The notes under the pieces were generated by a model. The model was not told the origin of the DNA. It saw only the letters and a list, made by a program, of their open reading frames with translations, and did no database searches. Both the position numbers and the translations under genes were made by a program. This document shows positions 1 through 47,499 of a stretch of DNA of 47,499 nucleotides, piece by piece. Origin of the DNA: Planctomycetota bacterium (GTDB taxonomy: Bacteria; Planctomycetota; Phycisphaerae; Sedimentisphaerales; Anaerohalosphaeraceae); NCBI GenBank assembly GCA_016873215.1, contig VGXU01000016.1, positions 1 through 47,499 on the forward strand, written 5' to 3'. The first letter of the stretch is position 1. Every line of letters begins with the position of its first letter.

Positions 1-169
1 TTTTATGGCCGTTACGACAACTGGGACTCCTACCCTTGGACCTTACCTCCAGGTTAAGATTCCTAACAATCCCTTTACCGGAGCAAACGCCATAGGGACA
101 GACTGGCTCTATACTGTAACCGGCAACGATTGGACGTTTGCGGCACCTGCACCTTACGATGTTTACTAA
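1..169 (+). CDS. Pseudopilin, C-terminal fragment (GspG-like)
   Basis: This is the 3' end of a coding region that starts before the window; the frame begins at base 2 and stops with TAA at 167-169. The visible 55 residues contain a PNNPFTG segment followed by GTDWLYTVTGNDWTF. That is the usual C-terminal pattern of GspG-type pseudopilins, where a short loop precedes a final beta strand. It is followed by a strong terminator and then by more pilin-like genes, which fits a major pseudopilin at the head of the secretion locus. The N-terminal methylation motif lies outside the window, so the exact class is inferred. Confidence 0.6.
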   Translation, partial: FMAVTTTGTPTLGPYLQVKIPNNPFTGANAIGTDWLYTVTGNDWTFAAPAPYDVY

Positions 170-186
170 ATAGTGCGTAAATCAAC

Positions 187-223
187 CGCCGGTCGGAAGA
201 GGAATCTTCCGGCCGGCGTTTTT
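187..223 (+). terminator. Rho-independent terminator after pseudopilin gene
   Basis: A 14-bp stem (187-200 with 205-218, one G-T pair) closes a GGAA tetraloop and is followed directly by five T residues. It begins 18 bases after the stop codon of the upstream pseudopilin fragment. The stem is GC-rich and the structure is unambiguous, so the upstream pseudopilin is probably transcribed separately from the genes that follow. Confidence 0.85.
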
Positions 224-270
224 CTGCTGTAAAATTTTGTCTTACGGGTCTCCTGCAGGATGGAATGTAG

Positions 271-342
271 AATTGAGAATTTAGAATGTAGAATTAAGAG
301 TAAGTAAAATTAATTTCTCAATTCTTAATTCTCAATTTTTTT
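271..342. repeat. AT-rich fold-back element
   Basis: Bases 271-288 and 320-337 are near-perfect inverted copies (16 of 18 positions), built from repeats of the words AATTGAGAATT and TAGAATGTAGAATT, with a T7 run at the right end. The 228-base gap between the terminator and the next gene holds essentially only this element. It resembles other word-repeating spacers in the window (36576-36650 and 47163-47265), though the words differ. Confidence 0.6.
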
Positions 343-397
343 GATGGGCGAATGAACATAGAAGAATTGATAGTGTGAGATTCAGGGCCGACGAGTT

Positions 398-868
398 ATG
401 GAAGAAAATTCACCCCAACTCAATCCCAGCTCCACCTGGCTGGAAATTGCCATCGGCGCGGCGGTTTTATTAACGGTTGCGGCGGCGGCGGTTCCTCATT
501 TCAGTCAGGCTGCCGGACAGGGACGCCTGGAAGAGATGTCCGATACGCTGCATCTGGTGCGATGCACGATTGAATTGTACCGCACCGAGCACAACGGGCT
601 TCTTCCCGGACAGCAGAAGGCGGGCCAGTTCGTCCTGCCTTCGGACTTTATCCGGGAATTGACATCGCCTGACACGAAAGGGGAATTTCCTTATTTTCAG
701 CGATTTCCCGAGAATCCTTTTATCCGCTGCGATGACAGCCGGAATACGGTTACCTGTGTCAACGACCCCAATGTGCTGCCCGACGGCACGGAAGGGACGG
801 CCTGGTGGTTCAATGCCGCCACAGGCCAGTTTCGGGCCTGCGACAATAAGTTCCACACAGCGTATTAA
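398..868 (+). CDS. Pseudopilin-like protein without canonical leader
   Basis: A 156-residue protein with one N-terminal hydrophobic helix (about residues 14-36), then a soluble domain that ends in GTAWWFNAATGQFRAC, a GspG/pilin-like C-terminal beta segment. It sits between a pseudopilin fragment and a GspI-like gene, so a role in the pseudopilus is likely. The helix is preceded by NPSSTWLE and not by G-FTLVE. If Glu16 is the +5 glutamate, the cleavage residue is Ser instead of Gly. It may be processed poorly, not at all, or act as an unprocessed membrane anchor. The start is ATG at 398 with only a weak upstream purine stretch. Confidence 0.6.
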   Translation: MEENSPQLNPSSTWLEIAIGAAVLLTVAAAAVPHFSQAAGQGRLEEMSDTLHLVRCTIELYRTEHNGLLPGQQKAGQFVLPSDFIRELTSPDTKGEFPYFQRFPENPFIRCDDSRNTVTCVNDPNVLPDGTEGTAWWFNAATGQFRACDNKFHTAY

Positions 869-870
869 AT

Positions 871-905
871 ATTTGCCACAGAGGCCACAGAGAACACAGA
901 GATTA
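871..905. repeat. Tandem CACAGAG word repeat
   Basis: Three copies of CACAGAG spaced 8-9 bases apart lie directly downstream of the preceding stop codon and run into the A-rich element at 924-978. Similar CACAGAG-rich intergenic strings are, from memory, common in planctomycete and related genomes. No coding or promoter function is visible. Confidence 0.5.
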
Positions 906-923
906 ATAATAAAGAACCCAAGA

Positions 924-978
924 AGTAAAAATGCAAAAGTAAAAAGGTAAAAATGAGGAACCGCCTTTGGCGAGGCTG
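924..978 (+). repeat. A-rich leader repeat with CGCC/GGCG hairpin, copy 1
   Basis: An A-rich stretch built of AGTAAAAA-like words, then GAGGAA, then a CGCC-TTT-GGCG mini-hairpin (962-972) and AGGCTG. The same arrangement recurs at 1411-1469 and 8260-8315. It fills the gap before the GspI-like gene and provides the only Shine-Dalgarno-like purines there (GAGGAA, 955-960). Confidence 0.65.
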
Positions 979-987
979 TTTAACAGG

Positions 988-1413
988 ATGAAACAAGGCA
1001 GAAACCAATCCGGTTTTACGCTGATGGAAGCGATGATGGCGGTCTTTGTGCTGGCCATCGCGGCGGCGGGGATTTCCATGGCGTTTGCCGCGGCCGGTAC
1101 GGTACAGGTCGAAGCCCAGCGAAGAGTTCTCGCCTCGCGTCTGGCCGCCGACCTGATGGAAAAAATCTCGGGGACTGACTATGGCCTTATTCAGGCGACC
1201 TATCCGGTGGGTCATTCCGTGACAGCGGCGGCTATGGGAAATACCGGCGACGCGTATGCCAACCTGAGCTGCTCGGTGGTCGCCAATAATAATATAGAAG
1301 TAAGCAGCGGCGGCACTGCGGTCAAACTGATCCAGGTTGCCGTTGCCGCGAGCTATGGAACAACGGAAATCACGCGAATTACCACGCTGATAGGAGATAA
1401 GGATAAAGATTAA
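988..1413 (+). CDS. Pseudopilin, GspI/PilV-like
   Basis: A 141-residue minor pseudopilin. A short basic leader, MKQGRNQSG, is followed by FTLMEAMMAVFVLAIAAAG: a prepilin peptidase site (Gly at -1, Phe at +1, Glu at +5) and the hydrophobic helix that holds the subunit in the inner membrane and later in the pseudopilus core. The size and position just before a GspJ-like gene fit GspI (PilV in pilus terms). I chose ATG 988, which gives a normal 9-residue leader; a TTG at 967 lies inside the repeat hairpin and has GAGGAA upstream, so it remains possible. Confidence 0.7.
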   Translation: MKQGRNQSGFTLMEAMMAVFVLAIAAAGISMAFAAAGTVQVEAQRRVLASRLAADLMEKISGTDYGLIQATYPVGHSVTAAAMGNTGDAYANLSCSVVANNNIEVSSGGTAVKLIQVAVAASYGTTEITRITTLIGDKDKD

Positions 1414-1469
1414 AAATTAAAAGGCATAAGTTAAAAGTCAAAATTGAGGAACGGCCTTTGGCCGGGCTG
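1411..1469 (+). repeat. A-rich leader repeat with CGGCC/GGCCG hairpin, copy 2
   Basis: It has the same layout as the copies at 924-978 and 8260-8315: AAAATTAAAA and GTTAAAAGTCAAAA words, GAGGAA at 1446-1451, a CGGCC-TTT-GGCCG hairpin (1452-1464) and GGCTG. It begins within the last codons of the GspI-like gene and ends two bases before the ATG of the GspJ-like gene, so it is the whole 5' leader of that gene. Confidence 0.65.
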
Positions 1470-1471
1470 AA

Positions 1472-1984
1472 ATGAACCGTTTTTACAAACACAAACAATC
1501 TGGTTTTACGCTTGTCGAGCTTCTGGTGGCTCTGATGATCGCGGCGATTGTGCTGGCGGCGGCGGCCACGATGGCCGATGCGCTGGCTTGCGGTAAAGAG
1601 ACCTGTGACCGGATGAGCCGGAGTACGTCATATCTGCTGCAAATCCAAACGCGCCTGTCGGATTTGATTATGCGGGCCAACGCGGCGGCGATAAGTTTGG
1701 AGGGAAATTTGACCCTTGGATATGATACAAACGACGATGGTTTGACAGATGAAGCAGTGATAGTCAGCAAAGACGCATTGAGTAATATCATTACTATTAC
1801 AGAAAATGGCATAGCCACGGCATATACGTATCAATTGAAAAATCAGGCCGGAGAGTATCAGAACGCCCAGAGCAATGTCGTATTTGGATATGATGGCAAT
1901 AAACTTGTCACGGTTAAATTTGATCTGACTGAAAACAGCGTTGCCCAGACCCATCAGGTTTGTGCGGCGCTGCGGGGAAAATAA
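1472..1984 (+). CDS. Pseudopilin, GspJ/PilW-like
   Basis: A 170-residue pseudopilin with leader MNRFYKHKQSG and processed start FTLVELLVALMIAAIVLAAAA, an intact prepilin peptidase site with Glu at +5. The remaining domain is beta-rich with a DTNDDGLTDE stretch that looks like a calcium-binding loop, as found in several pseudopilins. It lies between GspI-like and GspK-like genes, the normal tip-complex order I-J-K, so GspJ is the likely assignment. Sequence identity to known GspJ cannot be judged here. Confidence 0.7.
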   Translation: MNRFYKHKQSGFTLVELLVALMIAAIVLAAAATMADALACGKETCDRMSRSTSYLLQIQTRLSDLIMRANAAAISLEGNLTLGYDTNDDGLTDEAVIVSKDALSNIITITENGIATAYTYQLKNQAGEYQNAQSNVVFGYDGNKLVTVKFDLTENSVAQTHQVCAALRGK

Positions 1985-1992
1985 CCGTGAAG

Positions 1993-2448
1993 ATGAAACG
2001 ACACAAAAACAACAGAAAACGTTCCGGGATGGCGCTGATGGTCGTGCTGTTTATTGTTTTTGCCGTGACGGTCGTGACGATGGGACTTCTGTTCCGGTCG
2101 GATATGGCCCTGGCGTCGGGGCAGAACCTCTGCCTACGCAATCAGAGCGATTATTTAGCCTGGGCGGGGCTTGAACACGCCCGCGCAGTTATTCAGAGCT
2201 ATGATTCGACACCTCTGGCCAGTACGGCTGCCATCTCTACGCTGCCTTTTACGTTGGATTCCAAGTGGTATTATGATTTGCAGATTGCCGCGCCCAATAC
2301 GACGAATCCCAGCGCTTATGTCTACAAAGTGACCGGTGAATCATGGTATGGCACTGCATCCGACAAGCAGGCCCGCAGTATGTTATATGCGGATATTGTA
2401 TATAACCCCAATGACGGCTCGGCCGTGTTTTCTTCCATCCGCCGTTAA
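1993..2448 (+). CDS. GspK/PilX-like minor pseudopilin
   Basis: A 151-residue protein whose basic N-terminus MKRHKNNRKRSG precedes MALMVVLFIVFAVTVVTMGLLF, a hydrophobic helix. The region SDYLAWAGLEHARAVIQSY matches the pattern after the helix in GspK and PilX proteins (residues resembling A..AG...A). As in GspK, the +1 and +5 residues differ from the FTLVE consensus: there is no Glu at +5. At about 150 residues it is much shorter than full GspK (about 300), so it is a reduced form or PilX-like. It starts eight bases after the GspJ-like stop codon. Confidence 0.6.
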   Translation: MKRHKNNRKRSGMALMVVLFIVFAVTVVTMGLLFRSDMALASGQNLCLRNQSDYLAWAGLEHARAVIQSYDSTPLASTAAISTLPFTLDSKWYYDLQIAAPNTTNPSAYVYKVTGESWYGTASDKQARSMLYADIVYNPNDGSAVFSSIRR

Positions 2449-2819
2449 TAATACACGGTTCTATTTTACCTTTTACTGTTTATCATTTCATTTTTTCATG
2501 TCCGATAACACAAATTTGTCTTCGACGGAATCTCTTTTCCCAAATAGTTTTTGCACCGCCGGTCTGTCTTGGTCGGGCCGGCAGGAAACGATTGCAGCGA
2601 TTGTAATGATTATAAGCCTGCATAAAGGTGTTTTTAACACCGAAAACAAGGTCTGCTCTGCGTCTTGGGGGCCTGGATTTCCTAATGTTTTATACAGGGG
2701 CCGTTTGCGTCTCAGGCAATTGCTCGGCTGGTTAAGCCGACCTGCCCAATAGTCGAAACAACCGCGGGACAGTCCGCCAAGTCGGTGCGGAGATGCCCGG
2801 TAAAAAGAGAGGCTGAACA
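2449..2819. other. 371-base gap without a recognisable gene
   Basis: This gap splits the pseudopilin genes. It contains short hairpins: GGTGTT with AACACC near 2627-2641, a 6-bp stem with a GGTTA loop at 2724-2740, and CCGC with GCGG at 2774-2790. CCGAC at 2737-2741 could pair with GTCGG at 2781-2785 as a pseudoknot. I could not match it to any RNA family I know (riboswitches, RNase P, tmRNA, 6S and SRP were considered). Open frames on both strands look like chance. Confidence 0.4.
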
Positions 2820-3479
2820 ATGGAAAAACGAAAAACGCGGAAACTTTATGCGAGAATGTCTCATCGCTGTCATTCCCGCGAAGGCGGGAATCCAGTTTTA
2901 CATTGCTGGATTCCGGGTCAAGCCCGGAATGACAAAACCAGCGGCTTTACGCTGGTCGAGATAATTCTGGTCGTACTCATTCTGAGTATCGCGGCACTGG
3001 TCGCTATTCCGATGTTTGTCTCCGCGGCCGATGTTCAGGTGCGCTCAGCCGCCAATCGCATCGCGGCGGATTTGGATTATGCCCGCGGCCTGGCGATTAC
3101 ACGGCAGAAAAATTATACGGTAGTTTTTGTTCCTGACAATGCGTCCACTTCGACTGTGAATGAATCATCGTATGACATCCGCGAAGCCGGCGGCACTGCC
3201 AGCAATATTATTAAAAATCCTCTGGACAATAGAAACTTCACGGTGAGCCTTGCCGCCGACAATCGCGTCAGCAGCGTAAATATCCTTTCGGTTAATTTTG
3301 ACGCCGTGGCCAGCAATGCGATTACGTTCGATTATCTCGGGACACCCTATCCGGGGAATGTCGCCTCGCCGACTGTGCGGTTAAATAGTCAGGGCGTCGT
3401 GACCCTCAAATCCAGAGTCGGCGCCTTTACCGTCAGCGTGAAAGTAGAGCCTTTAACAGGCAGTGTGACCATTGAATAG
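2820..3479 (+). CDS. Pseudopilin, GspH-like, with repeat-encoded leader
   Basis: A 219-residue pseudopilin. Residues 43-65 are FTLVEIILVVLILSIAALVAI, with Gly42 at -1 and Glu47 at +5, so the prepilin site is intact. The mature domain (AANRIAADLDYARGLAITRQ, then a beta-rich body and a VTLKSRVGAFTVSV strand) fits GspH/FimT. The leader is 42 residues, far longer than the usual 6-15, because codons 17-39 read through a REP-like inverted repeat (2869-2933). ATG 2820 has a purine-rich AGAGAGG upstream; no better in-frame start lies closer to the cleavage site. Confidence 0.75.
   Translation: MEKRKTRKLYARMSHRCHSREGGNPVLHCWIPGQARNDKTSGFTLVEIILVVLILSIAALVAIPMFVSAADVQVRSAANRIAADLDYARGLAITRQKNYTVVFVPDNASTSTVNESSYDIREAGGTASNIIKNPLDNRNFTVSLAADNRVSSVNILSVNFDAVASNAITFDYLGTPYPGNVASPTVRLNSQGVVTLKSRVGAFTVSVKVEPLTGSVTIE
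2869..2933. repeat. REP-like composite inverted repeat inside pseudopilin leader
   Basis: A 65-bp element made of nested inverted repeats: ATTCCCGC/GCGGGAAT (2872-2879 with 2884-2891), GGAATCCAG/CTGGATTCC (2887-2895 with 2906-2914), ATTCCGGG/CCCGGAAT (2910-2917 with 2923-2930) and outer arms GTCATTCC/GGAATGAC. It is the well-known repeat whose chance translation gives SREGGNP and ARNDK. A roughly 30-base match in the opposite orientation lies at 47189-47218. Here it is translated in frame as part of a prepilin leader. Confidence 0.9.
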
Positions 3480-3542
3480 TACAAAAATGCCCAGTTCGTT
3501 TTGACTGTGTGCGGGCGAATAAATACAAGGGAACAAAGTCGT

Positions 3543-4670
3543 ATGTTGAATTGGTTTAGCAAAAGCAAAGTGCAGCCGATTGGTCTGGATATCGGACACA
3601 GCTCCATTAAGATGATTCAGTTGTGTCGTGAAGGACAGGCCATTCATGTCGCGGCCGCGGCCGATGTGCCGATCGATCCGGCTCTGTACAGCGATCCTGT
3701 TGTCCGCAAAGAGTTTATTATTTCGTCCATTCGACGGATGTACAGCCAGGGCGGATTCAGCGCCAGGCAGACGGTCAGTTGTCTGCCCAGCGATATCATT
3801 CGAATTCGAAGTCTTCGTCTCGACTCCGCCGCACTGGAAGATATTGAACAGTTCATAAGGGAAGATGTCGCGGCGCGCCTGGGTCTTGATCCGGAGGTAG
3901 ATGAACTTCGTCATCTGGTGGCCGGGGATATCTTTCATGGCGAGGAAATTAAAACCGAAGTGATATTTTTCGGCGTGGAGCGGGCGGCGCTGGCGGATCA
4001 CATCGAAATGCTCGAACAGGCCCATTTGGATCCTGTTTCCGTAGATACTGTTCCCTGTGCGCTGTTTCGCAGTTTTCAGAGATCGCTTCGCCGCAGGGAA
4101 GATATGAATGTGGCCAGCGTGCTGGTCGATCTGGGCAGTCATTTTACCACCGTGATTATCGGTCAGGGACTGCAGGTTATCTTTATCAAGCAGATTCCGA
4201 TCGCCGGCGAGCATTTGACTCAGGAAATCGCTTCCAAACTGGGGATTGAGCCCGTCAAAGCAGCGATGCTGCGAAGCAAACTGCGTGACCCGCAGGGAGG
4301 ACTGGATGAGGAAACGACGCGTGCGGTGACCGACGCGATGAACGGAATGATTGAACTGCTGGCCCGTGAAATTTCGCTTTGTTTCAAGTATTACGCCGTC
4401 ACCTTCCGCAGCCAGTGTCCCAGTGAAGCGGTTTTTGCCGGCGGCGAAGTCTATGAATCCTCTTTGATGGATGCCCTTTGTCGGCATCTGGGTGTGAAAA
4501 TTCGTATTGCCGAGCCTCTGCGGGGATTCGATTTAAGCCGCGCAAATTTTAACCGTCGCCGCAATCCCCAGATGTGTGAATGGGCTGTGGCGGTGGGGCT
4601 TGGACTCAAAGGCTGGGAAATTCCGGAAAATACCTCGGAACAACCTAATGTGGTGCAGGAAACCGTATGA
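3543..4670 (+). CDS. pilM: PilM-like actin-fold assembly protein
   Basis: A 375-residue cytoplasmic protein with the actin/FtsA-type nucleotide-binding fold: phosphate-1 motif GLDIGHSSIKMIQL near residues 14-27, phosphate-2 motif LVDLGSHFTTVIIG, and the adenosine-side FAGGEVYESSLMDAL. PilM binds the cytoplasmic tail of PilN and links the inner-membrane PilNO platform to the cytoplasmic ATPase. The next gene overlaps by four bases (ATGA) and encodes PilN, which confirms the assignment. ATG 3543 was chosen because AAGGGA lies upstream and the protein then begins MLNWFSKSK, a usual PilM start. Confidence 0.9.
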   Translation: MLNWFSKSKVQPIGLDIGHSSIKMIQLCREGQAIHVAAAADVPIDPALYSDPVVRKEFIISSIRRMYSQGGFSARQTVSCLPSDIIRIRSLRLDSAALEDIEQFIREDVAARLGLDPEVDELRHLVAGDIFHGEEIKTEVIFFGVERAALADHIEMLEQAHLDPVSVDTVPCALFRSFQRSLRRREDMNVASVLVDLGSHFTTVIIGQGLQVIFIKQIPIAGEHLTQEIASKLGIEPVKAAMLRSKLRDPQGGLDEETTRAVTDAMNGMIELLAREISLCFKYYAVTFRSQCPSEAVFAGGEVYESSLMDALCRHLGVKIRIAEPLRGFDLSRANFNRRRNPQMCEWAVAVGLGLKGWEIPENTSEQPNVVQETV

Positions 4671-5338
4671 CCGAAATTGATTTCGTCCCGCAGTGGTATC
4701 AAGTCAGCCGCAATCGCAAATTGTGGTATCAGAGACAATTTCTGATACTTGGCGGAATCGCGATTCTGGTGGCGGGGTGGTGTTTTATTGCAGGCCGAGG
4801 CCTTTCACGAGCGCGGGCCGACCTGCGCGTCGCACACTCTAATTTTGAATCGGAAATCGGGAAAATTCAGCGGTATGAACGACTCCAGATTCAGTATTCC
4901 GCGCTGCAGAAGAAGGCAGCGGTGCTGGATTTAATCGTTCCGCGGTCCTCTAACGCGTCGGTTTTGGCGGAGCTTTCTCACTGTGTCGGGCCGGACGTCG
5001 TAATGAAAAAGCTGAGCATTCGCTCCGAGCCGGTTGACACCGGCCAACAGGGGAATATGGTCACTGTTGCCGGCGGGACAGCAAAACAAAATTCCGCCGC
5101 AGGGGCAGGTAAAACGACAGACCAATTGCCCGCTACACAGACTCGTGTTGTGATGGTTGGTTATGCCGCCGATGCCCAGCAGGTTGCCGTCCTGATTTCC
5201 GCACTGGAACAATCGAATTACTTCTTCCGGGTCGTTCCCGTCTATTCAAAAAATGAAATCGTCGGGCGGAGGAATATCACTGAATTTGAGATTCAGTGTG
5301 TCCTGGCTGATTTTAAGCTTTTGAGTGGAAAGGAATAA
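4667..5338 (+). CDS. pilN: PilN-like inner-membrane assembly protein
   Basis: A 223-residue bitopic protein: a short cytoplasmic tail with IDFVPQWY (the PilM-binding INLLP-type motif in altered form), one membrane helix at about residues 26-46, a coiled-coil stretch to about 85 and a periplasmic ferredoxin-like domain interrupted by a Gly/Ala/Gln-rich linker near 125-150. It is translationally coupled to pilM. In type II systems the corresponding parts are GspL/GspM; here separate PilM and PilN genes are used. Confidence 0.8.
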   Translation: MTEIDFVPQWYQVSRNRKLWYQRQFLILGGIAILVAGWCFIAGRGLSRARADLRVAHSNFESEIGKIQRYERLQIQYSALQKKAAVLDLIVPRSSNASVLAELSHCVGPDVVMKKLSIRSEPVDTGQQGNMVTVAGGTAKQNSAAGAGKTTDQLPATQTRVVMVGYAADAQQVAVLISALEQSNYFFRVVPVYSKNEIVGRRNITEFEIQCVLADFKLLSGKE

Positions 5339-5345
5339 TCGCGTA

Positions 5346-5897
5346 ATGAAATACGCCGAAAAAAAGCAGATTTTGTTTCTGATCATGACGGTTCTGTGCG
5401 GCGTGGCGATGGTCTTGTTCGGATATTTCCCCATCGCCTGGCAAAAACGAGTGATTCGTCAAACACTCCAGCGGCAATCCATGACCGCCGAGCAGGTTCA
5501 AAGCAGCATCGAGCAGTCGGCTCTTTTGGAACGGCGCATTGCCGAACTGGAACCCCTGACCCGGCGATTTGAACATTATGTGCCGCAGTCCAGCGGGTTT
5601 GCTTCTTTCTGGCAGCAGATTGCAGAACTCATGACCAGCCATGATTTGCAGAATCAGCAGGTTCGGCCCGGCGTCGAATCCCGGTATGACGACTTTAACA
5701 TCGTTTCGCTGGATATTCAGGGCTGCGGAACGCTGCCGAAAATTTTTGATTTTATTCGTTCTCTGGAACAGATGGACCGCTTAGTCCGCATTGAACAAAT
5801 GGAACTGACCAATGACAAAGATATGACGGGACTGTTGACATTCTCGGCCAAGGCGCAGGTGTTTTATCGGACGCCGACGAATAATAAAGCAGGCTAA
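5346..5897 (+). CDS. pilO: PilO-like inner-membrane assembly protein
   Basis: A 183-residue bitopic protein with one membrane helix at about residues 9-28, a coiled-coil segment (about 35-70) rich in Gln, Glu and Arg, and a periplasmic ferredoxin-like domain ending FSAKAQVFYRTP, the usual last strand of PilO. It pairs with PilN in the periplasm to align the platform with the secretin. ATG 5346 has AAGGA 12 bases upstream and begins MKYAEKKQ; a GTG at 5325 inside pilN is less likely. Confidence 0.8.
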   Translation: MKYAEKKQILFLIMTVLCGVAMVLFGYFPIAWQKRVIRQTLQRQSMTAEQVQSSIEQSALLERRIAELEPLTRRFEHYVPQSSGFASFWQQIAELMTSHDLQNQQVRPGVESRYDDFNIVSLDIQGCGTLPKIFDFIRSLEQMDRLVRIEQMELTNDKDMTGLLTFSAKAQVFYRTPTNNKAG

Positions 5898-5923
5898 CCC
5901 AGGATTTATCATACTTTAAATAT

Positions 5924-6490
5924 ATGAGTACAAAACATCCAATCAAAACAATCGATTCTATATCGGCGAAGAATTCGATTCGCAACATGAGTCCCAAGAC
6001 CATCGCCGCGGTGGTCCTGGTGGCTCTGATGGGCGTGCTGTGGGCGCGTGTTTTGCTGCGATCAAAAGCCGGCCCCGCCTCGGCCAATGCCGCAACGACG
6101 ACTGCCGTCGAAGAGGTGCAGCAGCAGAACCCCAAATCGCAGATTCAAATTCAGGCGATTCCGCTGGCGACGGTTCCCGGAAGACATGATACGATTGCCG
6201 CCGATTTTTTCAAAGCCGATCGTAGTTCGGCATCCGGCGGGAACCAGGAGAGGGGAAACCAGCGAATACTCGATGAACTCGGCAAGGCGGTTGTGCTGGA
6301 AGCCATTATAAGAAATGCGCAGGGCAGGGCCGAAAAAGCCTATCTTAACGGGGCGGTCGTTATCGTGGGTTCGACGCTGAAGGTTCAGATGCAAAATGAC
6401 ACTTACATCATACGAGTAGAGGCGATTGAACCCGCCGCCGTCCGATTGGGCTGGCGGGACCGTACTTTTAAATTGAAAATGCCTGAATAG
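5924..6490 (+). CDS. PilP/GspC-like bitopic protein
   Basis: A 188-residue protein with one membrane helix (about residues 25-46), an Ala/Thr/Gln-rich linker, and a C-terminal beta domain (about 120-186) with AYLNGAVVIVGSTLKVQ, DTYIIRVEAIEPAAVRLGWRD and FKLKMPE. This layout, a small beta barrel of the homology-region type, is that of PilP and GspC, which connect the inner-membrane platform to the N0 domain of the secretin. The position between pilO and the secretin gene supports it. Unlike classical PilP it has no lipobox, so it is closer to GspC. Confidence 0.6.
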   Translation: MSTKHPIKTIDSISAKNSIRNMSPKTIAAVVLVALMGVLWARVLLRSKAGPASANAATTTAVEEVQQQNPKSQIQIQAIPLATVPGRHDTIAADFFKADRSSASGGNQERGNQRILDELGKAVVLEAIIRNAQGRAEKAYLNGAVVIVGSTLKVQMQNDTYIIRVEAIEPAAVRLGWRDRTFKLKMPE

Positions 6491-6522
6491 CAACAAGTGA
6501 ATAAGAAAGGCTCTGGTGAATT

Positions 6523-8262
6523 ATGTGTTCCAAACGAAATGATAAACACGGCATTTATTCTATCGCTGCCGTGGGTCTGATTTGTTTTGCGTTCTCGGCT
6601 TGTGTCGTTCGAGCCGCGGAGGAATCGTCTGTCTCGACCGCAACGACAACCGCCGCGACGCAGCCACCGCAGACGGCTGAAAATCAGCAGGCCGCAGCAC
6701 AACCCTCGGCCGCCGCTGAACCGCCTTCATCTCAGTCGCTCCAGTCGCATGTGTTTAAGAAAAACTGGCCGATTCAGGATGCGTTGCAGTATCTGGCCCA
6801 GGTCTATCAGAAAAATATCGTCCCTTCAGCCAGCGTTGATGGCGTAGTTACGGTGACGAATCTCTACGATGTGACGTTTGAAGAGGCGCTGGTGGCGATT
6901 CTCGGCACCCACAAATATGAAATCAAAGGCAATTTTGTCCGCGTCTATACCAACAAAGAGTTCAAGGAAGATAAGACGCGTCAGGAATATGTGACGATTC
7001 CATTGTATTATATCAACGCTGAAGAAGCAGCGAAATTAGCCAAACCTTTATTGAGCGAGGTCGGCGCTATCGGCGTGACTACTGCCGCCAAAAATGATAC
7101 CGAACCCGGTGAGGGCGGCAATACACTGGCCATTCGTGACCATCTGGTTGTCAGTGATTATCCTGAAGTCGTCAAAAAAATAAAACAGGTCGTCGCCGAC
7201 GTGGATGTACCTCCGCCTCAGGTCTTGATTGAGGTGACGGTACTGGAGGCCAAACTTACCGAAACAACCCAGTTCGGTATTGACTTTAGGGCGTTGGATG
7301 TGGACATAAATAAGGATGGCGTACTGACCGGTCTGAGCGATTCGGGAGTGTCTCAAACGAGTCTCACGCCCGCGGTTAACTTAGGCGGATTGAATGTGGG
7401 TATTATCAACGATAATCTCCGTGTTTTTATCCGTGCGCTGGAAACCGTAACTGACATTACGACGTTAGCCAATCCTAAAATTCTGGCTCTGAATAAACAG
7501 GCCGGGAAACTGATTATTGGTAAAGAGGACGGATATTTAAGTTCAAATACCGTTGGACAAGGCGGCACTGGCGACACATTAACATCAACGGTTCAGATGC
7601 TGGAAAGCGGTACGGTACTGCAGTTTCGCCCATTTGTTGGCAAGGACGGACTGATTCGTATGGAACTGCATCCTGAGCAAAGTGATGGTTCCGTGGATGC
7701 AACGACACAATTACCGACTAAAACCACCACGGAAGTAATGACTAATGTGATGGTCCGTGACGGCAGGACCATCGTTCTGGGCGGTCTATTCAAAGAAAAA
7801 ACGAATCTCGGTCACAGTCAGGTTCCTTTACTGGGCGACATTCCTTTGATTGGGGAATTGTTTAAGAAGACAAACGATTTATCGGAACGTGTCGAGTTGA
7901 TTGTTCTGTTGACGCCTCATGTCATCAATGAACCTGAACAAGCCGACGGCGCCTCCCGTCTGGAAGATGTTCGTCGTCTGGCCTATAACGCCCGCAAGAA
8001 CCTGTCGTGGATGAGTCGGGCCAAGATTGATGAACAGCGTTATAACAAGGCTGTTGAATTATATAACCAGGGCAATGCAGATGCGGCTTTGGCCGAACTG
8101 GAAGCCCAGGAAGTCTGGGGTATCGATCGCAATTATCTTGACCCATTGCGGCTCAAAGAACGCATTTTACGAGAAAAATATCCGGATAAAATCAACCAGA
8201 TGGAGCGCATTATGCTCGGCAATCTTGAAAAGGAAGAGTCCGGCAAGTGGCTGCGAAGATAA
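6523..8262 (+). CDS. gspD: Secretin (GspD/PilQ family outer-membrane channel)
   Basis: A 579-residue outer-membrane secretin. It has a signal peptide (to about residue 32), a Thr/Gln/Pro/Ala-rich linker (to about 75), an N0/STN-like domain (about 78-130, QDALQYLAQVYQKNIV), an N1/NolW-like domain (about 145-230) and the secretin core from VLIEVTVLEAKLTETTQFG to the classic VPLLGDIPLIGELFKKT and VELIVLLTPHVI. After the core comes a helical extension of about 110 residues with a TPR-like YNKAVELYNQGNADAALAEL segment, which could bind a pilotin or the TPR lipoprotein encoded next. There is only one N1-type repeat, fewer than in most GspD proteins. Confidence 0.9.
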   Translation: MCSKRNDKHGIYSIAAVGLICFAFSACVVRAAEESSVSTATTTAATQPPQTAENQQAAAQPSAAAEPPSSQSLQSHVFKKNWPIQDALQYLAQVYQKNIVPSASVDGVVTVTNLYDVTFEEALVAILGTHKYEIKGNFVRVYTNKEFKEDKTRQEYVTIPLYYINAEEAAKLAKPLLSEVGAIGVTTAAKNDTEPGEGGNTLAIRDHLVVSDYPEVVKKIKQVVADVDVPPPQVLIEVTVLEAKLTETTQFGIDFRALDVDINKDGVLTGLSDSGVSQTSLTPAVNLGGLNVGIINDNLRVFIRALETVTDITTLANPKILALNKQAGKLIIGKEDGYLSSNTVGQGGTGDTLTSTVQMLESGTVLQFRPFVGKDGLIRMELHPEQSDGSVDATTQLPTKTTTEVMTNVMVRDGRTIVLGGLFKEKTNLGHSQVPLLGDIPLIGELFKKTNDLSERVELIVLLTPHVINEPEQADGASRLEDVRRLAYNARKNLSWMSRAKIDEQRYNKAVELYNQGNADAALAELEAQEVWGIDRNYLDPLRLKERILREKYPDKINQMERIMLGNLEKEESGKWLRR

Positions 8263-8315
8263 GTCAAAAATTAAAAATCAAAAGTAAAAATTAAGGATTC
8301 GCCTTCGGCGAAGCT
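8260..8315 (+). repeat. A-rich leader repeat with TTCGCC/GGCGAA hairpin, copy 3
   Basis: It begins in the secretin stop codon and contains GTCAAAAATTAAAAATCAAAA words, AAGGAT, and a TTCGCC-TTC-GGCGAA hairpin (8298-8312) followed by GCTG. It is the same family as the copies at 924-978 and 1411-1469, with compensating changes in the hairpin arms. It occupies the start of the gap before the TPR lipoprotein gene. Confidence 0.65.
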
Positions 8316-8376
8316 GAGAAATTGTCAAGATGTTGCAACAGTGGAACTGTGCGGCGTCTTGCCGGGAGATGGAATT

Positions 8377-9564
8377 ATGAGGACGACACGAAGAATTCTG
8401 TGCTGCTGTATGATACTGGCTGTCCTTTGCGGCTGTCAGACAGAGCAGCAGAAAAAGTCTGCGTTTAAGCAGCAGTATAATGAAAAAGCCTCGCCGGTCA
8501 AACTGACCGCGGTCGAGGCGATGCTTGAGCAGGGACAGGTTGAATCGGCACGGCAGGCTGTGGGCGGAATCCTCAAGGCCCAGCCGGAGAACGCCGCCGC
8601 CTGGCTGCTGCTGGGTCAGATTTTTCTGGAACAGAAAAACTACGGCGGCGCCCGCCTGGCATTTGAAAAAACCACTTCTCTGAATGAAAATACCGCTGAT
8701 GCGTGGTTTGGTCTGGGTGTTGTCGCCCAGTCCTCCAATGACCATATTAGCGCGCTGGAATACTATCAAAAGGCTCTCGCTTGGAATCCCGCCTGTACCG
8801 AAGCCATTCTGGCCGTGGCGAACACACTGGAAATTCTGGAGCGTCGCGATGAAGCGGCGCAATTTCTGGACCCTAAGATCACCGACAATCCTTCCGATAC
8901 AAAACTGCTCTGCGCGGCCGCGGATTTGGCCAATCGAACTCGTCAGACGGACAAAGCCATTTCGCTGTATCGCCGCGCCGCAACTCTCAACCCGCAAGAT
9001 GAACAAATTCTTCGGTCGCTGGCGATGACTTATGTCTTTCGCGGCGACTGGGCTGCGGCTGCGGATACCTTTGAAAAGGTGCTTCTCTGCGCCGCCGAGA
9101 CGGACAGGCAGGCCGACTATCTCTATTGGGTTGCCGACAGCTCTCTCAATGCCGGGCGTTTCCGCCGGGCGCTGGAATGTTTTGATAAATTGAGCGTAGT
9201 CCGCAGAAAAGATGCGGATGTCTGGCTGGGTATGGCTCAGTCCGCTATGGGTATTTCGGACATTAAGCGGGCTAAAATCTGTGCGCAAAAGGCCCTGTCT
9301 TTTCGAAACGATTGTTTTGAGGCGCAGACGGTGATCGGCTGTGCTGATTATCTGGACGGCAAATATCTGACTGCGCTGGAATCTTTTATACCGCTGGCGA
9401 ACAACGAAAGTCTCGGCGGTTTCGCCTCGTTTATGGCCGGGCGATGTTATCAGAAACTGGGACGCGATGTCCAGGCAACAATGGCTTTTGAAAAAGCGGT
9501 CCGGTTGAATCCGCAAAGTCCGCTGGTCGCGATGTTCCTGAACGGATCTAAAACCAAAAACTGA
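8377..9564 (+). CDS. TPR-repeat lipoprotein
   Basis: A 395-residue secreted lipoprotein. The N-terminus MRTTRRILCCCMILAVLCGC ends in an LCGC lipobox, so the mature protein starts with a lipidated Cys20. The rest is a chain of tetratricopeptide repeats from about residue 45 to the end, for example ENAAAWLLLGQIFLEQKNYG, NTADAWFGLGVVAQSSNDH and GGFASFMAGRCYQKLGRD. Sited directly after the secretin gene, it may act like PilF/PilW or PulS-type pilotins, which are TPR or lipoprotein factors for secretin assembly. ATG 8377 has GGGAGA upstream and gives the lipobox signal peptide. Confidence 0.8.
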   Translation: MRTTRRILCCCMILAVLCGCQTEQQKKSAFKQQYNEKASPVKLTAVEAMLEQGQVESARQAVGGILKAQPENAAAWLLLGQIFLEQKNYGGARLAFEKTTSLNENTADAWFGLGVVAQSSNDHISALEYYQKALAWNPACTEAILAVANTLEILERRDEAAQFLDPKITDNPSDTKLLCAAADLANRTRQTDKAISLYRRAATLNPQDEQILRSLAMTYVFRGDWAAAADTFEKVLLCAAETDRQADYLYWVADSSLNAGRFRRALECFDKLSVVRRKDADVWLGMAQSAMGISDIKRAKICAQKALSFRNDCFEAQTVIGCADYLDGKYLTALESFIPLANNESLGGFASFMAGRCYQKLGRDVQATMAFEKAVRLNPQSPLVAMFLNGSKTKN

Positions 9565-9573
9565 AAATCAGTT

Positions 9574-10980
9574 ATGAATTTGAAATATCCAATCTGGATT
9601 TTTATTGTTGTGCTTATGCTGCTCAGTATCTGCTGTGCAATGGCAGGCCTGATGCCGATGACGGCTTTGGTTTACCTCGGCGTCCTCGGCGGTATCGCCG
9701 CAGCGGGACTGGGCTTTCTTTGCTGGCGAACACTAAAAGAACTGGGAGAATTGACCCGCTCTCTTTCCACTGAAAAACCTTCCGTTGCCGCTGATGTTGT
9801 TTTGCTTAAACCACTGGTTACAGTGTTGAACACGGCTTTGCAGAAACTCTCAGAGCCGATACAAACGGTGCGCCAGGACAATCAGGATTTGAATTTACAG
9901 CTTCAGCTTCTTCGCCGGCGCAAAAACGGCGTCGAAACCATCCTCAACAGCATTCAGGACGCGGTATTAGTCGCCGACAGTCAGGACCGCCTGATTCTGG
10001 CCAATCCATCGGCGGAAAAACTGTTTAATTTCAAGTTCGATTCGTCCCGGCTTCCAATTCTGAGCGATGCGATCGATCAGTCCGCACTGTTGGATATGAT
10101 GCTGAAAGCCCGAAATTCCAGAGTGTGTCATGTCCGGCATGAACTGACTATCAAGGCCGACGGCGAAAACATCAGCTTCGACTGTGTGCTTTCCTGCGTG
10201 ACCGATGATGCCGGCCGACCGGTTTCAGTGGTGGCGATATTACACGATGTGACGCGTGAAAAGGAAATCTCTCGCGCCAAAAACGAATTTGTCAGTCATG
10301 TCTCACACGAGCTGAAAACGCCTCTGGCTTCCATCAATGCGTATGCCGAGATGCTGGTGGATGGTGAAGCGCAGGATGCGGCGACGATTCGCCAGTTCTG
10401 CGAAATCATCCAGGGGCAGGCAGGCCGTCTGAACCGTCTGATTGAAGATGTCTTGAATATTTCGCGTATTGAGTCGGGGCTGATGAAAATCAACCGGCAG
10501 ACGAACAGCATGGCGCTGATACTGCGGGATTCGCTGGAAATGATGCAGAGCTATGCGAAGGAAAAAAATATTACGATTCATACACCCCCGTCGATTCTGT
10601 TTGACCAGGTATATGTGGATAAAGATATGATGACGCAGGTGGTAGTGAATCTGCTCAGCAACGCCGTGAAATATACTCCCTCCGGCGGTCAAGTCACGGT
10701 GCAAATCGAAGTTAACGATGTTGAAGGGACAATTACGGTCAGTGTGACCGATACCGGCATCGGCATTCCCGAACAGGAGATGAGTAAATTGTTCGGGAAA
10801 TTTTATCGGGTCGAAGCGAATAAAAATTTTGCCAAAGGGACCGGTCTGGGTCTTAACCTCGTCAAACAAATAGTCGAAACAGTGCACGGCGGACAGGTGT
10901 TCGTGCGCAGTCAGCAGGGCAAAGGCAGTACCTTCGGTTTTGTTCTGCCGCTGGCTGCGGCCGGGCAGCCCGCAGTTTAA
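9574..10980 (+). CDS. Membrane-bound PAS sensor histidine kinase
   Basis: A 468-residue two-component kinase. It has two membrane helices (about 8-25 and 30-52) with almost no periplasmic loop, a coiled linker, one PAS domain (about 118-228), a HisKA domain with phospho-acceptor His245 in SHVSHELKTPLAS, and an ATPase domain with N box NLLSNAVKYTP, G1 DTGIGIP, F box FGKFYR and G2 GTGLGLNLVK. All catalytic elements are intact. With no sensor loop outside, it probably reads a cytoplasmic or membrane signal. The receiver protein encoded next is the likely partner. Confidence 0.9.
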   Translation: MNLKYPIWIFIVVLMLLSICCAMAGLMPMTALVYLGVLGGIAAAGLGFLCWRTLKELGELTRSLSTEKPSVAADVVLLKPLVTVLNTALQKLSEPIQTVRQDNQDLNLQLQLLRRRKNGVETILNSIQDAVLVADSQDRLILANPSAEKLFNFKFDSSRLPILSDAIDQSALLDMMLKARNSRVCHVRHELTIKADGENISFDCVLSCVTDDAGRPVSVVAILHDVTREKEISRAKNEFVSHVSHELKTPLASINAYAEMLVDGEAQDAATIRQFCEIIQGQAGRLNRLIEDVLNISRIESGLMKINRQTNSMALILRDSLEMMQSYAKEKNITIHTPPSILFDQVYVDKDMMTQVVVNLLSNAVKYTPSGGQVTVQIEVNDVEGTITVSVTDTGIGIPEQEMSKLFGKFYRVEANKNFAKGTGLGLNLVKQIVETVHGGQVFVRSQQGKGSTFGFVLPLAAAGQPAV

Positions 10981-11004
10981 CCCCATATTTATCGGAGATT
11001 GATT

Positions 11005-11397
11005 ATGGCCGACAGAAAAGCGCTGATTGTGGATGATGAATTTCATATTGTGCAGGTGGTCGCTATCAAGCTTCGCAACAATGGCTTTGAAGTCCTGACC
11101 GCCGATAACGGCGCCGACGCTTACGCGCTGGCCTGTGAAAATAAGCCGGATATTATGATTACCGATTACCAGATGCCGGGCCTGACGGGACTGGAACTTA
11201 TTGAAAAACTTCGCGCCACGCCCGAAACCGCTTCGATACCGGTGATTATGCTCACCGGCCGCGGGTTTGACATCAGCGACGAGCAAAAACAAAAACTGGG
11301 TATCAGTACCTGTCTGAGCAAGCCATTCAGTCCGCGGGAAGTACTTTCGACCGTGGAAGATGTGCTGCGTCAGACCGCCGATGTGAACGCGGGATAG
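11005..11397 (+). CDS. Single-domain response regulator (CheY-like)
   Basis: A 130-residue stand-alone receiver domain with acidic pocket Asp10-Asp11-Glu12, phospho-acceptor Asp54 in ITDYQMPG, Thr84 and Lys106 in SKPFSP. There is no output domain, so it must act by protein contact, plausibly on the HD-GYP protein or the motor ATPase encoded downstream. Start ATG 11005 has CGGAGA six bases upstream. Confidence 0.9.
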   Translation: MADRKALIVDDEFHIVQVVAIKLRNNGFEVLTADNGADAYALACENKPDIMITDYQMPGLTGLELIEKLRATPETASIPVIMLTGRGFDISDEQKQKLGISTCLSKPFSPREVLSTVEDVLRQTADVNAG

Positions 11398-11444
11398 TTT
11401 GAAAATATAAACCGGGGCTTGTCCGGAAAAATAGGAATCGATAG

Positions 11445-13103
11445 ATGAACAACGTAATGGAACAGATTTTTACCGCTTCGCAGCAGGCGATGTTAAATCG
11501 CCTGGCGCACAGTGTCAATCGACTGGGAATCAACCTGGCGGTGTACAGCGAGCAGGGGGAATGTATTTTCCAGGCCGACGCGGAGCGTTCCGACGCGGGC
11601 GAAGAAACCTTGCGGGAACTGGCTGCGAATGCTTTCGTATCGCCTTTTAACGGGGTACGCTGTGGAAGACAGGACAATCGGTTTTTGATGAGCCTTCTGT
11701 GCCAGGACAGCCGGCCTGTCGCCGTGATTTTTCTGGATATGGGGCTTTCGTTTCAAACTCTCAATGGAAAACTGCGGGAGTATTGCGGCTGTCACGGGCT
11801 GGATGAGCGGGAGTTTGCCGCGATGTTAAACGAGGCGACGGAAAAGGACGGCTACCCGACTCGTCTGCTGGAAACCTTCATCGCGGATTTTGAAACCTCG
11901 GTTAAACGCACTGCCCAGATGGACAAGCTGACGTGCGAGCTTTCGCAGACTTATGAGCAGATTGTTCTGCTGTACAACCTGAGCACCCACATGAAGGTGA
12001 CTCAGACCAACGCCGAGTTTTTGCAGTATGCCTGTGATCAATTATGCGGTCTGGTGAATGTCGAAGGTCTGGCGATTTTTCTGGAAAAGAAAATCGACGG
12101 TCAAAAAAGACTGGTTCTCACCGCCGGCTGCGGATACGTTTCGATTGATACGGCACTGGCGGATATTGTGCAGGTCCACTTGGCTGAAGAACTGGCCGCC
12201 GGCAAAGAAGCCTTTCTGGATGGCGGCGTCCATGGGCCGTTCCGATATACCTGGCCGGAAAATGTGAAGAATATTCTGGCCGTCTCTTTGCAGGGCGGCG
12301 AAAATATGATTGGCGTTATGATCGCCACCAATTCGCTGAGTAAATCAGATTTTGACAGTACGGATATCAAACTGTTTAATTCCGTCGCCAACGAGTGCGC
12401 TGTTTTTATTGAAAATGGAAGACTTTTTACCGACCTGAAAGAGCTGTTCGCCGGTTCGCTCAAAGCGCTGACGGGCAGTATTGACGCCAAAGACCCTTAC
12501 ACCCGGGGCCATTCCGAACGTGTTGCTTTTATTTCCCGCTGGATTACCGAGCATCTGCAGCAGGTGCAGCCGCTTGGGGCCGAGGTGATTCATCATGTTT
12601 ATCTGGCCGGTCTGCTGCACGACATCGGTAAAATCGGCGTCACCGAATCAGTACTGCGAAAACGGGGCAAACTTGACGAGCAGGAACGTGAAATCATTTT
12701 TGCGCACCCGCGTGTCGGGGCCGCGATTTTGTCTGAAATTCCTCATATGCAGTCGATTATTTTCGGCGTCTTATATCATCACGAACGATACGACGGAAAG
12801 GGATATCCAGAGGGACTGGCCGGCGAAAAGATTCCTCTGCTGGGCAGAATTATCGCCCTGGCTGACGCCTTCGATGCCATGACATCCAAACGGGTCTATC
12901 GTGATGCCATGGGTTTCAAACATGCCCTTGCCGAAATTCACAAGGGCAGCGGTACTCAGTTTGACCCGCAGATAGTCCAGGTATTTCTCGACAGCGATAT
13001 TGATAAACTCTGGCGGATTATTCAGGACGGTTTTATTGAAAACTGGGAGTACAGTAATTTCTCTGAATACGGCACCCAGGCCGTAGGAGTGTTGATCCGA
13101 TGA
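11445..13103 (+). CDS. GAF/HD-GYP cyclic di-GMP phosphodiesterase
   Basis: A 552-residue cytoplasmic protein. The N-terminal 170 residues are of unknown fold and end in a coiled coil. A GAF-like domain follows (about 185-335), then an HD-GYP domain (about 345-520). The metal-binding motifs are complete: GHSERV, HDIGKIG (His392-Asp393), HPRVGAAIL, HHERYDGKGYPEG (Gly453-Tyr454-Pro455) and ALADAFDAMTS. HD-GYP enzymes hydrolyse cyclic di-GMP to GMP. Its place in a secretion/pilus operon, four genes before an ATPase with an MshEN-type N-terminal domain, suggests local control of motor activity by cyclic di-GMP. The last four bases overlap the next gene. Confidence 0.9.
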   Translation: MNNVMEQIFTASQQAMLNRLAHSVNRLGINLAVYSEQGECIFQADAERSDAGEETLRELAANAFVSPFNGVRCGRQDNRFLMSLLCQDSRPVAVIFLDMGLSFQTLNGKLREYCGCHGLDEREFAAMLNEATEKDGYPTRLLETFIADFETSVKRTAQMDKLTCELSQTYEQIVLLYNLSTHMKVTQTNAEFLQYACDQLCGLVNVEGLAIFLEKKIDGQKRLVLTAGCGYVSIDTALADIVQVHLAEELAAGKEAFLDGGVHGPFRYTWPENVKNILAVSLQGGENMIGVMIATNSLSKSDFDSTDIKLFNSVANECAVFIENGRLFTDLKELFAGSLKALTGSIDAKDPYTRGHSERVAFISRWITEHLQQVQPLGAEVIHHVYLAGLLHDIGKIGVTESVLRKRGKLDEQEREIIFAHPRVGAAILSEIPHMQSIIFGVLYHHERYDGKGYPEGLAGEKIPLLGRIIALADAFDAMTSKRVYRDAMGFKHALAEIHKGSGTQFDPQIVQVFLDSDIDKLWRIIQDGFIENWEYSNFSEYGTQAVGVLIR

Positions 13104-13438
13104 GATTAGACGTCCAGAAGTACAACCAGATTGCGGTGCTCGGCCTTCAGGGCGAGTTTACGCGTGAGGCGGTCAAGGCGTTTGAAGACGCCATCAGTTC
13201 GCTGCTGGCCGAGTCCGAAATCACCGGCATCGTTCTGGATATGAGCAAAACCGTTTTTTTCGACAGTGCGGCGCTTGAAGCGCTTCTGGAGTTAAACGAT
13301 CGTTGTCGAGACCGCCTCCGACAACTCAAACTGGCGGGGCTGGACGATATTTGCCGCAAAATTCTTGAAATCACCCGCTTACTGGGGCAGTTCGATACCT
13401 ATGACGAATTGTCCGAGGCGGTCAAGAGTTTCGCTTAG
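13100..13438 (+). CDS. STAS-domain protein (anti-sigma antagonist-like)
   Basis: A 112-residue single STAS domain with the conserved VLDMSKTVFFDSAALEALLEL segment; Asp55-Ser56 correspond to the phosphorylatable serine site of SpoIIAA-type antagonists. It overlaps the HD-GYP gene by ATGA, so the two are translated together. No anti-sigma kinase is encoded nearby, so a partner-switch role is inferred from the domain only; it may bind the HD-GYP or receiver protein instead. Confidence 0.8.
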   Translation: MRLDVQKYNQIAVLGLQGEFTREAVKAFEDAISSLLAESEITGIVLDMSKTVFFDSAALEALLELNDRCRDRLRQLKLAGLDDICRKILEITRLLGQFDTYDELSEAVKSFA

Positions 13439-13479
13439 CCGTTTATTTGAAACAGGAGTATTTTGGAATTTATTAAACA

Positions 13480-15198
13480 ATGACTGAAGTCACCACAAAC
13501 AAAAAATTGCAGTTGGGTCAGCTTCTGCTCAGTCGTGGAGTGGTTAACGCTGAGCAGATAGAACATGCGCTGACCCGGCAGGGAGCTTCCGGCCAGAGAA
13601 AACTGCTGGGCGAAGTGCTGGTCGAAATGGGCTATTGCACCGAAAACCAGATCGCCTCGGCGCTGGCCGAAGCGTATAACGTACCGTACGCGCAGGTCAG
13701 CCCCAAGTTGTGTGACCCGGCGGTGGTTGAATTGCTGCCGCGTGAGTTTCTTGACGAGCACACCCTGTTGCCGCTCTTTAAGGTGCGCAACGTTCTGACT
13801 ATCGCGCTCTCGGAACCATCCAACGTATTTTTGATCGACGAAATCGAACGTCTGGCGGCCTGCCGTATTCAGGTGGTTTGTGCAACCGCCCACGACATCC
13901 GCGCCACCCTGCAAACGTATATGCCTGCCGCCAATGTGTTTGTCATCGATGATATTATCGACGACGCCGCGATGGCGGATTTTGCGATGATTGACAACCT
14001 TCCCGAGGACATTTCCGACCTTGAGGAAATTGCCGGACAATCGCCGGTGGTCAAGCTTGTTAATTATATGATTTATACCGCCGTTAACGAAAACGCCAGC
14101 GATATCCACATCGAACCCGACGAGAAAATTCTTCGGGTGCGTTATCGTGTTGACGGCCGGTTATATGAGAAAATTCGTCCTCCGCACCAGATGCACGCGG
14201 CGATTGTTTCGCGCATCAAGATTATGGCCGGTCTGGATATCGCCCAGCGTCGTCTGCCGCAGGACGGCAGTATTCACGTGCTGATGCAGTCCCGCCCTAT
14301 TGACTTGCGCGTTTCCGTGATGCCCGGAACATGGGGGGAAAAGGTGGTCGTTCGCGTCATCGACGTTCGTCGTATTCTGAACAGTCTGGAGTCGCTGGGC
14401 TTTAATTATGAGAATCTGCGGAAATTTCGTAAAATTATCAATGCCCCGCATGGCATCGTTTTGGCGACAGGTCCGACGGGGTCGGGGAAAAACACCACCC
14501 TGTACGCCGCGCTGGCGGAACTGAACAGCGAGCAGGTGAATATCTGTACGGTCGAAGACCCGGTCGAATGCAATATCAGCGGTCTTAACCAGTTCGAGGT
14601 GCACGATACCTCCGGTTTTACATTTGCCAATGCGTTAAGAAGTCTTTTGCGTCAGGACCCGGATGTCGTGATGGTCGGCGAAATCCGCGATCAGGAAACC
14701 GCGGCAATCGCCGTGCAGGCGGCGCTGACCGGTCATCTGGTACTGTCCACCTTGCACACCAATGATGCGCCTGGCGCTATTACCCGCCTGATTGATCTGG
14801 GGGTAGCTCCATATCTGGTCAGTGCGTCGCTGATTGGCGTGCTGGCCCAGCGATTGGTGCGGAAAATCTGCCCCAACTGCAAAGAAGAATACGAACCATC
14901 CGTTGCGATTCGAAAAATGGTGGAACAATGGAATGGGTCGCCGCTGAAATTTTATCGCGGCATCGGCTGCAAAAAATGCCGCAACACCGGCTATGTCGGA
15001 CGAATCGCTATTCATGAGTTATTTTCGCCGGATGATCAAATTCAGGAGATGATTGTGCAGGGCGCAACCCTCAAAGCGCTGCGTACTGCCGCCTTGAGAG
15101 AGGGAATGCGGTCACTGCACCTGGATGGTGTCGATAAAGTAGCCGCCGGAATTACGACGATTGACGAAGTTCTCCGCGTGGCCAACGTGAACGATTAG
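13480..15198 (+). CDS. gspE: Type II secretion/type IV pilus assembly ATPase (GspE/PilB)
   Basis: A 572-residue hexameric motor ATPase. Residues 8-75 form an MshEN-type domain with two LGQLLLSRG / LGEVLVEMG repeats, a fold that binds cyclic di-GMP in MshE. The ATPase part has ASDIHIEPD, a Walker A region at GPTGSGKN (331-338), Walker B VVMVGEIRD, a His box STLHTNDA, and a zinc motif CPNC...GCKKC as in GspE/PilB. The Walker A residue after Lys337 is Asn338, where Thr or Ser is normal; that residue usually coordinates magnesium. All other motifs are intact. The GspF/PilC gene follows five bases later. Confidence 0.9.
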   Translation: MTEVTTNKKLQLGQLLLSRGVVNAEQIEHALTRQGASGQRKLLGEVLVEMGYCTENQIASALAEAYNVPYAQVSPKLCDPAVVELLPREFLDEHTLLPLFKVRNVLTIALSEPSNVFLIDEIERLAACRIQVVCATAHDIRATLQTYMPAANVFVIDDIIDDAAMADFAMIDNLPEDISDLEEIAGQSPVVKLVNYMIYTAVNENASDIHIEPDEKILRVRYRVDGRLYEKIRPPHQMHAAIVSRIKIMAGLDIAQRRLPQDGSIHVLMQSRPIDLRVSVMPGTWGEKVVVRVIDVRRILNSLESLGFNYENLRKFRKIINAPHGIVLATGPTGSGKNTTLYAALAELNSEQVNICTVEDPVECNISGLNQFEVHDTSGFTFANALRSLLRQDPDVVMVGEIRDQETAAIAVQAALTGHLVLSTLHTNDAPGAITRLIDLGVAPYLVSASLIGVLAQRLVRKICPNCKEEYEPSVAIRKMVEQWNGSPLKFYRGIGCKKCRNTGYVGRIAIHELFSPDDQIQEMIVQGATLKALRTAALREGMRSLHLDGVDKVAAGITTIDEVLRVANVND

Positions 15199-15203
15199 GA
15201 ATA

Positions 15204-16388
15204 ATGACAATGGCGTCGTATAATTCAACATCCACTCTGGAATCGGCCGCCCGCAAAAACGTTGAATATCCCGGCCGCGAAGCGTCTCAGACGCTCGCCG
15301 CCGCTGCGCCGAAACCGTCTCCATACGCCAACGAGACGGCCCGACGGCAGGATATTATTCTGTTCACCACCCAGCTTGCCGTGATGCTTGACAGCGGCGT
15401 TGTCCTCAGCGATGCGATTATGGCCATTGCCGAGCAGATGAGGCCGGGCGCATTCCGAGTGGTTATCAGCGCCCTGGCCGAACGCATTAAAAACGGCGAC
15501 TGCTTTTCATCAGCGCTTGCGGCGTATCCGCGAATCTTTAATACAATGTTTGTGAGTATAGTCAAAACGTCCGAGGCGTCCGGGCGGATGCCGCATATGC
15601 TGGAAGTTCTTTCCGGCTATCTTAATGCCGAGGCTGAAACGCATAGGCAAGTCAAAAGCGCAATGATTTACCCGGTGATTATGCTGTTAATGGCTGTGGC
15701 GGCAACCGGTTCACTGATGTTTTTCGTTCTCCCGCGGTTCACTCGTATTTACGAATCCCGCGGCGCGGCGCTGCCGGCACTAACCCGGCTTCTGGTCAAT
15801 TGCAGCGGTTTGCTGGCAGACCCGACTTTTATGGCTTCCGCCGTCACCATCGGCATTCTGATTTTTCTTGGTTTCAGCGCCTGGAGAAAAACACTCACAG
15901 GCCATAAAACCATCGACTGGATCAAAATACACACCCCCGTTTTTGGTGTCATGTATATTGATGCCGTCATGACACGCAGTATGCGGATTTTGGCTACGAT
16001 GGTCAACACCGGCGTCAGTCTGCTGGAAGCACTGGAAGTCATGCAGATGTCCTGTGATAATTATTTTTTCCGTTGTTTATGGACGACGGTGGACGCCCGG
16101 CTTCGTGACGGCTATCAGCTTTCCGACGCGATTGAGCTTTCTTCCTATCATGAAATGGTAACACCGAGTATTATTCAGATGCTCCGTGCCGGCGAGAAAT
16201 CCGGCCAAATCGGCCGTATCTGTGATAAAGTATCTCTGCTGCTGGAAAAGAAGCTGCAGAATTCCATTCGTGCCGCCATCACGTTGATTGAGCCGATGAT
16301 GATTATCATTATGGGTGTTATCGTCGGCACTATCGCTATCGCGCTGCTGCTGCCGGTCTTCCGCATCTCCAGCATCATGGCCCATTAA
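15204..16388 (+). CDS. gspF: Inner-membrane platform protein (GspF/PilC)
   Basis: A 394-residue polytopic protein with the two cytoplasmic helical GspF domains (about 45-170 and 250-372) and membrane helices at about 153-175, 205-225 and 360-385. Features include FTTQLAVMLDSGVVLSDAI, VKTSEASGRMPHMLEVLSGYL, and the second copy MVTPSIIQMLRAGEKSGQIGRI with C-terminal EPMMIIIMGVIVGTIAIALLLPVF. It is the platform on which the ATPase works. The first ATG (15204) is three bases from the AGGA; ATG 15210 has better spacing, so the protein may be two residues shorter. Confidence 0.95.
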   Translation: MTMASYNSTSTLESAARKNVEYPGREASQTLAAAAPKPSPYANETARRQDIILFTTQLAVMLDSGVVLSDAIMAIAEQMRPGAFRVVISALAERIKNGDCFSSALAAYPRIFNTMFVSIVKTSEASGRMPHMLEVLSGYLNAEAETHRQVKSAMIYPVIMLLMAVAATGSLMFFVLPRFTRIYESRGAALPALTRLLVNCSGLLADPTFMASAVTIGILIFLGFSAWRKTLTGHKTIDWIKIHTPVFGVMYIDAVMTRSMRILATMVNTGVSLLEALEVMQMSCDNYFFRCLWTTVDARLRDGYQLSDAIELSSYHEMVTPSIIQMLRAGEKSGQIGRICDKVSLLLEKKLQNSIRAAITLIEPMMIIIMGVIVGTIAIALLLPVFRISSIMAH

Positions 16389-16494
16389 CCGGCGGTTCTC
16401 TGTTAAAATCCGCTTATTAATCACCTTTACGGTGTGGTATCCCGTCTTGAAAACGCAGCCGGAAAATCGGACTTTCTTTTATCCTGTATGACGG

Positions 16495-16500
16495 TATAAT
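16495..16500 (+). promoter_or_regulatory. Extended -10 box for methyltransferase gene
   Basis: GGTATAAT at 16493-16500 is a consensus -10 hexamer preceded by GG. The ATG follows ten bases later, so transcription would start within about four bases of the start codon and the mRNA would be nearly leaderless. No clear -35 box is seen. The same GGTATA(A/G)T pattern precedes polA and the Hcp-dockerin gene. Confidence 0.45.
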
Positions 16501-16510
16501 TTTTGGGTGT

Positions 16511-17482
16511 ATGAACGGGAAGATAGAACAGTCGGATTCCGCGCAGCAACCTCTGCGGCCGAGACCCTTGTGGCAGCGGCTGCTCTATCCGTTCATCGGA
16601 ATAATTCTGGTTATTCTTGGAATCATTTTATGGCTTACGCCGGTGGTGATGGGCTTTCCGCTGATTATTATCGGTGTGCCGCTTTTATTCTGTTTTCATC
16701 CGCGTCTTGAACTCAGGTTTCGCCGCAAAATGCACACCATCCGGCTGATGATGATGAACAAAGTAAAAAGAACTGAGGAAAAGAGAGCGGAAGTTGCGGC
16801 TATGGAAAATTCCTCTTCTGATTCTATTGAGTATGCAAAATCTATTGGGTACTCAAAACAGGAAATGAAAAGTGTACCCGAAGAAGCGGCCCTGACACAT
16901 GGCTGTGGAAATCCAACGGTGCTTGCGGAACTGAAAGAGGGACAAACCGTTCTGGACCTTGGCTGCGGGGGCGGATTAGATGTTTTTCTCGCAGCGCGGA
17001 AAGTGGGCCGAAAAGGCAGGGTCATCGGTTTGGATAGTTCACCTGAAATAGTCGAGAAGGCCGATACCAGTGCAAGAAAAAACAAGTATGAAAATGTTGA
17101 ATTCAAAGTCGCCGAAATAGAAAAATTGCCGGTCCCGGATGATTTCGTTGACGTTGTCATAAGCAATTGTGTCATTAATCATTCGTCTGACAAGTTGGTT
17201 GTATTCAGGGAGGCACACAGGGTTTTGAAGCCGGGCGGCAGGATGTTCGTATCAGACCTGGTCACTGCGGGAAAGTTTACTGAACATGATCTGCAAAGCG
17301 TTGACAAACTATGGGCGGATTGGCTTGCCGCAGCGTCCGGGAAACAGGACTATCTGAACGCGATAAAAGAAGCCGGCTTCCGGATAATTACCGTGCTTGC
17401 CGAAGGGACCTTTCCGATGGCGGAAGCAGATAACATCCTCAAAGGGAAAATCATCAGTATCCAAATCAAAGGAATCAAATAA
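16511..17482 (+). CDS. Membrane-anchored ArsM-like SAM methyltransferase
   Basis: A 323-residue fusion. Residues 24-62 are two membrane helices with the LGIILWLTPVVMGFPLIIIG pattern of PGPGW-type small membrane proteins. From about 105 on, the protein matches the arsenite methyltransferase family: GYSKQEM, GCGNP, SAM motif VLDLGCGGGLDVFLAA, IGLDSSPEIVEKA, SNCVIN and HRVLKPGGRMFVSD. Two family cysteines are present (Cys132, Cys220), but the third arsenic ligand, normally Cys in an LWxxC segment, is Trp271 (LWADWLAAASG). Arsenic methylation is therefore doubtful. The ATG at 16511 lies just after a -10 box; an internal ATG at 16802 could give a soluble form. Confidence 0.75.
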   Translation: MNGKIEQSDSAQQPLRPRPLWQRLLYPFIGIILVILGIILWLTPVVMGFPLIIIGVPLLFCFHPRLELRFRRKMHTIRLMMMNKVKRTEEKRAEVAAMENSSSDSIEYAKSIGYSKQEMKSVPEEAALTHGCGNPTVLAELKEGQTVLDLGCGGGLDVFLAARKVGRKGRVIGLDSSPEIVEKADTSARKNKYENVEFKVAEIEKLPVPDDFVDVVISNCVINHSSDKLVVFREAHRVLKPGGRMFVSDLVTAGKFTEHDLQSVDKLWADWLAAASGKQDYLNAIKEAGFRIITVLAEGTFPMAEADNILKGKIISIQIKGIK

Positions 17483-17532
17483 GAAAGAAAAGATCAGAAG
17501 TTCTTTTTTCAACATGAATTCTTTTCTTTTTT
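17481..17532 (+). terminator. Possible AT-rich terminator before polA
   Basis: GAAAGAAAAGA just after the methyltransferase stop can pair with TCTTTTCTTTT at about 17522-17532, giving an A/T-rich stem with a T-rich 3' arm. Stability is low, so termination is tentative. Confidence 0.35.
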
Positions 17533-17544
17533 CCTCTCTGCTGG

Positions 17545-17550
17545 TATAGT
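17545..17550 (+). promoter_or_regulatory. Extended -10 box for polA (probable leaderless start)
   Basis: GGTATAGT (17543-17550) is followed by only seven bases before the polA ATG at 17558. With normal -10 to start-site spacing, the transcript begins at or beside the A of the ATG. No Shine-Dalgarno sequence precedes the ATG. A leaderless polA mRNA is the simplest reading. Confidence 0.5.
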
Positions 17551-17557
17551 ATCTTTT

Positions 17558-20353
17558 ATGAGTAAGGAGACGAAAAAGCTGTTTATCATTGACGGCCACG
17601 CCCATATCTACGCGGCCTATTACGCCCCGATGCGCCCGCTTACCAGCCCCTCCGGCGAACCGACCAAGGCGGTCTTTGTTTTTACCAATGCAATCCTCGG
17701 CCTGCTCGAACGCGAAAAGCCAGATATGCTGGTCGTGACGATGGATTCCAAGACCCCCAGTTTTCGCACCAAAATTTATCACGAATACAAAGCCCACCGT
17801 CCGCCGATGCCCGAAGATATGCCTATTCAGATCAATCGTATCGAACAGATTCTGGACGCGATGAAAATCCCGATGCTTCGCGTTGACGGCTGGGAGGCCG
17901 ACGACCTCATCGGTACGCTGGCGACCCAGGCCGCCAAAGCCGGCATCGACGCCTATATCTGCTCCAAAGACAAGGATATGCTCCAGCTTCTGCAAAAACA
18001 CGTATCGACCTACGACCTCAAGACCGGCCAGAAGACCGACCTCCAGAAACTTCACGAGGAAATAAGGCTTCGCCCACAGCAGTTTATCGACGTATTGGCC
18101 CTGCAGGGCGACGCCTCGGATAATGTTCCCGGCGTACCTGACGTTGGTCCCAAGACGGCCCTCGAATGGATTCAAAAATACGGCTCGCTCGATGAGCTTT
18201 ACAAACATGCCGACGATATCAAAGGCAAACGCGGCGACAACCTTCGCAATTCAAAAGAGATTGCTTATCTGAGTCAAAAACTCGTTACGATTGATTGTGA
18301 TGCGCCGGTAAAACTGGATGAAAAAACGTTTGCTGTATCCGGGCCGGATAAAGAAAAACTCACCGGCCTTTTTAAGGAACTGGGTTTTACTCGCCTGTTG
18401 ACCCAGCTCGGCCTCAAAACCGAATCCGCAACAGCAGCCCAAAGCGGAAGCGACGGGATGAGTAAAGGAAAACCCAAAGAATCACCGGACCGTGCCGGGC
18501 AGGGGATGCTCTTCGCCGTCGCCGCCGAAAAAACAGCCCGCACGACGAACAAGGGCTATCAGCTTATTGACTCACCGCAGGCGTTTGACGCGTTCGTTAA
18601 AGAGCTTCAAAAGCAAAAAACATTCGCCGTCGATACCGAAACCACCTCCATCGACCCGATGCGGGCCGAGCTTGTCGGATTGAGTTTTTGCTGGAAAGAA
18701 CACCATGCGTTTTATCTGCCCGTCCGCGCGCCGCTCGGACAAAAACGCCTCGACGTAAACAAAATTCGCCCCATTCTCGCGCCGATTCTTGCTGACCCGA
18801 AGCGCTACAAAATCGGCCAGAATCTCAAATATGATATGCTCATCCTCGAAAACGCCGGTATGCCTCTGGCGGTTGCGCCCGGCGGGGCGTTTGATACGAT
18901 GGTCGCCTCCTATTGCCTCCACGCCGACCGCTCAAGCCATTCGATGGACGCAATGGCCAAAGATTATCTCAATTATGAGCCGATTCCCATTTCCGAGCTT
19001 ATCGGCAAGGGCAAAAATCAGATTACGTTTGACAGGGTCGATACCGCAGCGGCCTGCGAATACTCTGCCGAGGATGCGGATGTCACATACCAGCTCTGGC
19101 AGTATCTGTCCGCCCGTCTTGACGCCCAGCCTTCGCTTAAACAGCTGTTCGAGGAAGTCGAGATGCCGCTGGTGTCGGTATTGGCACGAATGGAATTCAA
19201 CGGCGTATCGCTCGATACGGACCTGCTGGGCAAAATGTCCAAATCCATTAAAAAACAAGTCGAGCAGTTGACCGATGAAATTTTCGCTATCGCCGGCCTG
19301 CCGTTCAATATCGACTCGACCAAGCAGCTTGGAGAGGTTTTGTTTGACCGCCTCGGCCTTCAGAGCGTCCGCCAGGGTAAAACCCAGCGCAGCACCGACG
19401 CGGATGTTTTGGAGCAGTTGTCCGGTCAGCATCCGATTATCCCGCTGCTCCTCGAATACCGCCAGCTTGTCAAATTGCAGAATACCTATATTGATAAATT
19501 GCCGCTGCTGGTCAATCCCAAAACGCAGCGCGTTCACGCCTCATTCAATCAGACCGTCACGGCCACCGGCCGGCTCAGTTCATCCGACCCGAATTTGCAG
19601 AATATCCCGATACGAACGGAAGTGGGGAAACAAATCCGCTCGGCCTTTGTGCCTAAAGACAAGGCCGGTTGCATTCTCAGCGCCGACTATTCGCAGATTG
19701 AACTGCGTCTGCTGGCGCATTTTTCAAAAGACAAGGCGATGTTGAATGCCTTCGCCAACGATATGGATATTCATACGTTTGTCGCCTCGCAGATTTACGG
19801 CATTCCGGATAGGGAAGTCTCTTCGGAAATGCGCACCAAGGCCAAGGCCGTCAATTTCGGCATCATCTATGGGCAGGGGCCGTTTGGCCTTTCGCAGACG
19901 GTCGGCATATCGCAGGCCGAGGCCAAAAAATTCATCGACGAATATTACGCCCGCTATCCGTCCATCCGCAAATTTATGGACGGCGAAATCGACAAGGCCG
20001 GCAAACTCGGTTATGCCCAGACGATTCTCGGTCGCCGTCGGCCGATTACGGGGTTAGACAGCAAAAACTTCAACGTCCGCTCGCTGGCCCAGCGTCTTGC
20101 GGTTAATACCGTGGTGCAGGGTTCCGCCGCCGATTTAATTAAGATGGCCATGATTGCCATCCAGCGGCGCATTGAAAAAGAAAAGCTGCCAATCAAAATG
20201 ATTTTGCAGATTCACGATGAGCTGGTCTTCGAACTGCCGGAGAAAGATGCGCGAACACACGCCGAATGGATTGCCGTCGAGATGACCTCCGCAATCCGCC
20301 TCGACGCGCCGCTCAAGGTCGATATCTCCATCGGTGAATCCTGGCTGGAATAA
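17558..20353 (+). CDS. polA: DNA polymerase I
   Basis: A 931-residue repair and Okazaki-processing polymerase with all three domains. The 5'-3' exonuclease (1-290) has WEADDLIGTLA, SKDKDMLQLL and GDASDNVPGV. The 3'-5' proofreading domain (about 325-520) keeps the Asp-x-Glu site in FAVDTETTSID, plus DTMVASY. The polymerase (about 530-931) has motif A SADYSQIELRLLAHF, the O-helix RTKAKAVNFGIIYG with the Phe that discriminates against dideoxynucleotides, and motif C QIHDELVFE. The length matches E. coli Pol I (928). It stands alone between two unrelated genes, with its own promoter. Confidence 0.98.
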   Translation: MSKETKKLFIIDGHAHIYAAYYAPMRPLTSPSGEPTKAVFVFTNAILGLLEREKPDMLVVTMDSKTPSFRTKIYHEYKAHRPPMPEDMPIQINRIEQILDAMKIPMLRVDGWEADDLIGTLATQAAKAGIDAYICSKDKDMLQLLQKHVSTYDLKTGQKTDLQKLHEEIRLRPQQFIDVLALQGDASDNVPGVPDVGPKTALEWIQKYGSLDELYKHADDIKGKRGDNLRNSKEIAYLSQKLVTIDCDAPVKLDEKTFAVSGPDKEKLTGLFKELGFTRLLTQLGLKTESATAAQSGSDGMSKGKPKESPDRAGQGMLFAVAAEKTARTTNKGYQLIDSPQAFDAFVKELQKQKTFAVDTETTSIDPMRAELVGLSFCWKEHHAFYLPVRAPLGQKRLDVNKIRPILAPILADPKRYKIGQNLKYDMLILENAGMPLAVAPGGAFDTMVASYCLHADRSSHSMDAMAKDYLNYEPIPISELIGKGKNQITFDRVDTAAACEYSAEDADVTYQLWQYLSARLDAQPSLKQLFEEVEMPLVSVLARMEFNGVSLDTDLLGKMSKSIKKQVEQLTDEIFAIAGLPFNIDSTKQLGEVLFDRLGLQSVRQGKTQRSTDADVLEQLSGQHPIIPLLLEYRQLVKLQNTYIDKLPLLVNPKTQRVHASFNQTVTATGRLSSSDPNLQNIPIRTEVGKQIRSAFVPKDKAGCILSADYSQIELRLLAHFSKDKAMLNAFANDMDIHTFVASQIYGIPDREVSSEMRTKAKAVNFGIIYGQGPFGLSQTVGISQAEAKKFIDEYYARYPSIRKFMDGEIDKAGKLGYAQTILGRRRPITGLDSKNFNVRSLAQRLAVNTVVQGSAADLIKMAMIAIQRRIEKEKLPIKMILQIHDELVFELPEKDARTHAEWIAVEMTSAIRLDAPLKVDISIGESWLE

Positions 20354-20358
20354 CGCAA

Positions 20359-20378
20359 CCGAAGCGTCCCTGCTTCGG
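20359..20378 (+). terminator. Hairpin after polA
   Basis: CCGAAGC-gtccct-GCTTCGG forms a perfect 7-bp stem six bases after the polA stop codon. There is no T run, so it may be an mRNA 3' end stabiliser or a weak terminator. Confidence 0.4.
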
Positions 20379-20474
20379 ATTGGGTGTGTCATCTCTGAGT
20401 TGGAGTAAAATAAAGATTGATTTTCTTCAGATAAAGCATTATATTACCCAAAAGGTTAAAATTGTATTGAATGG

Positions 20475-20480
20475 TATAAT
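20475..20480 (+). promoter_or_regulatory. Extended -10 box for Hcp-dockerin gene
   Basis: GGTATAAT (20473-20480) stands 34 bases upstream of the ATG, leaving a normal leader that contains GTGGGAG. There is no convincing -35 box, as at the other GGTATAAT sites in this window. Confidence 0.45.
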
Positions 20481-20514
20481 TGCTGATTAAGAATATCAAT
20501 TTAGTGGGAGATGT

Positions 20515-21165
20515 ATGATGAAAACTACACGCTTAGTCGCATCAATCACGTTTTACTTCATTTTTACGACCGTATCTTTTGGGGCCGAGACCGTGCATCT
20601 TTACATTACAGGAGCTGATCAGGGCTATATTGTGGGAGAATCAACTCAGACATCCTTAGGCAGAGAAGGTTCCATTGAGGCGGTTGCATATACCCATATG
20701 CTGATGGGTGAACCAGACAACAGAACGGGTATCACGGGTACTGTACGGGATCATTTTCCGGTGACCATACTCAAGAGACTGGATAAATCAACGCCCCGTC
20801 TCTTCAAGGCATGGCGCAATCATGAACGGCTGGAGATTATCATTAAATTTTTCCGCCCTAATCCCACTGGCGACGGTACGACCGAGCATTTTTATAAGGT
20901 AAACTTGATTCACGCCTATATCTCAGGTATTCGCCAGGAAGTTCCCAATAGTCTGGACCCGGCAGCGTCTAACTTACCTCCCGTTGAACGCGTTTCATTT
21001 ACGTATTCAGCGATTGAAGAGGTCTGGATTCCGGATGGATTTACTTATGGTGACGAATGGCATACCAATACCACCAAAATACCCCTCAGCGATGTCAACT
21101 TTGACGGCATTGTCAATATGAATGATTTTGCAATTCTTGCCGATGAGTGGATGATGCAGTACTGA
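20515..21165 (+). CDS. Secreted Hcp-family protein with C-terminal half-dockerin
   Basis: A 216-residue secreted protein in three parts. A signal peptide (1-23) ends FTTVSFGA. Residues about 26-170 match the Hcp (type VI secretion tube) family: GYIVGESTQTSLGREGSIEA, PVTILKRLDKSTPRLFKAW, FFRPNPTGDGTTEHFYKV and VSFTYSAIEEVW. The C-terminus DVNFDGIVNMNDFAILADEW is a single dockerin-type calcium loop (Asp, Asn, Asp, Gly at positions 1, 3, 5, 6 and Asp at 12). No other type VI gene is present, and a Sec signal is incompatible with a cytoplasmic tube subunit. The Hcp fold is probably used here as an extracellular or periplasmic ring module. Start could also be ATG 20518. Confidence 0.85.
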   Translation: MMKTTRLVASITFYFIFTTVSFGAETVHLYITGADQGYIVGESTQTSLGREGSIEAVAYTHMLMGEPDNRTGITGTVRDHFPVTILKRLDKSTPRLFKAWRNHERLEIIIKFFRPNPTGDGTTEHFYKVNLIHAYISGIRQEVPNSLDPAASNLPPVERVSFTYSAIEEVWIPDGFTYGDEWHTNTTKIPLSDVNFDGIVNMNDFAILADEWMMQY

Positions 21166-21220
21166 TCGGTATGGGGCGGTAATGAATTTTGGTAGCGTGA
21201 GCCAGGCCCTCGCGGTTTAT

Positions 21221-21529
21221 TTACCCGCCGCTGCGTTTGACGGTATAGCCTTTTTTCTGCAGTTCCTCGACCAGCTTATCGCGATGGTCGCCCTGGATTT
21301 CAATAACGCCGTTTTTGACCGTTCCGCCGGCGCCGCATTTCTGTTTCAGGCCAGTCGCAAGTTCTTTGAGTCCGGCTTCGTCCAGCCCAATTCCCGTAAT
21401 GACCGTCACTCCTTTTCCCTTCCGGCCTTTGGTTTCCCTGCCGACACGGACGATGCCATCGCCTTTGAAAGATGCCGCCGGCTGCCGGCACACGCACTGG
21501 GCCGCGGGCCTGCCGCAGGCCGGGCACAT
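21221..21529 (-). CDS. yciH: SUI1/YciH (eIF1-like) translation factor
   Basis: A 102-residue protein with the SUI1 core: [68 protein letters not shown] and [11 protein letters not shown]. It is the bacterial YciH homologue of eIF1, which binds near the ribosomal P site. The N-terminal extension [13 protein letters not shown] looks like a small zinc knuckle. The only in-frame ATG is 21529, yet the conserved N-terminal segment ([19 protein letters not shown]) continues upstream in the same frame without a usual start codon. An ATG at 21629 reaches it only with a one-base shift in an A7 tract (21581-21587). Confidence 0.85.
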
Positions 21530-21644
21530 CCGGCCGTGTTCCGTGGAAAAGACAATTGCGCTGGGCTTATCGTTTTTCAGTTTTTTTACTCTGCCTGTGG
21601 TGAACCCATTTGTGGATAACTTTCAACATCCGCGCGGGCCATCG

Positions 21645-22097
21645 TCAATTTTTTTTAATCAGGATATCGTGATATTCTTTTTCGAGCAGTTTTTTGTGGT
21701 GGAGTTCTTCGACGGCCAGCAATTCGAGGACTTCGCGCAGCTCTTTTTGCGGGGTAAGTTTGGCCAGAATCTGGTAGAGCATCATCGCGGCGTGTTCTTT
21801 GTTGACGGCGGTCTTGATGGCATTTTCGTAGGTCATATTGTCGGCGTCGGGAACTGCGGAGACATATTTGGCGATTTCGGCGTGGTGTCTGGAGTCGAGA
21901 GTGACTGGCTCGGTGACACCGAGAACCCGTTGGAGCCGTTCTTTGTGCAGTTTTTCCTGCTCGGCGAAACCGAGAAGGACCTTTTTCATAGTCTCGGTTT
22001 GGGCGCGCCCGGACAGTTCCGTATAGAAATCATACGCCACCTCTTCCTGGGCGATGGCAAAGGTCAGGATTTCAGACAGGCTTTCAAATTTTTTCAT
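21645..22097 (-). CDS. Rubrerythrin/ferritin-like diiron protein
   Basis: A 150-residue four-helix protein of the ferritin-like fold. Likely iron ligands are in AIAQEEVAYDFY (helix 1), FAEQEKLHKERL (helix 2), AVNKEHAAMMLY (helix 3) and AVEELHHKKLLEKEYHD (helix 4), giving the paired E...ExxH pattern of rubrerythrins. There is no rubredoxin (CxxC) domain, so it is an erythrin-type protein, probably for peroxide or iron handling in a microaerobic or anaerobic cell. ATG 22097 has GAGGG eight bases upstream. It lies upstream of, and may be co-transcribed with, the SUI1 gene. Confidence 0.8.
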   Translation of the reverse strand: MKKFESLSEILTFAIAQEEVAYDFYTELSGRAQTETMKKVLLGFAEQEKLHKERLQRVLGVTEPVTLDSRHHAEIAKYVSAVPDADNMTYENAIKTAVNKEHAAMMLYQILAKLTPQKELREVLELLAVEELHHKKLLEKEYHDILIKKN

Positions 22098-22447
22098 ATT
22101 TTTTTCCCTCAAGATTTTAAGGATTCACCGCTGTTTTCTACACATCAAGAGTACTTCCGGTTCGGGGAATTTGCAAGAGGCGTCTTTGTTTCTTGCCTGT
22201 CGGGGGCAAAAAGCATATAATTTTTGTTCTCAAAATCTCTAAAAAAGATGGAATAATTATTCGCAAACAAACGTCTTTAAGAGAGGCAGTTAATAGGCCA
22301 ATTTTTCTTTATGGGGGGAAACCGACGAAAAAGTTTATATGTTGGGGAAAAATCAGCGTTTTCAGTGTGGAAAATGCGACCGTTTTCAGTTTTGAAGCCG
22401 GTCAGGGGAGATGTCAGTTGGTATAAATTGTTAAATGAAAGTTTAGT
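22098..22447. other. 350-base divergent intergenic region
   Basis: This gap separates the minus-strand rubrerythrin gene from the plus-strand chorismatase-like gene and should hold both promoters. A GGTATAAA box at 22420-22427 lies 20 bases before the plus-strand ATG. CGTTTTCAGT occurs twice, at 22357-22366 and 22381-22390, 24 bases apart, and could be a regulator site. A GCAAGA/TCTTGC inverted repeat lies near 22172-22197. No gene or RNA is recognised. Confidence 0.4.
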
Positions 22448-23542
22448 ATGAAAGCAATATTGACCCCCTTTACTGTACGTTTTCTCGAAAGAAAAAACTG
22501 TAAAGAATGCTGGATCAATTTTACAGAAAATAGCTCCCAGGGTATCGGCGCAATTCAAAAAGTTTTCGAATTTTTGAAAACTTACGGATTTCATGCTGTT
22601 TCGATGCGATTATTCGGGAGCCGGGATGATATTGCCGAAGCGGCATCATTTCTGAAAACAAAGACGAAGGATATGGCCTGTCCGCCGCTGTTAATCTTAC
22701 AGAATGATTCGACGGGAAGCCCTTGTCTGAAAGTTCAGGTTCATGCTTTTTCGGGCGGACATTTTAAAACGCTATACTTTGAAAATGAACCCGTTGGCTG
22801 TCAGTTTGAAGACGACGATGCGCGATATTATATGCTCAATATTTCGCCGGACGGCCAATTCACAAATGAATACAGTCAATCGCAAAATATTTTCGAAAAA
22901 GCTCATAAAATACTCCAAAGTCTTAATTCCGGGTTTTCCGATACAATCAGAACATGGCTCTTTGCGAATGACATTCTTTCCTGGTACAGTCAACTTAATG
23001 AAGCGAGAAACCGGTTCTTTGAATGTCATGACGTCTATCATAAACTTATACCTGCCAGCACCGGAATTGGAGCTGCCAATCCATACGGCAAGGCTCTGGC
23101 GGTTCAGATTTTAGCTGTTAGTCCCCGAAACAAAGATGTTGCGGCATACAGTGTAAAATCGCCGCTCCAGAATTCGCCCCTGAATTATAAGAGTTCTTTC
23201 AGTCGGGCAATAAAACTTGACAGTCCGGATCATAGCAGACTTTATATTTCCGGGACTGCGAGTATCGACAAGACAGGCGAAACAATTTTCGTTGGCAGTA
23301 CTTCCGCCCAGATTGAGTTTACGATGCAGGTCGTAGAGGCAATCTTGAATGAGGCGGGCATGAGATGGTCTGATGCGGCAAGCTCAATTGTGTATTTTAA
23401 AAACGGGCAGGATTTTGGATTGTTTGACGATTATTGCCGGCGGCGGAATATTGAATTGCCTCATGTAAAGGTCCATGCGGATATTTGCAGGAACGACCTT
23501 TTATTTGAATTGGAACTGGATGCAGTAAGCGTTGTTCGATAG
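22448..23542 (+). CDS. Chorismatase-like protein (FkbO/Hyg5 family)
   Basis: A 364-residue protein resembling chorismatases, which have a RidA/YjgF-like C-terminal fold and convert chorismate to a hydroxybenzoate or a dihydroxycyclohexadiene carboxylate plus pyruvate. Diagnostic stretches are WLFANDILSWYSQLNEARN, VYHKLIPASTGIGAANPYG, LYISGTASIDKTGETIFVG and the C-terminal HADICRNDLLFELELDAV, with the conserved glutamate in LLFELE. No biosynthetic partner genes are adjacent. A RidA-like protein of other function is the alternative. The start lacks a clear ribosome-binding site. Confidence 0.7.
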   Translation: MKAILTPFTVRFLERKNCKECWINFTENSSQGIGAIQKVFEFLKTYGFHAVSMRLFGSRDDIAEAASFLKTKTKDMACPPLLILQNDSTGSPCLKVQVHAFSGGHFKTLYFENEPVGCQFEDDDARYYMLNISPDGQFTNEYSQSQNIFEKAHKILQSLNSGFSDTIRTWLFANDILSWYSQLNEARNRFFECHDVYHKLIPASTGIGAANPYGKALAVQILAVSPRNKDVAAYSVKSPLQNSPLNYKSSFSRAIKLDSPDHSRLYISGTASIDKTGETIFVGSTSAQIEFTMQVVEAILNEAGMRWSDAASSIVYFKNGQDFGLFDDYCRRRNIELPHVKVHADICRNDLLFELELDAVSVVR

Positions 23543-23589
23543 CAGGGCCAATCCTGTTAATCAGGGTGCGGATGGGCCTTGTTGACGTG

Positions 23590-23617
23590 TTGATAAAATT
23601 TTAAAAAAAGTTAAAAT
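23590..23617 (+). promoter_or_regulatory. Possible promoter of the DUF1549 operon
   Basis: TTGATA (23590-23595) and TAAAAT (23612-23617) are separated by 16 bases and stand 31 bases before the ATG, with GGGAAG as ribosome-binding site in between. The stretch is very AT-rich, so the match could be chance. Confidence 0.4.
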
Positions 23618-23648
23618 AATTACTTGTACCCTCTACCGGGAAGTCTAA

Positions 23649-25220
23649 ATGAGAAGATATACGGTTCTATTATTTATTTTCATTTTGTCTCTTGATGTTT
23701 TGGGTGCCGAGTCTGACGCGGTGTTGCCATACGATCATGAGACCATCGCCGGCTTTATATCGAAAGGGCCTATTGATACCTGTGTACTGGACGTTCTGCG
23801 TCAGCATAAGATTGCGCCGGCGAATTTGTGTTCTGACGGGGTTTTTGTCCGGCGGATATTTCTGGATGTTATCGGGACGCTGCCCAAGCTGCAGGAGTCG
23901 CGTAATTTTTTGCGTGACGGCAACCTGGGCAGGCGCAGCGCACTGATTAACGCGCTGCTGGAACGTGAGGAATTTACCGACTATTGGGCGATGAAGTGGT
24001 GTGATGTTCTGCGGGTCAAGTCCGAGTATCCCATCAATTTGTGGCCGAACGCGGTGCAGGCGTATCATCGGTGGGTTTACGATTCCATCCGTGAAAACAA
24101 ACCTTACGACCAGTTTGTCCGCGAGTTGTTGACATCCAGCGGTAGTAATTTTCGCGTGCCGCAGGTTAATTTTTATCGTGCCATCCAGGGGCGCAAACCA
24201 TCCGATATTGCCAATGCGGCGGCGCTAACTTTTATGGGGGTGCGTACGCAGAATCTGCCTGCGGCGCGGCGTGCTGAATTGGAGGTTTTTTTCTCGCGGG
24301 TCGCATACAAGAGTACGGCGGAGTGGAAAGAAGAAATTGTGTACCTGGACCCGAATCCGGTAGAGCCGCGTCAGGGGGTTTTCCCCGACGGCAAGACGGT
24401 GAAGATTTCGCCGCAGGACGACCCGCGTCAGCTTTTCGCCGACTGGCTGATAACGCCCGAGAATCCGTGGTTTGCGCGGGCGGTTGTCAATCGCATCTGG
24501 TGTTGGCTGATGGGACGGGGTATCATTCATGAGCCGGACGATATCCGCCCGGACAACCCGGCGGTCAATCCGAAGCTGCTGGATTATCTTGCGAAGGAGC
24601 TTATCCAGTCCCATTATGACCTGAAACACATTTACAGGATTATTCTCAATTCGAGCACATATCAGCAGTCCTCAATAATTCGCAGCAGCAACCCGAATGT
24701 TGAGGCGCTTTTTGGGTGTTATCTGGTGCGCCAGTTGGATGCGGAAGTGCTGATTGACGCATTGTGTGCGATAACCGGGTCAAAAGAGGAATATACCAGC
24801 GCCATTCCGGAACCCTTTACGTTTATTCCGGAAGACCAGCGGGCGATTGAACTGGCCGACGGCAGTATTACCAGCCCGTTCCTTGAGATGTTCGGTCGCC
24901 CGGTGCGCGATACGGGGGAGGTGTCGGAACGAAACAGCCGGCCTACGGATGTGCAGCGGCTGTATATGCTTAATTCGTCCGACGTGCGGAACAAGATAGC
25001 CCGCAGTCCCTTCTTGCAAAAAATTATGGAAGACAACAGGGGCAATCGGGATGAAATCATTTCCAACGTTTATTTAACTATTCTGTCGCGTTATCCGACG
25101 CCGGCGGAAGTTGAGATTGTAAAGAAATACTTTATGGGCAAAAAGCAGATGCCGAGGAAATTTATAGAAGATTTGGCGTGGGCGTTAATCAATAGCAAGG
25201 AATTTTTATACCGACACTGA
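23649..25220 (+). CDS. DUF1549/DUF1553 secreted planctomycete protein
   Basis: A 523-residue secreted protein with signal peptide (1-20, ending LDVLGA). The DUF1549 part (about 45-215) shows VRRIFLDVIGTLPKLQE and EREEFTDYWAMKWCDVLRVKSEYP; the DUF1553 part (about 260-520) shows WFARAVVNRIWCWLMGRGI, DDIRPDNPAVNPKLLDYLAKE and ILNSSTYQQSS. This pair is nearly restricted to Planctomycetota and often carries an N-terminal cytochrome c domain, which is missing here. The function is unknown. It starts an operon with the DUF1501 and PPC genes, which usually accompany it. Confidence 0.9.
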   Translation: MRRYTVLLFIFILSLDVLGAESDAVLPYDHETIAGFISKGPIDTCVLDVLRQHKIAPANLCSDGVFVRRIFLDVIGTLPKLQESRNFLRDGNLGRRSALINALLEREEFTDYWAMKWCDVLRVKSEYPINLWPNAVQAYHRWVYDSIRENKPYDQFVRELLTSSGSNFRVPQVNFYRAIQGRKPSDIANAAALTFMGVRTQNLPAARRAELEVFFSRVAYKSTAEWKEEIVYLDPNPVEPRQGVFPDGKTVKISPQDDPRQLFADWLITPENPWFARAVVNRIWCWLMGRGIIHEPDDIRPDNPAVNPKLLDYLAKELIQSHYDLKHIYRIILNSSTYQQSSIIRSSNPNVEALFGCYLVRQLDAEVLIDALCAITGSKEEYTSAIPEPFTFIPEDQRAIELADGSITSPFLEMFGRPVRDTGEVSERNSRPTDVQRLYMLNSSDVRNKIARSPFLQKIMEDNRGNRDEIISNVYLTILSRYPTPAEVEIVKKYFMGKKQMPRKFIEDLAWALINSKEFLYRH

Positions 25221-25260
25221 GCGGCGCTGGCCGAGGTTTTTGCGAAATGAGGCATTAAAT

Positions 25261-26583
25261 ATGACTAAAACAATAATTCTTTACCACGGTTTGTTGAAAG
25301 GGTTATTGGCAGTGGTTGCGGCGGCGGGATTATTTTATCCCTGCTGTGTTGCGGCGCAGTCATCCGCTCGGCGTACACCGGCCAAGGCGGTCATCCAGAT
25401 ATGGCTGTGGGGCGGGCCGTCGAATCTTGACACGTTTGACCCCAAGCCGGAGGCGGGGAATGATTATTGCGGACCGTTTAAGACACCGATTGAAACCAAC
25501 GTGAAAGGGATTTACATCAATGAATTACTGCCGATGCTGGCCAAGCAAGCCGATAAATATTCCCTGATTCGCAGTATGACGCATGGCGTGAATGCTCATG
25601 AAACGGCGTCGTATATGATGCAAACCGGACACGATTCGAGTGAACGGCTGGTATATCCTTCGATTGGCGCGGTGGTGTCGCTGTTTAAGGGATACGACCA
25701 TGGCTATCAAGGGATGATTCCTCCTTATATTATCCTGACGACCTCGCTGGGACGATTTTCGGAAGTGGGATTTCTGGGGCCGCGATACAGACCGTTCGTG
25801 ACAGGCGGCGACCCGAGCCGAACTCCTTTCGCGGTGGAGGGCATTGTCGCCGAAGGCATCACCGAACAGCAGCAGAAAGACCGGCGCCAACTGCTTGACC
25901 AGCTTGACCTGCTTGGCAAGGCGATGCCGGGAAATGCGAATTTTAAGCAGTTTAATCAGTGCCAGGACAACGCCTATAATTTGATACTCGGCGATGCCCG
26001 AAAACTTTTTGACCTGTCGCAGGAAAGTAATGAACTTCGAGATCGATATGGTCGGAATTGGTTTGGGCAATCCTGCCTGATGGCGCGGCGGCTGGTTGAA
26101 TCCGGCGTGCCTTTTGTGGCGATTAACTACAACGGCTGGGATACCCATAAACAGCATTTTGAGGCGATGCGGCGCAAGCTGCCGGAACTGGATAGGGGAC
26201 TGGCGACGCTCTTGCAGGATTTGTCCGACAAGGACCTGCTGGACAGTACGATTGTTCTGTGCGGTGGCGAATTCGGAAGGACGCCTAAGGTGCAATGGGA
26301 AGAACCCTGGAACGGAGGGCGGAACCATTACGGTAAATGTTTTTCGGCGTTTGTGGCCGGGGGCGGTTTTAAGGGCGGTCGGGTTGTCGGGGCGTCGGAT
26401 GCACGCGGCGAAGGAGTTGTCGAACGGCCGGTATATCCGCAGGATTTGATTGGCAGTATTTATGAACTGTTGGGCATTGACCCGGATGGCGCGCTTCCGA
26501 ATCCGCTGGGACTGGTTATCAAAGTGATGCCTTCGTCCGGAAACGGCAAGGGAGTCGGGCGACTCAAGGAAATAATGGAATAG
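25261..26583 (+). CDS. DUF1501 (sulfatase-like fold) secreted protein
   Basis: A 440-residue exported protein of the DUF1501 family, an alkaline-phosphatase/sulfatase-like fold. Features are IQIWLWGGPSNLDTFDPKPEA, SLIRSMTHGVNAHETASYMM, INYNGWDTHKQHF and the metal-site-like VLCGGEFGRTPKVQ with GRNHYGKCFSAFVAGGG. Members often carry a twin-arginine signal; this one has a plain hydrophobic signal peptide (about 1-34). It lies 40 bases after the DUF1549 gene. The substrate is unknown. ATG 25261 has GAGG nine bases upstream. Confidence 0.9.
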   Translation: MTKTIILYHGLLKGLLAVVAAAGLFYPCCVAAQSSARRTPAKAVIQIWLWGGPSNLDTFDPKPEAGNDYCGPFKTPIETNVKGIYINELLPMLAKQADKYSLIRSMTHGVNAHETASYMMQTGHDSSERLVYPSIGAVVSLFKGYDHGYQGMIPPYIILTTSLGRFSEVGFLGPRYRPFVTGGDPSRTPFAVEGIVAEGITEQQQKDRRQLLDQLDLLGKAMPGNANFKQFNQCQDNAYNLILGDARKLFDLSQESNELRDRYGRNWFGQSCLMARRLVESGVPFVAINYNGWDTHKQHFEAMRRKLPELDRGLATLLQDLSDKDLLDSTIVLCGGEFGRTPKVQWEEPWNGGRNHYGKCFSAFVAGGGFKGGRVVGASDARGEGVVERPVYPQDLIGSIYELLGIDPDGALPNPLGLVIKVMPSSGNGKGVGRLKEIME

Positions 26584-26615
26584 CTTGTAAGTTCTAACAT
26601 TTAGAAAAGGTTTTT

Positions 26616-28988
26616 ATGGAATTGCTGAAACGAGTATTCTTTGCAGCGGTGATTTTTTGTGCCGCGAATATATGGGGTGAAACGACTGTCAAGGAGCCGC
26701 ATATCGGTTATCTGTATCCGGCCGGAGGTCAGCAGGGTACGACGGTGCAGGTGACGGCCGGGGGTCTGTATCTAAGGGGTGTGAATAATATTTATGTATC
26801 CGGGCAGGGCATCAGCGCCTCGGTTGTTAAGTATCAGGGGCGGTTAAAAGCTCTGAATCAGGAACAGCGTGAGGAACTTAGGAGGCGGTTGGGGGAATTA
26901 CGGCAGAAAAAGATGGGCGGCAATTTGCCGGGCAAAAACAGGCCCGGTCCACCCTTCAAAATAGACCCCGATAAGAAAGACCCCAATAAAAGGGATACAA
27001 ATAAAAGAGGCGAAAACGCTCCGGCGGAAATGCCTGCCAAGCCTGTGGAACTGCCGGACCATCCGCTGCTGCGCAATCTCGACAAGCTGAGCCTGGAGGG
27101 CCTACAAAAAGTGGCGGAAGAATTTGGGCGGCCCAACCTTCTCCAGGCAACTCCGCAAATTGCCGAAACAGTCGTGATAGAAATCAAGATTGATTCCGAT
27201 GCGGCGCCGGGCTACCGTGAAATCCGTCTGGGCGGCCCCAACGGTCTTACGAATCCCATTCATTTTCAGGTTAGTGTGTTGCCTGAAATCCGCGAGCCGG
27301 ACTTTAACGACCCCGGAATGCCGGTTGTGACGCGCGTGAATATCCCCGTGGTTCTGAATGGGCAGATTTTGCCGGGGGAGGTGGACCGTTTTCGTTTCCG
27401 GGCGACGCGAGGACAGCATATTGTGATTGAAGCGCAGGCCCGGCGGCTGATTCCATATCTTGGCGATGCGGTGCCGGGGTGGTTTCAGGCGGCGATGAAA
27501 TTGTATGATGCTTCGGGCAAGGAAGTGGCGTACGCGGACGATTTTCGTTTTGACCCCGACCCCGTTTTGTACTACGAAATCCCGCGCGAGGAAGATTATG
27601 TATTGGAAATCAATGATGCAATCTATCGCGGACGAGAGGATTTTGTTTATCGAGTTGCGATCGGCGAACAGCCGTTTATCACGCAGATATTTCCTCTGGG
27701 TGCACGGGTTGACACCGCCGCAATCGCAACGGTTTCGGGGTGGAATCTTCCCGATCAGTCGTTAAAACTGGATACCAAAGCCGGTGCCGGCGGCATTCGC
27801 CGAATAAGTTTGCAGAAGGATGGGAAGTTGTCCAACTCCGTCATCTATGCGGTGGATGATATGCCCGAATGCGTTGAAGTCGAAGGCAACAATACGACAA
27901 CGGCGGCACAGAAAATTGTACTGCCGATCATTGTCAACGGTCGAATTGAGAGTTCCGAGGATAAAGATGTATTCCGGTTTGACGGTCGGGCGGGGCAGGA
28001 TATTGTTGTTGAAGTCTATGCACGCCGGCTGAATTCGCCGCTGGATTCACTGATGCAATTGACGGATGAGGCAGGCAAAGTGCTGGCGTCAAACGACGAC
28101 CACGAAGACAAGGAATCAGGACTCCTGACGCATTACGCCGATTCCTGTTTGTCGGCTAAGCTGCCGAAAGACGGGGTTTACTATGTACATCTGGCTGATA
28201 CGGAGCATCATGGGGGTGAGGACTATGGTTATCGTCTGCGTATTGGGCCGCCGCAGCCTGATTTTTCCGTTTATGTAAATCCGTCGAGCGTCAATGTACC
28301 CGCTGACCGAATTGTTCCCATCAGTGTGCATGTATTTCGCAAAGAGGGCTTTGAAGGCGATATTGAGCTGGTACTGAAAGATTCGCCCGAAGGGTTTGTT
28401 CTTGACGGTGGGCGGGTTCCATCCGGCCGGGATGCTATCCGAATGACTCTGACGGCGCCTCAGCAACTGCCAAAACATCCGGTTATCATTGGGTTTGAAG
28501 GACAGGCGCGTATCGGCGGTCAATTGGTTCGTCGGTCTGCCGTGGCCTGTGAAGATATGATGCAGGCATTTATTTATCGTCATCTTGTCGCGTCGCAGGA
28601 ACTGATGGTTGCGGCCGGCGATAACAGGCGAACGGTACGGGTTGCCAGATTGTCCAATAATACTCCTGTCCGGATGCCTGCGGGCGGTTCGACGAAAATT
28701 CACGTTGAAATTCCGCCTGCACTGATGCAGCAAAATTTTCAACTGACGCTGAGTAATCCACCCGACGGTATTTCACTCGAGGATGTAACGGCGGATTCGG
28801 GCGGACTTGCGTTTGTGTTGAAAGTCAATGCCCAAAAACCTCAGATCGGATTTGCCGATAATCTGATTGTGGAAATTTCGGGCCAGGTTGCCGGCAGGTC
28901 GCCGGCCGCCGGTGTGGCCAAGCAAAAAGAACAACGAGTTTCTTTTGGTGTCCTGCCTGCGATACCGATTGAAATTGTAAAACCATGA
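26616..28988 (+). CDS. Large secreted PPC-domain protein
   Basis: A 790-residue secreted protein with signal peptide (about 1-21). An IPT/TIG-like beta domain (HIGYLYPAGGQQGTTVQVTAGG) is followed by a charged Lys/Asp/Pro-rich insert (about 110-145), and two bacterial pre-peptidase C-terminal (PPC) type domains: GEVDRFRFRATRGQHIVIEAQARRL and SEDKDVFRFDGRAGQDIVVEVYARRL, each followed by a DASGK / TDEAGK strand and DDF or DDH. The C-terminal third is beta-rich without recognised motif. Such proteins accompany DUF1549 and DUF1501 genes in planctomycetes and are thought to act at the cell surface. No enzyme motif is seen. Confidence 0.85.
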   Translation: MELLKRVFFAAVIFCAANIWGETTVKEPHIGYLYPAGGQQGTTVQVTAGGLYLRGVNNIYVSGQGISASVVKYQGRLKALNQEQREELRRRLGELRQKKMGGNLPGKNRPGPPFKIDPDKKDPNKRDTNKRGENAPAEMPAKPVELPDHPLLRNLDKLSLEGLQKVAEEFGRPNLLQATPQIAETVVIEIKIDSDAAPGYREIRLGGPNGLTNPIHFQVSVLPEIREPDFNDPGMPVVTRVNIPVVLNGQILPGEVDRFRFRATRGQHIVIEAQARRLIPYLGDAVPGWFQAAMKLYDASGKEVAYADDFRFDPDPVLYYEIPREEDYVLEINDAIYRGREDFVYRVAIGEQPFITQIFPLGARVDTAAIATVSGWNLPDQSLKLDTKAGAGGIRRISLQKDGKLSNSVIYAVDDMPECVEVEGNNTTTAAQKIVLPIIVNGRIESSEDKDVFRFDGRAGQDIVVEVYARRLNSPLDSLMQLTDEAGKVLASNDDHEDKESGLLTHYADSCLSAKLPKDGVYYVHLADTEHHGGEDYGYRLRIGPPQPDFSVYVNPSSVNVPADRIVPISVHVFRKEGFEGDIELVLKDSPEGFVLDGGRVPSGRDAIRMTLTAPQQLPKHPVIIGFEGQARIGGQLVRRSAVACEDMMQAFIYRHLVASQELMVAAGDNRRTVRVARLSNNTPVRMPAGGSTKIHVEIPPALMQQNFQLTLSNPPDGISLEDVTADSGGLAFVLKVNAQKPQIGFADNLIVEISGQVAGRSPAAGVAKQKEQRVSFGVLPAIPIEIVKP

Positions 28989-29019
28989 TGAAGATAACTT
29001 TGCGAGGCGGACATTTCAG

Positions 29020-29535
29020 ATGATTTACGTGTGGGTATTTCTGCTGCTGACACTTAATACCTGCTGGCTGGCGGGGATTCTGTTTGCGCTGCCGGGCAAC
29101 TGGCTGATGATTATTACCACGGCGTGGTTTGCGTGGTGGCGATGGGATGATGGAATTTTCAGCATCGGCGTTTTAATTGCCGTTGCGGTACTGGCCTGGA
29201 TTGGCGAATTGATAGAATTTTTTGCCGGTGCAGGCTCGGCCAGAAGAGCCGGGGCCGGCTGGTGGGGCGCTTTGGCGGCGATTGGCGGAATGATTTGCGG
29301 TGCGCTGCTGGGGACGGTTTTAATACCCATTCCAATTGCGGGGACACTGCTGGGGGCATGTCTTGGAGCGGGACTTGCGACGTGGGGTGTGGAACGCCTC
29401 AGCGGCAAGGCGCACGATAAATCCGTCAAAAGCGGTGTTGGGGCGGGTGTGGGTGTTTTCGTCGGCACAACAACAAAATTTCTGATCGGCTGCGTAATTT
29501 GGCTGATTATCGCCGTCGCCGCCTTCTGGCCCTGA
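29020..29535 (+). CDS. DUF456 membrane protein
   Basis: A 171-residue protein with about five membrane helices and many glycines, including LPGNWLMIITTAWFAW, GSARRAGAGWWGALAAIGGMICGALLGTVLIPIPIAGTLLGACLGAG and a C-terminal VGVFVGTTTKFLIGCVIW. These are the usual features of DUF456. Function is unknown; glycine-zipper-like helices suggest tight packing. It follows the PPC gene by 31 bases and may be the last gene of that operon. The MFS gene converges on it nine bases later. Confidence 0.85.
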   Translation: MIYVWVFLLLTLNTCWLAGILFALPGNWLMIITTAWFAWWRWDDGIFSIGVLIAVAVLAWIGELIEFFAGAGSARRAGAGWWGALAAIGGMICGALLGTVLIPIPIAGTLLGACLGAGLATWGVERLSGKAHDKSVKSGVGAGVGVFVGTTTKFLIGCVIWLIIAVAAFWP

Positions 29536-29544
29536 AATCAGAAA

Positions 29545-30723
29545 TCATATTGTGTCTGATTTAGAAAGTGATTTGGAATATAGAATAAAGATCGGTAATG
29601 AAACCAATTGAGTCAGGACGGAAAAACCGATCAGTAAGGGCAGCGAAAAATCATAAAGAATCCCCATTAACGCACTGCCTAAAAACCAGGCTATTCCGTA
29701 TCCGGCATTGAAGATACCGAATCCTGTGCCCCTGCGGTCTTTGGGCACAATATCAGCAACCACGGCCCGAATAATGGATTCCTGTGCGCCCATCCCAACG
29801 CCCCACAAAGCAACTCCAAATATGATCATCGCAGAATTGAGTGAAAAAGCAAAAACTGCGAACAAGGATGAAACCAGCACCGCAACCGCCAGCACAACCA
29901 TCCCTTTTTTGTCATACCATCGCCCAAAAGCCAATGCGGCCATGGCGTCAATCCCCATCGCGAATGTATATAACAGGGGAATCCATTTATCCGCAAAGAG
30001 ATTATGAGATTTGATATGAAAGGCAACCAGCGGATAATCGGCGAATCCCGCGGCGACAAGTCCGACGGCGGCAAGATACAGCCAAAATACGGACGGCAAT
30101 TTTCCGCTCTGACTGTCTTGTATAGCTGCTTCCAGTTTCTGCGGATGGGGGTAAATAATCCTTGCTGTGACAAGAACAGCCAGGGCCATCACAGCCGGTA
30201 TGGCAAGAACGGCAAAAGCAAAACGGTAGGATCCGTTAAGGGCCAAAACGACCGTAACAATCATCGGGCCGGCCATAGCACCAATCTGATCCATAGCCTC
30301 GTGAACGGCAAAGCCCCATCCTCTCCCCACAGTTGCGGCGGCGTGGGACAGCATAACATCCCTGGCGGGATTACGGACCGCCTTTCCGATTCTCTCAGTG
30401 ATCATCAGGGCCGCCGCTATTTCCCAGCGATTCGCCAAAGCCAGCAATCGAACAGCCAGAAGGTTGACCCCATAGCCGACAATAGTAATGGCCCAATATC
30501 GTCGGGTTTTGTCACTGAGCAGGCCGGAAAAAAGCCTTAAACCGTATCCAAATAACTCACCCGCACCTGCTGTGAATCCAACAATCGCTCCGCTTGCGCC
30601 AAGAATAGCAAGATAAGGACCGTTGATGCTGCGAGCTGCCTCATAGGTCATATCTGCAAAGAGGCTTACAAAGCCCAAAAGCAATACAAACCGCATCGCG
30701 GCTCTATGATTACTGTTGTCCAT
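29545..30723 (-). CDS. MFS transporter in fluoride-riboswitch operon
   Basis: A 392-residue major facilitator with about 11-12 membrane helices and cytoplasmic loop motifs GLLSDKTRRYW (motif A type) and GRWYDKKGM. It lacks N- or C-terminal extensions. It lies 50 bases after the DUF190 gene on the same strand, with no terminator visible between, so it should be co-transcribed with crcB and DUF190 under the fluoride riboswitch. The substrate is unknown; context suggests fluoride, a fluorinated compound or a stress-related solute. Confidence 0.85.
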   Translation of the reverse strand: MDNSNHRAAMRFVLLLGFVSLFADMTYEAARSINGPYLAILGASGAIVGFTAGAGELFGYGLRLFSGLLSDKTRRYWAITIVGYGVNLLAVRLLALANRWEIAAALMITERIGKAVRNPARDVMLSHAAATVGRGWGFAVHEAMDQIGAMAGPMIVTVVLALNGSYRFAFAVLAIPAVMALAVLVTARIIYPHPQKLEAAIQDSQSGKLPSVFWLYLAAVGLVAAGFADYPLVAFHIKSHNLFADKWIPLLYTFAMGIDAMAALAFGRWYDKKGMVVLAVAVLVSSLFAVFAFSLNSAMIIFGVALWGVGMGAQESIIRAVVADIVPKDRRGTGFGIFNAGYGIAWFLGSALMGILYDFSLPLLIGFSVLTQLVSLPIFILYSKSLSKSDTI

Positions 30724-30773
30724 ACGTAAAGCATTTTCCCATTAGGGAACTTTTTGTATCATGGTTGTGATTA

Positions 30774-31121
30774 TTAATTCGCTTTTCCCGAACTATGCCG
30801 GTAAGCAAAGACATTGACGGTTTCGAGAGTGACCATTCCTTCCTGAATCATGATGTCGATTTGAGGCAGTATTCCCTGTATCCTTTCGGGCTTATCGACA
30901 ATCTCAATTACAATCGGTAAATCCTCTGACAGCCTCAGTATCTTTGCGGTATGCATCCTGCTGTCGGCGCCGAATCCCATAAGGCCTCTTACAACGGTTG
31001 CTCCCGCCAGTCCCTTTTCTCTTGCCAGCATTACAATGGCTTCATAGAGAGGCTTTCCTTGATACTTGTCCGCCTCGCCGATAAATATTCTTAAAAGCTG
31101 TGCTTCCGACGGCAGTTTCAT
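30774..31121 (-). CDS. DUF190 protein (CrcB-associated)
   Basis: A 115-residue cytoplasmic protein of the DUF190 family, a PII-like ferredoxin fold: AQLLRIFIGEADKYQGKPLYEAIVMLAREKGLAGATVVRGLMGFG and LPIVIEIVDKPERIQGILPQID. DUF190 genes are very often next to or fused with crcB, so a sensory or modulating role for the fluoride channel is likely. It starts 15 bases after crcB, with an AGAGAAAGGAAC ribosome-binding region. Confidence 0.9.
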   Translation of the reverse strand: MKLPSEAQLLRIFIGEADKYQGKPLYEAIVMLAREKGLAGATVVRGLMGFGADSRMHTAKILRLSEDLPIVIEIVDKPERIQGILPQIDIMIQEGMVTLETVNVFAYRHSSGKAN

Positions 31122-31136
31122 GGTTGTTCCTTTCTC

Positions 31137-31514
31137 TTAAATTAATCGACCAATCGCCAAACCAATGATAATACACCCCAAACCAAGAATGTTTTGCAGG
31201 ATTATATTGCCTGATGCCCACAGCCATTGCGAATCTTCCATAAGCTGTGCGGTTTCAAACATCAGAGCGGAAAACGTGGTGAACGCGCCGAAAAAACCGA
31301 CAAAAAGGATTATTCGCACCTGACCGCTGACAGACAACCTGTTTTCCAGAAATGCCCAGAGGATTCCAAAAACCAGACAGCCCAGAAGGTTCACTACAGC
31401 AGTCCCAAATGGAAATTCAGTGGTTATATTTCGCTGCACGATTCCCGACAACCAATATCGAACGAGTGTCCCTGCCGCGCCGGCCAACGCGAGATAAATC
31501 AGTTTTTGAAACAT
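31137..31514 (-). CDS. crcB: Fluoride channel CrcB/Fluc
   Basis: A 125-residue membrane protein with four helices, the Fluc family size. Signature parts are GAAGTLVRYWLSG, PFGTAVVNLLGCLVFG and GFFGAFTTFSALMFE, the last being the conserved pore segment with Phe and Thr/Ser residues that line the fluoride path. It works as a dual-topology dimer that exports fluoride. ATG 31514 has AGGAA at a better distance than the ATG two codons earlier (31520). It is the first gene behind the fluoride riboswitch. Confidence 0.95.
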   Translation of the reverse strand: MFQKLIYLALAGAAGTLVRYWLSGIVQRNITTEFPFGTAVVNLLGCLVFGILWAFLENRLSVSGQVRIILFVGFFGAFTTFSALMFETAQLMEDSQWLWASGNIILQNILGLGCIIIGLAIGRLI

Positions 31515-31589
31515 AATCATTTCCTGCTTTTATATGTACAATTTTCTTGATTTTTTCGTATGATCAGGTGTGAAAGTTTTGATGGGTAC

Positions 31590-31621
31590 AAAAAAATCCC
31601 ACAGTCTGATCCACTGCAGGA
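31590..31621 (-). terminator. Attenuator terminator of fluoride riboswitch
   Basis: On the minus strand a 9-bp stem (31613-31621 with 31597-31605, two G-T pairs) with a 7-base loop is followed by seven T residues (31596-31590). Its 5' arm begins with the TCC of the aptamer's conserved CTCCT end, so ligand binding should hide it and stop the terminator forming. That is the usual fluoride ON-switch layout. Confidence 0.85.
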
Positions 31622-31664
31622 GTTATCAGCCTCTCGGCGGTTATATGGGGAACTCCATCCCCAA
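31613..31664 (-). promoter_or_regulatory. Fluoride riboswitch (crcB RNA motif)
   Basis: The minus strand reads GGGGATGGAGTTCCCCATA, then AACCGCCGAGAGGCTGATAACTCCTG. The conserved GGNGATGGNGTTCNCCATAA core, a variable hairpin (here GCC-GAGA-GGC) and the terminal TGATAACTCCT element that forms the pseudoknot are all in place. It lies about 100 bases upstream of crcB and overlaps an intrinsic terminator. Fluoride with magnesium is the known ligand of this class. Confidence 0.95.
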
Positions 31665-31683
31665 ACTGCAAAATAGAGACTTC

Positions 31684-31712
31684 ATTCTATTATAAAAAAC
31701 CGGCCAAGTCAA
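31684..31712 (-). promoter_or_regulatory. Promoter of the fluoride operon
   Basis: On the minus strand TTGACT (31712-31707) and TAGAAT (31689-31684) are separated by 17 bases. A second -10 candidate, TATAAT, overlaps at 31694-31689. The start site would be about 10 bases before the riboswitch aptamer, as expected. Confidence 0.7.
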
Positions 31713-31729
31713 TTGCATTTTTTCTGGAA

Positions 31730-32506
31730 TCAGTAGAGGATTTCAGGATAGACGATGGCGGCAACGAGAGAGCGGCCGTATTTGGCCCACAATTCGTCGG
31801 CGGAAAGTTCCCTGTCTGTTGCGCGAAGTTCGAGCGTGAGGACCGGGATGCCGAGCGATTCGCCGACGTATGCTCCAAGAGAACCGGGATGAGCGCCAAG
31901 TTTAGTCACGGGCAAGTCGCAAACGCGAGCCATATTTTCGGCAATCGTCTGTCCCGGCCCGTCATAGTCGATACAGCTTAATGGTGCGTGGATGCTCACG
32001 ACTCTGGCAGGATGATATGCCTGTATGACTTCTTTTAAAGCGACCGCCTCCGGCTCGGAAAGCGGGTGTGTGCCGTATTCGGTAATGTTGATTCGATTAG
32101 CTGCGGGGAAATTGCGGTTCAAGTCCACTTCGTTGATGTTTTCCCTTGTTCCCGCCGCGCAGCCATCCGGATTGGCCACGGGAATGACCAAAATCGTCCG
32201 GCCGTTGAGCAGCCGGCGATCTTTCTGGATATAATTGATGAGTTCCCATGCCAGCGGCGTCCCGAAAGATTCATTGCCGTGGATGGAAGCGATAAACAAA
32301 ATCACATGGGGTCCATTGCCGAAGCGAAAGCATTCAATGGGCCGGTTCTGCACGGAAGTGCCGATGATTTCCGTGGAAGTCGCCAGCGGGCTGATTACTT
32401 TTGGCGCGTAGGAGTCTACGCAGCCGGATACTGTCCACACCGCGATTAACAAAAGAGCTATCACTGTACCATCGCAAAACCGCTTATTGCCTGCCATTTT
32501 TATCAT
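31730..32506 (-). CDS. M14-type zinc amidase lipoprotein (MpaA-like)
   Basis: A 258-residue secreted lipoprotein. The signal peptide ends VWTVSGC (lipobox Cys). The catalytic domain resembles M14 carboxypeptidases of the murein tripeptide amidase (MpaA) group: zinc ligands in SIHGNESFG and SIHAPL, substrate site ANPDGCAAGTRENINEVDLNRNFP, and LTLELR near the end with the catalytic glutamate. It probably trims gamma-D-Glu-mDAP or a similar peptide bond at the cell wall. ATG 32506 has GGAAAGG upstream; TTG 32515 and ATG 32497 are alternatives. It is upstream of the fluoride promoter and transcribed the same way. Confidence 0.8.
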   Translation of the reverse strand: MIKMAGNKRFCDGTVIALLLIAVWTVSGCVDSYAPKVISPLATSTEIIGTSVQNRPIECFRFGNGPHVILFIASIHGNESFGTPLAWELINYIQKDRRLLNGRTILVIPVANPDGCAAGTRENINEVDLNRNFPAANRINITEYGTHPLSEPEAVALKEVIQAYHPARVVSIHAPLSCIDYDGPGQTIAENMARVCDLPVTKLGAHPGSLGAYVGESLGIPVLTLELRATDRELSADELWAKYGRSLVAAIVYPEILY

Positions 32507-32709
32507 AAATGCCAAAACCTTTCCGTGTTATTTTTCTCTCACAGGGCGCACAAAATCCCATTACTTTATATCGTATAAGCGAACAGTATGGGGTGAAAAA
32601 TTCCCGACAAATAAATAAAAGAATAAAGCCATCAGATTTATCCAAATACAGCAAGGGCGGATTATATCGGACGTTAATGCAAAGGATGGGGATTTTCGTT
32701 AAAAAACCC

Positions 32710-32738
32710 TTGACGCACGAGGATAGGGGGTATATTCT
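32710..32738 (+). promoter_or_regulatory. Promoter of tRNA-Leu
   Basis: TTGACG (32710-32715) is followed by TATTCT (32733-32738) after 17 bases, with TATATT (32731-32736) as an overlapping alternative at 15 bases. The start would lie about five to ten bases before the mature tRNA 5' end. Confidence 0.65.
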
Positions 32739-32748
32739 CTCCGTTCTT

Positions 32749-32834
32749 GCGGATGTGGCGGAACTGGCAGACGCGCAGGCTTCAGGTGCCTGAGAGTGGA
32801 AACGCTCGTGGAGGTTCAACTCCTCTCATCCGCA
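32749..32834 (+). tRNA. tRNA-Leu (anticodon CAG)
   Basis: A class II tRNA of 86 bases. Acceptor arms GCGGATG and CATCCGC pair over 7 bp with discriminator A at 32834. The anticodon stem CAGGC/GCCTG encloses loop TTCAGGT with anticodon CAG (32783-32785), reading CUG. The long variable arm GAGTG-GAAA-CGCTC and the T arm GGAGG-TTCAACT-CCTCT are typical for leucine. The 3' CCA is not encoded. A T6 run follows directly. Confidence 0.97.
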
Positions 32835-32929
32835 TTTTTTGTGCCGTCGCGGCAAATCCGGGGATTATTAAGCCATTCCATCCTATTCCGTCGATACAAG
32901 ACATAAGCATTCTTTTTTTGGATTACGAG

Positions 32930-33700
32930 ATGACGGATTTTCTAAAAGCATTTCAGGATACGGCAGGGCGGCTGCCGCCGATGGTGCTGTTCTTTGCCGG
33001 CTTAGTCATGATTTGGCAGGGGCTGTGTCTTTGGCTGGGCGGTCTTCGCTGGCTGAAATTTTTTGCCGGCGCAGTCGCCGCCGGAATCGGGTACGCTATT
33101 GCGTATTATTTTACCGACCGCCAGCTTTATTTTTTGATCGGCGGTGCCGTGCTGGCGGGTTTGTTGGCGATATTATTCGAAAAGACAACCGTCATTCTGC
33201 TGTTGGCGATGTTGATGTCGCTGGTCGTCTGTCTGCTTCTGGCATGGCCGACTTTGACTAATCCGCAGACTTGGCAAAACCCGCCCGTAATGAATATTTC
33301 TCCATCGCCGCAGGCGGAGCAGAATGTATCGCAAAGTCTGACCGTGCTGGAAGAGTATGCCCAATGGGCCGGACAAAAGGTGTATGAAGCCATTAAGTCG
33401 CTTGGCAAGACGAGTTGGGCGGCGGCGGCAGTCGCGGCGCTGGTGATTATAGGCGTAGGCATTGCATTTCCCAGAGGTCTTTGCGCATTGACTTGTTCCA
33501 TTATCGGAATGGTGTTTGTTTCCGTCGGAATGTTTTTTATGCTGCTGTACAAAGGTTCACTGCCGGCGGATATCGTATTAGAAAATCCCATCCTGTTCGA
33601 GGGCATTGCCGCGGTGATGATTGTTTTTGGCGTACTGGTTAACCTGGCGATTGCCCCGGCTAAAAAGCACAAACAAACTAAATCGGCGGAGGCAGAGTAA
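32930..33700 (+). CDS. Polytopic membrane protein of unknown function
   Basis: A 256-residue protein with about seven membrane helices: four in residues 15-105, a soluble insert rich in Gln, Pro and Asn (about 108-155), and three more to about 243, followed by a basic tail AKKHKQTK. The layout faintly recalls TMEM198/DUF4203 proteins, but I do not recognise it with confidence. ATG 32930 is chosen because any earlier frame runs through the tRNA gene. It might be co-transcribed with the tRNA. Confidence 0.65.
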   Translation: MTDFLKAFQDTAGRLPPMVLFFAGLVMIWQGLCLWLGGLRWLKFFAGAVAAGIGYAIAYYFTDRQLYFLIGGAVLAGLLAILFEKTTVILLLAMLMSLVVCLLLAWPTLTNPQTWQNPPVMNISPSPQAEQNVSQSLTVLEEYAQWAGQKVYEAIKSLGKTSWAAAAVAALVIIGVGIAFPRGLCALTCSIIGMVFVSVGMFFMLLYKGSLPADIVLENPILFEGIAAVMIVFGVLVNLAIAPAKKHKQTKSAEAE

Positions 33701-34042
33701 GGACACACAGGCGGTTTCTCACGCGGATAATCATTTTCCGCAGATTGCTTCGGGCATTTTCAGCAGTTATCATTTCCATTCACGGTTCAAGTAATCATCA
33801 TCTGAGTTATAAAAAAATGCGATATCGTCTTACGAATTTTGCGGACGGAATATGCGAGTTCCGGCTAAGCCGGAAGGCTTGGAACGGCGGGATTTTTTTG
33901 TCTGAGGGCTGTTTTTTGAGGGGTAAAAGCGTTTGACAATTTGGCTGATTGGAAGTACACTTAGAAATCTATAGGACAGGTCTTTGAAACCATTTGGGCA
34001 GCCCGAAATGGATTTCTCTAAGATGTTTTGGCAAAGGAAGTT
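33701..34042. other. 342-base gap upstream of gyrA
   Basis: It holds the gyrA promoter (33933-33961) and an 81-base leader. The first 230 bases show no gene, RNA or repeat that I recognise; a CCGGCTAAGCCGG palindrome lies at about 33861-33873. Confidence 0.5.
33933..33961 (+). promoter_or_regulatory. Promoter of gyrA
   Basis: A consensus TTGACA (33933-33938) and TACACT (33956-33961) are separated by exactly 17 bases. The transcript would start near 33968 and carry a leader of about 75 bases before the gyrA ATG. Confidence 0.75.
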
Positions 34043-36586
34043 ATGGACGAACTCGAACAGCGGCAAACTCCCGAACGCGTCGAACCGATACAAATTGTCG
34101 ATGAACTGAAAACGTCGTATCTGAATTATGCAATGAGCGTGCTGGTTTCGCGCGCACTGCCGGACGTTCGGGACGGACTCAAACCCTCTCAGCGGCGTAT
34201 CCTGGTGGCGATGAATGACCTGAATCTGGGGCCGCGTTCCAAGCACAGAAAATGCGCCAAAATCGTCGGCGACACCGGCGGTAATTACCATCCCCACGGC
34301 GACCAGGCGACGTATGGGACACTGGTCCGGCTGGGCCAGGACTGGAATATGCGTGCGATGCTGATTGACCCGCAGGGTAACTTCGGCAGTATCGACAACG
34401 ACCCGCCTGCGGCGATGCGCTATACCGAGGCGCGGATGACCGCCGCGGCGGTGGATATGCTCGAAGACCTGAAACTCGACACGGTCGATTTTGTTCCCAA
34501 CTATGATGAGACCCGCACCGAGCCGACGGTTCTGCCGGGCAAATTTCCGAATCTGCTGGTCAACGGCGGCAGCGGTATCGCCGTCGGAATGGCGACGAAT
34601 CTTCCGCCGCATAATGTCGGCGAAGTCTGCGACGCCTTGCTGCTGAAGATTAACGACCCTGACTGCGGCTTCAAGGACATCCTCGAAAAACTGTCCGGCC
34701 CGGATTTCCCCACCGGCGGCATTATCTGCGGCCGAAAAGGCATTATCGACATTTATGTCAACGGCAGAGGACATCTCAAAGTCCGCTGCAAGGCCCATAT
34801 CGAAACGAACAAAAAAGGCAAATCCAGCATCATCATCACTGAAATCCCGTACATGACCGTCAAGTCCGCGATTGTTTCCAAGATCGCCGATTGCGTCCAT
34901 GAAGACCAGATTGACGAAATTTCCGACGTTCGTGATGAGTCCGACCGGCAGGGGATGCGGATCGTCATCGAATTGAAAAAAGACGCCGACAGCCAGGTCG
35001 TGCTGAATAAACTGTATCGCTTTACGCCGTTGCAGACGACGTTTGCCGCGCAGAATGTCGCGCTGGTCAATAACCGTCCCGAAACGCTCAATATCCGGCA
35101 GATGCTGCAATATTATATTGACCATCGTATTATAGTCATTCAGCGTCGGACGCGGCATCAACTCAAAAAATTCCGCCAGCGTGCGCATATTCTGGAAGGA
35201 CTGATTCTGGCCGTCAGCGATATTGACGAAATCATTAAATTGATTAAATCCTCGCCCGACGCGCCGACAGCCAAAGACCGGCTGATGAAAAAGCCGCTGC
35301 GTCTGACGGAATCGGCGACACTGAAAAAGATATTGCCCGAATCATTCATCGCTGAAAAAAGTAAATCCGACCAGTTTTTAACCGCCCCGCAGGCTGATGC
35401 GATTCTGACGATGCAATTGCAGCGGCTGACGGGACTGGAAATCGAAAAATTAGCCAAAGAATACGCCGAGTTGGCCAAACAGATTGCCGAGCACGAGGCC
35501 CTTTTGGCCAGCCGGCAAATGCAGTTGGATGTGATCAAGGCCGACCTCGAAGAGATTCGCAAAAAATACGCCGACAAACGCCGGACAGAAATCGCCGATG
35601 AAGAGGCGGAAAACTTTGATATGGAGTCGCTGGTAGCCGACGAAGAGGTGATTGTGACCATTTCGCACGCCGGCTATATCAAGCGTTCGTCCATCGACAC
35701 CTATCGCAAGCAGGGTCGCGGCGGACGAGGCGTTATCGGTTCGGATACCAAGGAAGGTGATTTCCTCGAACATCTGTTCACCGCATCGACACATGACTAC
35801 CTGCTGGTCTTTACCGACAAGGGGATATGCTACTGGCTGAAGGTCTATAGTGTTCCCGAATTATCCCGGCAAAGCAAGGGACGCAATATTGTCAACCTGC
35901 TGCACCTGTCGGCGGAAGAAAAACTCACGTCGATCCTGGCTGTACGCGAGTTTGATGACAAGCGGCAGTTGATTATGGCCACGCGGAAGGGCAACGTCAA
36001 AAAGACCGTGCTTTCGGCCTATGGCAATCCGCGCAGCAACGGCCTGATAGCTATCAAGCTGGAAGAAGGCGACAGTCTCATCGGTGCCGCCATCACCAGC
36101 GGCGAAGACGAAGTCATTCTCGGCACCGCCGAGGGGATGGCGATTCGTTTCCACGAATCGCAGGCGCGTTCGATGGGTCGGGCCAGCATCGGCGTCATCG
36201 GCATCAAACTCCGCGAGGCCGACGAAGTCGTGGCGATGGTGATTGCTGAAAAAGGCGCGTCCCTGCTGACCGTCTGTGAAAACGGCTACGGCAAACGCAC
36301 CGACCTGGACGATTATCGCCCGCAGAACCGCGGCGGCCTGGGCCTGATCAATATCAAAACCACCGACCGCAACGGCAAAGTGGTTGCTATCAAGACCGTG
36401 CATGACGATGATGAATTGATGCTTATCACCGCCGGCGGCATCATCATTCGCACGGGCCTTGAGCAGGTTCGCGCCATCGGCCGCAATACCGCCGGGGTGC
36501 GGATGATTCGTCTCGATGAAGGCGATAAACTCGTCGCCGCCGAACGCCTCATCGTCGAAGAAGACGAGAAAACAATTGATGATTGA
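34043..36586 (+). CDS. gyrA: DNA gyrase subunit A
   Basis: An 847-residue gyrase A protein. The breakage-reunion domain has LPDVRDGLKPSQRRIL, the catalytic Tyr127 in AMRYTEARM, and GNFGSIDNDPPAA. The C-terminal beta-pinwheel carries the GyrA box as KQGRGGRGV, which separates it from ParC. The quinolone region reads HPHGDQATYGT: Gln88 and Gly92 stand where E. coli has Ser83 and Asp87. ATG 34043 follows AAAGGAAG closely; TTG 34028 would add five residues. The stop codon lies inside a fold-back repeat. Confidence 0.97.
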   Translation: MDELEQRQTPERVEPIQIVDELKTSYLNYAMSVLVSRALPDVRDGLKPSQRRILVAMNDLNLGPRSKHRKCAKIVGDTGGNYHPHGDQATYGTLVRLGQDWNMRAMLIDPQGNFGSIDNDPPAAMRYTEARMTAAAVDMLEDLKLDTVDFVPNYDETRTEPTVLPGKFPNLLVNGGSGIAVGMATNLPPHNVGEVCDALLLKINDPDCGFKDILEKLSGPDFPTGGIICGRKGIIDIYVNGRGHLKVRCKAHIETNKKGKSSIIITEIPYMTVKSAIVSKIADCVHEDQIDEISDVRDESDRQGMRIVIELKKDADSQVVLNKLYRFTPLQTTFAAQNVALVNNRPETLNIRQMLQYYIDHRIIVIQRRTRHQLKKFRQRAHILEGLILAVSDIDEIIKLIKSSPDAPTAKDRLMKKPLRLTESATLKKILPESFIAEKSKSDQFLTAPQADAILTMQLQRLTGLEIEKLAKEYAELAKQIAEHEALLASRQMQLDVIKADLEEIRKKYADKRRTEIADEEAENFDMESLVADEEVIVTISHAGYIKRSSIDTYRKQGRGGRGVIGSDTKEGDFLEHLFTASTHDYLLVFTDKGICYWLKVYSVPELSRQSKGRNIVNLLHLSAEEKLTSILAVREFDDKRQLIMATRKGNVKKTVLSAYGNPRSNGLIAIKLEEGDSLIGAAITSGEDEVILGTAEGMAIRFHESQARSMGRASIGVIGIKLREADEVVAMVIAEKGASLLTVCENGYGKRTDLDDYRPQNRGGLGLINIKTTDRNGKVVAIKTVHDDDELMLITAGGIIIRTGLEQVRAIGRNTAGVRMIRLDEGDKLVAAERLIVEEDEKTIDD

Positions 36587-36650
36587 CGATTGACGATTTT
36601 CGATTGAAATTGCATCGATACTTTGCAATCATCCATCATAAATCGAAAAT
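36576..36650. repeat. Fold-back spacer between gyrA and holA
   Basis: ATTTTCGATT (36596-36605) and AATCGAAAAT (36641-36650) are perfect inverted arms. Inside, ATTGCA and TGCAAT (36609-36614 with 36624-36629) form a second pair, and the words GATTGACGATTGACGATT repeat in tandem. The element covers the gyrA stop codon (36584-36586) and nearly the whole gap to holA. Confidence 0.6.
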
Positions 36651-36654
36651 TTAT

Positions 36655-37680
36655 ATGACTACTGTAAAGAAAATATCGAAACAGAAGAATCCCTCGTCCG
36701 CGTTTAAGGCTCTCTACGTTATCTTCGGGCCGGATGCGTGGCTGGTTCGTCAGGAGACCGATAAGCTTCTCAATCAGCTTTTGTCGCCCGAACAGCGTGA
36801 TATGGCTCTGTATCAGCCCGAGGCCGACAAAGTCAGCGGGGCGGAGGTGCTGGATGAGCTGCGGACGCTGCCGTTTCTGGCCGAGCGGCGCGTGGTGCTG
36901 ATGAAGGACGCCGAGCCGTTTGCGGAGGCCTACGGCGAACTGCTCGAAAAATACATTGACAGCCCCAGCCCGACGGGGGTCCTGATTCTGACGGTCGAAT
37001 CCTGGGACAAACGCAAGAAGCTGGCCAAAAAAGTCGCCGCCGGGGGAAGTGCCGAGTTAATCGAAAAGGGCGAAATCAAGCCGTGGGATATGGGACGTTT
37101 TGTCGCTGATTACGCCCAGAGCAAAGGCGTTCGTCTGGACTATGCCGCGGCGAATTTGCTGGTCGAACTGGTCGGCAATGAGCCGGGGCGCATCGCGGCT
37201 GAATTAGATAAGATTATCCTGTTTAAGCAATCAGCCAAAACCATCTCCGCTGCGGATGTCGAGGAACTCATCGGCAACAACCGCGTCTTTGACGCATTTG
37301 AAGTGATTGACAGCCTTACCGGCCCCAATCAGCGGCAGGCGTTCGACCGTCTCCGGCGGATGTTTGCAGCCGACCGGGATACCGAATTCACCGTCATCGG
37401 TGCGATGGGGTATCATTTCCGAAGGCTGTTCCGCGTCAAGGCGATGGTGGAAAAGGGCGAGTCTCAACAAACTGCTCTCGAAAAGGTTGGTCTTGGGAAG
37501 AAATCAAAAATACAGGAAAGAGTTATCCAACAGCTTGGCCGGTACAGTCTAAAGGTGCTGGGCCGGCTTTTGGGCGAACTGGGCGAAATGGATTACCAGG
37601 CCAAAACCGGCAAAGGCGACATCAAAATCAACATGGAAAAATTCTTCCTCCGTGTGACAACCCTGCAAAAAAGAGCGTAA
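36655..37680 (+). CDS. holA: DNA polymerase III subunit delta
   Basis: A 341-residue clamp-loader delta subunit. The N-terminal nucleotide-fold domain starts YVIFGPDAWLVRQETDKLL and contains LRTLPFLAERRVVLMKDAEPF; the middle and C-terminal helical domains include AANLLVELVGNEPGRIAAELDKIILF and FDAFEVIDSLTGPNQRQAFDRLRRM. Delta opens the beta sliding clamp and has no ATPase motif, as here. It is probably co-transcribed with gyrA. ATG 36655 lacks a clear Shine-Dalgarno sequence because the leader is repeat-derived. Confidence 0.9.
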   Translation: MTTVKKISKQKNPSSAFKALYVIFGPDAWLVRQETDKLLNQLLSPEQRDMALYQPEADKVSGAEVLDELRTLPFLAERRVVLMKDAEPFAEAYGELLEKYIDSPSPTGVLILTVESWDKRKKLAKKVAAGGSAELIEKGEIKPWDMGRFVADYAQSKGVRLDYAAANLLVELVGNEPGRIAAELDKIILFKQSAKTISAADVEELIGNNRVFDAFEVIDSLTGPNQRQAFDRLRRMFAADRDTEFTVIGAMGYHFRRLFRVKAMVEKGESQQTALEKVGLGKKSKIQERVIQQLGRYSLKVLGRLLGELGEMDYQAKTGKGDIKINMEKFFLRVTTLQKRA

Positions 37681-37751
37681 AAAGAGTCACTTAATCAAAG
37701 GACTTTCTCAACAATCCCTTTGCCTCCTTTATTTTTTCTGATGTTTAAGGG

Positions 37752-39494
37752 TCAATATCCTGAAGCCGCCGAACGGTCGCTGCGGCGACAATCCGCCACG
37801 CCGACATAGTTATTGGGCGCTATGACCCAAATGGTATGGGCATCGCCCTGAGGCCGAGGTCCGGTGCGAACAACGGTGTGGCCTAACTCTTTTAAGGACT
37901 TCATTACCTCAGGAAAACGTTCCGGCGCTTCGAAAATAATCTGGTCAGGGAACCACTGATGCGACAGCCGCGGCATTTCCACGGCTGGTTGAATCGGCAT
38001 TTCAAAATCGAACACACTGACCATGATGGACAAGAGGGTGCCCGGAATGCCCTGACTGCCGGGAGTGCCGGTAATCAACTTAACCCTTCCATTTTCGGCC
38101 ACGATGGTGGGCGTTTGTGAGCTGATTGGGCGCTTGCCGGGAGCAATGGTATTGGGCACGGTCCCGATTCTCCCTTTTGTGTCAGTGAGGCCCGGAAACA
38201 AGTTGAAGCCGAACATGTTATTGTTGAGCAAAAAGCCCATGTTTTTGACAACAATGCGCGAACCCCAGAGACGCTCCAGCGTGTACGTATTGGCAACCGC
38301 CATGCCGTTGCGGTCGATGATAGAAAAGTGGGTCGTGTCTTGTCCTTCTCGAGAAAATGGGATATCGGCGGACAACTCCTTGCTGCGGGTTGCTCTGTGT
38401 AAATCAATGGTTTCTGCGAGCCGGCGGCCGTACTCGGGAGCTGTGAGATTGCTGGGAATCTGGACAAAGGCCGGGTCTCCGATATAGCGGGCGCGGTCAT
38501 AGTTGGCGCGGCGCATTGCCTCCGCCATCACGTGCAGAGTCGTTGGCGACCAGCGGCCCCAGGCTTTCAAATTAAAATTATCCAGCATATTCAGCTCTTC
38601 CAGCAGGCAAACACCTCCGGAACTCGGCGGAGGCGGAACATAAACATCATATTTGTCCCGATAGCGAGTATGCAAGGGCTTGCGTTCGATGGCCTGATAG
38701 CCAGCCATATCTTCGGCTGTAATGAGACCTTTACCACGGGTCATTTCGGCAATGATTTCATCGGCGATGGTGCCTTTGTAGAAGGAGTCCGGACCTAAAT
38801 CGGCCAGTTTTTGGAGGGTACTTGCCAGGTCGGGTTGGATAAGGATGTCCCCCGCGGTCCATGCTCCGCCGCCCGGTTTACCAAAGACACGTTTAAACTC
38901 GTCGTGACCGACTGTGTTTGGATCGTTTAAGTAGGTATTGAGAAGATCCGCGAGGTTGTGGTCAACGACGAACCCATTCTGAGCCAGCACTATGGCAGGT
39001 TGAAGCAACTGCGACCAGGGCAGCGTACCGAATCGCTGATGCGCCATCGCCAGACCGCGAACCGTTCCGGGAACGGCGACGGCCTTGTGCATATACTGCG
39101 AATCCTCTTTGGTGAACATAGTTGGAAATGCCGCGGCCGGGGCAGTCTCTCGATAATCGAAGACGGCCGGGTCTCCTTTGCCGAAGGCGGGATGGACAAG
39201 CATAAAACCGCCGCCGCCCAGATTGCCCGCGGGAGGATAGGATGCCACCAGCGCGAAGGCCGTGGCAACAGCGGCATCCACGGCGTTGCCGCCTTGTTTG
39301 AGGATAGACAGTCCCGCCTCCGACGCGGGGCCGGAGACCGACACCACGACGCCATTGTGACACTCCACAGAATTGCTTGAATATTTTCCGGGAGGAGAGA
39401 GAGGACTTGTTTTAGTCCTGGCTCCTGAGCGCACGCACCCATATACGGCCAATATAAAAAATCCAAGCCACAGTATTTTTTGGCATAGAGCCAT
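37752..39494 (-). CDS. ggt: Gamma-glutamyltransferase lipoprotein
   Basis: A 580-residue Ntn-hydrolase. The signal peptide ends AVYGC (lipidated Cys20), so it is exported and membrane-bound. The large-subunit part has GGNAVDAAVATAFAL and NLGGGGFMLV; autocleavage would occur before Thr387 in DTTHFSIID, freeing the nucleophilic Thr. The small subunit has NNNMFGF and TGTPGSQGIPGT. The enzyme hydrolyses or transfers gamma-glutamyl groups. It is the last gene of the five-gene operon, three bases after the MFS gene; its GGAGG ribosome-binding site lies inside the last MFS codons. A role in maturing or recycling the operon's product is inferred. Confidence 0.92.
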   Translation of the reverse strand: MALCQKILWLGFFILAVYGCVRSGARTKTSPLSPPGKYSSNSVECHNGVVVSVSGPASEAGLSILKQGGNAVDAAVATAFALVASYPPAGNLGGGGFMLVHPAFGKGDPAVFDYRETAPAAAFPTMFTKEDSQYMHKAVAVPGTVRGLAMAHQRFGTLPWSQLLQPAIVLAQNGFVVDHNLADLLNTYLNDPNTVGHDEFKRVFGKPGGGAWTAGDILIQPDLASTLQKLADLGPDSFYKGTIADEIIAEMTRGKGLITAEDMAGYQAIERKPLHTRYRDKYDVYVPPPPSSGGVCLLEELNMLDNFNLKAWGRWSPTTLHVMAEAMRRANYDRARYIGDPAFVQIPSNLTAPEYGRRLAETIDLHRATRSKELSADIPFSREGQDTTHFSIIDRNGMAVANTYTLERLWGSRIVVKNMGFLLNNNMFGFNLFPGLTDTKGRIGTVPNTIAPGKRPISSQTPTIVAENGRVKLITGTPGSQGIPGTLLSIMVSVFDFEMPIQPAVEMPRLSHQWFPDQIIFEAPERFPEVMKSLKELGHTVVRTGPRPQGDAHTIWVIAPNNYVGVADCRRSDRSAASGY

Positions 39495-39497
39495 TTA

Positions 39498-40772
39498 TTA
39501 ATCCTCCAATTCGGGGAAAACAATCGCTGCGCGTGTTCCGGCACAGACAGGCTGACTGCCGGCCTGGTTTCCATTTCGTGCTATGGCGCAGGCTATGATG
39601 TGCAGCACGATAGAAGAACATAGAAATACGCTGACCACGGCGGGCCAATAAAATCTATGATAGGGCGAATTGACCATCCATCCGTACACCGCCAGAGCGA
39701 AAGCTGCTCCGAACATTCGTCCCAGGCTATCAACAAGGTGCAGAAGTCCCATACAGGTGCCCATTGCCGCCTCTCCACTATGTTTTTTTGCCGTTTCGTC
39801 AAAGCAGGGTGTCATCAGGACTTCCCCGCAGATAAAGATGACAATCGCGAAGGGCAGCATCACGGGATGGCCCGCGAACATCAACAGTATCAGGCCTGTA
39901 CAGTAAAGACATACGGAAGTCATCGACCACCATTCCCATTTGAAACCTCGACGGTATAATTTGGCGGACATATAGACGGCCAGAAAATGTGCGCCGATAA
40001 TCGTTGTACACAGGCTGGTCAGAGAAACGATCCATACGGGTCTGTTCGAATGGTATTGGTCGATGACGTACTTGGGAATGATTGTGCCCCAACAGCCGTA
40101 AGGAAGCACCATTGCGAATCGCCGCAGGCAGTCGGCCATAAATCCCTTGTTGTTGTACAGCGTCCTGAGATTTTCGATGCCCCATGTCTTTTGGGGTGCG
40201 GATACGGAAGGAACTTTCGGAGCGACCAGCCCGATAGCCAGGGGCAGATATAAAAGGCCGAGCAGCAGGGTATGAGCGCTATACCCCACACGGGTTGTCA
40301 TTTGGTATGCAATACTGTTGCCGAAGAACGAACCCAGATTAAGCAGGGTTGCCCGTTTCGCCACGGAGCGGCGAAGTATCTCATGGCTGGAATGAAGCAC
40401 CAAGATTGTATTGAGCGAGATTTTTCCCAGAACAAAAGCGAGGCCCGCGACAAAGACGGCCATGGCGGAGATCAAAAACCCCGGCCGGGTCAGAATGACA
40501 AGAAACGCGGACAGCCCAAAGAGAATGCTCGTGGCCAGCGCTGTACGGACGGACGTCCGGTCTGTGTACCAGCCTGCAATCGGCGCACATAAGGATTGTG
40601 CCAGAACATACCCGTTTAAGAGGAGTGCAATCCGAGTATACGACAGTCCTTCCAGATTTTCAAACAGCGGGAAAATATACGGCTGGAATGCGCCTCGGGC
40701 GAGGAACAGAAAACTGATCCCAAAGCATACCAGCCAGATCGCTATCGTTGATTCTGAGCGTTGGTGTGTCAT
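39498..40772 (-). CDS. MFS exporter of the biosynthetic operon
   Basis: A 424-residue major facilitator with about 12 membrane helices; motif A-like loop GWYTDRTSVRTAL after helix 2 and a central loop near residues 195-215. The family and placement right after an ATP-grasp ligase recall BacE-type self-protection exporters of dipeptide antibiotics. It starts four bases after the ligase stop codon. ATG 40772 is chosen; ATG 40790, overlapping the ligase gene, would add six residues. Confidence 0.8.
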   Translation of the reverse strand: MTHQRSESTIAIWLVCFGISFLFLARGAFQPYIFPLFENLEGLSYTRIALLLNGYVLAQSLCAPIAGWYTDRTSVRTALATSILFGLSAFLVILTRPGFLISAMAVFVAGLAFVLGKISLNTILVLHSSHEILRRSVAKRATLLNLGSFFGNSIAYQMTTRVGYSAHTLLLGLLYLPLAIGLVAPKVPSVSAPQKTWGIENLRTLYNNKGFMADCLRRFAMVLPYGCWGTIIPKYVIDQYHSNRPVWIVSLTSLCTTIIGAHFLAVYMSAKLYRRGFKWEWWSMTSVCLYCTGLILLMFAGHPVMLPFAIVIFICGEVLMTPCFDETAKKHSGEAAMGTCMGLLHLVDSLGRMFGAAFALAVYGWMVNSPYHRFYWPAVVSVFLCSSIVLHIIACAIARNGNQAGSQPVCAGTRAAIVFPELED

Positions 40773-40776
40773 CCTC

Positions 40777-42054
40777 TTATTCCACCTCATAGAGGTCCGT
40801 CCATGAAGCGATCTGGTCCACGTCGCGGCGGACAACGTCGGCATCTTCGGACAGCAATTCGATATATAGAGGAGCCCGATAACCGCTTCTGGAAAGACCA
40901 ACGGACTGGCCGGCTTGAATCCGTACTTCATGGTAGAGATACGTGGGCAGTTTTGCGAGCAGGTCGAGATGTCGAATAGTACGCAACGTACCATTTCTGT
41001 GTGCAAACGGCGTGATGATAGCCGCTGCAAGTTTGCGGGTCTGATACAATTGGGGGCTTTGGCCGCACAGAATTTGATAATAGCCATAAATCTCATCCAT
41101 GCCGTAAGCCATCTCCAGAATGCGAGGTCGGTTGCCGCCGGGCCGTCCGGCGATCTCTCCTAATCGTGAACCAATAAATTCGACATGGGCGGCACAGGTT
41201 GTCATATCGAGCGATTGCACACCTGCTATAGCAAGCCGCTTCAATTCTTCCTGTTTCGGTAAACTGAGACGTGAAGGAACCAAACGAGCAAAATGATGAA
41301 AGTCATCCACCCCGACGTCCCGTCCCGTCAGTACGTCAACGACCGGCGTTGTATATACCCGGCCTGTATGATCGGCCAGGCAGTCGATGGAGGTGTTGCT
41401 TCCTTCCATATATTCCGCCATAACAACCGTCAGGGCTGTACCTTTTTTGCCGAGCTTCTCATAATATTGGGGTACCTCGTTTAACATTATGCGGTAATTG
41501 CACAGCAATGTTTCCGCGTTGGCGTTGCGTGTGGACCACATACTGGCGGCTACATTGGAGGGTTGCAGGAAAACAGGGTATCCCATGCGATCGGCGGATT
41601 CGATGAGGTCGGATTCAGATTGTATGATATAGAAGCGGGCGGTGGCACCGGGTCCAATCCGTTCCTGAAAACGCCGGCGCATAACGCTCTTATCAAGGCA
41701 CAGGCGTGCGGATGCAGAAGAAATACAGGGAATGCCGAGGGCTGCCGCGATGTCGGCGGTCTGCGCCACGTAAAATTCGCCCACGTTAAACAAACACGCA
41801 ATTCCCATACGTGCTCGGATATTGCTTACGGTTTCAATCAGTTCGGACAGAGGCCGGGAGAAATCGAAACGTTCGATCATAACGAAGCGGGACACGTCAC
41901 CCAGCCGGTGCCTGCTGTTTGTGTCAACGAGGACACCTAAAGGCAGGTTTCGTGATTGCAGGCTCTCAAATTCTCCGCGACGAACCATACCCATCAACAA
42001 AACGATTCCCTGCTGTATTTTCGTGTTTCTTTCAATCTCTGGAGGTACGCTCAT
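40777..42054 (-). CDS. ATP-grasp ligase (amino-acid ligase-like)
   Basis: A 425-residue ATP-grasp enzyme. The N-terminal domain leads to LGIPCISSASARLCLDKSVMRRRF, the ATP domain has GYPVFLQPSNVAASM (Gln where the first ATP-binding Lys is usual) and VVMAEYMEGSNTSID, and the metal site is AAHVEFIGSRLGEIAGRPGGNRP. The EIAGRPGG pattern resembles L-amino acid ligases that join a carboxylate to an amino acid through an acyl phosphate. It begins by a four-base overlap (ATGA) with the aminotransferase gene. It is the likely peptide- or amide-forming step of the operon; the substrate cannot be read from sequence. Confidence 0.8.
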   Translation of the reverse strand: MSVPPEIERNTKIQQGIVLLMGMVRRGEFESLQSRNLPLGVLVDTNSRHRLGDVSRFVMIERFDFSRPLSELIETVSNIRARMGIACLFNVGEFYVAQTADIAAALGIPCISSASARLCLDKSVMRRRFQERIGPGATARFYIIQSESDLIESADRMGYPVFLQPSNVAASMWSTRNANAETLLCNYRIMLNEVPQYYEKLGKKGTALTVVMAEYMEGSNTSIDCLADHTGRVYTTPVVDVLTGRDVGVDDFHHFARLVPSRLSLPKQEELKRLAIAGVQSLDMTTCAAHVEFIGSRLGEIAGRPGGNRPRILEMAYGMDEIYGYYQILCGQSPQLYQTRKLAAAIITPFAHRNGTLRTIRHLDLLAKLPTYLYHEVRIQAGQSVGLSRSGYRAPLYIELLSEDADVVRRDVDQIASWTDLYEVE

Positions 42055-43241
42055 GCCAGCAACTTAACAAATTGTTCCAGACGTGTCAAGCCGGCCGCGA
42101 TCTCTTCGTTCGGAATGGCGTATGAAATACGGATATGGCGGTCGGAGCCGAAAGCCGCCCCTGAAACGACGGCAATATGCGCATATTCCAGCAGCATTTC
42201 CGCCAGTTGATCCACATTTTCCACACGCTGACCCTTGAACGATTTGTTCAGCAGGCCGCTGACATCAGGAAAGAGGTAAAACGCCCCGGCGGGAGCCACA
42301 CATGAAAGATGGGGGATTTTCTCAATTTGTTGCAGTGCGGCGGCGCGATGGGCGTTTAACTGCCTGCGGTTTTCCGCGACAAAAGCGTCGTTGGCCGGTT
42401 CCAATGCGGCCAGCGCAGCATATTGCACGAGGTTGCAGGTATTTGACGCGATATGACTTTGAAGATTGGCCACGGCTTTGATGATTGCCTGCGGTGCGGC
42501 GATATGCCCGGCTCTCCAGCCGGCGATGCAATATGTTTTTGAAAAGGAACCGATGAGAATAGTCCGAGCTTTCATTTCAGGAACGAGCTTCACAATGTTG
42601 TGGTGGACCGCAGGTGCATAAACCAATGCATCGTAGCATTCATCAAAAATACAAATCAGATTGAGCTGCAGAGCCAGGCGAGCGATACCTTCCAGCACGC
42701 CGGCGTTATACACAATGCCCGTCGGATTATGAGGTGTGTTAAGAAGGATTCCCCGTGTGCGTGGCGTGATACTCCGCGCAAGCTCATCCACATCAATTTG
42801 GAAATCATTATGTGCGGTCTGCAGGAAGACCGGCGTTGCCCCGGCCAGACGGACTTGTTCGGGGAACGTCACCCAGTACGGGGCCGGAATGATGACCTCA
42901 TCCTCATGCCCAAATACAGCAAATACGGAGTTGAACAATGCCTGTTTGGCTCCTGCGGTAAAACCGACTTCATCGTCCGTGTATGCGGCACCCGTCTTTT
43001 GCGAGACTTTCTGAGCCAGTCGCTCGCGCAATTCACGAATGCCCAATGTATCGGTATATTGTGTACGTCCGGTGTCAATTGCTTCTCGAGCGGCTTCTTT
43101 GATGCTCGGACTTGTATCCTGATCCAGTTCCCCGGCGGCAAAATTAACGACGTGTACTCCCTCGGAACACAGTTTGCGGGCGCGGTTGCGCATGCCCGAA
43201 GTCCGGGAACCAGAAAGGCATTTCATTCGTTCAGCTAACAT
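42051..43241 (-). CDS. Class I PLP aminotransferase
   Basis: A 396-residue aspartate-aminotransferase-type enzyme. PLP Lys235 is in GSFSKTYCIAGWRAGH, with Asp200 and Tyr203 in FDECYDALVY, substrate loop NTPHNPTG, and the C-terminal RISYA arginine. It would convert a 2-oxo acid to an amino acid. The start overlaps the end of the upstream superfamily enzyme by 11 bases and has AAGGAAAGC just before it, so the two are translated together, which suggests the oxo acid comes from that enzyme. Housekeeping AspC activity is the alternative. Confidence 0.9.
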   Translation of the reverse strand: MLAERMKCLSGSRTSGMRNRARKLCSEGVHVVNFAAGELDQDTSPSIKEAAREAIDTGRTQYTDTLGIRELRERLAQKVSQKTGAAYTDDEVGFTAGAKQALFNSVFAVFGHEDEVIIPAPYWVTFPEQVRLAGATPVFLQTAHNDFQIDVDELARSITPRTRGILLNTPHNPTGIVYNAGVLEGIARLALQLNLICIFDECYDALVYAPAVHHNIVKLVPEMKARTILIGSFSKTYCIAGWRAGHIAAPQAIIKAVANLQSHIASNTCNLVQYAALAALEPANDAFVAENRRQLNAHRAAALQQIEKIPHLSCVAPAGAFYLFPDVSGLLNKSFKGQRVENVDQLAEMLLEYAHIAVVSGAAFGSDRHIRISYAIPNEEIAAGLTRLEQFVKLLA

Positions 43242-44226
43242 GCTTTCCTTTTTTCAGCGTGACAGGGGATTGGTTTTCATGCTGCGCAAGGCATGAAGTT
43301 TCGACAAGATGCGGTATCCCGCTTTTATTGCCTATACCCAGCAGGGCTTCAAGGTCCTGAATCCTCTGTGCTCCCACCAGGGTGCTCACATCCGTGACTT
43401 TGGCGATGTCTTTTTCGATTACCCCGCTGGATGCGGCTTTTGACAGGATGCCAAATACACGGTCCATAGCCGCATAGGCCGCGCGCAATCCGTGATTGGC
43501 AAAAATAAAGTGAGAGATACCGGCTTCAAAAAACTGTTTCTTATTTATGTCGGGCATGCGTGTGGGGGCAATAAAAATCGGCGTACGGCATTTCCACCGT
43601 TTTCCAAAGGCGAGTGCTTCCTCGCCGGTTGCGTCCAGAGACTGAATAAAGATGGCGTCAGCTCCGGCATCCGCATAGGCTTCGGCGCGACGTAGCGCTT
43701 CCTCCACACCCATACCGGCGACCAACGCTTCGGTGCGGGCAATAATTTTGCAGTTACTGCCGTTGTTTCGGACGGCCTCCAGCGCCGCGCGTATTCGTGT
43801 GACGTGCTCCTTAATGGAAACCAGCGTTCGGTCATACCCGCCATATAGACTGCATCGTTTGGACAGGGGATTATCTTCAATACATAGCGCCGCCGCCCCG
43901 GCCTCCGCCATCGCCTCTACGACAGAATAGACCTTAATTGCATCTCCATATCCTGAATCCAGGTCAACCACAATCGGCAGTGACGTACACTTGTGTATCG
44001 TGCGTACGGTGGACAGCATCTCTTCGATGCCAATAATGCCCACATCGGGCAGCCCCACCGCAGCGGAACAGCAAAAGCTGCTTACCCACAAAAAATCGAA
44101 GTTCCATTTAGCGGCAGTTAAAGCGGACAATCCATCATACACTCCGGCCCCCACCTGAGAACGGCCGTTAAACAGATTCCCCGCGTGCCGGAATCCGGAA
44201 ACATCATCCCGCTTTTCTTTCGTCAT
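43231..44226 (-). CDS. PEP mutase/isocitrate lyase superfamily enzyme
   Basis: A 331-residue TIM-barrel enzyme. Overall it is closest to PEP mutases: GVYDGLSALTAAKWNFDFLW, VVDLDSGYGD, and IARTEALVAGMGVEEALRRA (Arg164). The gating loop reads EDNPLSKRCS (117-126). PEP mutase has EDK-x5-NS here, while methylisocitrate lyases have KRCGH; Lys123 is kept but Asn is replaced by Cys125, and the later PEP-mutase His is Gln195. It could be a C-C lyase, a phosphonopyruvate-type enzyme or something new. ATG 44226 has AAAGGA nine bases upstream; ATG 44253 is an alternative. First gene of the operon. Confidence 0.85.
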   Translation of the reverse strand: MTKEKRDDVSGFRHAGNLFNGRSQVGAGVYDGLSALTAAKWNFDFLWVSSFCCSAAVGLPDVGIIGIEEMLSTVRTIHKCTSLPIVVDLDSGYGDAIKVYSVVEAMAEAGAAALCIEDNPLSKRCSLYGGYDRTLVSIKEHVTRIRAALEAVRNNGSNCKIIARTEALVAGMGVEEALRRAEAYADAGADAIFIQSLDATGEEALAFGKRWKCRTPIFIAPTRMPDINKKQFFEAGISHFIFANHGLRAAYAAMDRVFGILSKAASSGVIEKDIAKVTDVSTLVGAQRIQDLEALLGIGNKSGIPHLVETSCLAQHENQSPVTLKKGKHVS

Positions 44227-44350
44227 TTTATTTTTCCTTTCCAGTACAGCCATTGAGCCGCAAGTTATATCTCATCCGGCCTGTGTGTTTTTTCAAAGGG
44301 ATATCCGCCGGGAAAACAAATACCGCCGGACAAAAGAACTATTACTCGAC

Positions 44351-44387
44351 AGTATATTATTTCCACTTCTGTATAAGAATTTTATAC
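44351..44387 (-). promoter_or_regulatory. Possible promoter and operator palindrome of the five-gene operon
   Basis: On the minus strand TATACT (44356-44351) is a good -10 box, with TTCTTA (44379-44374) as a weak -35 at 17 bases. The -35 box lies within a perfect palindrome, GTATAA-gaatt-TTATAC (44371-44387), which suits a dimeric repressor or activator. The leader would be about 120 bases. Confidence 0.45.
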
Positions 44388-44569
44388 TAATTTCGAGCGA
44401 ATATCACGGGTCAATGCTACCGGACTCAAGATGAGAATTTGATGAGAATTTTATTAGGATATGTCCCTAAATCCAGATTTTCAATACTGAGACCGTCAAT
44501 TTAGGAAGGAAAAGGGGAGGCATGACTTCTAAACATATCCGGGGGACAATTTTTTGGTTAAGGATAAAT

Positions 44570-44597
44570 AAAGCCCATCGTTTTTGCGATGGGCTTT
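44570..44597 (-). terminator. Terminator of the Xer recombinase gene
   Basis: AAAGCCCATCG and CGATGGGCTTT form an 11-bp perfect stem with a 6-base loop, 28 bases after the recombinase stop codon. On the minus strand the tail is TTTATTT. It would separate the recombinase transcript from the biosynthetic operon. Confidence 0.85.
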
Positions 44598-44624
44598 TTA
44601 GAGGGATTAAATTTCTTACCGTTT

Positions 44625-45623
44625 TTATCCCTTGATAGGCTCTTTTTCGCGTGGATGAGCGTCGTGATACTGATCTTTCATCCGGGCGGTGGTGATATGG
44701 GTGTAAATCTGCGTCGTTGACAGCGATTGATGTCCCAGCAGTTCCTGGACGCTCCGCAGGTCGGCTCCATTGTTGAGCATGTGGGTGGCGAAGCTGTGCC
44801 GGAGGGTGTGCGGGCTGATATCCGGGTCGAGGCCGGCTTCAATCAGGTATTTGTCCATTTTTCGGCGGACGCTGCGGGTGCTGAGGCGTTTGCCGTGCTT
44901 GTTGGCGAACAGCACCCGGCTGTCAAAGTTCGGGTCGCTTTCCATCCGTCGATTGCGAAATTCGAGGTAATTCTGAATCGCCTGTAAGGCCCGCGAGCCG
45001 ATGGGGCAAATGCGTTCTTTTTTGCCCTTGCCGCGGACATGAATGACTTCGCTGAGGAAGTCCACATCGTCAAGGTTCAGTCCGACCAGTTCGCTGACGC
45101 GGACGCCGGTGCTGTACATGGTTTCCATCATCGCCCGGTCGCGTGCTCCCAGCCATGAGTCGGCCGGGGGGGTATCCAGCAGTTTCTGAATTTGTTCGTA
45201 TTCGAGAAACTTCGGCAGCTTCTTTTCCTGTTTGGGTGTCTTGATCGTACTGACGGGGTTGTTATTGAGGTAATGGCGTTTGACTAAGAATTTGTAGAAA
45301 CTTCGCAGCGTCGCCAGTTTTCGAGCCAGAGTGGATTTGGAGTAGTGATGTTCGTTCAGTTGCGCCATGTGCGCCCGAATAGTATTGACATCCGCCGCCA
45401 GCAGAAGCTGATCGACCTTTTGTTCAGTCTGCACGGCCGCGGCGTTCGAGCCGCCCCAGTTTTCCGTATGGCCGCCGGAGTCTTCGGTATGCCCCGCGGA
45501 ACCGGTCAGGTAGCTCACATATTGCTCCAGGTCCGTTCCATAGCAGCGGGCGGTGTAGTCCGAGAAGTGCTTTTCAAACTTCAGATAGCTGATAAATTCC
45601 TGAATCGCATTTGAGTTTTTCAT
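44625..45623 (-). CDS. xerC: Tyrosine recombinase XerC/XerD
   Basis: A 332-residue site-specific recombinase. The catalytic residues are complete: Arg175 (STGVRVSEL), Lys199 (RGKGKKER), His272 and Arg275 (HTLRHSFATH), His298 (GHQSL) and Tyr307 (QIYTH). The N-terminal SAM-like domain (8-116) carries a low-complexity insert at about 41-68 containing GHTEDSGGHTENWGG, which makes the protein about 30 residues longer than E. coli XerC. The Xer type normally resolves chromosome dimers; whether it is XerC or XerD cannot be told here. No integrase-type mobile element borders it. Confidence 0.9.
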   Translation of the reverse strand: MKNSNAIQEFISYLKFEKHFSDYTARCYGTDLEQYVSYLTGSAGHTEDSGGHTENWGGSNAAAVQTEQKVDQLLLAADVNTIRAHMAQLNEHHYSKSTLARKLATLRSFYKFLVKRHYLNNNPVSTIKTPKQEKKLPKFLEYEQIQKLLDTPPADSWLGARDRAMMETMYSTGVRVSELVGLNLDDVDFLSEVIHVRGKGKKERICPIGSRALQAIQNYLEFRNRRMESDPNFDSRVLFANKHGKRLSTRSVRRKMDKYLIEAGLDPDISPHTLRHSFATHMLNNGADLRSVQELLGHQSLSTTQIYTHITTARMKDQYHDAHPREKEPIKG

Positions 45624-45690
45624 AATTTTTCCCTGTATATTTTCAACATTGGAGAGTGGGTTGAGTAACCTTTCGGTCTGAATTTATCGT

Positions 45691-45933
45691 TTATGGCAGC
45701 GTTTGCAGCGGGTCGGGCAGGTCGCGATACAGCAATTCATCCGCCTGTCCCATCAGACTCCGGGTGAGTTTAAAACTCAGCACCGCCGCATCAAACCAGT
45801 CAAAATCCGTCTTTTCGTCCGTCGCCGCAGCCACCAGCGCATCCAGAAGATACGCTTCATTTCCGCCAGCATAGCGAAAGATGTACTGCTGGTTTCCTTT
45901 GTTGAGAACTAATTGTTTTTGAGACGATTCCAT
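45691..45933 (-). CDS. Small hypothetical protein
   Basis: An 80-residue soluble acidic protein with no signal peptide or membrane helix. It starts MESSQKQLVLNKGNQQYIF and contains DEKTDFDWFDAAVLSFKLTRSLM. I do not recognise it. ATG 45933 has AAGG five bases upstream, and the coding region ends 67 bases before the Xer gene on the same strand, so the two may share a transcript. Confidence 0.6.
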   Translation of the reverse strand: MESSQKQLVLNKGNQQYIFRYAGGNEAYLLDALVAAATDEKTDFDWFDAAVLSFKLTRSLMGQADELLYRDLPDPLQTLP

Positions 45934-46204
45934 AAGCGCCTTATTTTCTGATTCCGGAAATTCTCCTTATATTTTTTATCGGGCCGAACGACGATTCCTA
46001 TAAGTCCTTTTTGCGAAAATTCTCTCATTTTTTCGAACTCGCCCCGACGGCTTCTTCTTTTATCGACCGATAATCAAATGTTCTTAAATTAAATTTTCCC
46101 CATTTTTGTCTCCGAAGTTTTACGGATACGGCCGTCCTATAAGAATTGTTGATTCAGTATGAAGCTCTTTTGGGGAAGGGGCTTAAAATTTTTGTCAGGG
46201 GACA

Positions 46205-47134
46205 CTATGGCGTCGGTTTGTAATACGTTTTTTCGCCGCGGTTCTCGGGCATGATTTGTCCGGTATGGACCAGGTGCGTGACGATTTTTTGGACGATTTC
46301 ACGTCTCATGCCAAGTCCGGAACGCAAATCCTCGACGCTGCATGGTCGGCGGCGCAGCATTTCCAGTATAGATAACGCGTCCCCGCCGCCCAGCCCTGTT
46401 TTTTCGGCCGGGAAATCGGCGATGACCTCGGCTCCGTGTCCGAGTTGCCTGGCAATGTCGGCCATCAAGCCCGGTTCGACGGCCCGGATATGAGCATGTG
46501 CGGTAGGGCGGACGGCCGTGTTGAGCTGGACTTTATTCGGTTTAATGCGGTCGATACATTTTTTAATATTTTCAATAGATTTGCTGTCTATATTGATGTC
46601 CTGGCATAAAAACACCTCCAGCCAGATGGGGCCGGGGTATTGCATACGAAATTGACATAAACCTTCGACAAATTTGGCGAAGTCAATATCTTTATGCGGC
46701 TGATTCAGTGTTCTGAAGGTTTGTTCATCCCCGGCATCCAGCGACGGCAGCACCACATCCGCCCTGGCACAGTCGGCCCGGACGTCCTGACGCCATAATA
46801 AAGAGCCGTTGGTGATCACCGCCACTGGAATAGAGGTCAGACGATGGATTTCGTCAATCAATCGGCCCAGTTCCCGGTGCAGTGTCGGTTCGCCGGAGCC
46901 GCTGATGGTGATGTGATCGGCTTTGAGGCCGGCCTGTATCCGGCTGCGAATCTCCACAAGGACATCGTTAATGGGGGCGTATATTTTTCGCTCGAGTGTC
47001 TGTGTTGCGTCCAGTCCCAATTGACAGTATAGACAATTTTGTGTGCAGGTCTTCAGGGGGACGATATCGACCCCCAGGCTCAATCCCAGCCGGCGCGATG
47101 GCACCGGCCCAAATAAATACTTTTCTTTATTCAT
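46205..47134 (-). CDS. Radical SAM protein with C-terminal winged helix
   Basis: A 309-residue radical SAM enzyme. The iron-sulfur cluster motif is CTQNCLYC (Cys30, Cys34, Cys37), then ITISGSGEPTLH, the SAM-binding Gly-rich segment, and VAVITNGSLL. The family resembles COG0731-type proteins that begin FGPVPSRRLGLSLGVDI. The last 65 residues (DALSILEMLRRRPCSVEDLRSGLGM...) form a winged-helix-like domain, possibly for substrate binding. The substrate is unknown. No Shine-Dalgarno sequence precedes ATG 47134. Confidence 0.85.
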   Translation of the reverse strand: MNKEKYLFGPVPSRRLGLSLGVDIVPLKTCTQNCLYCQLGLDATQTLERKIYAPINDVLVEIRSRIQAGLKADHITISGSGEPTLHRELGRLIDEIHRLTSIPVAVITNGSLLWRQDVRADCARADVVLPSLDAGDEQTFRTLNQPHKDIDFAKFVEGLCQFRMQYPGPIWLEVFLCQDINIDSKSIENIKKCIDRIKPNKVQLNTAVRPTAHAHIRAVEPGLMADIARQLGHGAEVIADFPAEKTGLGGGDALSILEMLRRRPCSVEDLRSGLGMRREIVQKIVTHLVHTGQIMPENRGEKTYYKPTP

Positions 47135-47162
47135 AAAAGTGTGTCTTTGTTTGTTTAAATTC

Positions 47163-47265
47163 GAAATACGAATATCGGAACGCGAAACAAACTGGATTCC
47201 CGCCTTCGCGGGAATGACAAAGTGACACGTTTATTATTTTGAATTTGTTTCGTATTTCGTATTTC
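47163..47265. repeat. Fold-back element with a nested REP-like copy
   Basis: Outer arms GAAATACGAA (47163-47172) and TTCGTATTTC (47256-47265), and CGAAACAAA (47183-47191) and TTTGTTTCG (47244-47252), are perfect inverted pairs. Between them lies the left half of the REP-like repeat (47189-47218), identical over about 30 bases but reversed relative to 2869-2898. This looks like insertion of one element inside another. It fills the gap between kdsA and the radical SAM gene. Confidence 0.75.
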
Positions 47266-47278
47266 ATGCTTCGGAATT

Positions 47279-47499
47279 TCACTGTCGTATTGTTTTGAAA
47301 ATTGTTTTGCAGGTCTTCAGGAGCGATTCGACTTTGTCTAATTCCATCATCGATGCCGCATCGCAGAGGGCCTTTTCCGGGTCGGGATGGACCTCCATAA
47401 AGAGGGCGTTTGCGCCGGCGGCGACGGCAGCGCGGGCCAGAACCGGGGCCAATTGCCGGCTGCCTCCGCTGGCCTGCCCCAGTCCTCCCGGCTGCTTTT
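47279..47499 (-). CDS. kdsA: 3-deoxy-D-manno-octulosonate 8-phosphate synthase, C-terminal part
   Basis: The last 73 codons of a gene that enters from the right edge; the stop codon is at 47281-47279. The visible protein begins KQPGGLGQASGGSRQLAPVLARAA and contains GANALFMEVHPDPEKALCDAA, the C-terminal signature of KdsA, followed by MMELDKVESLLKT. KdsA joins PEP and arabinose 5-phosphate to form Kdo 8-phosphate for lipopolysaccharide. Its presence implies an outer membrane with Kdo. Confidence 0.9.
   Translation of the reverse strand, partial: KQPGGLGQASGGSRQLAPVLARAAVAAGANALFMEVHPDPEKALCDAASMMELDKVESLLKTCKTIFKTIRQ

Follow-up and report, generated by a model that had tools for sequence, protein, structure and literature searches.

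A compact operon of five genes, located in a planctomycete window (the whole stretch of DNA analysed, 47,499 nucleotides), is best explained as a system that makes and exports a small, phosphonoalamide-like peptide containing phosphonoalanine, starting from an enzyme without the standard PEP mutase motif. This reading is judged probable, with a good measure of doubt, and it treats the first enzyme as a member of a class of PEP mutases lacking EDK(X)5NS or, in the copy at hand, as derived from or exchanged with that class. Phosphonoalanine is an amino acid with a carbon-phosphorus bond, and its known relatives include antibiotics. In the proposed route the first enzyme would convert PEP to phosphonopyruvate, from which an aminotransferase would form L-phosphonoalanine, thereby pulling the unfavourable PEP/phosphonopyruvate equilibrium forward. 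A BacD/BL00235-type ATP-grasp ligase, placed by its modelled fold, would then join phosphonoalanine to an amino acid, and a major facilitator superfamily (MFS) protein would export the product. More speculatively, a lipoprotein relative of gamma-glutamyltransferase (GGT), shifted from gamma-glutamyl donors, might act outside the cytoplasm, where it would trim, release or recycle an acyl or peptide bond. Since the operon has one ligase, the product is probably a dipeptide.

The five genes form a run on the minus strand from 44226 down to 37752, with open reading frames, coordinates and junctions that agree with the initial annotation: in transcription order, an 11-base overlap, a 4-base overlap and spacings of +4 and +3 (-11, -4, +4, +3). 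The family calls also hold, with PF13714, PF00155, MFS_1 and TIGR00066 all scoring above cut-off and the ATP-grasp assignment secured by profile and fold. Upstream lies a minus-strand region of 398 bp with 38% GC (44227..44624), in which promoter-like hexamers and a terminator-like hairpin, the latter behind an upstream xer-type gene, are consensus matches only and say nothing on function.

The full set, in identical order and on one strand, was also found in two further Phycisphaerae genomes, G504 (locus L078) and G465 (locus L079), and the first four genes occur in order at loci L072 and L073, where both contigs stop within the MFS gene. The operon is present, patchily, in 5 of 397 sampled genomes of the class, with flanks that vary between genomes. 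Across the operons the four downstream genes have orthologue identities of 65-84%, and all operon genes are under purifying selection (dN/dS about 0.04-0.18 in orthologous comparisons with unsaturated dS). The window genome has a single copy each of the first gene, the ligase and the GGT relative, yet the ligase is absent from the relatives sampled in its genus and family, and the operon is therefore an accessory set rather than housekeeping. Could the genes nonetheless be a chance gathering of primary metabolism, comprising a methylisocitrate-lyase-like enzyme, an aspartate aminotransferase (AspAT), a carboxylate ligase, a transporter and a glutathione-type GGT with no common product? Every family does have housekeeping members, but such a gathering is very improbable, being largely refuted by an order conserved in five genomes with differing flanks, and opposed by the patchy distribution, the purifying selection and the residue changes that set the operon's ligase and GGT copies apart. 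The earlier proposal of a dedicated operon for forming, aminating, ligating and exporting an oxo acid accordingly stands as a prediction, backed by conserved order and accessory distribution. No composition signal of horizontal transfer was found, operon GC being close to that of the flanks; in the empty-site comparison the contigs of same-genus genomes end within the holA neighbourhood, and xer has no such linkage elsewhere.

One pointer to phosphonate chemistry is the PLP-dependent class I aminotransferase P0004 (42051..43241, minus strand; PF00155, 238 bits). Its closest plasmid homologues lie directly downstream of aepX, the annotated PEP mutase gene, in all eight rhizobial plasmids examined, these eight being the top-ranked plasmid homologues; a rhizobial aepX product (L086) bears EDKLFPKRNS. 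Aminotransferases from the operons fall together with these aepX-adjacent enzymes of rhizobia in one clade at 100/99 support, which excludes housekeeping AspATs and has eight diagnostic residues in common. P0004 retains the AspAT GxKQ lysine and the catalytic lysine of SFSKTY, is of a type nearly unchanged across all five operons, and is separate from a 31% paralogue elsewhere in the window genome. The prediction that it turns phosphonopyruvate into L-phosphonoalanine is well supported by this clade membership. Neither a close phosphonopyruvate decarboxylase nor a close 2-aminoethylphosphonate (2-AEP) aminotransferase was found in the window genome, which is consistent with P0004 providing the pulling step.

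The first enzyme, P0001 (43231..44226, minus strand; PF13714, 171 bits), is a member of the PEP mutase/isocitrate lyase superfamily, and in this respect the initial annotation was right; what it did not notice is that the standard motif fails. In place of EDK(X)5NS the protein carries EDNPLSKRCSLYGG, read as EDNPLSKRCS. Against TIGR02320 (PEP_mutase) it scores 212 bits, below the cut-off of 319.55, yet this is its top score among all NCBIfam models, and in the PDB it comes closest to 5unc, a PEP mutase, and 2dua, a phosphonopyruvate hydrolase. The active site retains W44, S46, D58, D85, D87, E114, K120, S123, R159 and N239, as well as the mutase H240, and is changed by K116N, N122C, H190Q and G47S. 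Presumably N122 and H190 contact the transferred phosphoryl group, as in the mussel enzyme, and P0001 has neither; this, together with its long branch near the lyases, counts against the phosphonoalanine-peptide reading. P0001 is predicted to be the source of phosphonopyruvate or of another oxo acid.

The counterpart in L078 and L079 differs. It belongs to a wider family with the motif EDNxFPKRCSFY, here called KRCS, in which EDNxFPKRCS again leaves EDK(X)5NS absent; H190 is intact and the score to TIGR02320 is 264 bits. K116N and N122C are found in nearly the whole KRCS family, whilst H190Q and G47S are additional in the window type. Members are fused to MobA-like nucleotidyltransferases, and in 12 genomes KRCS genes directly adjoin split genes for phosphonopyruvate decarboxylase, in 10 of which (planctomycetes) a gene of the 2-AEP aminotransferase family is contiguous too; the G005 locus additionally has a phosphonate-type Fe-alcohol dehydrogenase. 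This genomic context is of the phosphonate-synthesis type. A sulfopyruvate decarboxylase identity for the split genes was considered and rejected (125 and 169 bits, against 137 and 202 for the phosphonopyruvate model). No KRCS member tested reaches the TIGR02320 cut-off, with fused relatives at up to 304 bits, and this too counts against the phosphonoalanine-peptide reading. From its fusions and gene neighbourhoods the family is nevertheless probably a class of PEP mutases that surveys filtering by motif leave out, EDK(X)5NS having been required by three mining studies (PMC6697681, PMC12723261, PMC8931226).

Is P0001 then a mutase at all? Its identity to the product in the equivalent slot of L078 and L079 is only 37-39%, compared with 65-76% for the neighbouring genes, which hints at replacement of the first gene between operon versions; P0001 may hence catalyse something other than its counterpart, a further point against the phosphonoalanine-peptide reading. 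It is conceivable, if unlikely, that in the window, L072 and L073 it performs another reaction (as a C-C lyase, hydrolase or condensing enzyme) yielding a dicarboxylate-like oxo acid for a non-phosphonate antimetabolite peptide, in which case L078 and L079 would make a phosphonate, or the same compound via another route. Several features lean that way: the lyase-like C122, the exchange of His for Q190, an F-Q-L strand similar to F-E-L of the lyases, the identity values and a position outside the KRCS family in the tree. Set against these are the partner aminotransferase, nearly alike in all five operons and in a PEP-mutase-associated clade, the absence from P0001 of the lyase CGH histidine with retention of mutase S123, N239 and H240, and a best profile that is PEP_mutase and no lyase model. 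Moreover, the AU test did not reject a single clade for all five operon first genes (p 0.205). It likewise left standing one KRCS clade with the window-type enzyme inside it (p 0.344), so that replacement of the first gene stays a suggestion from the identity values.

A catabolic or scavenging operon for phosphonoalanine or phosphonopyruvate is harder still to credit. Here P0001 would be a phosphonopyruvate hydrolase, to which it is nearly as close as to PEP mutase and whose family likewise departs from Asn at position 122 (Thr); the MFS protein would import a phosphono-peptide, GGT would cleave outside and the aminotransferase would run in reverse. Cleavage by an external Ntn-hydrolase and subsequent uptake would make a plausible scavenging layout, but catabolism has no use for a dedicated amino-acid ligase that spends ATP, P0004 groups apart from the S. 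medicae (L161) aminotransferase that adjoins a catabolic-looking superfamily gene, and the operon is without phosphatase or phosphonatase, so that scavenging is improbable.

Returning to the phosphonoalanine-peptide reading, the coupling step falls to P0002 (40777..42054, minus strand), in which PF13535, the ATP-grasp domain, scores a borderline 26.7 where the cut-off is 27 and is confirmed by profile and fold comparisons. The best PDB profile match is BacD (1.2e-7). An AlphaFold model from a 29-sequence alignment reached a pLDDT of 88.3, a 5-sequence version having given 37, and its closest match is the L-amino acid ligase 3vot (Z 39.6, rmsd 2.8 over 394 residues, VIA), with BacD at Z 33.2, RizA at 32.1 and the best row from another family at 33.6; the top four Foldseek hits are RizA and BacD/YwfE entries. 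By this model the fold is that of an L-amino-acid ligase (BacD/BL00235/RizA), and its predicted role is to link phosphonoalanine with an amino acid. D121-K122 (the DK lysine), E292, E300 and R304 are retained. Gln164, however, replaces the second ATP-binding lysine in all five operon ligases, at a position occupied by the KP-lysine in 24 of 24 outgroup homologues, and this counts against the phosphonoalanine-peptide reading, as does the presence in the operon of one ligase of the right fold and no second. Plasmid searches with the ligase gave matches of only about 27%, in Streptomyces clusters with unrelated MFS genes.

The transporter P0003 (39498..40772, minus strand; PF07690 (MFS_1), 72 bits) is 72-84% identical in all four other operons, had no homologue at 1e-5 in the plasmid collection, and would be the exporter of the product. 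The last protein, P0005 (37752..39494, minus strand; TIGR00066, 470 bits), is a GGT-family Ntn-hydrolase with a lipobox-like VYGC at its N-terminus, G19-C20 being invariant in three orthologues; because of this lipobox it is probably an anchored lipoprotein and not a freely secreted protein. The catalytic Thr and the alpha-carboxylate pocket residues Arg114 and Ser462/463 are kept, but donor-pocket Asp433 is lost in all three operon copies (G/A/A) and present in 29 of 29 aligned non-operon planctomycete homologues. In E. coli and B. subtilis GGT, D433N or D445A abolishes transpeptidation, and D433N opens acylase activity (PMC8062742). Given the lost Asp433, the plain gamma-glutamyl role envisaged initially is unlikely. 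A pairing of GGT with ATP-grasp genes in G045, G066 and G085 looks, on inspection, like a different arrangement.

If KRCS enzymes do form C-P bonds, motif-based surveys have overlooked phosphonate capacity in Planctomycetota, and the mechanistic role given to Asn122 becomes directly testable. KRCS genes occupy textbook phosphonate neighbourhoods in at least ten planctomycetes, with one branch starting a phosphonopeptide-like operon. That operon would be a compact source of antimetabolite candidates of peptide type, none of which the literature searched describes from this phylum. Its GGT relative would represent an Ntn-hydrolase re-tuned in nature.

How does the operon compare with known systems? 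P0001 shares with PEP mutases and phosphonopyruvate hydrolases its fold family, most active-site residues and its best profile, TIGR02320, and P0005 shares fold family, Thr, Arg114 and Ser462/463 with GGT (EC 2.3.2.2) and class IV cephalosporin acylases, differing in the loss of Asp433. The bacilysin genes bacD/bacE/bacF offer the same logic of aminotransferase, ATP-grasp dipeptide ligase and MFS exporter, along with the ligase fold, but bacilysin involves neither a PEP mutase-family enzyme nor a GGT. Its warhead derives from prephenate, and no bacA/bacB (anticapsin) genes were recognised when the neighbouring ORFs of the window, L072, L073, L078 and L079 were read. The rhizobial aepX clusters (L149-L156) likewise place a same-clade aminotransferase directly after PEP mutase; they then continue with a cytidylyltransferase, and often a CDP-alcohol phosphatidyltransferase, towards activation by a nucleotide and a lipid-type transfer, and neither a ligase nor a GGT adjoins their aminotransferase. 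The nearest match is to the phosphonoalamides (pnaABCD and pnaT of Streptomyces, with a related Bacillus cluster), for which PepM, an aspartate-type aminotransferase and ATP-grasp ligases have been reconstituted (PMC11867202). They temper the initial statement that no such pathway is described, which holds for the exact five-gene set as far as the literature was searched. The Streptomyces compounds require two ligases (PMC11867202) where there is one here, and the planctomycete operon differs further in its motif-less first enzyme, its GGT-family lipoprotein as fifth member, its very compact order and its phylum. What the two systems have in common is a PEP mutase-family enzyme, an aspartate-type aminotransferase, here the predicted pulling enzyme, an ATP-grasp L-amino-acid ligase and a transporter gene.

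The five minus-strand genes that the initial annotation had described as an antimetabolite-peptide operon, encoding a PEP-mutase-like protein (P0001), an aminotransferase (P0004), an ATP-grasp ligase (P0002), an MFS transporter (P0003) and a relative of gamma-glutamyltransferase (GGT; P0005), are borne out by an ORF and frame check of the window, junctions included, and profile searches uphold all five family assignments. The window corresponds to contig C16 in a planctomycete genome of 2.69 Mb. The operon is flanked on one side by gyrA-holA, on the plus strand, and on the other by a minus-strand gene for a xer-type recombinase; promoter hexamers, as consensus matches only, are present 5' of the operon. 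The ligase was chosen as probe for operon searches since it is the most specific of the genes. Across 392 genomes of the phylum no ligase homologue above 47.4 bits was found besides the query, and among 84,980 species genomes a pattern scan picked out two ligase loci, L072 and L073 (73-75% identity). The five-gene order, which had been proposed as something to seek elsewhere, is present complete and on the same strand in genomes G504 (L078) and G465 (L079), while L072 and L073 carry the first four genes in the same order and strand on contigs that stop within the MFS gene, before the GGT slot. Of 397 class genomes searched, five carry the operon, the window included; no further carrier came from searching the two other families involved. 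Identities to the window orthologues are 73-76% (aminotransferase), 67-75% (ligase), 72-84% (MFS) and 65-66% (GGT), with dN/dS of ~0.04-0.18 in orthologous comparisons with unsaturated dS, and the flanking genes differ at each locus. The operon is real and conserved. The initial annotation would have doubted a dedicated pathway were these the sole housekeeping copies of their families: the first gene, ligase and GGT are indeed each single-copy in the window genome, but the ligase is absent from a same-genus genome and from sampled same-family genomes, a patchy distribution such as a mobile accessory pathway would show. An integrase-like gene (L072:1-1014) lies 5' of the L072 copy.

What does the operon make? 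The best evidence on the substrate comes from the aminotransferase. When 1431 plasmid records were searched with it, the closest matches lay directly 3' of an annotated PEP mutase gene in every one of the eight cases examined (Mesorhizobium, Agrobacterium, Rhizobium and Sinorhizobium), with a cytidylyltransferase gene next; matches of lower rank, from Bacteroides, Streptomyces, Paracoccus and Thermomicrobium, have no annotated PEP mutase gene directly upstream. In a tree of 20 sequences one group (100/99) unites the operon and PEP-mutase-adjacent enzymes and sets them apart from aspartate aminotransferases, both housekeeping ones and those with solved structures. Eight residues shared by the united enzymes are missing from these aspartate aminotransferases. 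Because of this clade and context, and of the reconstituted phosphonoalamide precedent, the aminotransferase points to phosphonoalanine. The rhizobial plasmid loci (L149-L156) have a conserved aepX - aminotransferase - cytidylyltransferase arrangement, often with a CDP-alcohol phosphatidyltransferase gene, which suggests that a phosphonoalanine-derived lipid or surface group is encoded on rhizobial and agrobacterial plasmids. In Sinorhizobium medicae (L161:2995-5080) an aminotransferase and a PEP-mutase/ICL-family gene adjoin alkaline-phosphatase-family and ABC transporter genes, a group resembling phosphonoalanine catabolism.

The first enzyme, P0001, ranks closest to PEP mutase (TIGR02320; 212 bits, under cut-off), ahead of phosphonopyruvate hydrolase and, after that, methylisocitrate lyase, and its top matches among solved structures are PEP mutase 5unc and phosphonopyruvate hydrolase 2dua. 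It lacks the diagnostic EDK(X)5NS motif: aligned in mussel PEP mutase numbering, W44, S46, D58, D85, D87, E114, K120, S123, R159, N239 and H240 are retained, and the substituted residues are N116, C122, Q190 and S47. This slot is not uniform between operons. The window, L072 and L073 have a Q190 type (69-74% identity to the window's), and L078 and L079 an H190 protein of the KRCS family (82% identity between this pair). Identity across the two types is only 35-39%, against ~65-76% for the other operon genes. In the tree the L078 and L079 proteins fall within the KRCS family, with the window type outside it on a long branch, but an AU test did not reject a single origin. The first gene would either have been replaced or have diverged unusually fast. 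In the L073 MAG a frameshift (L073:8155-8162), perhaps an error of sequencing, perhaps a recent lesion, splits this gene.

The C122 version of the motif (mostly EDNxFPKRCSFY) is common to 19 planctomycete homologues, members of the KRCS family, which retain H190. The majority are fused to a nucleotidyltransferase domain, confirmed by Pfam as MobA-like for four. In 12 genomes the KRCS gene is contiguous with two genes jointly matching phosphonopyruvate decarboxylase; for the single pair that was scored, the match to sulfopyruvate decarboxylase is lower. Ten of the 12 also have a contiguous gene of the 2-aminoethylphosphonate (2-AEP) aminotransferase family (290-340 bits, slightly under the 360.8 cut-off). 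The fusion occurs beside the split decarboxylase and 2-AEP aminotransferase genes at L053, L056, L059 and L061 and in genomes G037, G081, G100, G191, G223 and G254. Because this neighbourhood is the standard 2-AEP cluster architecture, we infer the KRCS family to be a class of PEP mutases that lack the diagnostic motif. EDK(X)5NS serves as a filter in three genome-mining papers (PMC6697681, PMC12723261, PMC8931226), which would therefore have excluded the family; such filters probably miss this class, and no description of the variant was found in the open-access literature. A possible phosphonolactate-type pathway is encoded at L060:5230-8770, where one operon combines a stand-alone KRCSLY relative, an Ldh_2-type dehydrogenase (malate/sulfolactate-like) and an AMP-forming acyl ligase. 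Another KRCS gene (L052:1118-11920) accompanies split decarboxylase, desaturase-like, acyltransferase-like, UbiA-like and phosphonate-type Fe-alcohol dehydrogenase genes, in what looks like a phosphonolipid cluster.

For the ligase, a five-sequence profile places BacD first among solved structures (1.2e-7). The predicted model (pLDDT 88.3, from a 29-sequence alignment) has the fold of an L-amino-acid ligase, with 3vot as best match (Z 39.6, rmsd 2.8, 394 residues); the rows that follow are clearly lower (Z 33.6), BacD and RizA likewise ranking high. Gln164 occupies, in all five operon ligases, the position of the KP-lysine in 24 of 24 outgroup ATP-grasp homologues, and since the five orthologues retain it under purifying selection the ligase may be read as an adapted enzyme.

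P0005 retains the catalytic threonine, Arg114 and Ser462/463. Asp433 is gone from all three operon GGT copies (G, A, A), whereas all 29 of the phylum's non-operon homologues that were aligned keep it. Comparable changes in the E. coli and B. subtilis enzymes abolish transpeptidation, and D433N brings glutaryl-acylase activity (PMC8062742); simple gamma-glutamyl capping of the product, one of the roles first proposed, is therefore unlikely. Speculatively, P0005 could be an acylase or peptidase acting on the exported product, and a lipobox-like sequence suggests anchoring in the envelope. At L123 and L124 a GGT-family gene lies near two divergent ATP-grasp genes, at L123 also with a glycogen-synthase-like gene; this is the general GGT and ATP-grasp pairing of the operon in another setting.

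Taken together, the operon would proceed through phosphonopyruvate and phosphonoalanine to a peptide that is exported, the GGT step being speculative. In the reconstituted phosphonoalamide pathway an aspartate-type aminotransferase turns phosphonopyruvate into phosphonoalanine (PMC11867202), and the operon enzyme would act likewise. The pathway type, phosphonoalanine peptides, is already known; new variants here are the set of genes and a first enzyme that lacks the motif and whose exact chemistry in the window is putative.
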